Positions 1-38,553 of a DNA stretch of 38,553 bases are shown here, piece by piece. This DNA is from a virus, in the IMG/VR virus record IMGVR_UViG_3300020157_000007, positions 1 through 38,553 of that record; one strand, written 5' to 3'. The position numbers and the translations under genes were made by a program. How positions within the stretch are numbered: position 1 is the first letter of the stretch; each line of letters opens with the position of its first letter. Below the pieces are notes generated by a model that made no database searches, had not been told where the DNA came from, and was given only the letters and a program-made list of their open reading frames with translations.

Positions 1-1575
1 CAGGGCGCGGCGGGAATGGATGTCGCGGCCGGGCGCCTCGTCTTCGATTGCCAGGTGCTCGGATGCGAAGAGGTCGCCGTTGAAGTCGGTCGCGCCGGAC
101 ATATAGCGGTAGGGTTTGGCGATGCGACCACCGAGGAGGGGCGTGATGACGGCAGACTGGAGGAAGGACTTACCGCAGGCGGCGGGTCCTACGAGGGCGA
201 GGGCCTGACTGGATCGCCAGGTGCCTGTCAGGACGGCCTGCCGGCGGAGCGCGAGCCAGAAGATGATGCGCCAGTATTGATCGTCGTTCTGGTCCAGGAG
301 GTTATGGATGTAGGTCAGGATGCGGGCGCAGTCGCCGGGGGCGCCCGGGAGTGGGACGACGGAACGGGTGACGAGGATCGTGCCGTAGAGGCCAGCGCGG
401 TGGCCGGCGAGTGGGCCGGCGTATTCGATGAGGGTATCGCGGGTGCGGCGCAGGAGCTGGCGATCGACCTCGGAGGTGCCGGTTTCGTCCTTAACGTGGG
501 ACACACCGGATTCGAGGAGGAACGTGCGGGCGCGGTCGCCGTTGATCTGAGCGTAATCGCCCCACGCGTTGCGGGTCCACCACTGGCCGGAGTTCGGATC
601 GTAGTGGAGATCGTCGAGCGGGTTGGCCGCAGCCGGTACGGGTTCAGCCTGAACGGGTCGCGGTAGATCGCCAGCGGCGTCGAGGAGGCCCTGGATGGAT
701 ACGTCAGACGGGATAGGGTCGGCGAGATCCCAGCCCTCGTAGAGCGTAGCGGGGAGGTGGACGAGGCGGGAGGCGGGGAGGCGTGCCTTGAGGTAGATCA
801 TGGCGTCGCGACCGGGTTTATCGGCGTCGGGCCAGAGGATTACGGGGGTATCGCGTGTTAGAAGGGGGTCGATAGCGGCCCGTTGGATGCGTTTGGAGCC
901 GCCCTGCCAGGTGATAACGACGTGGGACGGGAAGAGTTTCGAGGCCGCGATGGCGGTTTTCTCACCCTCGACGATGAGAACCGGGTCGGTTGGGCGCCGT
1001 GCGAGGAGGTGGAGGTTGAATAAGGGGACGGGTTCCGGTGAGGTCCAGCCCTTCCAGCGCCAGTGGCGTGGGTTGAGGGGGTCCGGTGGCTGGTTTTCTG
1101 GTGGTAGGAACCGGAGGGGACGGACGTCCTTGGAGCCATCGGGGAGGTCGAATCGGACGACGTAGGCGTAGATGGCGCCGTCGGCGTCGGGATATGGCCA
1201 GGCAGCAGAGCCGTATCGGTAGGGCTGAGATGCGTCGTTGCGGTGGCCGTGTTTCAGGGGATCGAAGCGGCGAGGCTCGGGTTGGTAATCGTCGCGTATA
1301 CCTAGGAAGTCGCGGGCCCACTGGGCGGACTGCGCCTTGGAGTAGACGTGGTGCTGGCCGATGAGTTCGAGGAGATCACCGCCCTGACCAGCGGCGTGGT
1401 CGTACCAGAGGCCCTGCTTGGGGCCCTGGAGTTCGACGTAGAGAGAGTCGCCTGCGTCGCCGAAGACGTTGCCGACGATCCACTGGGGGCCGATCTGACG
1501 GCCGGCGGGTAGGAGTTGAGAGCAGAGTTCTGCGACTCGGACGGAGAGGGCGTCCGAGAGTTCTGTGAGGGTCAT
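1..1575 (-). CDS. Phage primase-helicase, TOPRIM plus P-loop NTPase (C-terminus cut by window edge)
   Basis: This frame is open from an ATG at 1575-1573 to the window edge (525 codons with no stop), so the C-terminus is missing. A TOPRIM-like nucleotidyl-transfer core is visible: PVLIVEGEKTA near residues 197-207 (catalytic Glu) and VILWPDADKPGRDA near 243-256 (DxD). A Walker A motif, GPAACGKS, lies near residues 461-469, and a Walker-B-like stretch, LAIEDEAPG, lies near the cut end. This order is typical of phage and plasmid primase-helicases that make primers and unwind DNA at the replication fork. I see no N-terminal zinc finger of the DnaG type. It is the last gene of the minus-strand operon and starts 21 bases after the 82-aa gene. 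No Shine-Dalgarno is visible. Third codon positions are strongly C-biased (CTC, GAC, GCC, ATC dominate), more than in the upstream helicase. Family assignment is confident; exact subfamily is not. Confidence -1.
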   Translation of the reverse strand, partial: MTLTELSDALSVRVAELCSQLLPAGRQIGPQWIVGNVFGDAGDSLYVELQGPKQGLWYDHAAGQGGDLLELIGQHHVYSKAQSAQWARDFLGIRDDYQPEPRRFDPLKHGHRNDASQPYRYGSAAWPYPDADGAIYAYVVRFDLPDGSKDVRPLRFLPPENQPPDPLNPRHWRWKGWTSPEPVPLFNLHLLARRPTDPVLIVEGEKTAIAASKLFPSHVVITWQGGSKRIQRAAIDPLLTRDTPVILWPDADKPGRDAMIYLKARLPASRLVHLPATLYEGWDLADPIPSDVSIQGLLDAAGDLPRPVQAEPVPAAANPLDDLHYDPNSGQWWTRNAWGDYAQINGDRARTFLLESGVSHVKDETGTSEVDRQLLRRTRDTLIEYAGPLAGHRAGLYGTILVTRSVVPLPGAPGDCARILTYIHNLLDQNDDQYWRIIFWLALRRQAVLTGTWRSSQALALVGPAACGKSFLQSAVITPLLGGRIAKPYRYMSGATDFNGDLFASEHLAIEDEAPGRDIHSRRAL

Positions 1576-1596
1576 GCTTGTAGTGAGTGAGTGAGG

Positions 1597-1845
1597 TTAA
1601 GGAGTGGTTGTCATAAAGGCTGGCGTGTGATCGCCGACGTAGGCACCGAGTTGGTTGAACTCGTGGAACTCGACGGCTTCCTCGTAGGTCATGCCGTAGG
1701 ATTCCAGTTGAGCGATGACGCGGTCGTAGTCGTAAATCACGAATGCTTCCGATCCGAATCGGCTGGCGACCCCGAGGATGCAGTCGTCGAAGCCGTCCAT
1801 CAGCAGGAGGTCTGGGTTTATGTCTGCGATTTGATCACGTGTCAT
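1597..1845 (-). CDS. Small conserved phage protein of unknown function (82 aa)
   Basis: The protein starts MTRDQIADINPDLLLMDGFD and ends with an acidic and aromatic segment (EEAVEFHEFNQLGAYVG, then DHTPAFM). I recall this pattern from many phage genomes as a small protein without assigned function; I cannot give it a role. The ATG at 1845-1843 is preferred over an ATG at 1929, because that longer version would translate straight through the GGGGACAC repeat cluster (giving VSPLFP-type peptides). The gene lies between the repeat cluster and the primase-helicase in the same transcription unit. There is no Shine-Dalgarno in front of it; the preceding bases are CGACCTTCCCTT. Confidence -1.
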   Translation of the reverse strand: MTRDQIADINPDLLLMDGFDDCILGVASRFGSEAFVIYDYDRVIAQLESYGMTYEEAVEFHEFNQLGAYVGDHTPAFMTTTP

Positions 1846-1860
1846 AAGGGAAGGTCGCGG

Positions 1861-1954
1861 AAAAAGAGGGGACACTTTGGACTGCACGGAAATGGTGGGA
1901 TTAAGTTGCAGTCCAAAAAGAGGGGACACTTCGGCTAAAAAGAGGGGACACTTT
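1861..1954 (+). repeat. Cluster of three GGGGACAC-type repeat units
   Basis: Three copies of AAAAAGAGGGGACACTT lie at 1861, 1915 and 1937, all in the plus orientation. They fill the gap between the 70-aa and 82-aa genes of the minus operon. The third copy abuts the TGA stop of the 70-aa gene. The first two copies flank an inverted repeat. The same core recurs inside two protein genes (near 19108 and 36497). Similar GTGTCCCCTCTTTT strings are, as I recall and cannot verify here, dispersed REP-like repeats in some environmental bacterial genomes. Confidence -1.
1876..1917. repeat. 11-bp inverted repeat (stem-loop) within the repeat cluster
   Basis: TTTGGACTGCA at 1876-1886 is the exact reverse complement of TGCAGTCCAAA at 1907-1917, with a 20-base loop. 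The arms continue directly into repeat copies one and two, so the unit reads motif, stem, loop, stem, motif. No T-run follows on the transcribed strand, so it does not look like an intrinsic terminator. Confidence -1.
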
Positions 1955-2166
1955 CAGGGTTCGCTGTCGCTGTTCAGGTCGTATTCCGTCGCCTCCAGGA
2001 GCGCGATGCGGAGCTGGCTCTCGGTCGCCTGCGCGGTGCCGCAGAGCATTCCGAGGCGTTCGTAGAATCGGTACTTACCTTCCGGTGAGAGGTGCTCGGG
2101 TGCTTTCTGGCCGTGCAGAGCCTGCGTGATAGCAGCTGCGCGGATTTCTGGTGGTTGATGGCTCAT
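1954..2166 (-). CDS. Hypothetical protein (70 aa)
   Basis: This is a small soluble, charged protein beginning MSHQPPEIRAAAITQALHG and ending in an acidic tail (LNSDSEP). I do not recognise a domain. Its ATG overlaps the stop of the VRR-NUC gene (ATGA at 2163-2166), so translational coupling is likely and the gene is probably real. The stop codon runs directly into the third GGGGACAC repeat. It sits between nuclease and primase genes, so a replication-related role is possible but unsupported. Confidence -1.
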   Translation of the reverse strand: MSHQPPEIRAAAITQALHGQKAPEHLSPEGKYRFYERLGMLCGTAQATESQLRIALLEATEYDLNSDSEP

Positions 2167-2534
2167 AGGTTATCGGTGTCTGAAACGGATCGGGCGATGA
2201 TAGCGTGACCGCCGGCTGCGGTAATCTGGTCGGCCCAGTTGTGTTGGTCGGGGCGGACGCGGCCAGTGGGTGTCTTGACTTCGATGGATAGGAATTGAGC
2301 GATTGGCTTGCCAACCATGTCAGGTGTAACAGTAAGCGTGCGCCAGCCAATGAGGTCACCGGACCCAGGGAACAGGCCCATGCGAACGTGACGGGCGTCG
2401 CGCAGGAAGACGCCTTCGGGATCGCGGAGTGCCTTACCAACGTATCCCTCACCCACTTGGTTACGGAAGATGCGGACGTGCGGTTTAGATCCAGCTGCGC
2501 GCAGGATCAGGGCTTGGAGTTCGGATTCAGTCAT
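2163..2534 (-). CDS. VRR-NUC domain nuclease
   Basis: This 123-aa protein has the layout of a stand-alone phage VRR-NUC nuclease (PD-(D/E)xK superfamily): an N-terminal helix, VRIFRNQVG near residues 20-28, GSGDLIGW with Asp60, then SIEVKT with Glu85 and Lys87, and RPDQHNW with Gln97. These are the expected metal-binding and catalytic positions of the fold. In phages such nucleases usually sit beside SF2 helicases and process branched or recombination intermediates. Here the ATG overlaps the helicase stop by four bases (2531-2534) and its own stop overlaps the next gene, indicating one operon. Domain assignment is strong; the substrate is inferred. Confidence -1.
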   Translation of the reverse strand: MTESELQALILRAAGSKPHVRIFRNQVGEGYVGKALRDPEGVFLRDARHVRMGLFPGSGDLIGWRTLTVTPDMVGKPIAQFLSIEVKTPTGRVRPDQHNWADQITAAGGHAIIARSVSDTDNL

Positions 2535-3895
2535 AGAGATTTGCGTTGACGTGCTTGCCAGCGGAAGAAGGCCCAGCCTAGCTTATATCCCCGCTGCTTG
2601 GCGAGTGCTCGGAAGTCATCGAGCGTTTTGCATTTGGCTTCTTCACGGCGTTCGTTGCGTTTCTTGGAGATATTTTCGATCGACAGGCGCTGAAGCTCAC
2701 CGTCTACCTCTTCGATTTTGCGAGTGGCTATCTCACGCTGCGATCCGCACTGAGGGCAAACGGTTCCTGCAAAAATCGCAAAGCACTTGGAGCACTGCTT
2801 GGTTTCTACGAGGGAGGACTTAGCCTTGCGCTTCTCGCGCCCTTCAAGGTCCCACTCACGCTCCTGCTCGGCTAATCCGAGGCGCAGGCAGTTACCAACG
2901 TGATCAAGAATCGTCGCGTGAGTCTTTCCGGGGAAAGGACGTAGCGAACGGCCCAACTGCTGAAGGTGCATAGACAGCGAGCGCGTGGGCCGCAAAAGGA
3001 TGGCCGCGTTGACCGTCGGCAGATCGAATCCCTCCGAGATGAGTTCGCAGGAAGTGAGTACCAGGATTTTTCCAGAGGTCAGGTCCTCCACACGCTGCTT
3101 TCGAACCTCAGGCTCAAGGGTTCCGTCGATGCTAGCAGATGGGATTCCAGCTGCGGAAAACCGATTAGCTACGTTCTGGGCGTGAGCGACGGAGTTGCAA
3201 AAAGCAACGGCTCGCTGGTTTTTACAGAACCGCAGGTAATGCTCGACCGCGTCGCCGGTTATCTTAGGTGTGTCGATGAGGTCATCAATTTCGGAGCGAT
3301 CAAAGTCGCCGCCGATCACGCGGACAGACGACCAGTCCGGCGTGTGCTTAGGCGCGTAGTACACGGGCTGCGCCAGGAATCCGTTGTCGATGAGCCACTG
3401 GACAGACGGACCCATGACCATGCGGTCAAACATGGCCCCAAGACCCTTGCCATCGAGGCGCTCTGGGGTCGCAGTCACGCCGATAAACTTGGCGGTCGGC
3501 CATGCTGCGAACATCTGGACGTAGGACTTGGAGACCGAGTGATGCGCTTCGTCGATGATAACAAGGTCCGGAGCGGGTATAGTATCCAGGCGCCGCGCTA
3601 AGGTTTGGATCGAAGCGACCATGGCAGGCTGAGTGGACGTGGATTTGCCCGCCTGAATGAAGCCATGAGGGACGCCGACGCGCTTCAGAGTGGCGCTGAT
3701 TTGATCGAGGATTTCGCGGCGATGCGCGATAATGATAACGCGAGACCCCCGCTTGAGGACCTGGGACGTGATGTAGGAGAAGAGGACTGTTTTGCCGGAG
3801 CCGGTAGGGCTCACCGCCAGCGGGCGGTTTGCTCCAGATCCGAACGCCCCTCTGATATCGTTTGCCAGCTGGTTTTGGTAAGGCCGGAGTTCCAT
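2531..3895 (-). CDS. DEAH-type superfamily 2 DNA helicase with zinc-ribbon-like insert
   Basis: This 454-aa protein begins MELRPYQ, the Q-motif-like start of SSL2/RecG-type phage helicases. Visible motifs are Walker A SPTGSGKT (29-36), DEAH (115-118), motif III TAT (141-143), motif V ISEGFDLP (286-293) and motif VI QQLGRSLRP (312-320). Four cysteines at 368, 371, 380 and 383 form a CxxC...CxxC zinc ribbon before a basic helical C-terminus. It should unwind or remodel DNA using ATP during replication or recombination. The ATG at 3895 was chosen over upstream ATGs because the extra residues are unlike the family and would run through the palindrome at 3921. It is the first gene of the minus operon. 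A TTGACA box starts 39 bases upstream of the ATG. There is no Shine-Dalgarno. Confidence -1.
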   Translation of the reverse strand: MELRPYQNQLANDIRGAFGSGANRPLAVSPTGSGKTVLFSYITSQVLKRGSRVIIIAHRREILDQISATLKRVGVPHGFIQAGKSTSTQPAMVASIQTLARRLDTIPAPDLVIIDEAHHSVSKSYVQMFAAWPTAKFIGVTATPERLDGKGLGAMFDRMVMGPSVQWLIDNGFLAQPVYYAPKHTPDWSSVRVIGGDFDRSEIDDLIDTPKITGDAVEHYLRFCKNQRAVAFCNSVAHAQNVANRFSAAGIPSASIDGTLEPEVRKQRVEDLTSGKILVLTSCELISEGFDLPTVNAAILLRPTRSLSMHLQQLGRSLRPFPGKTHATILDHVGNCLRLGLAEQEREWDLEGREKRKAKSSLVETKQCSKCFAIFAGTVCPQCGSQREIATRKIEEVDGELQRLSIENISKKRNERREEAKCKTLDDFRALAKQRGYKLGWAFFRWQARQRKSL

Positions 3896-3920
3896 CGTGA
3901 GCCGTAGGCTGCGTTCTGAG

Positions 3921-3936
3921 GCTTGACGTGTCAAGC
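3921..3936. promoter_or_regulatory. Perfect 16-bp palindrome between divergent genes (operator candidate)
   Basis: GCTTGACGTGTCAAGC has 7-bp arms around a GT centre. It lies between the helicase start (3895, minus) and the RHH-like gene start (3957, plus). It contains a -35-like TTGAC box in each direction, so a bound repressor would block both promoters. The small DNA-binding protein beside it is the obvious candidate ligand. This is an inference from position and symmetry. Confidence -1.
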
Positions 3937-3956
3937 ATAAGCTGCACACTGCCGGC

Positions 3957-4130
3957 ATGAAAAACACGGTTCGAGTGAGCTACAGGTTGCCGATTGAAGT
4001 GGCGAAGATGCTTGAGGATGAAGCAGTGCGTGCCCGGCGCACGAAAACGGCGGTGCTAATTATTGCGATCGAGGACCACGTCTGGAGAGAGGAAGAAGAA
4101 AAACCCGTTGACACTAAGAAGAAGCGGTAG
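3957..4130 (+). CDS. Small ribbon-helix-helix-like DNA-binding protein (57 aa)
   Basis: The short frame starts with MKNTVRVSYRLPIEVAKMLE and ends in a lysine/arginine tail. The pattern of an N-terminal beta strand (VRVSYRLP), a first helix (IEVAKMLEDEAVRAR) and a second helix (KTAVLIIAIEDHVWREEEE) is that of Arc/CopG-type ribbon-helix-helix repressors, although the protein is short and the match is by eye. These proteins bind palindromic operators as dimers. The gene diverges from the helicase operon, with a perfect 16-bp palindrome 20 bases before its ATG, which suits autoregulation and control of early genes. No Shine-Dalgarno is present and the TTGACG box begins only 34 bases from the ATG, so the message may be leaderless. 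Confidence -1.
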   Translation: MKNTVRVSYRLPIEVAKMLEDEAVRARRTKTAVLIIAIEDHVWREEEEKPVDTKKKR

Positions 4131-4136
4131 AACGAT
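4108..4136 (+). promoter_or_regulatory. Candidate sigma70-like promoter ahead of the capsid operon
   Basis: TTGACA at 4108-4113 is a full consensus -35 box, followed after 17 bases by AACGAT (3 of 6 matches to TATAAT). It lies at the end of the RHH-like gene and would give a leader of about 195 bases before the capsid gene. The weak -10 keeps confidence low. Confidence -1.
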
Positions 4137-4155
4137 ACCTCCACGACGCATAGCT

Positions 4156-4247
4156 TGGTTTCGTCAACCAGGCGCGAACTGGGCGCGTAATTCCAGTTGG
4201 CAAAGAGTGCTGAAGAGCACTCGCCGGTTCCACGGCTCGGGCTCGCC
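4156..4247 (+). ncRNA. Structured RNA leader upstream of the capsid gene (candidate)
   Basis: Four consecutive hairpins can be drawn in the 207-base gap 4131-4337: TGGTT/AACCA (4156-4170), ACTGG/CCAGT (4178-4197), a 7-bp stem GAGTGCT/AGCACTC with a GAAG loop (4205-4222), and GCCG/CGGC (4223-4236). GGCG at 4171 can pair with CGCC at 4244 to close the last three into a cloverleaf-like shape. A further GGGGT/ACCCC stem (4300-4320) precedes the ribosome-binding site. The shape recalls a tRNA but the loops and stem lengths are wrong for one. It could control translation or stability of the capsid message. The stems are seen by eye; function is inferred. Confidence -1.
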
Positions 4248-4337
4248 ACCGAGGTTGGATTGATGGTCTTAGGACCTGCAATCTGCCTCGTGTCTCGGAG
4301 GGGTAGGTGAAGTAAACCCCGGGATAGGAGAGCCAAT

Positions 4338-5933
4338 ATGGCAACAGGAAACGTAATCAGCTGTAAGCAATTTCAGTCTTTCCTTGTCTCGCAGGAACCT
4401 GTGTATGACAAAGAAATCCTCAAGGACATCCGCCCGTTTGACGGGTTGATCGGATACTACAACACCGGATCGTTTGACGCGTATTCCGGCACCACTCACA
4501 CGTTCGACCGCTTCAACAGCGTGTTCCCGAATGTGACTGGCGCTTGGGAGAATCCTACGGGCGCCGCCTGTACTGGAACGCCTTGCGACACGGAAGAGAA
4601 CAAGATCGGTTGGGGCTTCACCCGCAATACCTATTCGCTTGAAAAGCAGGCGTGGGGTTCGGATCTGTTGTGCTTCGACCAGATTATGACGAAGACGAAG
4701 GCTAAGGAGCACTTCCGTCAGATCATCGACGACGTTCTTCGCCCTGCGACGAACTGGATCACGACCTACTACCTCCAACGCAAGGCGATGGAGCTGTCTG
4801 GTTACGATGCTCTCAGCAACACTCAACCTGGAGCTTTCGCTTGCAAAGCCGGTCTTCCGGCGATTGCTTTCTCTTGGGTTGGCACAGGTTACTCGGTACT
4901 GCGTGTAACCGACACTGCTGCCGCTGCAATCACCGCTGCGTCTCTTGGTCTGTTGACTCCGGACATCCTCCGTAGCCGCGTGACTCGTCAATACTTCCTG
5001 GGCGCCGTTCAGGCCGGTAAAGATGGTTACGACAGCCTCCAGCTGCACACCGACAAGGATACTTTCCGTTACTTGTCCAAGGATAATCCGTTGCTGGTTA
5101 GCTCCTGGCGTTTCGGTGAGTTTGCTCCCGCTGCCAAGGAGTTCTACAAGTACGGCTTTATGGGATTCGTCGGCGACTTCATGGTGAAGGTGCTGCAATT
5201 CCCGCTGCGATTCGTTTCGACTGCCACCGCTGGTAATTACCGATTGGTTCTTCCCTATCGGAACGTTACAGCGACCCAGGGTATCCGATCTGAGTTTAAC
5301 CCTGACTACAACAACGCCCAGTACCAGATCAGTTACATCAACAACCCGCGTGCGTTGCGCGTGTTGCCGTTCCGCCCCGAGGCCGTGAACCCGAATATGC
5401 CGTTCCTGGTTCGGGATTACGGTGGTCGCTGGAAGTTCGCCACCAACGATCTTGGTGCCGATTGCTCCGGCAAGCCGATCGACAACAGCCGTGGAAACAA
5501 GGGTAAGTTTATTGCCGACTTCCAGTTGGCGGTAAAGCCTGAGCATCCGGAATGGCTTGAAGCAATCTTCCACAAGGTCCAAGGTGCGTGCCCTGTGATT
5601 GTTGCTGGTTGCGCTGCGGATCCTGGCGATTCCGCTCAGGATTACAACTCTGCGGACCCTGTCTGCCCGCGAGTGATTCAGTTCACGGCGACTACTGTCA
5701 CTGGCGGAACTAACTTTGTGCTGAACGCCAATGCCAGCATCTTGTGTAACGACAATTACATCACCAGTCCTGCTATCAATGCTGCGAATGTGGCGGCCTT
5801 GGTGGTTGCAATTCAAGCGGCTTGGACTGCCGAGTTTGGCGCTAGCTCTGGAACCTGGAGCGTTGTCTCTGGCAACTTGATCCAAATTAGCGGAACTACC
5901 TGCGACAACCTCACGTTGGAGTTCTCGATTTAA
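4338..5933 (+). CDS. Probable major capsid protein (531 aa)
   Basis: Size, strong expression signals and context point to the major capsid protein. The gene has the clearest Shine-Dalgarno in the window (AGGAG, eight bases before the ATG), follows a structured leader and is closed by a strong terminator. I do not see a diagnostic motif that proves the HK97 fold. The sequence is rich in aromatic beta-like segments, and its C-terminal part (after about residue 420) looks like an added small beta domain. It contains 11 cysteines, high for a capsid protein, which may mean disulfide stabilisation. The scaffold and portal genes that normally precede a capsid gene lie on the opposite strand more than 4 kb away. 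Alternative: another abundant virion protein. Confidence -1.
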   Translation: MATGNVISCKQFQSFLVSQEPVYDKEILKDIRPFDGLIGYYNTGSFDAYSGTTHTFDRFNSVFPNVTGAWENPTGAACTGTPCDTEENKIGWGFTRNTYSLEKQAWGSDLLCFDQIMTKTKAKEHFRQIIDDVLRPATNWITTYYLQRKAMELSGYDALSNTQPGAFACKAGLPAIAFSWVGTGYSVLRVTDTAAAAITAASLGLLTPDILRSRVTRQYFLGAVQAGKDGYDSLQLHTDKDTFRYLSKDNPLLVSSWRFGEFAPAAKEFYKYGFMGFVGDFMVKVLQFPLRFVSTATAGNYRLVLPYRNVTATQGIRSEFNPDYNNAQYQISYINNPRALRVLPFRPEAVNPNMPFLVRDYGGRWKFATNDLGADCSGKPIDNSRGNKGKFIADFQLAVKPEHPEWLEAIFHKVQGACPVIVAGCAADPGDSAQDYNSADPVCPRVIQFTATTVTGGTNFVLNANASILCNDNYITSPAINAANVAALVVAIQAAWTAEFGASSGTWSVVSGNLIQISGTTCDNLTLEFSI

Positions 5934-5949
5934 TCGGGTCGATAACAAC

Positions 5950-5978
5950 GGGGCTCTCCTTCGGGGGAGCCCCCTTTT
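5950..5978 (+). terminator. Intrinsic terminator after the capsid gene
   Basis: A 10-bp stem GGGGCTCTCC / GGGGAGCCCC (one G-T wobble) is capped by a TTCG tetraloop, the very stable C(UUCG)G type, and followed by CTTTTG. It lies 17 bases after the capsid stop. It probably ends most capsid transcripts, allowing the capsid message to be far more abundant than downstream genes. The remaining gap to 6067 shows no gene. Confidence -1.
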
Positions 5979-6067
5979 GAGGTGCTGGTAGCCGCCCGGA
6001 GCGTCCGGGATGCTAGCAGCCTCTCACCAAGACCTTTCACCAAGACTTCAAAGAAAAGGATTTTACG

Positions 6068-6331
6068 ATGTACGGACAAATGATGGGTAAACGAAAGATG
6101 GACGGCATGGGCCGCATGAGTTCCGAGGTTGAAACCGTCGAGTTCACTCCTCCCAAAGAATTAAAACTGGAAGGCGATTCAGGAACCGCAATGGTTGACT
6201 GGCGCATGACACCGCGTGGAACCGTTGAGATCATTGGATTCGACGGCATAACGCTTGGTGAGACTGGCAAGCAAGACATGGAAGAGGACGCTGCCGAAAA
6301 CGAGATGGATGACATGGAGGAGGAAGCCTAA
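6068..6331 (+). CDS. Small acidic protein of unknown function (87 aa)
   Basis: The N-terminus is methionine- and glycine-rich and basic (MYGQMMGKRKMDGMGRM); the C-terminus is strongly acidic (EEDAAENEMDDMEEEA). The middle (residues 20-65) could form beta strands. I do not recognise a family. An AAGGA Shine-Dalgarno sits seven bases before the ATG, and the gene lies between capsid and another small virion-like gene, so it may be a minor head protein or assembly factor. Confidence -1.
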   Translation: MYGQMMGKRKMDGMGRMSSEVETVEFTPPKELKLEGDSGTAMVDWRMTPRGTVEIIGFDGITLGETGKQDMEEDAAENEMDDMEEEA

Positions 6332-6332
6332 T

Positions 6333-6740
6333 ATGCCAGTCTTAACCCCCCAAGAACTCGCCGATACGGGCGGTTGCTTCGACTGCATGATGCCCGTCTT
6401 GCAGCAGACGATGTTGCTGTCGTTGCTCCAACAGATTCAGGTCGCTTCATTCGACGCTGCCCGTACAACCGCAAGCCCAGGTGGACTCCTGACTGCGACT
6501 GCAACGGCCGCTGCTAACCCTGGTCGCCGTCGGTTTGTAATCCAGAACCAGAAGACTACTGAGCATCTCCACTTGAAGTTTGGAACCGGATGCACCACGA
6601 CTGATTACCACTACGTTCTTTTGAGCGCCGCAACCGCTGGCGCTGGAGCATCATCACTGACTTTTGAAGGCTACACTGGCGCGATTAGCGTCGCTCCCGT
6701 CGCCGGAAGCCCGTCCTACACTTTTGCTGAATTTGTCTGA
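6333..6740 (+). CDS. Small virion-like beta protein (135 aa), function unknown
   Basis: The start at 6333 is set by a strong GGAGGA site overlapping the end of the previous gene. After a short helix with a CFDC motif (residues 15-18), the protein is alanine-, threonine- and glycine-rich with repeated beta-like stretches (RRFVIQNQ, LHLKFGTGC, FEGYTGAISV). That composition is usual for small head-decoration or fibre-attachment proteins. It is followed three bases later by the S74 tail-fibre gene. I cannot name a family; a virion structural role is inferred. Confidence -1.
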   Translation: MPVLTPQELADTGGCFDCMMPVLQQTMLLSLLQQIQVASFDAARTTASPGGLLTATATAAANPGRRRFVIQNQKTTEHLHLKFGTGCTTTDYHYVLLSAATAGAGASSLTFEGYTGAISVAPVAGSPSYTFAEFV

Positions 6741-6743
6741 CCT

Positions 6744-8456
6744 ATGACAACCCCTTCGATTCAAACCCTCATTACGCAGGCTCAACAAGTTCTAAACCTG
6801 AAGTCTACCAATGAGATCCGCGCCACGCTTGCTGCCGTACTTGCTAACGCAAACGTCGGCACTCCCCTCAATCCGAGCCTGACCACGCAACAGCTGTGGG
6901 ATGAGTTCTACGAGATCGTTCGCCAACCAAGCGACGACATCATGTCGATCGTCGTCGATCAGATGATGCGGATGGTGTTCTCCCCGCCGGCCCCCGGTGG
7001 TGCTGGTGCGGATAAGCAGGTGATTTTTAATGATGGTGGGGTGTTGGCAGGCGATGCCGGTCTGGTCTACAACAAGACGACCGATGCGCTGACCGTCACC
7101 GGACTCGTTACCGCTGGCTCCGCCACCATCACCGGCGCACTGACGGTTGACACCACGACGCTGGTGGTTGATTCGACGAATGATCGGGTGGGTATTAAGA
7201 CCGCTTCTCCTGCTGATATTCTTGAGGTTGTCGGAAATGGAGCTACTGGAATTCGTGTTAGTCGCGCTGGTCTGCCGACTCAGTACGCGACACTTTCCGC
7301 TGGAGCGACAGGTCCGACTTTAGATGCGTCAGCCGCTCTTGGCTCACTTTCGTTTGGACTTGCTGGCACCACCGCCATGACCCTGAACTCTACGGGGTTG
7401 GGCGTGGGGGTTGCGCCGAACCAGAAGTTTGTTTGTGCTGGTCCTCGCGCTTACTTTGCTGGTGGTGGTGCTGTCTATGGAATCGGTGTTGGTTTCAATA
7501 CCACTCGAACTGCTGCGGATCAGGTGTTTTTCATCGGAGCAACGGATTCAGCAACTCCTGATTTAGTAATCTCAAATGGTGCTGGAAGTCAGGTTGTAAG
7601 GATTGATAATACCGGCAACGTCGGCGTGGGGGTTACGCCGAGTGCGTGGGGTAGCAATTACACCGCTGTCGAGCTTACAAAAGGTGCTTGTATTTGGGGT
7701 GCTAAAAATGTTCCGTACACAAATGTTGGAGCAAACGTCTACAACGATGCAACAAATGAAAAGTACGTTGTAAGCGCAAGTACTGCTGCAACAAAATATC
7801 TACAAGCATCAGGCATTCATAGTTGGTACAACGCCATCGCTGGCACCGCCGGTAACGTCATCACCTTCACCCAAGCAATGACCCTCGATGCGAGCGGGAA
7901 TTTGCTGGTGGGGACGACGACAAACTCTGATGTATTTAAGACAAACATTCAGTTCAGTGGAACTGGGACAAATGGTCTTATTGTAAAGAATCTGGCTTCG
8001 ACCGGTGGCCCAGCACTTCTCTACTTGCTTGATAGCGCACAGACTCTAAATAACACTGGATCATCCGCTTATTACGAAGATTCAACCGCGTTACGCTGGA
8101 AGTTTTTCAAGAACGGTGGATTGTCCAACTTTCAAGCAAACAACACTAACCTATCGGATATCCGAGTTAAGACTGATATCAAGCCGCTAACTTCCTATTG
8201 GAACAAGATTAAAGCGTTGGAACTGGTGACTTTCAAGTACAAGGATCAGACGCACAGCGACGACAACATTGGATTGATTGCTCAACAGGTTGAGTCTGTT
8301 GCTCCTGAGCTAATCGACGTTGATGGATTTGGTGAAACTCCCGCTGATGGTGTTCCGCTCAAAACCATCTACAGCACCGACCTGTATCACGCCGCCATCA
8401 AAGCGTTGCAGGAAGCCATGACCCGCATTGAAGTCCTAGAATCCAAACTCGCCTAA
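6744..8456 (+). CDS. Tail fibre with C-terminal S74 intramolecular chaperone domain
   Basis: This 570-aa protein has an N-terminal helical part (1-80), a long threonine/glycine-rich beta shaft with repeated strands such as NRVGIKTASP, GNVGVGVTPS and GNLLVGTTT, and a C-terminal S74 domain of about 100 residues. The S74 signature is clear: LSDIRVKTDIKP with Ser471 and Lys476, then IGLIAQQVE, VAPELIDV, STDLYHAAIKALQ and a final trimeric coiled coil. In this family the domain drives trimer folding and then cleaves itself just before the serine, leaving a mature fibre of about 470 residues. It starts three bases after the previous stop with no Shine-Dalgarno. Part of the distal region (about 7680-8200) is more AT-rich than its surroundings, which suggests exchange of the receptor-binding part. 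Confidence -1.
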   Translation: MTTPSIQTLITQAQQVLNLKSTNEIRATLAAVLANANVGTPLNPSLTTQQLWDEFYEIVRQPSDDIMSIVVDQMMRMVFSPPAPGGAGADKQVIFNDGGVLAGDAGLVYNKTTDALTVTGLVTAGSATITGALTVDTTTLVVDSTNDRVGIKTASPADILEVVGNGATGIRVSRAGLPTQYATLSAGATGPTLDASAALGSLSFGLAGTTAMTLNSTGLGVGVAPNQKFVCAGPRAYFAGGGAVYGIGVGFNTTRTAADQVFFIGATDSATPDLVISNGAGSQVVRIDNTGNVGVGVTPSAWGSNYTAVELTKGACIWGAKNVPYTNVGANVYNDATNEKYVVSASTAATKYLQASGIHSWYNAIAGTAGNVITFTQAMTLDASGNLLVGTTTNSDVFKTNIQFSGTGTNGLIVKNLASTGGPALLYLLDSAQTLNNTGSSAYYEDSTALRWKFFKNGGLSNFQANNTNLSDIRVKTDIKPLTSYWNKIKALELVTFKYKDQTHSDDNIGLIAQQVESVAPELIDVDGFGETPADGVPLKTIYSTDLYHAAIKALQEAMTRIEVLESKLA

Positions 8457-8460
8457 TAAT

Positions 8461-8847
8461 ATGACCATCCTCTGGATCATCGAACGCCTTCTCGTTAAGC
8501 CCACCGAAGGCTCTGAAACGAATGTCGTAATCACCGCCGATTGGCGATGCAACGGCACTCAGGATCAATACAGCGGCACTTGCTACGGCTCCTGCTCGTT
8601 CCAGCCGCCGACTGGTGAGTTCACTCCTTACGAGGATCTGACCGAAGCGCAGGTCTTGAACTGGTGTTACGCCAATGGCGTCGATCAAGCGGCTATTGAG
8701 GCGAACGTGACGCAGCAGATCAACGATCAGATCAATCCTCCGGTGGTGACGCTGCCGTTGCCGTGGGCGGCGCAGCCTTTACCGCCGGTGCCGCCTCCGG
8801 TTAAGGTTGCGGAGCCTGTGGTGGTTGCCGATACTTCCGCCGCATGA
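8461..8847 (+). CDS. Conserved tail-fibre-associated phage protein (128 aa)
   Basis: The pattern VVITADWRC, then DQYSGTCYGSCSF, then FTPYEDLTEAQVLNWCYANG and an IEANVTQQI helix matches a small protein that I recall commonly lying downstream of S74 fibres; no function is established to my knowledge. The C-terminal 40 residues are proline- and valine-rich and probably disordered. It has four cysteines. The start follows the fibre stop by four bases, without a Shine-Dalgarno, and the stop overlaps the next small gene (ATGA at 8844-8847). Confidence -1.
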   Translation: MTILWIIERLLVKPTEGSETNVVITADWRCNGTQDQYSGTCYGSCSFQPPTGEFTPYEDLTEAQVLNWCYANGVDQAAIEANVTQQINDQINPPVVTLPLPWAAQPLPPVPPPVKVAEPVVVADTSAA

Positions 8848-8993
8848 TCAAGATCGAACTCAGCACCGAGCAGGTGAATAGCCTCCTCCAACTCATCGAC
8901 ATTGCGGTTAAGGCTGGTGGCGTTGCTAACGCCCGTGCAGCCCTTCCGCTTGTGGACCTCATAGTCGCAGCCGCACAGCCTAAACCTGAGTAA
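8844..8993 (+). CDS. Small protein of unknown function (49 aa)
   Basis: A short, probably all-helical protein: MIKIELSTEQVNSLLQLID, then a glycine hinge and a second helix (RAALPLVDLIVAAAQ). The start overlaps the upstream stop and its TAA overlaps the next ATG (TAATG at 8991-8995), so it belongs to a tightly coupled row of tiny genes leading into the lysis-like set. The helix pattern resembles small phage proteins that encode only a helical hairpin. No function can be assigned. Confidence -1.
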   Translation: MIKIELSTEQVNSLLQLIDIAVKAGGVANARAALPLVDLIVAAAQPKPE

Positions 8994-9166
8994 TGGAACC
9001 GACGAACAACGGTAGTGCCAGCCCGGGGCTTTCTTTAGTCGCAGCAGCAGGTGCTACCGCTGTTTCATTTATCCCAATCCTCACCGACTGGGTTAGACTT
9101 ATAACCGCAGTGGTTGGCTTAGTTTGCGCCTGTTACGCCGCATATCGCTTATTTCGATCCAAATGA
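8993..9166 (+). CDS. Small membrane protein, holin-like (57 aa)
   Basis: After a short polar N-terminus (MEPTNNGSASPG) there are one or two hydrophobic segments, LSLVAAAGATAVSFIPIL (12-30) and LITAVVGLVCACYAAYRLF (36-54), ending in a basic RLFRSK tail. Size and topology are compatible with a holin or holin-like membrane protein. It overlaps the previous stop and the next ATG, which starts another two-segment membrane protein. Calling it a holin is an inference from topology and neighbours; no endolysin is visible in the window. Confidence -1.
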   Translation: MEPTNNGSASPGLSLVAAAGATAVSFIPILTDWVRLITAVVGLVCACYAAYRLFRSK

Positions 9167-9357
9167 AAAACACGAAAACAACTCTCGCTGGTCTTGGTGC
9201 AATCCTTATCGCTGTTGGCGGCGCCCTACGGGCCGCCTTCGACGCCGATCCCAGCACCAACATTGACATCGCTTCGACCATCGCAGCGGTGACCGCCGGC
9301 ATTGGTCTTATAATGGCCAAGGACGCCGAGAAGACTCCTGTCGTTCCTCCGGTTTGA
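9163..9357 (+). CDS. Small membrane protein, holin-like (64 aa)
   Basis: Two hydrophobic stretches, TTLAGLGAILIAVGGALRAAF (5-25) and IDIASTIAAVTAGIGLIMA (33-51), are joined by a short polar turn and followed by a charged, proline-ending tail. The GAILIAVGGAL type of first helix is common in small phage holin-like proteins. The ATG at 9163 overlaps the upstream stop (ATGA); the longer frame beginning at 9124 adds a basic stretch unlikely to be translated. It pairs with the adjacent 57-aa membrane protein, so one may be the holin and the other an antiholin or accessory protein. Confidence -1.
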   Translation: MKNTKTTLAGLGAILIAVGGALRAAFDADPSTNIDIASTIAAVTAGIGLIMAKDAEKTPVVPPV

Positions 9358-9521
9358 ACTGGATCTATCAACTCGTGAAGGCTCTCTTGGATTTCCTCCG
9401 AGAGACGCCTGCACCGAAAGTGGAAGATGGAAATGCGCCAAAGCCTCTCAAGAACGATTTGGCTGCTCGTGTTGCCAATCTGCCTGGGCTGCCAGCAGAC
9501 AAAAGTGATCCTCGTTCCTAG
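9354..9521 (+). CDS. Candidate small protein with TTG start (55 aa)
   Basis: The frame opens at a TTG overlapping the stop of the upstream gene (TTTGA) and reads NWIYQLVKALLDFLRETP, an amphipathic helix, followed by a polar, proline-containing tail ending DKSDPRS. No ATG is available; an in-frame GTG lies seven codons in. The helix and the exact overlap resemble short proteins found after holins in other phages, so I list it, but with limited confidence. Its 3' half overlaps the lipoprotein gene in another frame, an arrangement reminiscent of overlapping Rz/Rz1 spanin genes. Confidence -1.
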   Translation: MNWIYQLVKALLDFLRETPAPKVEDGNAPKPLKNDLAARVANLPGLPADKSDPRS

Positions 9522-9651
9522 CGGCGATCCCGTGATGCTAGCAGAGCCCGTCCGCGCTCGCGTCTACGCGTTCGATAAGGACGGCAAGCTCTCTGGGCCC
9601 AGTCGGGTTACCCTTCCAGCTGGGTGGTACGTGCTTCCGAAAGCCAAATGA
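9427..9651 (+). CDS. Putative lipoprotein, spanin-like (Rz1-type) candidate (74 aa)
   Basis: The N-terminus has a positive region (MRQSLSR), a hydrophobic core (IWLLVLPICLG) and a cysteine in a degenerate lipobox (ICLGC), so an acylated outer-membrane lipoprotein is likely. The mature part, VILVPSGDPVMLAEPVRARV and then DKDGKLSGPSRVTLPAGWYVL, matches small lipoproteins that I recall from phage lysis regions. Together with the two membrane proteins upstream it suggests a lysis cassette. The start could be either ATG, 9427 or 9433. It overlaps the TTG-start frame on its 5' side and the next gene on its 3' side. Confidence -1.
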   Translation: MEMRQSLSRTIWLLVLPICLGCQQTKVILVPSGDPVMLAEPVRARVYAFDKDGKLSGPSRVTLPAGWYVLPKAK

Positions 9652-9893
9652 TTACCTACCGAGGCCAGAAATTTGCCGGGTACAACAAGCCGAAATCAAC
9701 CCCGGGGGCCTCGAAGAAGTCTGCTGTCTTGGCTAAGGAGGGCGGGCAAGTGAAGCTCGTGCGCTTTGGTGATCCGAACATGAGCATCAAAAAGCACATC
9801 CCGAAGAACCGTAAAAGTTTTCGTGCCCGGCATGGTTGTGACACACCGGGCACGAAGTTATCTGCGAAGTACTGGAGCTGCGCGGCGTGGTAG
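9648..9893 (+). CDS. Conserved small phage protein, YRGQKF...YWSC family (81 aa)
   Basis: The protein reads MITYRGQKFAGYNKPK, then a basic and glycine-rich middle with VKLVRFGDPNMSIKK, and a C-terminus with RKSFRARHGCD and KYWSCAAW. I recognise this as a widespread small phage protein of unconfirmed function, usually near head genes. It is very basic and has two conserved cysteines. The ATG at 9648 overlaps the lipoprotein stop (ATGA). Its stop is one base from the stop of the convergent scaffold gene, with no terminator between them. Confidence -1.
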   Translation: MITYRGQKFAGYNKPKSTPGASKKSAVLAKEGGQVKLVRFGDPNMSIKKHIPKNRKSFRARHGCDTPGTKLSAKYWSCAAW

Positions 9894-9894
9894 C

Positions 9895-11142
9895 TCAGTA
9901 CGCCGACGGCAACTCGTCGATCGCGTCTTCAGCGCTCTTAGGAGCGATGCGCGTCGCAGTCGAGGTTCCCTCACCCTGACCGGGTTCAGAGGATCGGACC
10001 TTTCCAACTTTCTTCTCCAGCTCCGTTACCTTTTGCTGGAGACGGATCACTCGCAGGCGCTCACGGCCGTAGGCCCGAGCACGTAGGGCAACCTGTGCCT
10101 GAGCCTTCGTAATGAGGTCAACCTTGTCCTCGTAGCCCATGTCAGCATCGACGCCCTCGCCTTTCAGCGCGATTCGGATCAGCCGATCGCTTTCATCCAA
10201 GAGCTTGTTGCCATCATCATCTCCCTCTTCCCTGCCGAACAGCTGCGGGTGACTCTTTTCGTAATCCGAGAACTGCGATTCAAACAGCTCACGCGAACGA
10301 GATTGACGTCCTTCCACCTGCTTCGATCGCTCAACCTCACGCTGCGCTCCCTTTTCCTTCCATTCAGCGATGGACTTGTCGCGAGCCTGAGTGAGTTCGA
10401 GTAACCGACGGCGGTGGGCCATGATCTCGGGCGCAGCTGGCCCGAACGTCTCCTGAGCGATGATCGCGGCCTTGGCGACCGGCACGTTTAGGATCGCCAT
10501 GATATCATGGTGACTAGCGTCGCGCTCAGTGCCATCGGCATCAGTGACGCGGATTCCGTCAATATCGCCTAGGGCGGTCTGCCAGGCTTCGCGCAGAGGG
10601 GTCTCGTACTTCTGCTTGTACTCACCGGAACGCGTGTAGTTCAGATACCGCACCTCGGTGTCCAGCTCCTCGGCGTTCTTCCGGATGGAATCCATCTCGG
10701 ACTTCAGCGACTTGGTAGCCTCTTCGACTTCCTTCCGAGTACCTTCGGACCTAGCGCGCTCAAGCTCAGAGACCTTGGCCGCGAAATCGTCGCGCTCCTT
10801 CTTGGTCAAGTCGTACTGCTCACGGAACTGCTTGATAGACGTGGGCTCAGGCTTGGCGGGCTCAGCCTTAGTGGCCGGCGTTGGTTCATTCTTCTTGGCA
10901 GTAAACTTATCGAGGTTGAAGAAATCCTCGTTCTTGGGCTTAGCAAGGTCAGCGGGGGCAGGCGCCTGAACCTCTGGAGCGGATACCGCAGGCGCAGGCG
11001 CTACCTCTTGAGGAGCCTGCTGGGACTGTGATCCCATCGGGTTGTCTAGCCCGCTGCCTTCAATGGCATCGATTCCCGCAAATGCGTCAGCGTAATCCGC
11101 CCCGCGATCAGTTGGGGCATCAGGTGATAATAGGATTCTCAT
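9895..11142 (-). CDS. Probable capsid scaffold protein (415 aa)
   Basis: The protein has an acidic N-terminus, a proline/alanine-rich disordered part (40-110), a long charged coiled coil (about 115-175), a compact middle, another helical section and a coiled coil near 360-380, then an acidic tail ending DAIDELPSAY. It has no cysteine and few aromatics. That is the usual make-up of phage scaffolding proteins, which guide prohead assembly and leave or are degraded before packaging. It follows the portal by one small gene, as expected for a scaffold. The ATG overlaps the upstream stop (11139-11142). It faces the plus-strand genes end to end. No protease domain is visible. Confidence -1.
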   Translation of the reverse strand: MRILLSPDAPTDRGADYADAFAGIDAIEGSGLDNPMGSQSQQAPQEVAPAPAVSAPEVQAPAPADLAKPKNEDFFNLDKFTAKKNEPTPATKAEPAKPEPTSIKQFREQYDLTKKERDDFAAKVSELERARSEGTRKEVEEATKSLKSEMDSIRKNAEELDTEVRYLNYTRSGEYKQKYETPLREAWQTALGDIDGIRVTDADGTERDASHHDIMAILNVPVAKAAIIAQETFGPAAPEIMAHRRRLLELTQARDKSIAEWKEKGAQREVERSKQVEGRQSRSRELFESQFSDYEKSHPQLFGREEGDDDGNKLLDESDRLIRIALKGEGVDADMGYEDKVDLITKAQAQVALRARAYGRERLRVIRLQQKVTELEKKVGKVRSSEPGQGEGTSTATRIAPKSAEDAIDELPSAY

Positions 11143-11396
11143 TCGAGGTTTTGAGTGGTAGTCGGTTTATCTTTCCGCATCTCTGCCAGCCCGTTGAGTT
11201 CATCAATCAACGCCTTTGCGCCCTGTCTGCGACAGTTGGCATTCCATCCGTGTTGAGGATTCTCTGAGGCTGGCAGGTTCCAGCAGAAATTATTGAACGC
11301 AACGAGTAGGGCAGCCTGTAAGTCCTGATTATCCAGGAGGCGCTTAAGCTCGTTGAGGCGCTGTTGGTTTTTTTGAAACTCTTGTTTTGGGGTCAT
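11139..11396 (-). CDS. Small protein between portal and scaffold (85 aa)
   Basis: A helical, polar protein starting MTPKQEFQKNQQRLNELKRL and containing a tryptophan/asparagine-rich middle (NNFCWNLPASENPQHGWNAN). Both ends overlap neighbouring genes by four bases (ATGA junctions), so it is clearly part of the portal-scaffold transcription unit. I do not recognise a fold. Position suggests a head-assembly accessory role. Confidence -1.
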   Translation of the reverse strand: MTPKQEFQKNQQRLNELKRLLDNQDLQAALLVAFNNFCWNLPASENPQHGWNANCRRQGAKALIDELNGLAEMRKDKPTTTQNLE

Positions 11397-13666
11397 TGGT
11401 TGAGAATATTGGCCTGAGTCTTGAGATCCATGGCGGCGATATCTGCGCGAGTCAGAGCGCCTTTACGCTGAGCTTCAGCAATCGTGCCAGCATTCTTTCG
11501 CTGCTGATCCTGATCGAAGGCGACCTGCTTCTGAGTGCGCTTCTGTTCGGAGTTTGCCGCAGCAATCTGCGACTTGGACTGCGCGGTGATGAGCATCGCC
11601 TGGATCTTCGCGGCCGTCTCGGGGTCCATTCCGTTGCCAGCTGCGCCGGCTTCGGCCTGAGCTTGAGCCTGCTCTTGGAGGCGCTGCACGTAACCCTTGA
11701 TGTAGTTTGAAGCCTGGCCGATGCCGTCGTTGTAGACCTTGATGTTCTGCTCCTGGCCCGGGTCCTGAGAGATCAACTGGATCTGCTCCTGGATATGCTG
11801 GATTACGTTGGCCAATCCCAGCACGCGATCCATCGTGGTCATGCCGCCACCTTCCTTTTCAATGCGGCCAATGGCACCACCAAGCATCTGAAGCAGAGTC
11901 TGGATGTACTCAGGGCGATTGAGTGCGCTTGCGATAACGACAGGCTGACCGTCGATAAGTGTGCCCCACGCCAGGGTAGCGCGTTCGACAGCCGGGGAGA
12001 CCGGCTTGTTGTCTATCGGAGCCAAGCGATTCGCCAGGAGGGGGTCATCAGTGTTGGCCTCGACGTACATATGCACAACCTCGGCCTGAGAGTCAGGCGA
12101 CAGCAGGGGCCGGATAGCCATCAGGCGGTCAGCCTGAGCGATCTCCAGCATCTTGTTGCCGGAACCCATGACGCGCTCGGGCATGATGTCCCACGCGTCC
12201 AGGTTGTTAAACACAGACGGATCCACGCCTTCAGCCTCACATTTGCGGCGGAACGTTTTGCAGTCGGGGTGATCGATCGTGCAGAACCGGCGAGCGATCT
12301 CACGGTACTGGAACGTCTGCTGGGTGTAGGCGCGAGTCAGCATCGAGCCCATCAACGCGTTGGCGTTGTTTACGCGAGCCATCACCTCGGTAGCGGTCAG
12401 CTCCTTAGAAGAGCCATCGTTCACGTCTTGAGTGTAGGCCGCGCTGGACTCAGCCATGATCTGCCGGTGCATCGCCATGGCCCCTGAGAGCATCGTGTAA
12501 TCAACGACGTGACGTTCAGATTGAGGAACCCAGGAGAGGCCCTCGGGAATCACGCCCATGTTGAACAGGTCGATCTTCTCCATGCGCTCCATATCGCCGT
12601 CGGCGACATTACGGAACAGCCAAAGCATCTGCTCGAACACTGAGTCTGTGAACTTACAGCGGAGTCGGTTCTGAAGGTGGCAGACAGCGTAGAGCAAATA
12701 ACCCAGCGAACGCACCGAGTGCCAACGAAACGGCGGAACCACAGCGCCATCAGCAAACTGAATGTGCATCAGCTCGAAGATATCCCGGCCGTAACAGCGG
12801 TCGCCGGCATCGAAGAGCCACTGACCAGCGGTCTGCATATTGCCGATTCCGCTGTTGTACTGGTCAACGATGATGCGGCGGCGCCATGAAGGATCGTCGC
12901 TGGTCGTATCCAGGAAGTAGAAATCGTAGCACCGCAGCACCGGAGTCGCATCAGAGCCCCAGTAACCAGAGTTCTCCTTGAAGTCCTCCTCAACCTTCTC
13001 AGGGAAGTATTGGCCCGACCAGTCGTTCACCTGGAGACTGGTAGCAGCACGTTGAATCATTGCGGCCAACAACTCGTTGACCAGCTTCAGGTTCCAGCCG
13101 GGATCGACGTTCTCACCGCGAGTCATGCGGATTAGGTCCGCAGCCGTGAAGGAGGTGTAGATCGCGAAGTGCGACATATTCTCCATCGTGGTCAGCGTGT
13201 TCGTAGGAACCAGAATATCCTCAGTTCCACGGGCCGACGGGCACCATTCACGGTCACGCAACCAAGTCACCGGACCGATACCGTGCAGAACCGTAGCGGC
13301 AAACTGAGATTCCAGAACCGTGGAATACTTCGGAGACCGCTTCATCACGCGGTTTAACTGCTTGGTAATGATGTTGCCCCACTCAGTGCGCTTATCCCGG
13401 GGACCGGTATCCAGTCCAACCGAGAAGTAGTTCTGAGGCTTGAGGAACGCGTTGGTAAACTGCTGACGTGCAGCATGAATAATCCGCGTGCCTTCCAGAA
13501 AGTTGACGTTTGTCTGGATCCGGTTGTCGCGAGCCTCCTCTTCGCTGTATGGAGGATTACCGTTAAAGGTAGCGTTGATGCGTGCTCGATTGCGAGAACG
13601 AGGCTGTTCAGCCTCAAGCATTGCGCTGACTACATTCCAAACTTTACTTGGTTCTTTGAAACTCAT
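11393..13666 (-). CDS. Portal protein (757 aa)
   Basis: Length, gene position and composition fit a podovirus portal, the dodecameric ring through which DNA is packaged and ejected. The N-terminus (MSFKEPSKVWNVVSAM) leads into NRARINATFNGNPPYSEEEARDNR, a pattern I associate with portals; next come long mixed alpha/beta sections. The C-terminal 130 residues are glutamine- and alanine-rich helices (QRLQEQAQAQAEAGAAGNG and later) like the extended barrel of P22-type portals. The ATG at 13666 is preferred over one at 13723 that would give an unrelated extension. It lies seven bases after the zinc-ribbon gene, with terminase upstream and scaffold downstream in the same operon. Confidence -1.
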   Translation of the reverse strand: MSFKEPSKVWNVVSAMLEAEQPRSRNRARINATFNGNPPYSEEEARDNRIQTNVNFLEGTRIIHAARQQFTNAFLKPQNYFSVGLDTGPRDKRTEWGNIITKQLNRVMKRSPKYSTVLESQFAATVLHGIGPVTWLRDREWCPSARGTEDILVPTNTLTTMENMSHFAIYTSFTAADLIRMTRGENVDPGWNLKLVNELLAAMIQRAATSLQVNDWSGQYFPEKVEEDFKENSGYWGSDATPVLRCYDFYFLDTTSDDPSWRRRIIVDQYNSGIGNMQTAGQWLFDAGDRCYGRDIFELMHIQFADGAVVPPFRWHSVRSLGYLLYAVCHLQNRLRCKFTDSVFEQMLWLFRNVADGDMERMEKIDLFNMGVIPEGLSWVPQSERHVVDYTMLSGAMAMHRQIMAESSAAYTQDVNDGSSKELTATEVMARVNNANALMGSMLTRAYTQQTFQYREIARRFCTIDHPDCKTFRRKCEAEGVDPSVFNNLDAWDIMPERVMGSGNKMLEIAQADRLMAIRPLLSPDSQAEVVHMYVEANTDDPLLANRLAPIDNKPVSPAVERATLAWGTLIDGQPVVIASALNRPEYIQTLLQMLGGAIGRIEKEGGGMTTMDRVLGLANVIQHIQEQIQLISQDPGQEQNIKVYNDGIGQASNYIKGYVQRLQEQAQAQAEAGAAGNGMDPETAAKIQAMLITAQSKSQIAAANSEQKRTQKQVAFDQDQQRKNAGTIAEAQRKGALTRADIAAMDLKTQANILNQ

Positions 13667-13673
13667 ATTGATC

Positions 13674-14066
13674 TCAGATTGCTTTTCGTTCCTGCGAAAT
13701 CCAGCATTTATCAGGCATTTCACGATCGCCTAGGTAACTCAATGGCACCCAGACCTTGAGCTTCAGGTAGCAGCCGCAGACTTCGCAGGTGCCAGCATTA
13801 GACTCACCTTGAAGGATCATAGCCATGTCGTGGCGCAGCTGCTCCTGCTCAATGATAACCTCGCCAACCGTCTTCTCGATTGCGTCTGGCTTGGTGGGTT
13901 TGTTGTGAAGGCAGTGCAGACACGTATCAAGACGATGCTGCGCTACTGAGCGATCAACGGGAATACCTCCATCGCCCAACCATTCCGCAAGAATCCTAAC
14001 GCCTTGCGCTGTGTTTTTAACCCTTTCCACCGCACGAGCGACAGCCTGATACCCTTGGTTGAGCAT
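13674..14066 (-). CDS. Zinc-ribbon-like small phage protein (130 aa)
   Basis: The signature RLDTCLHCL followed by TCEVCGCYLKLKVWVP and a later CW gives CxxC...CxxCxC, likely a zinc or metal site. This pattern occurs in small phage and bacterial proteins that I recognise but cannot name by function. ATG 14066 gives 130 residues; the frame is open further to a GTG at 14132 (152 aa). Either start overlaps the upstream 92-aa gene, by 50 or 116 bases, which is unusual in this genome. It lies in the terminase-portal operon. Confidence -1.
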   Translation of the reverse strand: MLNQGYQAVARAVERVKNTAQGVRILAEWLGDGGIPVDRSVAQHRLDTCLHCLHNKPTKPDAIEKTVGEVIIEQEQLRHDMAMILQGESNAGTCEVCGCYLKLKVWVPLSYLGDREMPDKCWISQERKAI

Positions 14067-14295
14067 TGGTTTGAGTGGATTGAGTTGTTGTTTGCTGGGG
14101 AAAACGAGCTTTTGTGTAGGCTTCCAGATCACTCACCGCTTGTTCAAATGACGATGGAAGGTGGTTGGCGATCCTGTGCTGCTGAATCAATCGCGCCATC
14201 GAATGAAAATCGTAATTCATCGGGTTTGGCGCGGTCCATTTGGTTGTAGGTTCGTAGAACTGCCATCCACCGTTTGGAAACGTGCTGTAATTCAT
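14017..14295 (-). CDS. Hypothetical protein with terminal CxxCGG motif (92 aa)
   Basis: The protein starts MNYSTFPNGGWQFYEP, has a helical middle (MARLIQQHRIAN, FEQAVSDLEAYTKARF) and a glutamine/threonine-rich linker, and ends GCRSCGGKG. The CRSCGG end could bind a metal or be a short basic tail. It sits between SSB (12-base gap) and the zinc-ribbon gene. No family is recognised; the gene is probably real because of its spacing and codon use. Confidence -1.
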   Translation of the reverse strand: MNYSTFPNGGWQFYEPTTKWTAPNPMNYDFHSMARLIQQHRIANHLPSSFEQAVSDLEAYTKARFPQQTTTQSTQTNAQPRVSGCRSCGGKG

Positions 14296-14307
14296 GCGGT
14301 CTAATTT

Positions 14308-14727
14308 TTAGAACGGCAGATCATCGGCGTCGAGATCAGGCTTCGGCGCGGTCGGCGCAGCCTCCTGGCGCGGCGCGGGCGCGGCACCTTCGCTGCGTTC
14401 CTTAAGAAACTGGAAGGTTTCGATCATAATCCGCGTGGTGGACCGCTTGTCTCCGGTCTTCTTGTCGTCCCACTCTTCCCGGGTTAGGCGCCCTTCAATC
14501 ATCAACGGATTACCTTTCCTGACGTATTGAGCGAGCGTTTCAGCCTGCTTCCCGAACGCCTTGCACTCAGCAAAGTACACGTCTTCCTTCTCCTCACCAG
14601 CCTCGGTCTTCCAGCGGCGATTAACCGCCAAGCTCAGGTTACAAACAGCAGTCCCTTTCGGAAGGTACTTGAGTTCTACGTCTCGGGTGAGGTTGCCGAT
14701 CAGGATGACTTTGTTGAATGATGCCAT
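14308..14727 (-). CDS. ssb: Single-stranded DNA-binding protein
   Basis: A standard bacterial-type SSB of 139 residues. The OB fold runs through residues 1-110: FNKVILIGNLTRDVELKYLP, then NLSLAVNR, VYFAECKAFGKQAE, then GNPLMIEGRLT and RIMIETFQFL. A disordered proline/alanine-rich linker ends in DDADDLPF-like acidic residues with terminal DLPF, the tip that recruits replication and repair proteins. It coats single-stranded DNA during replication and recombination. Placing it between terminase and portal is unusual, since phage SSB genes normally sit with replication genes. The start is four bases after the terminase stop, without a Shine-Dalgarno. Confidence -1.
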   Translation of the reverse strand: MASFNKVILIGNLTRDVELKYLPKGTAVCNLSLAVNRRWKTEAGEEKEDVYFAECKAFGKQAETLAQYVRKGNPLMIEGRLTREEWDDKKTGDKRSTTRIMIETFQFLKERSEGAAPAPRQEAAPTAPKPDLDADDLPF

Positions 14728-14731
14728 AAGG

Positions 14732-16504
14732 TTAGGAATAGGTTAGCGAATGTTCAGTATCCATCGTGCGACGCTTATCTGACAGACGTGTCAGCCACTT
14801 TGGTGTCTGTCGCTTGACAATACCAACCCCCTGCCCGCCTGCAATCTCAAATCCCGTTCTGCGAGCCATTTCAAGTGCGACCACGAAAGAGTCCCATAAA
14901 TCAGGGGATCGGCCCATGCGTTCCTTGGTTTTGTGCTTGGGCTCCACGTCGATCAAACCAGTGCGGGAGATTCCCCATTCGCGCATAGACCCTTCCTCCG
15001 CGACCTCCCGAGGAAGTTTCCTCAGCTGCTTGGATTCGATCAGCAGGCGCGACGAATACCAGAGGGCTGTGACCATCTTGCCGTAGGCTTCACGCTCAGT
15101 CTTCGGATCACCTTTCCGGACGGGTCGATCTGTCGGCCGGCCACCAAACTCGATCGGCACCACCTCGGGCGACCACAGGCGGGCGAACGCAGACATCAGC
15201 GTGCCGCGTCCGGTGGAATCGAATCCCACTTGATCAGGCGGGATGTTGCGTTGCTTGCAGTACAGGAGCACGTACTCGGCAATCTGCTCCTCCGCCTGCT
15301 GCGCTTTGACGGCCGTTACCGGGATTACGATCGGGGCTTCAGCGAATGCTAGCACGATGCGTCCAGTAGCGTCTGGACCGTACTGAAGGTCGGTCATAAC
15401 GCATCGGTCACCACCGATGCCTGAGTACGCTGCGTCGATCCCGATGATTCGCGTGATTTTGTCGGCGCCCTGCCACACGATTTCATCAAACGCCTGGTTT
15501 TGCTCGCACAGCGACATGGTCACAACGCGCCGTGTACCGCCGTCTCGGGGCAGCAGCCCGAGGTTCATCATCGAGAACTGCAACGAGTCTCGGCCGTAGT
15601 AATCCAAGTCCGCCTGAATCTGCTCCGGCGTGATGATGCCTCGGTACGGATTGGTGCCTTTCGGGAACTTCGCGTTCGGCGTGTCGTACCCGCATAGCTG
15701 GACAGCAACCCCTCCTGGAGCCCGCGTTCTCCAGGTGCGTGTTTGCTCCAGATACTCAATGCCTTCCCAGCCGCCCATCGTGGAATGCGGCTCACAGACA
15801 ACTCCAAGCGCATCGTTGCGGTCCTTGGGATTCCCCATTGCGATCAGCTTGAACTCAGGATTCTTGCGAAGGTTAGCGACTGAATCGAGGAACCCTCGGC
15901 TCATTAGAGATGCCTCGTCTGCGATCAACATCACTCGGTCGTTCTTGAGTCCGACGTAATTTGAGAGACCAACAAACGTACCGCCGACCTTGCACGCTAC
16001 ACCGATGATTCCGTCGCGGAAGTCCTGCGCCTCGGCGTCTTGGTCAGAACTGGTCAGGATGAACCGGCTCTCAATAACGCGCCCTGGCAGCCATTCCCGG
16101 CGAGCCTTGGCCTTGTTGTGCAACTCTTTGATTGAGCCCCAGATTCGCAGCTGGAGACCCTCACGCGTCGTTGACGACATGATGATCGAGGTGCCAGTCG
16201 GGTAGATGTAAAACGTGCAGAGCCCAAAAGCTGCGGAGGTGTAGGTCTTGCCAGATGATCCTGGTCCCATGATTCCAACCTCTTGATTTTCCGCGAAAGT
16301 CTTGATCAGCAGGTCAGACCAGATGTGCCAATCGAAGTGAGGCCAGAGCGCCGTCATGGCTGCTTTGAAGTGATGATATTTCCCGCATCCGTACTTGACG
16401 CCGCCGGACATTATGTAACCGCCACGACGAACCATTTCAGCCTCGATGAGAAAGCGGTCTTTTGTACGCCACGGTATAGACAGGTAATCTGCGCTCTCAT
16501 TCAT
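14732..16504 (-). CDS. Terminase large subunit
   Basis: With the start at 16504 the protein has 590 residues. The ATPase part shows Walker A GPGSSGKT (80-87) and Walker B VMLIADEAS (Asp196, Glu197). The RNase-H-like nuclease part shows IIGIDAAYSG (Asp357), GFDSTGRG (Asp429) and SPDLWDSFVVAL (Asp535, Asp538), the expected acidic triad. It drives DNA into the prohead and cuts the concatemer. Other ATGs at 16549, 16570 and 16630 are in frame; 16504 is chosen because the family normally begins shortly before this point and a TTGAAC box lies 38 bases upstream. It heads the minus operon with SSB, portal and scaffold. No separate small terminase subunit is evident in the window. Confidence -1.
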   Translation of the reverse strand: MNESADYLSIPWRTKDRFLIEAEMVRRGGYIMSGGVKYGCGKYHHFKAAMTALWPHFDWHIWSDLLIKTFAENQEVGIMGPGSSGKTYTSAAFGLCTFYIYPTGTSIIMSSTTREGLQLRIWGSIKELHNKAKARREWLPGRVIESRFILTSSDQDAEAQDFRDGIIGVACKVGGTFVGLSNYVGLKNDRVMLIADEASLMSRGFLDSVANLRKNPEFKLIAMGNPKDRNDALGVVCEPHSTMGGWEGIEYLEQTRTWRTRAPGGVAVQLCGYDTPNAKFPKGTNPYRGIITPEQIQADLDYYGRDSLQFSMMNLGLLPRDGGTRRVVTMSLCEQNQAFDEIVWQGADKITRIIGIDAAYSGIGGDRCVMTDLQYGPDATGRIVLAFAEAPIVIPVTAVKAQQAEEQIAEYVLLYCKQRNIPPDQVGFDSTGRGTLMSAFARLWSPEVVPIEFGGRPTDRPVRKGDPKTEREAYGKMVTALWYSSRLLIESKQLRKLPREVAEEGSMREWGISRTGLIDVEPKHKTKERMGRSPDLWDSFVVALEMARRTGFEIAGGQGVGIVKRQTPKWLTRLSDKRRTMDTEHSLTYS

Positions 16505-16547
16505 CTTGCGGGAATCCTGCTGTGGCCCTTCAATCGGTTCAAGCGTC

Positions 16548-18587
16548 ATGGTCGCAGAAAAAAATCGCATAGTAGACGGCCTCCTCACCGCTGAAGGTGG
16601 GGTGGACAGCGGTTTTTCGCCCTCACTCATTCAACCGAACCAGCTAGCATGGGCGGTGAACACAACGGTGCGCGGAGGATTTCCTAAAGCGCGGCCGGGG
16701 ATTTGGACCAAGCTGCTGACGTTTAACGATCCTACGGTGGTCTACAACGGCGGTTACTACAACGCTGCGGTGCAAGCGGCTTTCAAGGAAGGGTTCTTTC
16801 AGGGGTGCGGAGCTTACATCAACGACAACGGAGACCCTTATATTTACGCTTCAATCGGAGGAAAAAACTTCCAGATTGACATCGGAAACAATTTCCTAGT
16901 CACAGATCAAACTCCTCAAATTTCAACGTTTTCAGTCAATACACGAGGCCGCGTATCAAATGTGGCAACCTACGTATGCGGTGCTCCTCATAACTTGTTT
17001 CCTGGCATGGTGGTGCGCCTGCCAGAGCCTGTTGGCGCCCTCTTTACCGCAGGATTCTTCGGCGATTTTGTTGTCCAGACGATTCCAAGCCCAACAACTT
17101 TCACGACCTACAGCCCAGGAGTTGATGCCGGCCCCCTTCTGGGGCCAAATTTTACTGGCTATTTGCTAGCGGCAAACAATCCGAATGCAGCTCACGTCTA
17201 CTTTCAGCAAGCGGAGAACTGGCTGATAATTCAAGACGGCCTGAATGCTCCCTATCTCTACGACGGAACTTCGTTTAGACGATCTGCAAGCGATGAGGTT
17301 CCAGTTGGCGGCCCAATGGCATACGGAAAAGGACGCCTCTGGGTTGCGAACGGATCGGAATACTACGGCGGAGACTTGGTCTACGGTGATCCTGCATTTG
17401 GAAGAAACTCCGTCATTCGATTCACAGAGAACACATTCATCAATGAGGGCGGCGCATTTGCGGTCTCAAACGGACCGATCACAGGGCTGGCATTCGCGGC
17501 CAACCTGGACACGTCCCTTGGCGACGGCGACCTGCTGGTTTTCACCCCGACCGCCACTTACGCGTTTAACGCGCCTGTGGACCGGGACGTTTGGAAGGAT
17601 CTCAGTTATCCAATCCAGCGATTCGCACTCCTGAATTTCGGATCGTTCAACCACGAATCTATCGTGCCGGTGAACGGCGATCTCTTTTTCCGCGCTCAGG
17701 ACGGAATCCGTTCGTTGATCTACGCAAGACGTGATTTTACTGAGTTTGGAAACACACCGATCAGCCGGCAGGTTACTCGTGCAATAGCTTACGACACGGA
17801 GTTTTACCTAACGGCTGCTAGCTCCGTGAACTTCGACAACCGGATGCTGATGACCATTCAGCCTCAGAAGATCAACGGCAGAGGCATCGTGCATCGAGGA
17901 CTCGTAGTGTTAGATTTCGATCTCGTCTCTGGAATGGGCCGAAAATTACCTCCGGCATGGGAGGGTGTTTGGACTGGAGTCGATGTATTCCAGATGCTCA
18001 CCATCCGAATTCAGAAACAGGATCGATGCTTCATGTTTGGGTTGAATCAAGGGGACATCGGGCTCTTTGAGGTCACAAAGAACGGCCAGTTTGACTTCGA
18101 TGGATACGATGATGTTCCGATCGATTGGACCATTGAGACCCGGTCGATCACGTTTGCGGAACCATCTAACAAAAAGCGCCTAGTAAGCGCCGAGCAGTGG
18201 TATGACCAGGTGATGGGCAACATCGAAGCCAAGGTCTACTTCAAGGCTAACGAGGGCGAGTGCTGGCAACCATGGGCTGAGATCAAGGATTGCGCCAAGT
18301 ACCGCAACTGTGAACCAGGCGAGATTTCCTGCCCCCCTGCGGTGATCAACTGCCAGGAGGTAAAATACTACCAGCCCCCTGCAAGATCACGTATTGCCCT
18401 ACCGCAGCCTCCAGACAAGTGCGACGTGCAGACCGGGGGATTTACCCGCGATGGCTATGAGTTCCAGCTGCGATACGTGAACACCGGCCGCTTCCGACTC
18501 AAGCGCGTGGCCATGGTTGCTCAACGTCTCCAGGAGGATATCTACGGCGATCTCAGCCGCGTCGCCTGTCCGCTGCTCTCCGAATAG
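16548..18587 (+). CDS. Tail nozzle-like protein (podovirus tail tube B type), 679 aa
   Basis: The N-terminus with LAWAVNTTVRGGFPKARPG resembles the N|GG..KRPG start of T7 gp12-like tail nozzles, and the long series of beta segments that follows fits the beta-propeller core. Residues about 128-195 (VSNVATYVCGAPHNLFPGM, then IPSPTTFTTYSPG) form one copy of the short beta module repeated in the next gene. The C-terminal 100 residues are cysteine-rich (CWQPW, then four Cys within 25 residues), which suggests disulfides. The ATG at 16548 is chosen over 16506 because it leads directly to a normal N-terminus. It opens the plus-strand tail operon, head-to-head with terminase. Assignment is by pattern, moderate confidence. 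Confidence -1.
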   Translation: MVAEKNRIVDGLLTAEGGVDSGFSPSLIQPNQLAWAVNTTVRGGFPKARPGIWTKLLTFNDPTVVYNGGYYNAAVQAAFKEGFFQGCGAYINDNGDPYIYASIGGKNFQIDIGNNFLVTDQTPQISTFSVNTRGRVSNVATYVCGAPHNLFPGMVVRLPEPVGALFTAGFFGDFVVQTIPSPTTFTTYSPGVDAGPLLGPNFTGYLLAANNPNAAHVYFQQAENWLIIQDGLNAPYLYDGTSFRRSASDEVPVGGPMAYGKGRLWVANGSEYYGGDLVYGDPAFGRNSVIRFTENTFINEGGAFAVSNGPITGLAFAANLDTSLGDGDLLVFTPTATYAFNAPVDRDVWKDLSYPIQRFALLNFGSFNHESIVPVNGDLFFRAQDGIRSLIYARRDFTEFGNTPISRQVTRAIAYDTEFYLTAASSVNFDNRMLMTIQPQKINGRGIVHRGLVVLDFDLVSGMGRKLPPAWEGVWTGVDVFQMLTIRIQKQDRCFMFGLNQGDIGLFEVTKNGQFDFDGYDDVPIDWTIETRSITFAEPSNKKRLVSAEQWYDQVMGNIEAKVYFKANEGECWQPWAEIKDCAKYRNCEPGEISCPPAVINCQEVKYYQPPARSRIALPQPPDKCDVQTGGFTRDGYEFQLRYVNTGRFRLKRVAMVAQRLQEDIYGDLSRVACPLLSE

Positions 18588-18588
18588 T

Positions 18589-21500
18589 ATGCCTTCTTCA
18601 AACCCAGTCGATTACGGCGCAGATCCCTGTGGACTGAGAAACAGCGCGTGGGCGATCAACGAATGTCTGTTTGCTGCGCTGCGTTGCGATTTTCCAGTGG
18701 GGACATTCCTGCTTGGATCGAGTCCTGGGGCGAAGATTATTAACCGTGTCCGCACCGCAGGCGTTGCGACGTTCAACACGTCCACCCCGCACGGACTGGT
18801 TGTCGGGGAAAAGATCACCTTGTACGGGTTTACAGACGGCACCTTCAATGGCACCGGGCCGTTACAGTTTGGATTTGCGGTTCTCAGCATACCTACTCCG
18901 ACGCGATTTACAGTGTCGATGCCGCTGCCAGCATATCCCGATGCCCCCCTGGTCACCGAAGACGGCTGGATCAACCTCATCGGTGGCGGTTACACCTCGT
19001 CACTTGTGATGGGATACCCACCGTTGACGGGGGTCATAAACAATGTCGCGTTTACAGGCCAGGGCATTGGAAAGACGATCCTGAAGTTTGCTGACAACGC
19101 TTCAACCAAAAGAGGGGACACTTTTGGGTTTAATATCCAGATGCTGAAAACTCTGGGAAATTACACAGGGTCTGGAGCTGTAGGGGCACCTGGAGCTTAC
19201 GCGGGCGCGCCCCTGAACAGCATCAACTGTAAGAACACCCTGATCGAGGATATCACGTTTGATGGCAACTACGCAAACAATTCGGTTGCGGATATCAAGA
19301 TCGTATCGGTGCAGCGTACAAATGGGATCAACACGTACACCGTGGACAAGCCATTGTACGCACCTGCGCTTTCAGGGACTCAATTTTATTCCGTACCTCC
19401 TCCGGCATACATTCCTCCAATTTCACCTGCTCCGTACACTAACATCAGCGCGATTGGGCAGTATATCAGCAACGTGGTGACCACTGGCCCTGGAAATGAT
19501 GCTTCGTTTGTTGGTTTTGGCAACATCACTAACGTAACTTCGTTTTCGTTTCAGCGCGACCTAAGGGTGGTGCTTTTACGTGCAAGAATAAATCCGTTTG
19601 GATATGCTATCTACACTAAGCATCCGCAGTGGAATTTTGGATTTACAACTGGAGATTCAATAAATGTTACAGGGTTTTCAAATGCATCTTTCAATGGCAC
19701 GTTTATAGTTGCTGGATTCCTTTCAACCGAAGAGGTTTACTGCTTAAATGCAGCACCTACGACTGCAACTCAGATTTTTGCGTTTACACGAACCGCAGGA
19801 AATGCAATTTACGATACTTCAACTCCGCATGGTTTTATAGGAGGTGAAACTGTTTTAATAGAAGGGCTTTCGAATCCTGCATTTAACGGTACGTTTGTTG
19901 TAAATGGGTATCCAACACCAACTCAGTTTACGTGCGCTAACGCAGGCACAAATCTGCCAGTCACATCTAGTGTTGGATACGTTTACAAATTAGTAAATGA
20001 AAACGCCCGTGCTTGGGCTTATCCAAACGTGGCTCTTACGCCGCAAACAAAAGCTGGAGTAAACTCACTTTACACAGTCGCAGGAATCAATCACGTCGGA
20101 GAGAACGCGCTAGTTCAGAATAACCAATTCTACGACTTTGGAGTCGGGATTGCTGACGCTGAGACGTTCATCGTAAAATCGTTCCTGCCCATGAACGTGG
20201 ATGACCTCACGGCTGGCGCTAAGGTGCTCAACAACGATTTCAGCTATCAAGGCAGAAACTCGATTCAAGGTACGCTGTACCCCGGAAACGCGGAGGCAAA
20301 CACGCAGTGCGCTGTTGGCGGTTACTCCAGCCTGGTAAATCCAATCAACGTGGTGTCTCGTGTTGGCGGCGTTGCGACTTACACCTGCGTGATGAAGCAC
20401 ACGTTGAGGGTGGGGGATGTGGTGCTGGTGACGATGACTGCGGTTCAATTTGCTCAGCGCAATGGTGGTATAGCTACGTATACTACTTATGGAACGCATT
20501 TCGCAAATGTTGGCGCAACGGTTAAAATTCAAGGTATTGTTACTGATGCTTCATTTAATGGAACTTGGACGGTTGCATCTATTATAGACGATTTGAATTT
20601 TACTGTTGTTCAGGCGTTACCAAACGTATTTCCAGCAGTAGTAGCGAACGTCACACTTTACGTAAATTCGACAGTGGTAAGCATTCCGGACGCGTTTAAG
20701 TTTACAGTCAACGCGCCTGGCCCAAACATCCTCCCCGGCCTCTACCTTGACGGCCAGGTGATCATGCTGCGCAGTCGGAGAATCTTTGCCTCTGGATGCG
20801 AGTTTAAATACAACCGTGTCCAAGGCGGCATTGACGTGGTAAACCAGCAGAGCCCTGTCCATGCTGTCACGGCCCGTGAAACCAGCGGGATGGACGTTAG
20901 CTACAACAACTTTGACGGTTTCCACGATACCTGCTTTTACGTCGATTCCTATCATCACAAAGGAACACATATCCATCATAACTCGGCGTTGAACGTCTCG
21001 GCGTTTGTTTCCTTGGTTGTGCAGGATTGGTTTACGCTGATCGCTGCTACGGGAGAGGCGAATCCTGAGACCTACTCGACGTTGATCGCCGCTCACAAGG
21101 ATATGCTGATTGAGAATAATGACGTTCTCTTGACTGGCCCAGCATCGTGGTTCTATCAAACTGCATACCCTCCACTGGATGCAGTGTTCCTAATCAACAA
21201 TCACGACGTAAATAAATCCATCTGGTACTACCCGACGGACTACCAGATACCGATCTCAACCGTAACGCGTGCGGCAGGAATTTCCACGTTTACGACGGCT
21301 TCAGCTCACGAGCTTCAGGTCGGCATGGAGGTTTCAACGGTTTCGGTTACAGATGGCACGTTCAACGGAGTTTTTGCAGTTCTCAGCATTCCAGCTGCGA
21401 ATCAGTTCACGGTTACAAATGGCGGCACACCTGGAAGTTCAACCGGCGGTTTCCTCGGTATCAACAGCCCGGTCCACTTCCCGTGGGAAATCAAACCCAT

Positions 21501-21939
21501 CGGATTCCAGCGCACTGCCGGCGTCGCCACGTACACAACCAACAAGGCGCACCAGCTGGTTTTTGGCGCTCACGCGACCGTTGAGGGGCTTAGCAACGCT
21601 TTATTCAACGACGAGGTAATTGTGACCGGAGTTCCTACGCTGACGACATTCACCTGCGCGAGCCCTGGTCCCAACGTCGCGTTTACATCATCAACCGGCA
21701 ACTTCCTGAGGTACGTCGATAACATCCAGATTGGATGCAACACGGTGCGCCGGTTGAGTGGAAACGGATTGGCGGTAAACAACGGTGGCAAGTTCGGGAG
21801 CGCGTTTCTCCAGGGACGCCCTAGCCGCTGCGTTGCGCCTCTTGAGCAGTTCTTCTATTTCGATTGTCCCGAGGGCTGTTTGGCGCTTGAATGCGACCCA
21901 GGCCCGTGTAAGCCAAACGACTATCTTTACCGCATCTAA
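18589..21939 (+). CDS. Tailspike: beta-helix protein with seven inserted beta modules (1,116 aa)
   Basis: The start SNPVDYGADPCGLRNSAWAI is the classic opening of pectin-lyase-fold tailspikes (DYGADPTG type). Right-handed beta-helix rungs appear as NTLIEDITFDGNY, ALVQNNQFYDFG, AKVLNNDFSYQG, GMDVSYNNFDGF, THIHHNSALNV and DMLIENNDVLL. Interrupting the helix are seven copies of a roughly 55-residue module with pattern RtaGvaTyxTxxpHgLxxGdxVxixG and then FNGTxxVxxIPtxtxFT, which annotation pipelines often call E1-FCCH-like. The last 35 residues hold five cysteines (DCPEGCLALECDPGPC). It should bind and perhaps cleave host surface polysaccharide. The start lies one base after the previous stop. 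The module-rich parts (about 19500-20080 and 20440-20690) are AT-richer than the flanks. Confidence -1.
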   Translation: MPSSNPVDYGADPCGLRNSAWAINECLFAALRCDFPVGTFLLGSSPGAKIINRVRTAGVATFNTSTPHGLVVGEKITLYGFTDGTFNGTGPLQFGFAVLSIPTPTRFTVSMPLPAYPDAPLVTEDGWINLIGGGYTSSLVMGYPPLTGVINNVAFTGQGIGKTILKFADNASTKRGDTFGFNIQMLKTLGNYTGSGAVGAPGAYAGAPLNSINCKNTLIEDITFDGNYANNSVADIKIVSVQRTNGINTYTVDKPLYAPALSGTQFYSVPPPAYIPPISPAPYTNISAIGQYISNVVTTGPGNDASFVGFGNITNVTSFSFQRDLRVVLLRARINPFGYAIYTKHPQWNFGFTTGDSINVTGFSNASFNGTFIVAGFLSTEEVYCLNAAPTTATQIFAFTRTAGNAIYDTSTPHGFIGGETVLIEGLSNPAFNGTFVVNGYPTPTQFTCANAGTNLPVTSSVGYVYKLVNENARAWAYPNVALTPQTKAGVNSLYTVAGINHVGENALVQNNQFYDFGVGIADAETFIVKSFLPMNVDDLTAGAKVLNNDFSYQGRNSIQGTLYPGNAEANTQCAVGGYSSLVNPINVVSRVGGVATYTCVMKHTLRVGDVVLVTMTAVQFAQRNGGIATYTTYGTHFANVGATVKIQGIVTDASFNGTWTVASIIDDLNFTVVQALPNVFPAVVANVTLYVNSTVVSIPDAFKFTVNAPGPNILPGLYLDGQVIMLRSRRIFASGCEFKYNRVQGGIDVVNQQSPVHAVTARETSGMDVSYNNFDGFHDTCFYVDSYHHKGTHIHHNSALNVSAFVSLVVQDWFTLIAATGEANPETYSTLIAAHKDMLIENNDVLLTGPASWFYQTAYPPLDAVFLINNHDVNKSIWYYPTDYQIPISTVTRAAGISTFTTASAHELQVGMEVSTVSVTDGTFNGVFAVLSIPAANQFTVTNGGTPGSSTGGFLGINSPVHFPWEIKPIGFQRTAGVATYTTNKAHQLVFGAHATVEGLSNALFNDEVIVTGVPTLTTFTCASPGPNVAFTSSTGNFLRYVDNIQIGCNTVRRLSGNGLAVNNGGKFGSAFLQGRPSRCVAPLEQFFYFDCPEGCLALECDPGPCKPNDYLYRI
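18745..18927 (+). repeat. Inserted beta module, copy 1 of tailspike
   Basis: Encodes VRTAGVATFNTSTPHGLVVG through FNGTG to IPTPTRFTV. It is a protein-level repeat shared with later parts of the same gene. Its bases are not AT-enriched, unlike copies 2, 3 and 5. Confidence -1.
19108..19125 (+). repeat. GGGGACAC-type repeat inside the tailspike gene
   Basis: AAAAGAGGGGACACTTTT matches the intergenic copy at 1862 over 17 bases and is read in frame as KRGDTF. The flanks AACC and GGGTT make it nearly palindromic at the ends. A chance 17-base match is very unlikely in a window this size. Confidence -1.
19580..19950 (+). repeat. Inserted beta modules, copies 2 and 3 of tailspike
   Basis: Copy 2 (TTGDSINVTGFSNASFNGTF and what follows) lacks the usual first strand; copy 3 (RTAGNAIYDTSTPHGF, then FNGTFVVNGYPTPTQFT) is complete. 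Both lie in an AT-rich patch of the gene. Confidence -1.
20351..20727 (+). repeat. Nested beta modules, copies 4 and 5 of tailspike
   Basis: Copy 4 begins RVGGVATYTC and HTLRVGDVVLVT, is broken at about 20440 by complete copy 5 (RNGGIATYTTYGTHF through FNGTWTVASIIDDLNFTVV), then seems to resume with VVSIPDAFKFTVNAPGP. The inner copy is AT-rich: 68 of 180 G/C at 20461-20640, against 37 of 60 at 20701-20760. Confidence -1.
21259..21710 (+). repeat. Inserted beta modules, copies 6 and 7 of tailspike
   Basis: Copy 6 reads RAAGISTFTTASAHELQVG through FNGVFAVLSIPAANQFTV; copy 7 reads RTAGVATYTTNKAHQLVFG through FNDEVIVTGVPTLTTFTC. They are separated by about 20 residues and precede the last beta-helix rungs. 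Confidence -1.
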
Positions 21940-21941
21940 CC

Positions 21942-22919
21942 ATGGCAACCGTTGATATTTCAGCCGGCACACTGCCGCCACCAGCCTGCTACGCGTCCGA
22001 ACAAGATCGCCTTGACGCTTACGCTGCCGCATTGATCGGAAACCTGAACAGCGGAGCAGAGTGGGCAGCCTCTCAGACAGCGCCTGGAAACAGCGGGCTG
22101 TACTGGCTTCGGACTGATATCAGCAATCGTCCAGTTGAGGTGTTGAAGTTTTCGTCTGCGGCCGGAGATTCTCAATTCATTCGACTGTCCAGTGAAGTGG
22201 TGTTTGCTGGCACCTCTACCGGCGCCGCTGGAGCTTACGCGGTCATCAACTCACCGCCATATCCAAGCCCGGGGTCAGCTTATCGGACCGGACAGATTTA
22301 CACCTTCCTTGCAAACCACACCAACACTGCTGGATGCACACTGAACGTCGATGGCCAGGGAGCTAAGACGATCACGAAGGATGGCGCAGCGGCGTTGACC
22401 GCAAACGACATCCTGATTGGCCAGGTGGTTTCAGTGCTGTATGACGGCGTGAATTTCCAGTTAATCACTCAGAAGCGGGATTTGACGCGGCAGAGTTTAA
22501 GGCAGTTTTTGACGTATGAGTCGGCAACCGTACCTATAAACACAGCAGGAGTTTTTCAAGCGTTTAACCATCTTTTTAAAAACGACGTAACACTTGTCCC
22601 TGTAATCCCAGCTACAGTCAGGGTTGTTCTTAAAAAGATATCGGCAGATCCTCCTGATATTTTTACAAATACTGTATCTCCTTCCATTACATTTCCTTGG
22701 TATTTTGGTCAAGAAGTTGATTGTTTGAATTTACTTTCACTGGGCCCACCTTCGTCGATACCAACATTCAAATATCTTGTAGATACCACGCAAATCAACG
22801 TGCAAACGACGTTTCAAGGTGGAATTATTTTGCCGGGTATGTTGCCAGTTTTAACTCCCGCTAATTATCATTTAAAGGTATACGCAACTGCGTACAACCC
22901 TCTGTTCGTTTTCCCATGA
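21942..22919 (+). CDS. Tail fibre or receptor-binding protein (325 aa)
   Basis: The N-terminal two thirds contain beta segments of the kind found in phage fibres: YTFLANHTNTAGCTLNVDG, then AKTITKDGAAALTANDILIG and VSVLYDGVNFQLI, a pattern that I recall from many fibre proteins. The last 130 residues, from about 22530, are unlike the rest and are AT-rich (64 of 180 G/C at 22561-22740, against 36 of 60 at 22021-22080), as if the receptor-binding tip had been swapped. The gene starts two bases after the tailspike stop and its own stop overlaps the next ATG (ATGA). It may attach to or accompany the tailspike. Confidence -1.
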   Translation: MATVDISAGTLPPPACYASEQDRLDAYAAALIGNLNSGAEWAASQTAPGNSGLYWLRTDISNRPVEVLKFSSAAGDSQFIRLSSEVVFAGTSTGAAGAYAVINSPPYPSPGSAYRTGQIYTFLANHTNTAGCTLNVDGQGAKTITKDGAAALTANDILIGQVVSVLYDGVNFQLITQKRDLTRQSLRQFLTYESATVPINTAGVFQAFNHLFKNDVTLVPVIPATVRVVLKKISADPPDIFTNTVSPSITFPWYFGQEVDCLNLLSLGPPSSIPTFKYLVDTTQINVQTTFQGGIILPGMLPVLTPANYHLKVYATAYNPLFVFP

Positions 22920-24004
22920 GAAAAACCCTCGCCCAAGCCAAGAACTCCACGATCCCGCAGGCAATCGGTCTGGCCACCTGCGACGAGCGTTTTCTCCAGC
23001 TGCTTAACGAGGCTCAGGCCCGCTTGGCAGACATGGGTAAGTGGTGGGGCACGTACAAGAAGTTACGCGTCTGCGTGACCGCCGGCTGCATCACCTGGCC
23101 TCGGGAGGTCAAGACGATCGAGGCGATGAACCTCTGCGGCTACAACATCCCCATCCAGAATCAGTGGTACGAGTTCCAGACGGACACCCGCGCACCGCGC
23201 ACCGGATGCGGCCGTGAAGGATGCGAGCAAGACCAGTTGCTGGATCGCGGCATGGTGACGCAGTTTCGGGACTCGGTTGGCAACTGCTACATCAGGGTGA
23301 CGCCGCAGCTCTCAGCTGATGCCGGTAAACGCGTGCTTCTCCAGGGGCTTGATCCCAATGGGATCCCAATCCGTACGTTGGACTCGGTCACCGGAGAATA
23401 CGTCTGGGGTGAGTACGTCACGCTTCCAAACCCCTCTATCACGGCCTACGTCCGGACAAGTAATCGGTTCAAGCAACCGGGTCTGACTGGCGCCCAGAAG
23501 CCGCTGACTCAAGGAAGCCTGACGATTATTGCGGAAAACGACACAACTGGTCTATTAACTCAGGTCGCAGTCTGGGGCCCGAGCGAGCAGAACCCTGAGT
23601 ACCGTCGCACCTACCTTATCGGGATGCCCGAGGTGTGCGGTGGGGCTAATTCGTGCAGCACCACCCAGGACAATTGCTGCATCGACAACGGAGACGGCTG
23701 CGTGCCAGCAGACGAGACTTGCACCAACACAGTTGTGGAAGCGATCGTTCGCCTGGACTTCATACCGGCAATCGTTGATTCAGACTGGCTGTTTATCGGG
23801 AACCTCCAGGCGATCAAGCACATGATGAAGGCGATCCAGAAGGAAGACCGGAATCAGTACACCGAGGCTGAGCGCGAGATCCAGCTAGCACTTCGGTCGC
23901 TTCGGAATGAGCTTGAGGCGTACAGCCCCAACGAGCGCAGCGTAATCAACGTGCAGCCTTTCGGGTCTGCTAAGATTCAATATCGGTTCGGTGGATTCAT
24001 CTGA
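22916..24004 (+). CDS. Cysteine-rich tail adaptor-like protein (362 aa)
   Basis: The N-terminal helix (FLQLLNEAQARLADMGKWWG) followed by a beta domain (KLRVCVTAGCITWPREVKTI) resembles the start of podovirus head-tail adaptors or tail tube A-type proteins. The long C-terminal helical part (NLQAIKHMMKAIQKEDRNQ to LRSLRNELEAY) also fits. It has 13 cysteines, six of them within about 30 residues (NSCSTTQDNCCIDNGDGC and neighbours), which looks like a small disulfide-bonded loop region. It lies in the tail operon with ATGA and TGATG junctions at its two ends. The adaptor call is tentative; a minor tail protein is the alternative. Confidence -1.
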   Translation: MRKTLAQAKNSTIPQAIGLATCDERFLQLLNEAQARLADMGKWWGTYKKLRVCVTAGCITWPREVKTIEAMNLCGYNIPIQNQWYEFQTDTRAPRTGCGREGCEQDQLLDRGMVTQFRDSVGNCYIRVTPQLSADAGKRVLLQGLDPNGIPIRTLDSVTGEYVWGEYVTLPNPSITAYVRTSNRFKQPGLTGAQKPLTQGSLTIIAENDTTGLLTQVAVWGPSEQNPEYRRTYLIGMPEVCGGANSCSTTQDNCCIDNGDGCVPADETCTNTVVEAIVRLDFIPAIVDSDWLFIGNLQAIKHMMKAIQKEDRNQYTEAEREIQLALRSLRNELEAYSPNERSVINVQPFGSAKIQYRFGGFI

Positions 24005-24468
24005 TGACTGAGGAGCTTCCAGTAGCCGTGCAGCCTGTTACGTGGTTGGATTTTCTAACCGACGACGGTGTTCTGCTCGACGATCGTCTGGATCGCTGGG
24101 AGGCGTTTGTATCCGACAAGCCACAGATCGAATGCCCGCTGACGCATACTTACCCAGAAGGGTTGTACGTGCGGGAAATTTTCGCTCCAGCCGGGTCGAT
24201 TATTACCAGCCTGATTCACAAGTTCGATCACCCGTTTTTCTTGCTTCGAGGAAAGCTGACGGTGATCAGTGAAACCGAGGGCCTGGTCACCTACACGGCG
24301 CCGATGTACGGAATTACCCTACCGCAGACACGAAGGGCAATTTTGATCCAAGAGGATACGGTTTGGGTAACTGTCCATCCTAATCCTCTGAACAAGAAAA
24401 ATCACGAAGAGATACGCAACGACCTTACTTACGTGAGGTCTAACAAATACTTATTATGTCTTGGGTAG
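24004..24468 (+). CDS. Cupin-fold small protein (154 aa)
   Basis: Residues 70-130 follow a cupin-like pattern: ITSLIHKFDHPFFLLRGKLT with two histidines, then YTAPMYGITLPQTRRAILI and TVWVTVHPNP. I recall this as a recurring phage protein in tail gene clusters. In other cupins such histidines bind a metal or sugar, but here the role is unknown; a virion component or saccharide-binding accessory to the tailspike is possible. It starts inside the upstream stop (TGATG) and overlaps the next gene by 13 bases. It has two cysteines. Confidence -1.
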   Translation: MTEELPVAVQPVTWLDFLTDDGVLLDDRLDRWEAFVSDKPQIECPLTHTYPEGLYVREIFAPAGSIITSLIHKFDHPFFLLRGKLTVISETEGLVTYTAPMYGITLPQTRRAILIQEDTVWVTVHPNPLNKKNHEEIRNDLTYVRSNKYLLCLG

Positions 24469-25214
24469 GAACAGCAATAGGAGTTGGAGCCATCGGCTCA
24501 TTGGCCGGAGGTGCCATGTCTGCATCGTCTGCTAGCGCCGCACGCCGACAGGCCGCCGACGCAGCAAACCTTCCTGGAATCAACATTGGATCAGCGCTTG
24601 GAGAATCCTCATTGAACGCGCCGCGTGCCCGTGAAATGGAGGCTCAGCGAAATGCGGTCAGTCGCGCCCAGTTGCTGGAATCGCTCGGAATCCAAATCCC
24701 TGGATACCAAGAAGGCCAAGCTCAGCGCACTCAGAACGCGATGGCATTACTCCGTGGAGAGCTTCCTCCGGACGTGCTAGCTCAGGTTCAACGCAAGGCC
24801 GCTGGTAAAGCTGTTCAAGGGGGTTACGCAGGAAGCGCAGCTGGAAGAAATCTCGTGGCGCGAGACATCGGTAGGACCAGTTTTGATCTTAGTAATCTTG
24901 GAGGGCAACAATTTGCTAATATTATCGGCACGACTCCAATGGCCCCGTTAGCCAACTACGAATTTACGCCGCAACAGATCGCCTCGCTTCGTGGAGGTGA
25001 GCGTGGCGCCCAGCAGCAGGCACTGCTTGGAGTTGCTGGTATGCCGAGCGCAAGTGGAGTCGCTGGTCAGGCATTCGGATCTCTTGGATCAGGGTTAACC
25101 AACCTTGGATTCGCGCAACTGGGAGCGCAAACTCGCGCTAATGCTGGCATGAGTGGTGATTGGGATTATTCAACCGGAATGCCGACAGGTTACGGTCGCC
25201 AAGGACTAAGCTAA
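24456..25214 (+). CDS. Probable internal virion (ejection) protein with membrane-active N-terminus (252 aa)
   Basis: The N-terminus, VGTAIGVGAIGSLAGGAMSASSASA, is a glycine-zipper hydrophobic helix typical of small podovirus ejection proteins such as T7 gp14 analogues, which insert in the host envelope. The rest is alanine-, glutamine- and glycine-rich and helical. It lies directly before another ejection-like protein and the giant protein, the usual order for an internal core. It contains no cysteine, unlike the tail proteins upstream. The start overlaps the cupin gene. Confidence -1.
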   Translation: MSWVGTAIGVGAIGSLAGGAMSASSASAARRQAADAANLPGINIGSALGESSLNAPRAREMEAQRNAVSRAQLLESLGIQIPGYQEGQAQRTQNAMALLRGELPPDVLAQVQRKAAGKAVQGGYAGSAAGRNLVARDIGRTSFDLSNLGGQQFANIIGTTPMAPLANYEFTPQQIASLRGGERGAQQQALLGVAGMPSASGVAGQAFGSLGSGLTNLGFAQLGAQTRANAGMSGDWDYSTGMPTGYGRQGLS

Positions 25215-25220
25215 AATTTT

Positions 25221-26180
25221 ATGGCAAACCCCTTCTCAGGACTCGAAAACATCGGGCAATCGTACCTCCAAGGCGTGCAGCTGGCGAATCAGCGGCAGTA
25301 TAGGGAGGAAGCAGCAGCGCAGCGTGCTGAAGATACGCGGGTGCGAGGGCAGTATTATCAGGACCTCGTTGATCAGCGGCGGGAGGCGGCGGCGTTGGCG
25401 GCGCAGGGGCGGACAGATGAAACGACGCGGCGAACTGCTGCGGACTTGTTAGTAGCAAAGCAGCGTGACGACACGCTGGCACTTCGCTTTGGAAAAAGCC
25501 TTGTTCGTGATGAGAAAGGAAACATTGACCTAATTGGATCTGCCACCAAATTCGAAGAATCTGAAAGTCAAAACAAATTTTACGAAACCGCTGGATTAGC
25601 CGCAGCCCTTGGAAAACCACTAGAGGGAATTGACGAAAAAATCACTAGAACCAAGGCGTATCAGAGTGGAGTGGCGCAGGGGATGGTGGAAAATCTGAAG
25701 AACGAGACTACGCTTCAACGGGTTCTGGCGTCGCAAGGGATGCTTACAGTGCAGCCGAAAGCGCTGCCGGCAAATCTTGAACCATCAATTAGCGGGCCGT
25801 CGCAGGACACTGAGTTCAACGTGTTGAAAGAGACAGGGCAAACACAAGGTGTCCCTGAAACTTTAATTCAACCGCCTGCAAGGACTGCTCCTCAAGACGT
25901 TCCAAAGGGATATCAAGATACCAACCTTGGAGGCAGAATAGTCCGGATGAAAATACCTAAATCCGAAGCGGTAAAGGTTGATCGCCCGTACACGGTAAAC
26001 ATTCTGGACGATGCAGGAAAAATCCTCAGAACGATCAAAATGAGTGCCGAAGAGTATAGTGCTTACGAGGCTAAGCAGGCGTCGATTCCATCTGGCGCAC
26101 CTGCTGTCACAAACTCTGCTCCCAAGCTTCCAGGGTTTAATTTTAATATGAGGACTGGTGGTTTTGACCCTTATAATTAA
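25221..26180 (+). CDS. Probable internal virion (ejection) protein (319 aa)
   Basis: A glutamine/arginine-rich coiled-coil region (residues 20-85, with QYREEAAAQRAEDTRVRG and following) precedes a proline-rich flexible section and a small beta part (RPYTVNILDDAGKILRTIKM). I do not recognise a named family, but a coiled, cysteine-free protein between a membrane-active protein and a giant protein fits the second component of a T7-like ejection set. It starts six bases after the previous stop and ends six bases before the giant gene. The ejection role is inferred from context. Confidence -1.
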   Translation: MANPFSGLENIGQSYLQGVQLANQRQYREEAAAQRAEDTRVRGQYYQDLVDQRREAAALAAQGRTDETTRRTAADLLVAKQRDDTLALRFGKSLVRDEKGNIDLIGSATKFEESESQNKFYETAGLAAALGKPLEGIDEKITRTKAYQSGVAQGMVENLKNETTLQRVLASQGMLTVQPKALPANLEPSISGPSQDTEFNVLKETGQTQGVPETLIQPPARTAPQDVPKGYQDTNLGGRIVRMKIPKSEAVKVDRPYTVNILDDAGKILRTIKMSAEEYSAYEAKQASIPSGAPAVTNSAPKLPGFNFNMRTGGFDPYN

Positions 26181-26186
26181 TTCATC

Positions 26187-29100
26187 ATGCCACGTATTGT
26201 TAAAATTCCAGGCGTTGCCGAACTCTCGTTTCCTGATGATCTCGGTGAAGACGCAATGCTTGAGGCGACTAAGAGTTTCTACGAGCAGTCTAAGCAGGGT
26301 GCAATAGGGGCCGCTAGTTCTGCCGCAGTTCGTGAGCCTGCGCGCCAAGTCGGCGGAGCAATGAAGGCTCTTTCGCGACTTGGTGATTGGTTTCAACCGC
26401 CTGACTACAATCCGGAGACCGGAGACCCTATTTGGCAGAAAGCTGAATCAACGTTTTTTGGACCTGAGACCACGGTTCCGGTTGAGAAGCCGGCGCCGGT
26501 CCCCATCGAACAGACGGGTTTGTATCAGGCCGGCGAGTCACTTCAGCGAGGTGCCGAGAAGATGTTCCCGGTCAACCCGTTGCGCTCGGAGGATTTTCTC
26601 ACGCAAGTGGGCTCTGGAATTGGATCACTGCCGACCTCGATAATCCCTTACGCCGGACCGTTGATCTACGCAGCTAGTGCTGGTGAAGATGCCGCTGAAA
26701 AGGCTGGTCGATTTTACGACAACAAAATCTCCGAGGCGATGGCGTCTGGAAACCGCGCCGAGGCAGATCGTTTGCAGGAGGAGAAGAAATATCAACAGGC
26801 GCTTCAATTTGGAATCAACGCGCCGTTAGGCTATGCGACCGAACGCTTCATGGGCGTCGTTCCAGGTCTTAAGAAAATCACCGAAGGCGGAGGAAAACTA
26901 CTTCCTAAGCTCGTAGCTGGACAGGCAGTTGATAACACAAAGAAAGTTGCAACCTTCCTTACTAAGCAGGGGTTAAAAACCGCAGGAGGAGAATTTCTTC
27001 AAGAAGGTTCGGAGCAAGTAGGCGGAAACATCGGAGAAAAGTTCTACAATCCGGATGCTGAATTTACATCTGGAGTCTTAGATGCGTCAGCAGCTGGAGG
27101 AGCTGTTGGCTTCCTCGCCTCCGTGCCATTGAATTTGCTTGGGTCTAAGCTGCGGAAGAATCGGCTGGATAAGCTTCAGGAATTCCGAGATACCAGATTG
27201 GCTGAAGGGCCGCTGTCGGGTCAGCAAGTCAGCGAAATCAATAAAAGGATAGTCTTAGGACAACCGCTAACAGAGGGTGAGCCAGGAGCTTTTTTAAGCC
27301 TTCTGAGCGACGATCCATCTACTCAGTCTTCAGTCGGAGGAAACAACGCTGAACTCCTCCCCAACGCCACAGCCACTCTCGCTGGCATCAACTCCGGCGG
27401 CGCGCCTTCTGGACGGATTAGCATCACGCCACCAGAGGAAGGCTTGACTATTCCGGAAATGCAGCTGGAGACAGAGGCTGCCGGGGAAGAAGCAACTCAG
27501 ACGCCAGTTGAAACTGTTGCGCCCGTTGGTCCAATCACCCAAGAAGCGACAGACCTTCTCAGTAAAGTTGATGCCGGTGGTGTTCCGATGTCCGTCACGG
27601 CAAACCTGGAGCGGATTGCTAACGAGAATGGCATCACGGTTACCGGCGCTGATACCCCGAACACGATCATTTCGCAGCTGCGACAGAAGCTAACCCCAAC
27701 CACCACCGAAAATGCCGTTCAAGAACAAGGCGCAGGTCAAAGCCTGCTTCGCGCAGAAAAACCGCAACCCGAAGTCCAAATGGGACTGTCAGAAGTGGAT
27801 CAAGGAGGGCGGCCTGCCGAAGGAGCAGGGGCCGAAATCCAAACGGAAGTACAGCCGCTGACGATCGAGGAGACCAACGAGTATAACAGGATTGTTGACT
27901 TACTTAATGGAGCGTCTGCATACGATATGCTTGAGGAGGAGCAACTAAACCGCTTCGAGGAACTCGCCGGCCGTGTTGGCGAGCTAGAGCGGGCGGGCTT
28001 TGATTTCGATGAGACTACGGGGTGGACTAAGCCTGGGGTCACTCCCGCTGCTACTGCACCTGTGGCGCCCACGATTTTTCCTGAAGAGACCACTCAAGTT
28101 AGTGCGGAACAGCAGGAAATGGAGCGACTACGTAAGATTTTTACTGGTCCTCCGAGACCGCTTTCAGTTCCGGAGACGGTGGTTCCTGCTCCCGCTCCCG
28201 CAAAACCTCGTTCCGCAACAAGTTTGGCTGAGATTGGTGAAATTGGCGCCGCAACGGGTGAAAACTTAAGGGAGACTTTATGGAACGCTTTCTCAACTGG
28301 CCAAGGTCCTAAAATTACCTCGGAAGATCCTGTCGTAAAGAACGCGAAAATTGTTGCCAACAAAACCGGAGCGACGATTCAAAAAGCTGATTTCCTCACG
28401 TTTGCTGACGAGTTTTCAAAAGCCCAGAATCCGGCCGATAAAATTGCTGCGATGCAGAGCTTAGCAAACAAAGTATCACCAGCACGCCCCACCCCACCAA
28501 CGCGCACCGTCGTACTAACCCCAGGTGCGGTTACGGTAACTCAGACTCCGGTTAAGCCTACCCCTCCTGTACCCGCTCCAGCTCCGGCTCCATCAACCAT
28601 TTCCGATGAAAACCAAACTCTACTCAAAAACATCGGCATCATCGCAAAATCCAATGCGGACGGCACGATTTCACTCTCTGGCGGGACGTTCAGATGGAAA
28701 GACGACATTAAAGAGTTCGGAGGACGCTTTGCGGATAAATCGTGGCGAATCTCTGCCGATGGGTTTGGAAAATTCATCGAACGAGCAAGACCTAGTGCAA
28801 CAGTTACTGTCGGACAGCCAGGTGGCCGACCAGCTTACGTCGCCGATTCTGGCCTCCGAAAACTCCGAGCGGATGCTGACAACCGGCCCGACCGAAGCGG
28901 ACTTGATGGAGGTGTTGGGAACTATGTCGGTGAGGATACGCAACAGCTGATACGCCAAGGGGAGGCTTTCGGTATCCCCAGCATCGTGATTGACGAGCAG
29001 ATTGAAGACGTGGCGTTGATGGTCCAGGCGTATCGCCAAGGGCGACCGCTCTTCATGCTCTCCAGCGCACCGGGCACTGGTAAGACGTTCGTGTTGGGCG

Positions 29101-32100
29101 CGGCGATCCGAGAGCTTCGTCGCTCTGGCGCTAAAAAGATCACCTACGTAACGCTGCGAAAGGAGTTGATCACGCAGATAAAGCAGGATCTGAAGGACTA
29201 CGACATCGGCGACGTAAACTTTATCACCTACGCGGAGATGAAGGACCGCCCCGCAGAAGCGTCCGACGTGCTAATCTTTGATGAGGCTCACGCGATTAAG
29301 AACCTGTCAGGCGACGGATCTGAACAAGCCAAGAAGGCTCAAGAATGGATGTCCCAGACTAAGTTCCCGGTGCTTTCAACGGCCACGCCATTTGAAAACC
29401 CAGTTCAGGCTGCGTACCTCGCTAGCACCGGCATATTTGAATCGTTTGGTGGGTTTAAAAACTTCGCCCTGGCCTATGGAGCGACATCAGTAAACACCGG
29501 CAACGACACGATCTTGGTTTGGAGACGTACTAATACCAGCGACGCCGACCAGGTGGCTGCGCGGAATTTCTTCAAGAAAGAAGGTATCTTCACAGCAAGA
29601 AAGACTCGTCTTCCAAAGGACCAGGTGGACTCGCGCCTGGTGAAAGTTACGGCCGATAGCGAGTACACCAAGATGTACACGGAGTTCGAGAAAGCCGTTG
29701 AAGAGAACAAAGGTTCCTTGGCTGGATTCTCAAAGGCTTGGATCAAGAACTTCCAGAAGCGTATCTTGGAGGCGTCCAAGATCAACATTGCTATCAACGA
29801 AGCTAGCAACGCACTCAAGGCCGGGCGCTGGCCGATCATCTTTGTTGAGACCAAGGCGGAACGGAAGATCGACATTCCGAGGCTGATTGACCTTGAGGCC
29901 CAGTGGCGTCGCGAAACAGATCTTGCGCGTCGCATGAACGAGCGTGGCCCGAGTCGGGCACAATTTGGCCTGCCTCCGATGGGCATCACTGACGTGCTAG
30001 CCTCATTCATGGAAGAGACAGGCATCTCAGTGATTGAGATACCGTCTGCTGAAGACACGATCAAAGCCAAGTTTGGAGAAGACAATGTCGCGATCTTCAC
30101 TGGATCTGTAACACCCGCCAAAGCTCAAAAGAATCTCGATAAATGGCGCGGAAATAAGCCAATGGTCCTGGTCGCCACTATGGCCAAGGGCGGCACCGGA
30201 CTGTCGTTGCATGATAAGGTTGGAAATCACCAGACGACCCAGATCAACGTCAACCTGCCATGGACCGCCACTCAGGTGGAACAGGTGTCGCTACGGTCCG
30301 CACGGTACGGACTCAAAGGTATAGCGCAGATGCAGTGGCTGTTCGCGGATAACATTCCGTTTGATCGCGAGTTGGCTCAGCGAGTTGGCTCCCGCATGGC
30401 TGATATGGGCGCGCTGGTTCACGGCGAACTCCCGACGACAGCTGCGAGCATCCAGAACTGGAACTTTGAAGATGATTCGTTCTCAGAGGCCAATGCTGAC
30501 CAAGCCGACAAGAATGATCTGATTAAGCAGGAGCAGCCGCCGACGCCTCCGGTGGCTCCCACACCTGCACCCGAACCTGCCGCACCGCCCGTCACTGCCC
30601 CTAAGAAGCGCTACAAAGCCCGTGAGTGGGCGTCCAAAGGAGACATCCTAGATGCCATCATCAGCCTCGGTGGCGTCATGTCTAAGTCTCAGGCCAAGAA
30701 GGAAAAGCGCCTAGAGAAGATCAAGGACCTCTACGACGATGCCCCAAGGCTCGATCCGTACTTCAATAAAATCTTTGGAGGAAGGTCACGCGGTACAGCG
30801 AGCCGAAATCAGCCAGACCAGTTGCTCGCAGAGCTTGCCACAGAAAACCCTGGCAAGTACGGGGACATGAGCGTGCCTGAGTTCTGGGCTGAAGTTGAGA
30901 AGGCTGCACGGGGCCGCAAGGGGGACGTGGTCGCAATGAAGCAAGAGGCTAAGGCCGCCGCTGCCGGCGCCGAAGAAGCGATGGGCCTCGACGCGTTCTT
31001 GCAGGCGCAGGATGATGCGTTCGTAGATTCTCAAACCGAGGGGATGCAGAATGCTGGAGAACCAGACGGACCTGTTCAAATCTCAGTCGGAAGTCTTGCG
31101 ATCGGAGACAAGTTCTCTGTCCAGGGCGAGTCGTTTGAGGTTACAGCTGTCACTCCAGATGGAGAGTACACGATTCGTGATGGCGACAAATTTGGAGTTC
31201 AACAGCTGACCGAATACGACACACTGTTTGTCGATGAACCTCCTGATCGCGGAGGCGGAGATGCGTTTGAATTTCCTACCGAAGGGCCGGCTGCGCCTAC
31301 CGAACGTAAGCCCCGTCTCGCAGCTGGACAGAACCAGGGAGACTTAATCTCCAGCACACAGGTCGAAGACTTTGCCCTGGTTGGAGAGAAGGGTGTAGAC
31401 CTCGAAGCTCGTAAGCAAAAGGCCCAGGCCGCCGCTCGTGCCGCTGCTGAAGCTAAGGCGGCCCAGGAGAAGGCGCAGACGCAGATAGACCTAGGCGACG
31501 CCGTCGCCGAAGCCTCCGACGCGATCGCCCAGTTCGTTGAGTCTATCACCCCCAAGGCTGGCATCACCGAGGGCCCCACCCCAGAGGAGTCTGCGCGCCG
31601 GGTTCTCGAAGCCCTCGTTAATCTGGCATCCGTCGCGATTCGAGCCGGCGTCCGAAACGCATCGCTATGGGCGACCAGCTTGCAACTGAAGCTCAGCCCG
31701 GCGTTGCAGTACGCCTGGGACCGCGCTCAGGGATCTACGGTTGAGCCCACGCCAGAGGTTATCGCTGATGTTTCCAGCCTGCCCGAGCGGGTAAATGGCA
31801 GCGACTTCGGCATGATCTACAGCACGCCTGATAAGCCGGTTAAAACCAAGCGCGGCGCCTTCGAGGACACTGTCGCCGGTCGCCGTTCCAGAACTCCCGA
31901 GGTGCAGAAAGCCGGTGTAAAACTGGCGGTTGATGCGTTTAACGAGGCGGGGATTAAATTCCGCCAGGTGGCAGACGGGTTGTTCGCGCCGGTCGATGGA
32001 GTTAACCAGGAGGATGCTGGAAGAAAACTGATCGAGGTCGCTAAGGCGAAGATCGCAGAGGCTAAGAAGCAAGGCCGCAGCGATACCATAGCGGAACTGA

Positions 32101-35100
32101 TTCAGTCGCTACGCAACGACTTCGGTGCCTCCGAGGCATTCAGCCTCGATACCCGCGATGAACTCTATCTGATCGGTCAGTCCGAGGCGTCTGAGTTCGG
32201 CAAGAACCTGGCGAGCTTGAAGGCATCGGTGAAGGACTTCGTGGCCGTTGCTCGCAACGTGCGCGGATTCCTGACATCGGCCATCTACGACAGCTTTAAT
32301 GGTGAGAGCGTCAAGGGTGTGATGGACAAGATTATGACCGAGTTCCGTGGTCAGTTCACTGAAGCGGAGATCCAGAAGATCGTTGGCGAGAAGCCTGACC
32401 TCCAGGAGATGCTGAATCGGTTTGGAATCTTGGCGTTAGCCGATACCGGCGGCCGTGTGTACCGCACTGTCCAGGCGCGTCTGACGACCAAGAAGCCGAC
32501 AACCCAGAAGGCAAAGGAGCAACGCGCCCTTGAGGATGAAGCTATCGACCAGATTATCGAGAACGCTTTAGCCCTCGGGGTTACCGAGCCTCCCCAGCCT
32601 CCGAATCGAAAGCTCACTCCCGACGAGCGCCTCGCGCTGATGACTAAGCCTGCGACCCAGGCCAAGGTCCAGAAAGCCACCGAGGATGCAGTCAAGCAGG
32701 CCGAGTTCAACGCTGGATGGGCGGTTATGATGGCCAGCGCAGCCGGCAACGAGGAGCTTAGTGCTCAGTACCAGGAAGCCAAAGACGCCGGAGAAGAGCC
32801 TGATCCAGAGGCGATCGAGGAAGGTCTCGACCTCCCGAAGTACGCTCACTGGCGCACGATCCGCGACGGGTTCCTGAACTACTCGCCGACCACCCTGAAA
32901 CTCGCCCAGGACGTGATCCGTGGCCGGTTCAAGGGCACGCAGTTCGGAACCAAGAAGGTTGCCCCTCCGGCGCCTGCCAAGATCAACCTCGTTCGCCTGG
33001 TGCAGTCTCCCAACGCCGAGATGAGCCGCGTGATCGGAGAGCAGCTGACCGCTATCGAAGGAGTGATGGACCTGGCCGGCGCGTCCCCCGAGGCCAAGGC
33101 CCGCGTGATGCAGATGGTTACAGCCAATGTGGGTTCTCAGATCCAGCTGGCCCGCCAGCGCGTGCTGAATAACTTCCTGGACGTGAAGGCCAAGACTGGC
33201 CCCACAACCGCGAGCGATAGTCTTCAGCGGCTAATCAACGCCGGCATCACCGAGGATAAGCGCTACCAATCTGAGCCCACCCGTAAACTCCTGAAGCGCG
33301 TCGCCAAGACCTACCTGACTGCCGATGAGCTTTCAGGCATGGCGACCAAGACTCGGGCCGAGAAGCTCGCGTTCCTCACCGGCAAGCTCAATCAGATCAC
33401 GGCAGCTGAGAATCTGAAGGATGAATGGATGCAGGGTGCGGTCTGGACTTACCTGACTGAGCGGATGATGGAAGCTGAGAACGCAGCGGTATCCCAGATC
33501 GTGGGCGCCAAGGACGTTAGCTTCGATCCAGCTCAGCCGAAGACCGACGCACAGCTGGCGGCCGACCGGGCTAAAGCTGTCGATCGCTTAGCAGGCGGTA
33601 TCCGTGCCGGCCTGCTGGACCAGCGCATCGCTGAGAGCGTCGCTAAGAACCCCGCGTTGCAGCGGCTGGTTCCCAAGATGAGTGACCTAGTGAAGCGGGT
33701 TCTCAACACCCCGCAAGCTGGTCAGGCAAAACTGGCCCAGGCGTTCTCAGAGGCTCTACTGGCTGAACTTGCAATCGACCAGGCGTTGGCCGACAAGACG
33801 GGCCTCGCGCTGGCCAAGGCATTCCAGGTGAAGTTTGAGCGGGCTCGCATCCAGGCACTCGACTTGGCGGTGAAGAATCTCACCCCGAAACAGCGTGAGG
33901 AAGTTGGCCCAGGTCGCCCCCTGTGGCAGAAGATCGAGGAGTTTGTGAACGCAGGAGGCATGAACTCAGCGGCGCTACTACAAAGCATCGCTAAGAAATC
34001 AGGCTGGAAGGTGCCGACCGACGAAGAGGTTTCCCGCCTTCGAGACCTGGCGCGGCTGGAGCAGGAACTCAGCACGGCCAGTGAGGAGGAGATTAAGTCA
34101 GGCCAGACCGACGAAGATGTTGCTGCTAAGAACGCTGGCCCACGCCAAGACATCATGCGTGAGATCCAGATGCGCTGGGCGCGGATGACTATGCCAATCC
34201 GTGGCAACAAGCAGAACTTGGCCAGGGCGATCAACGAGGTCACCTCGGCTAACCTGCTGTTCAAGATGAGCTTCATCGCTAAGCAGTTGATGGACGTTGC
34301 TACGCAGATGTTCTACTACACGCCGACACGTGCAGTGGGGACGGCGGTAGAGCGGTTTAAGACTAGCCGCGATCCAAACCGAACGACTCGCCTGTGGAAG
34401 GATACCAGTAACGCGCTCGAAGACGCCTACAAAGCGCGCTTCAAGGCGCTCAACATGGCGCTGACGTCAGCACTGGAGGCGGCCAAAGGTCGAGCCGAGA
34501 AGGATACCATCATGGGTATCCAGAGTGGTATTCGGGCGCTGGACCGCCTTAACGCGCAGGCAACCGAGTATTACAAGAAAGGCGACTACGCACGCGCTAC
34601 TGTGGCTCGCCTTATTAGCCTCACCCAGTTGGCTTTCCGGTTCGCTTCATCCCTCGACGCGTTTCAAGGGGTCCTGGCCGAACAACAAGAGATCGGAGCA
34701 TGGACAGAGTCCCAGCTGCGTCTTCAAGGGATGGCGCCTGAGCTGGCTCGCAAGACCGCCAAGACGATCATTGGAGACGCGATCGTTGAGTACGCGTTAG
34801 CTCAGTCCGTTATCGCAGACGACCCTAATATCTCACCGAAGGAGCGCCGCGCAGCCGCATGGAACGTCGTGCGTTCCCGGCAGTATCAGCGGATCAAAGC
34901 CGCTGGATTGGATGCAGGCGCGCTCAAAGAGATTACACAAGATCTCCGGTCAACCATCGGTTGGAACATCGAGGAGACCTCAGGTTTTGGTGGCTTGATC
35001 GGTAAGGGTATGAAGAACGCCAGCGAACTGATGGCTAAAGTTGGTATTCCTAATCCTGTCGGTCGGTTCTCGAACGCGATCGCCATCGGCATCAACCGGG

Positions 35101-36134
35101 CACTCACGTTTGCCGGTGGTGGGTTTGTACCGAATGCCTTTGAGGGGTCTGCGTGGTACAAGAACGAGGCCGACAAGGTTCAGCGTAAGATCGAGGCTGC
35201 TACTGGCCTAGGCTTGTCGGGCGTATTCGCGGCGCTGGTTCTGTCCGGAGCACTTCGAGTCTTCACAAGGTGGCCTGATGACAAGGAAGAGGCTGACCTC
35301 TGGGAGCGCGATGGCCATAAACCGAACACCATGGAGCTTGACCTGCCAGATGGAAAGATACTGCGAGTGTCGCTCAACACTGGACCAATCCAGATTGTTC
35401 GGCCGGCTTTAGCTGCGATCGGTCAGCTTCAGTATGAACAGGCAAGACGCAACCGGCTCAACCAGAAGGCTGGAGCCGCCGCTAAGAAGAAAGGCTTGAA
35501 GTTCGAGCCTAGGGATTTAACAGCTGGAGAAATCGGATGGGCACTAGCCTACGGCGCCTGGTCTGCCATAGGCCAAGGCCGAACCGCTTCCGGTCTGATC
35601 GGCTCCGGAACGTATCGCGGAGCACCCGACATGGGGAAGATCGCCGCCGCTACCGTGAGCCCGCTGATTCCGTTTGGTCCCCTCATGCGCGAGGCAACCG
35701 CTATGTCCGGCGCGCAGTTCAACCCGAAGGACCAGACGTTCATAAACCTCCTGGCGCCAACACCGTGGAGCGGAAAGGTTGACCGTAACTTCCTCGGAGA
35801 CCCAGTGGGTACACCGCGCGCCACGGAACGTATTATGTCAATCCTGACGGGTGGCAGCGCAATCGTGGGCGGCAATGAAACTGACCGCGCTTACCAGGTG
35901 CTGGCTAAAACCGGATGGACTCCAGCGACCCAACAGAACAATCGGTTCCATCAGTTTGGACGCGTGGAACGGCAGGCTACACCAGAGGAGTTGACCAGGA
36001 TGCAAGAGGTGCGAGCGGTCGAGCTTAAGACCCGCATCTCGCAACTCGATCCAGCGACAGCAACCAAACGGCAGCTGGACCGCATCGAAGATATCGCGAA
36101 CGCAAAATCGAAAAAATCAGTGGGAATCCGATAA
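26187..36134 (+). CDS. Giant polyvalent phage protein with SF2 helicase core (3,315 aa)
   Basis: This single frame fills a quarter of the window. The N-terminus (IPGVAELSFPDD) matches a short domain common in large phage proteins. Hydrophobic stretches lie near 140-165 and 300-320. Residues 829-862 (FRWKDDIKEFGGRFADKSWR) look like a small domain seen in polyvalent proteins. A complete helicase core spans about 925-1410: Walker A SAPGTGKT (958-966), DEAH (about 1030), STATP (about 1061), ATMAKGGTGLSL (about 1327) and QVEQVSLRSARYG (about 1362). An LPD-like helical part (1470-1590) and an SH3-like beta domain (1630-1684) follow, then some 1,500 mostly helical residues. Near the end are PVGRFSN (2954-2960), similar to the PLxRFG motif, and one membrane-like segment (3009-3028). 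I found no cysteine in it. It is probably packaged and ejected with DNA, possibly protecting or remodelling incoming DNA as DarB-like proteins do. Confidence -1.
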   Translation: MPRIVKIPGVAELSFPDDLGEDAMLEATKSFYEQSKQGAIGAASSAAVREPARQVGGAMKALSRLGDWFQPPDYNPETGDPIWQKAESTFFGPETTVPVEKPAPVPIEQTGLYQAGESLQRGAEKMFPVNPLRSEDFLTQVGSGIGSLPTSIIPYAGPLIYAASAGEDAAEKAGRFYDNKISEAMASGNRAEADRLQEEKKYQQALQFGINAPLGYATERFMGVVPGLKKITEGGGKLLPKLVAGQAVDNTKKVATFLTKQGLKTAGGEFLQEGSEQVGGNIGEKFYNPDAEFTSGVLDASAAGGAVGFLASVPLNLLGSKLRKNRLDKLQEFRDTRLAEGPLSGQQVSEINKRIVLGQPLTEGEPGAFLSLLSDDPSTQSSVGGNNAELLPNATATLAGINSGGAPSGRISITPPEEGLTIPEMQLETEAAGEEATQTPVETVAPVGPITQEATDLLSKVDAGGVPMSVTANLERIANENGITVTGADTPNTIISQLRQKLTPTTTENAVQEQGAGQSLLRAEKPQPEVQMGLSEVDQGGRPAEGAGAEIQTEVQPLTIEETNEYNRIVDLLNGASAYDMLEEEQLNRFEELAGRVGELERAGFDFDETTGWTKPGVTPAATAPVAPTIFPEETTQVSAEQQEMERLRKIFTGPPRPLSVPETVVPAPAPAKPRSATSLAEIGEIGAATGENLRETLWNAFSTGQGPKITSEDPVVKNAKIVANKTGATIQKADFLTFADEFSKAQNPADKIAAMQSLANKVSPARPTPPTRTVVLTPGAVTVTQTPVKPTPPVPAPAPAPSTISDENQTLLKNIGIIAKSNADGTISLSGGTFRWKDDIKEFGGRFADKSWRISADGFGKFIERARPSATVTVGQPGGRPAYVADSGLRKLRADADNRPDRSGLDGGVGNYVGEDTQQLIRQGEAFGIPSIVIDEQIEDVALMVQAYRQGRPLFMLSSAPGTGKTFVLGAAIRELRRSGAKKITYVTLRKELITQIKQDLKDYDIGDVNFITYAEMKDRPAEASDVLIFDEAHAIKNLSGDGSEQAKKAQEWMSQTKFPVLSTATPFENPVQAAYLASTGIFESFGGFKNFALAYGATSVNTGNDTILVWRRTNTSDADQVAARNFFKKEGIFTARKTRLPKDQVDSRLVKVTADSEYTKMYTEFEKAVEENKGSLAGFSKAWIKNFQKRILEASKINIAINEASNALKAGRWPIIFVETKAERKIDIPRLIDLEAQWRRETDLARRMNERGPSRAQFGLPPMGITDVLASFMEETGISVIEIPSAEDTIKAKFGEDNVAIFTGSVTPAKAQKNLDKWRGNKPMVLVATMAKGGTGLSLHDKVGNHQTTQINVNLPWTATQVEQVSLRSARYGLKGIAQMQWLFADNIPFDRELAQRVGSRMADMGALVHGELPTTAASIQNWNFEDDSFSEANADQADKNDLIKQEQPPTPPVAPTPAPEPAAPPVTAPKKRYKAREWASKGDILDAIISLGGVMSKSQAKKEKRLEKIKDLYDDAPRLDPYFNKIFGGRSRGTASRNQPDQLLAELATENPGKYGDMSVPEFWAEVEKAARGRKGDVVAMKQEAKAAAAGAEEAMGLDAFLQAQDDAFVDSQTEGMQNAGEPDGPVQISVGSLAIGDKFSVQGESFEVTAVTPDGEYTIRDGDKFGVQQLTEYDTLFVDEPPDRGGGDAFEFPTEGPAAPTERKPRLAAGQNQGDLISSTQVEDFALVGEKGVDLEARKQKAQAAARAAAEAKAAQEKAQTQIDLGDAVAEASDAIAQFVESITPKAGITEGPTPEESARRVLEALVNLASVAIRAGVRNASLWATSLQLKLSPALQYAWDRAQGSTVEPTPEVIADVSSLPERVNGSDFGMIYSTPDKPVKTKRGAFEDTVAGRRSRTPEVQKAGVKLAVDAFNEAGIKFRQVADGLFAPVDGVNQEDAGRKLIEVAKAKIAEAKKQGRSDTIAELIQSLRNDFGASEAFSLDTRDELYLIGQSEASEFGKNLASLKASVKDFVAVARNVRGFLTSAIYDSFNGESVKGVMDKIMTEFRGQFTEAEIQKIVGEKPDLQEMLNRFGILALADTGGRVYRTVQARLTTKKPTTQKAKEQRALEDEAIDQIIENALALGVTEPPQPPNRKLTPDERLALMTKPATQAKVQKATEDAVKQAEFNAGWAVMMASAAGNEELSAQYQEAKDAGEEPDPEAIEEGLDLPKYAHWRTIRDGFLNYSPTTLKLAQDVIRGRFKGTQFGTKKVAPPAPAKINLVRLVQSPNAEMSRVIGEQLTAIEGVMDLAGASPEAKARVMQMVTANVGSQIQLARQRVLNNFLDVKAKTGPTTASDSLQRLINAGITEDKRYQSEPTRKLLKRVAKTYLTADELSGMATKTRAEKLAFLTGKLNQITAAENLKDEWMQGAVWTYLTERMMEAENAAVSQIVGAKDVSFDPAQPKTDAQLAADRAKAVDRLAGGIRAGLLDQRIAESVAKNPALQRLVPKMSDLVKRVLNTPQAGQAKLAQAFSEALLAELAIDQALADKTGLALAKAFQVKFERARIQALDLAVKNLTPKQREEVGPGRPLWQKIEEFVNAGGMNSAALLQSIAKKSGWKVPTDEEVSRLRDLARLEQELSTASEEEIKSGQTDEDVAAKNAGPRQDIMREIQMRWARMTMPIRGNKQNLARAINEVTSANLLFKMSFIAKQLMDVATQMFYYTPTRAVGTAVERFKTSRDPNRTTRLWKDTSNALEDAYKARFKALNMALTSALEAAKGRAEKDTIMGIQSGIRALDRLNAQATEYYKKGDYARATVARLISLTQLAFRFASSLDAFQGVLAEQQEIGAWTESQLRLQGMAPELARKTAKTIIGDAIVEYALAQSVIADDPNISPKERRAAAWNVVRSRQYQRIKAAGLDAGALKEITQDLRSTIGWNIEETSGFGGLIGKGMKNASELMAKVGIPNPVGRFSNAIAIGINRALTFAGGGFVPNAFEGSAWYKNEADKVQRKIEAATGLGLSGVFAALVLSGALRVFTRWPDDKEEADLWERDGHKPNTMELDLPDGKILRVSLNTGPIQIVRPALAAIGQLQYEQARRNRLNQKAGAAAKKKGLKFEPRDLTAGEIGWALAYGAWSAIGQGRTASGLIGSGTYRGAPDMGKIAAATVSPLIPFGPLMREATAMSGAQFNPKDQTFINLLAPTPWSGKVDRNFLGDPVGTPRATERIMSILTGGSAIVGGNETDRAYQVLAKTGWTPATQQNNRFHQFGRVERQATPEELTRMQEVRAVELKTRISQLDPATATKRQLDRIEDIANAKSKKSVGIR

Positions 36135-36141
36135 TCCTGTA

Positions 36142-36170
36142 TTGACGGTGCGTGGCACTTGCCATACGTT
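36142..36170 (+). promoter_or_regulatory. Candidate promoter for the recombination genes
   Basis: TTGACG (36142-36147) and TACGTT (36165-36170) are separated by 17 bases. Predicted initiation falls within a few bases of the ATG at 36180, so the message would be nearly leaderless. The -10 box matches only three of six consensus bases. Confidence -1.
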
Positions 36171-36182
36171 GACTGACGTATG
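36163..36182. promoter_or_regulatory. Inverted repeat overlapping the recT-like start codon
   Basis: CATACGT (36163-36169) and ACGTATG (36176-36182) are exact inverted arms around TGACTG. The right arm ends with the start codon and the left arm covers the putative -10 box. A second short palindrome, TGGCACTTGCCA, sits at 36153-36164. Both look like operator or RNA-control sites. Confidence -1.
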
Positions 36183-37160
36183 AGCAACCTACAAGTCGCA
36201 ACGCAGCAACAGCAACCTCTCAGCGCGTTCAGTTCGGAGAACGCGTTCGTCTCAGTCCAACGCATGGCCAAGGCCCTTGCGTCCAGCACCCTCGTTCCCG
36301 ACGCCTATCGGGGCGAGGCCAACTTGGGCAACTGCATCATCGCGCTGGAACTCAGTCAGCGCATCGGCGCCTCGGTCATGGCTGTCATGCAGTCCATGGT
36401 TCCGATCCACGGCAAGCCCACCTGGTCTGCCTCGTTCCTGATTGCTACCGTCAACAGTTGCGGCCGCTTCTCTCCGATGCGTTTCCGCTGGGTCGGAAAA
36501 GAGGGGACAGATGAGTGGGGCTGCCGCGCCTTCGCAGTCGAGCGCGACTCCAATCTGGAACTCGTTGGCGCCTTGGTAAATATCAACATGGCAAAGGTCG
36601 AGGGTTGGTACGGCAAGTCTGGCTCCAAATGGAAGACCATGCCGGAGCAGATGCTCCAGTACCGGGCCGGCGCCTTCTGGTGCCGCACCTACGCGCCCGA
36701 GATCGCACTGGGTATGCACACCTCGGAAGAGGTCCAGGACACCCCAGCGGCCCAGCAAGTGGTCCAGTCGGTCACCGTGAGTTCATCCATCATGGACGTG
36801 ACACCGACGCCTCCCGCACCTGTTGAGCCTAAGCCGCGCAAGAAGAAGGAGGCCGAGGCTATCGCAATCGTGGAGCCGCCCGCTCCCGCCGCTCCTGAAC
36901 CCGCACCGGAGATCGTTGAGACCGCACCCCTCGCACCCGTTCCCGCACCGGAGCCTGAATTGGAAACCGTCGAAGGGACGCTAGCATCCGCTGGGATTAC
37001 CTACGAGCAGCTGGTGAAGCTAGTCATAGAATTGAAGTGGTGGGAAAACCCCGAAGCCTATCCCACGGTGGCAGACCTTCCTCCTGATATCTGCAACTGG
37101 ATCATCCGGAATAAGCGCGGTATCGGCCGTGCAGTGGTGAAGGCGGGAGGTGCGCTGTGA
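36180..37160 (+). CDS. RecT-family single-strand annealing protein
   Basis: Residues 20-190 follow the RecT pattern: FVSVQRMAKALASSTLVPDA, then a helix with NCIIALELSQRIGASVMAVM, SMVPIHGKPTWSASFLIATV, WKTMPEQMLQYRAGAFWCRT and APEIALGMHTSEEV. These proteins anneal complementary single strands during phage recombination. The C-terminal 130 residues are a proline/alanine-rich linker and a small helical domain (ITYEQLVKLVIELKWW), longer than in minimal RecT proteins. A RecE-like exonuclease lies two genes downstream, completing the usual pair. A GGGGACA-type repeat is embedded at 36497-36509 (read as GKEGTDE). There is no Shine-Dalgarno. Confidence -1.
   Translation: MSNLQVATQQQQPLSAFSSENAFVSVQRMAKALASSTLVPDAYRGEANLGNCIIALELSQRIGASVMAVMQSMVPIHGKPTWSASFLIATVNSCGRFSPMRFRWVGKEGTDEWGCRAFAVERDSNLELVGALVNINMAKVEGWYGKSGSKWKTMPEQMLQYRAGAFWCRTYAPEIALGMHTSEEVQDTPAAQQVVQSVTVSSSIMDVTPTPPAPVEPKPRKKKEAEAIAIVEPPAPAAPEPAPEIVETAPLAPVPAPEPELETVEGTLASAGITYEQLVKLVIELKWWENPEAYPTVADLPPDICNWIIRNKRGIGRAVVKAGGAL
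36497..36509 (+). repeat. GGGGACA-type repeat inside the recT-like gene
   Basis: AAAAGAGGGGACA matches the 13-base core shared by the intergenic cluster and the tailspike copy. The following base differs (G instead of C), so this is the shortest match of the five and could be a coincidence more easily than the tailspike copy. Confidence -1.
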
Positions 37161-37402
37161 AGCAAATATCACTGCTAGGGCAATGCTTTCATTCGTTTAA
37201 AGACGACCAATTACATTGGCAAGGAGTTGTTATTGGGAATCCGGAACCAGGGTGGTATCTGATTCAACTTTGTGAGTGGGCGTTTGGAAATCCGAGTGAT
37301 CGGCGCATCGTTAAGATCGAAGACATGAGTAAATGGGTCTTTTACAAGGATGATGAGCAGATGAAAGAAGCTTACGACCGCAAGTATTCAGGACAATTAT
37401 AA
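37157..37402 (+). CDS. Small phage protein of unknown function (81 aa)
   Basis: The protein (MKQISLLGQCFHSFKDDQLH through GWYLIQLCEWAFGNPSDRRI and a charged helical end) looks like a small beta-barrel-type domain with a WQGVV strand. Similar small proteins occur beside phage recombination genes, as I recall, without known function. Its ATG overlaps the RecT stop (GTGA/ATGA type junction at 37157-37160) and it ends just before the exonuclease gene, so it is part of the recombination operon. Confidence -1.
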   Translation: MKQISLLGQCFHSFKDDQLHWQGVVIGNPEPGWYLIQLCEWAFGNPSDRRIVKIEDMSKWVFYKDDEQMKEAYDRKYSGQL

Positions 37403-37403
37403 C

Positions 37404-38198
37404 ATGAAACTTATCCACCCCATCGACGTAAACACCTACCGCAGTCACCCGGCGATCAACATCTCCAGTCTCAAGGCGTTCAGCCGGTCGCCAGCGCACG
37501 CTTTAGTCGGCTTTGAGGAAGAACGGGAAACCTCGGAGGCCATGAATATCGGCAGTCTCTTAGACCACAAGGTCCTCGGGACGCCGTACCTCTGGACCAC
37601 GTCCCCCTACGACGACTTCAGAACCAAGGAAGCACGCGCCTGGAGAGAGGACCAGGAGTACCGCCGGGTCACAGTGTTCCGGCAGGACGCGATCGAGACT
37701 GTCGAACGCATGGTTAAGTCCGTCCGTGAACACCCGGTCGCCGGACGCCTACTGGCCGAGCCGGGTAAGGCCCAGGTCGGGATGTTCGGTGAGTTCGATG
37801 GCTGCGACCGGAAGGGCCTGATCGACTGGCTTCCAGATGCGACCCCGGTAATCGTCGATCTCAAGAAAACGAGGGATGCTAGCAAGGCTGGGTTCCGCCG
37901 GCAGATTGGCCAGCTGCGCTACGACGTGCAGGCGGCGTACTACCGGGACCTCTACCGGGATATCACTGGCGAGACCCGCGCATGGCAGTGGATTTGCGTC
38001 GAAGACCAAGTGCCATACGCGGTCGCCGTTTACCAGCTGGACACCGATTCGCTAGACAAAGGATCGACCACATGGCAGTCGTGGATTCGCCAGTGGATGA
38101 TCTGCGAGGACACGGATTCATGGCCCGGCTACAATGGCGACTCGATTCAAATCATTCAATCGCCCACCTGGATTCTCAAAGATGAACCTCTCGCGTGA
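37404..38198 (+). CDS. RecE-like exonuclease (PD-(D/E)xK superfamily)
   Basis: At 264 residues this matches phage RecE/exonuclease VIII-like nucleases. Key positions are visible: INISSLKAFSRSPAHAL at the start, GSLLDH (His55), EFDGCDRKGLIDWL (Glu130, Asp141), VIVDLKKTRDAS (Asp152, Lys154) and QLRYDVQAAYYRDLY (Gln176, Tyr179). The enzyme degrades one strand of duplex ends and hands the other to the RecT-like protein two genes upstream. The ATG begins one base after the previous stop; its own end overlaps the next gene by 17 bases. Confidence -1.
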   Translation: MKLIHPIDVNTYRSHPAINISSLKAFSRSPAHALVGFEEERETSEAMNIGSLLDHKVLGTPYLWTTSPYDDFRTKEARAWREDQEYRRVTVFRQDAIETVERMVKSVREHPVAGRLLAEPGKAQVGMFGEFDGCDRKGLIDWLPDATPVIVDLKKTRDASKAGFRRQIGQLRYDVQAAYYRDLYRDITGETRAWQWICVEDQVPYAVAVYQLDTDSLDKGSTTWQSWIRQWMICEDTDSWPGYNGDSIQIIQSPTWILKDEPLA

Positions 38199-38436
38199 AG
38201 CTATTGAACGCCTGATGGGCCCACAGCCCACGATCACAAAAACCGTTGCAGTCGAGAAAACCAAGGAAGGTTGGAGCCCGATGACCGATAAGGAGAAGGC
38301 GAACATCCTGCGGTTCATTAAAGAAAACCCCACGTTTTCCTACAAAGAGCTGTCCAAGAAGTTTGGCCGCGCTCCGAGCGTGATCTGTGGTCTGTGTAAA
38401 AAAGCTGGATTGAAGATTCAAAAGAAACGCCCATGA
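38182..38436 (+). CDS. Small helix-turn-helix-like protein (84 aa)
   Basis: After an N-terminal linker, the C-terminal half (KANILRFIKENPTFSYKELS followed by KKFGRAPSVICGLCKKAGL) has the helix-turn-helix spacing of small DNA-binding domains, with a basic end KIQKKRP. It probably binds DNA, perhaps as a regulator or as a helper to the recombination proteins. The ATG at 38182 is preferred over the frame opening at 38134, since that lies wholly inside the exonuclease gene. The stop overlaps the next ATG. Confidence -1.
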   Translation: MNLSREAIERLMGPQPTITKTVAVEKTKEGWSPMTDKEKANILRFIKENPTFSYKELSKKFGRAPSVICGLCKKAGLKIQKKRP

Positions 38437-38553
38437 ACTCACTCATCTCAAACGCAGTGGCCCGTGGCTGGATCAGCTTCCCTCATCCAGCTGCGGTGAC
38501 ATCCCGGATGAACTCGCCGGCATACAATGCCCAACGCGCCTGGAAATTATGGA
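38433..38553 (+). CDS. Partial small protein at window end, function unknown
   Basis: Forty codons are visible, beginning MNSLISNAVARGWISFPHPA and still open at the edge. The ATG overlaps the upstream stop (ATGA at 38433-38436), consistent with continuation of the recombination operon. Too little is present to assign a family. Confidence -1.
   Translation, partial: MNSLISNAVARGWISFPHPAAVTSRMNSPAYNAQRAWKLW

Follow-up and report, generated by a model that had tools for sequence, protein, structure and literature searches.

A 13-base string kept exact and in one orientation at three loci of a phage clade: a possible directional control site

Many members of a clade of uncultured phages of bacteria, with genomes of about 46-50 kb, carry the same 13-base string, AAAAGAGGGGACA, at the same three loci. 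The string looks like a phage control signal and not like bacterial repeat DNA, because the relatives keep it letter for letter at three places, even in two genes whose proteins allow other letters. Our leading, though tentative, reading is that of a clade-specific phage cis-element, a directional DNA-binding control site that is exact and has a single orientation. Short exact signals in phage coding sequence are hard to see, since protein constraint masks them; the same 13 bases frozen in two genes and two reading frames, and in a non-coding array as well, represent a clean case of nucleotide-level selection.

Five copies of the motif lie in the window (the whole stretch of DNA that was analysed, a virus record of 38,553 bases); they start at 1862, 1916, 1938, 19108 and 36497, all on the plus strand and three of them in an intergenic cluster, as reported in the preliminary description. 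Neither minus-strand copies nor copies with one or two mismatches were found in the window. The motif is the sole 13-mer with five occurrences there; the chance expectation for one exact 13-mer is 2 x 38553 / 4^13, about 0.001, the value already given in that description, while the shuffled window sequence yielded 0.79 matches at up to two mismatches and none of 100 shuffles reached five. The five copies are real and go beyond chance. A 17-mer, AAAAAGAGGGGACACTT, which is asymmetric and contains no palindrome, is common to all three cluster copies. The copy at 19108, inside the ORF at 18517-21939, matches it over 16-17 bases, and the one at 36497, inside recT (36180-37160), matches the cluster only over 13 bases and continues with GAT instead of CTT. 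Three motif loci are defined in this way, C (the array at ORF A), T (in a virion gene) and R (in recT), with the following features.

1597..1845, minus strand: ORF A, 82 aa, pI 4.05, phrog_13182 (unknown function), start codon at 1845
1861..1878, plus strand: array copy 1, AAAAAGAGGGGACACTTT
1876..1917, no strand assigned: core, located between the first and second array copies: inverted repeat with arms TTTGGACTGCA/TGCAGTCCAAA, its loop conserved
1915..1931, plus strand: array copy 2, AAAAAGAGGGGACACTT
1937..1954, plus strand: array copy 3, AAAAAGAGGGGACACTTT, spaced 22 bp from copy 2 and overlapping the gene B stop codon by its final base
1954..2166, minus strand: gene B, 70 aa, stop codon 1954-1956; in cassette-bearing phages the cassette begins at this stop
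18517..21939, plus strand: long virion-protein ORF, 1140 aa, weak matches to phrog_9998 and phrog_5838, true start uncertain; holds the T site
19108..19124, plus strand: T site, AAAAGAGGGGACACTTT, in-frame AAA AGA GGG GAC ACT TTT (KRGDTF)
36180..37160, plus strand: recT, RecT-like single-strand annealing protein (phrog_561)
36497..36509, plus strand: R site, AAAAGAGGGGACA, codons (GG)A AAA GAG GGG ACA, in a reading frame that differs from that of T

C, T and R all lie on one DNA strand, T and R as sense sequence and C as antisense to the ORF A leader, and the same genome strand is used for every site in every motif-bearing record. Other genes recognized in the window code for terminase, primase, helicase, exonuclease VIII-like, single-strand-binding and tail-fibre proteins, in addition to RecT. 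A giant protein of 3315 aa is encoded at 26187-36134; it has helicase motifs (ResIII, AAA_34), and large parts of it are not alignable in some close relatives. Nearly all of the 25 gene starts in the window are devoid of a Shine-Dalgarno sequence, one exception being that at 37157, and this scarcity could reflect a host in which such sequences are seldom used. At the right end of several relatives (G002, 41.3-43.4 kb; G007, G070, G071 and G075) a string like AAAGCCAAGGAGGCCAAGCCGTGA recurs, with a Shine-Dalgarno-like core and apparently located before the starts of tandem small ORFs. One relative, G004, also carries a ferredoxin-like auxiliary gene (phrog_3704; L153:14468-15010).

The distribution of the motif was determined in 2.9 million viral contigs. 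The 17-mer occurs in 20 viral records, 19 of them relatives of this phage and one unrelated (L008). The exact 16-mer gave 87 matches, 68 of which belong to the clade: 42 are T sites and 26 are C sites, the latter class being assigned by proximity to the operon genes, and the remaining 19 lie in unrelated contexts, several of them coding for KRGDTF or KRGDTL within other proteins. We judge the number of unrelated matches, by estimate, to be about what chance would give in such a collection. A search of annotated phages gave no close relative, and the open-access literature searched gave no report of the motif, although one may exist elsewhere. Not every member of the family has the motif: G070, G071, G073 and G075 are free of it, indicating that it is not essential. 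In the near-complete genomes that carry the motif, at least one of T and C is present. When the sites are placed on the terminase tree, T occurs across most of the family, R solely in the two clades that also have arrays.

At the T locus, 37 of 62 aligned homologous segments of the virion gene encode KRGDT, and the codons AAA AGA GGG GAC ACT are exact in 14 of 15 dereplicated lineages that share 67-93% nucleotide identity (median 72%). When the overlap with the upstream gene is excluded, the motif is the top five-codon window of the scanned region for synonymous identity (0.92 vs a mean of 0.53); when it is included, windows in the overlap outrank the motif. The permutation p at T is about 0.0014 with the sole exception, L236, removed, a removal chosen after L236 had been seen. 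Codon choice is also peculiar to the site: the T alignment has 11 conserved columns for Arg, 28 for Thr and 9 for Lys, and AGA, ACT and AAA, respectively, dominate a single one of these, always the motif column; GGG is dominant at the motif column and one other. AGA and GGG are rare codons, with 5% and 12% of codon usage in the window. The site is equally frozen in eight lineages that have neither array nor ORF A, so whatever reads T would not depend on an array RNA. At its start (18517-18640) the virion ORF shares sequence with the end of the ORF before it, and synonymous sites are strongly conserved there, as expected for overlapping genes. Ribosomal frameshifting at T was considered and rejected, the heptamer not being slippery by inspection.

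At the R locus, the motif columns are almost fixed for GGA, AAA, GGG, ACA and GAT in the two R-carrying clades; GGG, AAA, ACA and GAT dominate no other conserved recT column, and GGA only one other. The R window ranks 7th of 259 or 10th of 283, which constitutes moderate evidence. Two recT alleles that are 96.6% identical, L302 and L287, differ at exactly five motif codons, all synonymously, and are unchanged for about 19 codons on both sides of the motif; close alleles are in this sense all-or-none. G004 and G015 carry one-base variants of R. In recT alleles with 90-99% identity other patches are rewritten too, mostly synonymously, at codons -54 to -47 (about 36335-36358), +28 to +31, +43 to +47 and +116 to +119 counted from the motif, and a search for repeats of these patches in the rest of the genomes found none. 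Recombination of short patches may be at work in recT generally, and the rewriting of these other patches weakens any claim that is special to R.

The codons at T and R are frozen across diverged relatives though several of them are rare and nearby synonymous codons are variable; selection therefore acts on the nucleotide sequence. The comparisons show a clade-restricted exact element with one strand orientation, which is selected at the nucleotide level in T and R and which at C belongs to a cassette; several of the statistics are post hoc, and many of the relatives are contig fragments.

In the leftward operon, array C sits between gene B and ORF A, upstream of the latter; read from the minus strand, array copy 1 is the ORF A leader sequence AAAGTGTCCCCTCTTTTT, and 15 nt separate its end from the start codon of ORF A. 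Adjacent copies repeat every 22 bp, roughly two turns of the helix. Across the core, an 11-bp inverted repeat with arms at 1876-1886 and 1907-1917, the spacing is 52, 54 or 55 bp, so that helical phase is not kept there. The core is missing in the relatives G006 and G013 and is therefore dispensable, yet at least one motif copy is kept in every array except that of G049; exact copies number one to three per array, with a single copy in G002, G006 and G008. In the relatives examined the array is found only with ORF A, and the two are absent together; within the clade ORF A is always accompanied by the array, which in G049 is degenerate, drifted to AAAGTACCCCTCTTTT and TTGCCCCCTCTTTT. Where ORF A is lacking (L195, L199, L200, L205, L206, G005, G016 and G019), gene B runs straight into the primase leader. 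The empty site reads ...GACGACTAACCTCACTC..., whereas in the filled site gene B terminates in TGA at the array and TAACCTCACTC is the end of ORF A. Comparison of the empty with the filled site shows that the array and ORF A form a stop-to-stop cassette. The ORF A homologues of other phage families (phrog_13182) have no motif upstream, and the predicted fold of ORF A (pLDDT 86) gave no PDB match.

Under the directional DNA-binding reading, the motif would be recognized by a sequence-specific and probably monomeric or directional protein, encoded by the phage or by its host. The array, directly upstream of ORF A, would control ORF A, and the single T and R sites would act as polar control points, e.g. 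transcription roadblocks, on the rightward genes, in a stoperator-like manner. Such a protein would explain both the occurrence of T in the absence of C and the uniform strand. ORF A itself is a poor candidate, since its pI of 4.05 argues against binding to the array. No HTH-type or other candidate regulator was seen in the proteins scanned, and no accessory gene tracked the motif, the only correlated elements being spurious fragments inside the virion gene; on the leader strand no promoter-like site was found. Sites with one to three mismatches are not enriched and are, if anything, fewer than those of permuted motifs, an imperfect control because permutation breaks the runs of A and G. The absence of graded weaker sites is unlike most transcription-factor regulons. 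If a protein does read the motif, it would be a new directional phage control site.

The main rival to this reading, which we consider rather doubtful, is RNA-RNA pairing, in which the ORF A leader RNA would pair in trans with the virion-gene and recT mRNAs and regulate either those or ORF A. The leader contains one to three copies of AAGUGUCCCCUCUUUU, with perfect complementarity of 13-17 nt to both mRNAs, and the array is antisense to transcription while T and R are sense, although luck alone would produce this layout one time in four. Conservation that is exact and all-or-none would be expected if several partners must match, and three of four observed single changes in the target sites would still pair by wobble. 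The distribution of R is also in keeping with pairing, being limited to two array-bearing clades, and an exact R site goes with the array (6 of 8 with it vs 2 of 12 without; Fisher p 0.019, uncorrected for descent). Moreover, G049, with its drifted array, has lost both T and R while their amino acids were kept. Against pairing stands the T site, which is as frozen in the eight lineages that have no array or ORF A, and array and T show no association; in addition, no Rfam family was found in the window and the leader structure is not unusually stable. A more elaborate form, a multi-target antisense circuit in which the RNA of a mobile cassette pairs exactly with sequences inside two unrelated genes, the virion gene and recT, and these targets are synonymously re-coded to gain or lose the match, is more doubtful still; if RNA pairing does read the motif, such a circuit on a mobile cassette is what it would amount to.

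A site for packaging, replication or another polar processing of DNA (pac-, iteron- or Ter-like), with T and C as alternative placements, seems unlikely. It would account for the single orientation throughout the genome and for the presence of T or C in near-complete motif-bearing genomes; the contigs that close circularly fit headful packaging or circular replication, and the direct repeats with 22-bp spacing resemble iterons. The location nevertheless varies between phages, four relatives do without any site, R exists too, and neither a terminase small subunit nor a replication initiator was found to be linked to the motif. A constraint at the level of translation or of the protein, i.e. the KRGDT peptide or a pause at rare codons, with coincidental intergenic copies, is very improbable: KRGDT(F/L), encoded by the same codons, does occur in phage proteins that are unrelated, and AGA and GGG are rare, but the identical 13 bases are also frozen within recT, in another frame, and in one to three non-coding leader copies.

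The preliminary description had proposed that the motif may be a REP element captured from a bacterial host and moved by a RAYT (Y1) transposase, with a phage-specific binding site as the alternative; the results support this alternative and make the capture scarcely credible. The proposal drew on such strings as dispersed repeats in environmental bacterial genomes, and a few environmental bacterial matches do have GGGGACA-like repeats nearby (L082, L097). Among the bacterial matches listed for the 17-mer, one Flavobacterium site accounts for about 60, and the others are scattered singles that look like chance; the 17-mer occurs once per stretch, and no multi-copy dispersed locus is found among them. 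By inspection the Flavobacterium site reads as an intrinsic terminator, GAGGGGAC-GTCCCCTC-T5, and these matches were rejected as unrelated to the motif. The motif has neither a REP palindrome nor GTAG, the Y1 transposase profile PF01797 matched in 0 of 12 clade phages (a control profile matched in 5 genomes), and the coding copies are homologous codons and not insertions. It is essentially confined to the phage clade, to judge from the 16-mer matches, and many related phages keep it at the same loci.

A promoter of the T7 type is improbable. The motif resembles the SP6 promoter; no RNA polymerase match was found in the ORFs scanned or in the extra 8 kb or so of a complete relative, conservation stops at CTTT, and with the 22-bp spacing promoters would overlap. 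The phage RNA polymerase profile PF00940 was silent in 12 phages, and silent in the control set too.

The motif can be compared with four known systems. Like antisense leader or small-RNA regulation in phages, it includes leader repeats complementary to mRNAs of the same phage; unlike in those systems, phages that lack the leader still conserve the virion-gene target. Iterons are the direct repeats of plasmid and lambda origins. The array, with direct repeats of about 17-18 bp and, in most arrays, a 22-bp period beside replication genes (primase, helicase), is similar to them, but array copies go down to one, no initiator was found, and the virion gene contains an identical single copy, recT one of 13 bases. 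REPs consist of a palindrome with GTAG in front, occur in great numbers and are associated with a Y1 transposase (TnpA-REP/RAYT) (PMC8266576). They share with the motif only that both are short repeats and partly intergenic, whereas palindrome, GTAG and transposase set them apart from it.

The stoperators of L5, found in cluster A mycobacteriophages, are asymmetric conserved 13-mers read by a monomer, at several genome sites and with constrained orientation; there are more than twenty of them, which occupy promoters or short gaps between genes and are oriented according to transcription (PMC9283540). The phage motif, too, is an asymmetric string of about 13 bases, repeated in the genome with constrained orientation. 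Unlike stoperators, it occupies three loci, two inside coding sequence and one against transcription, and no repressor was found; because of these differences in number, intergenic placement and orientation rule, we do not claim that it belongs among them. L5-type stoperators are nonetheless the nearest in kind to the motif.
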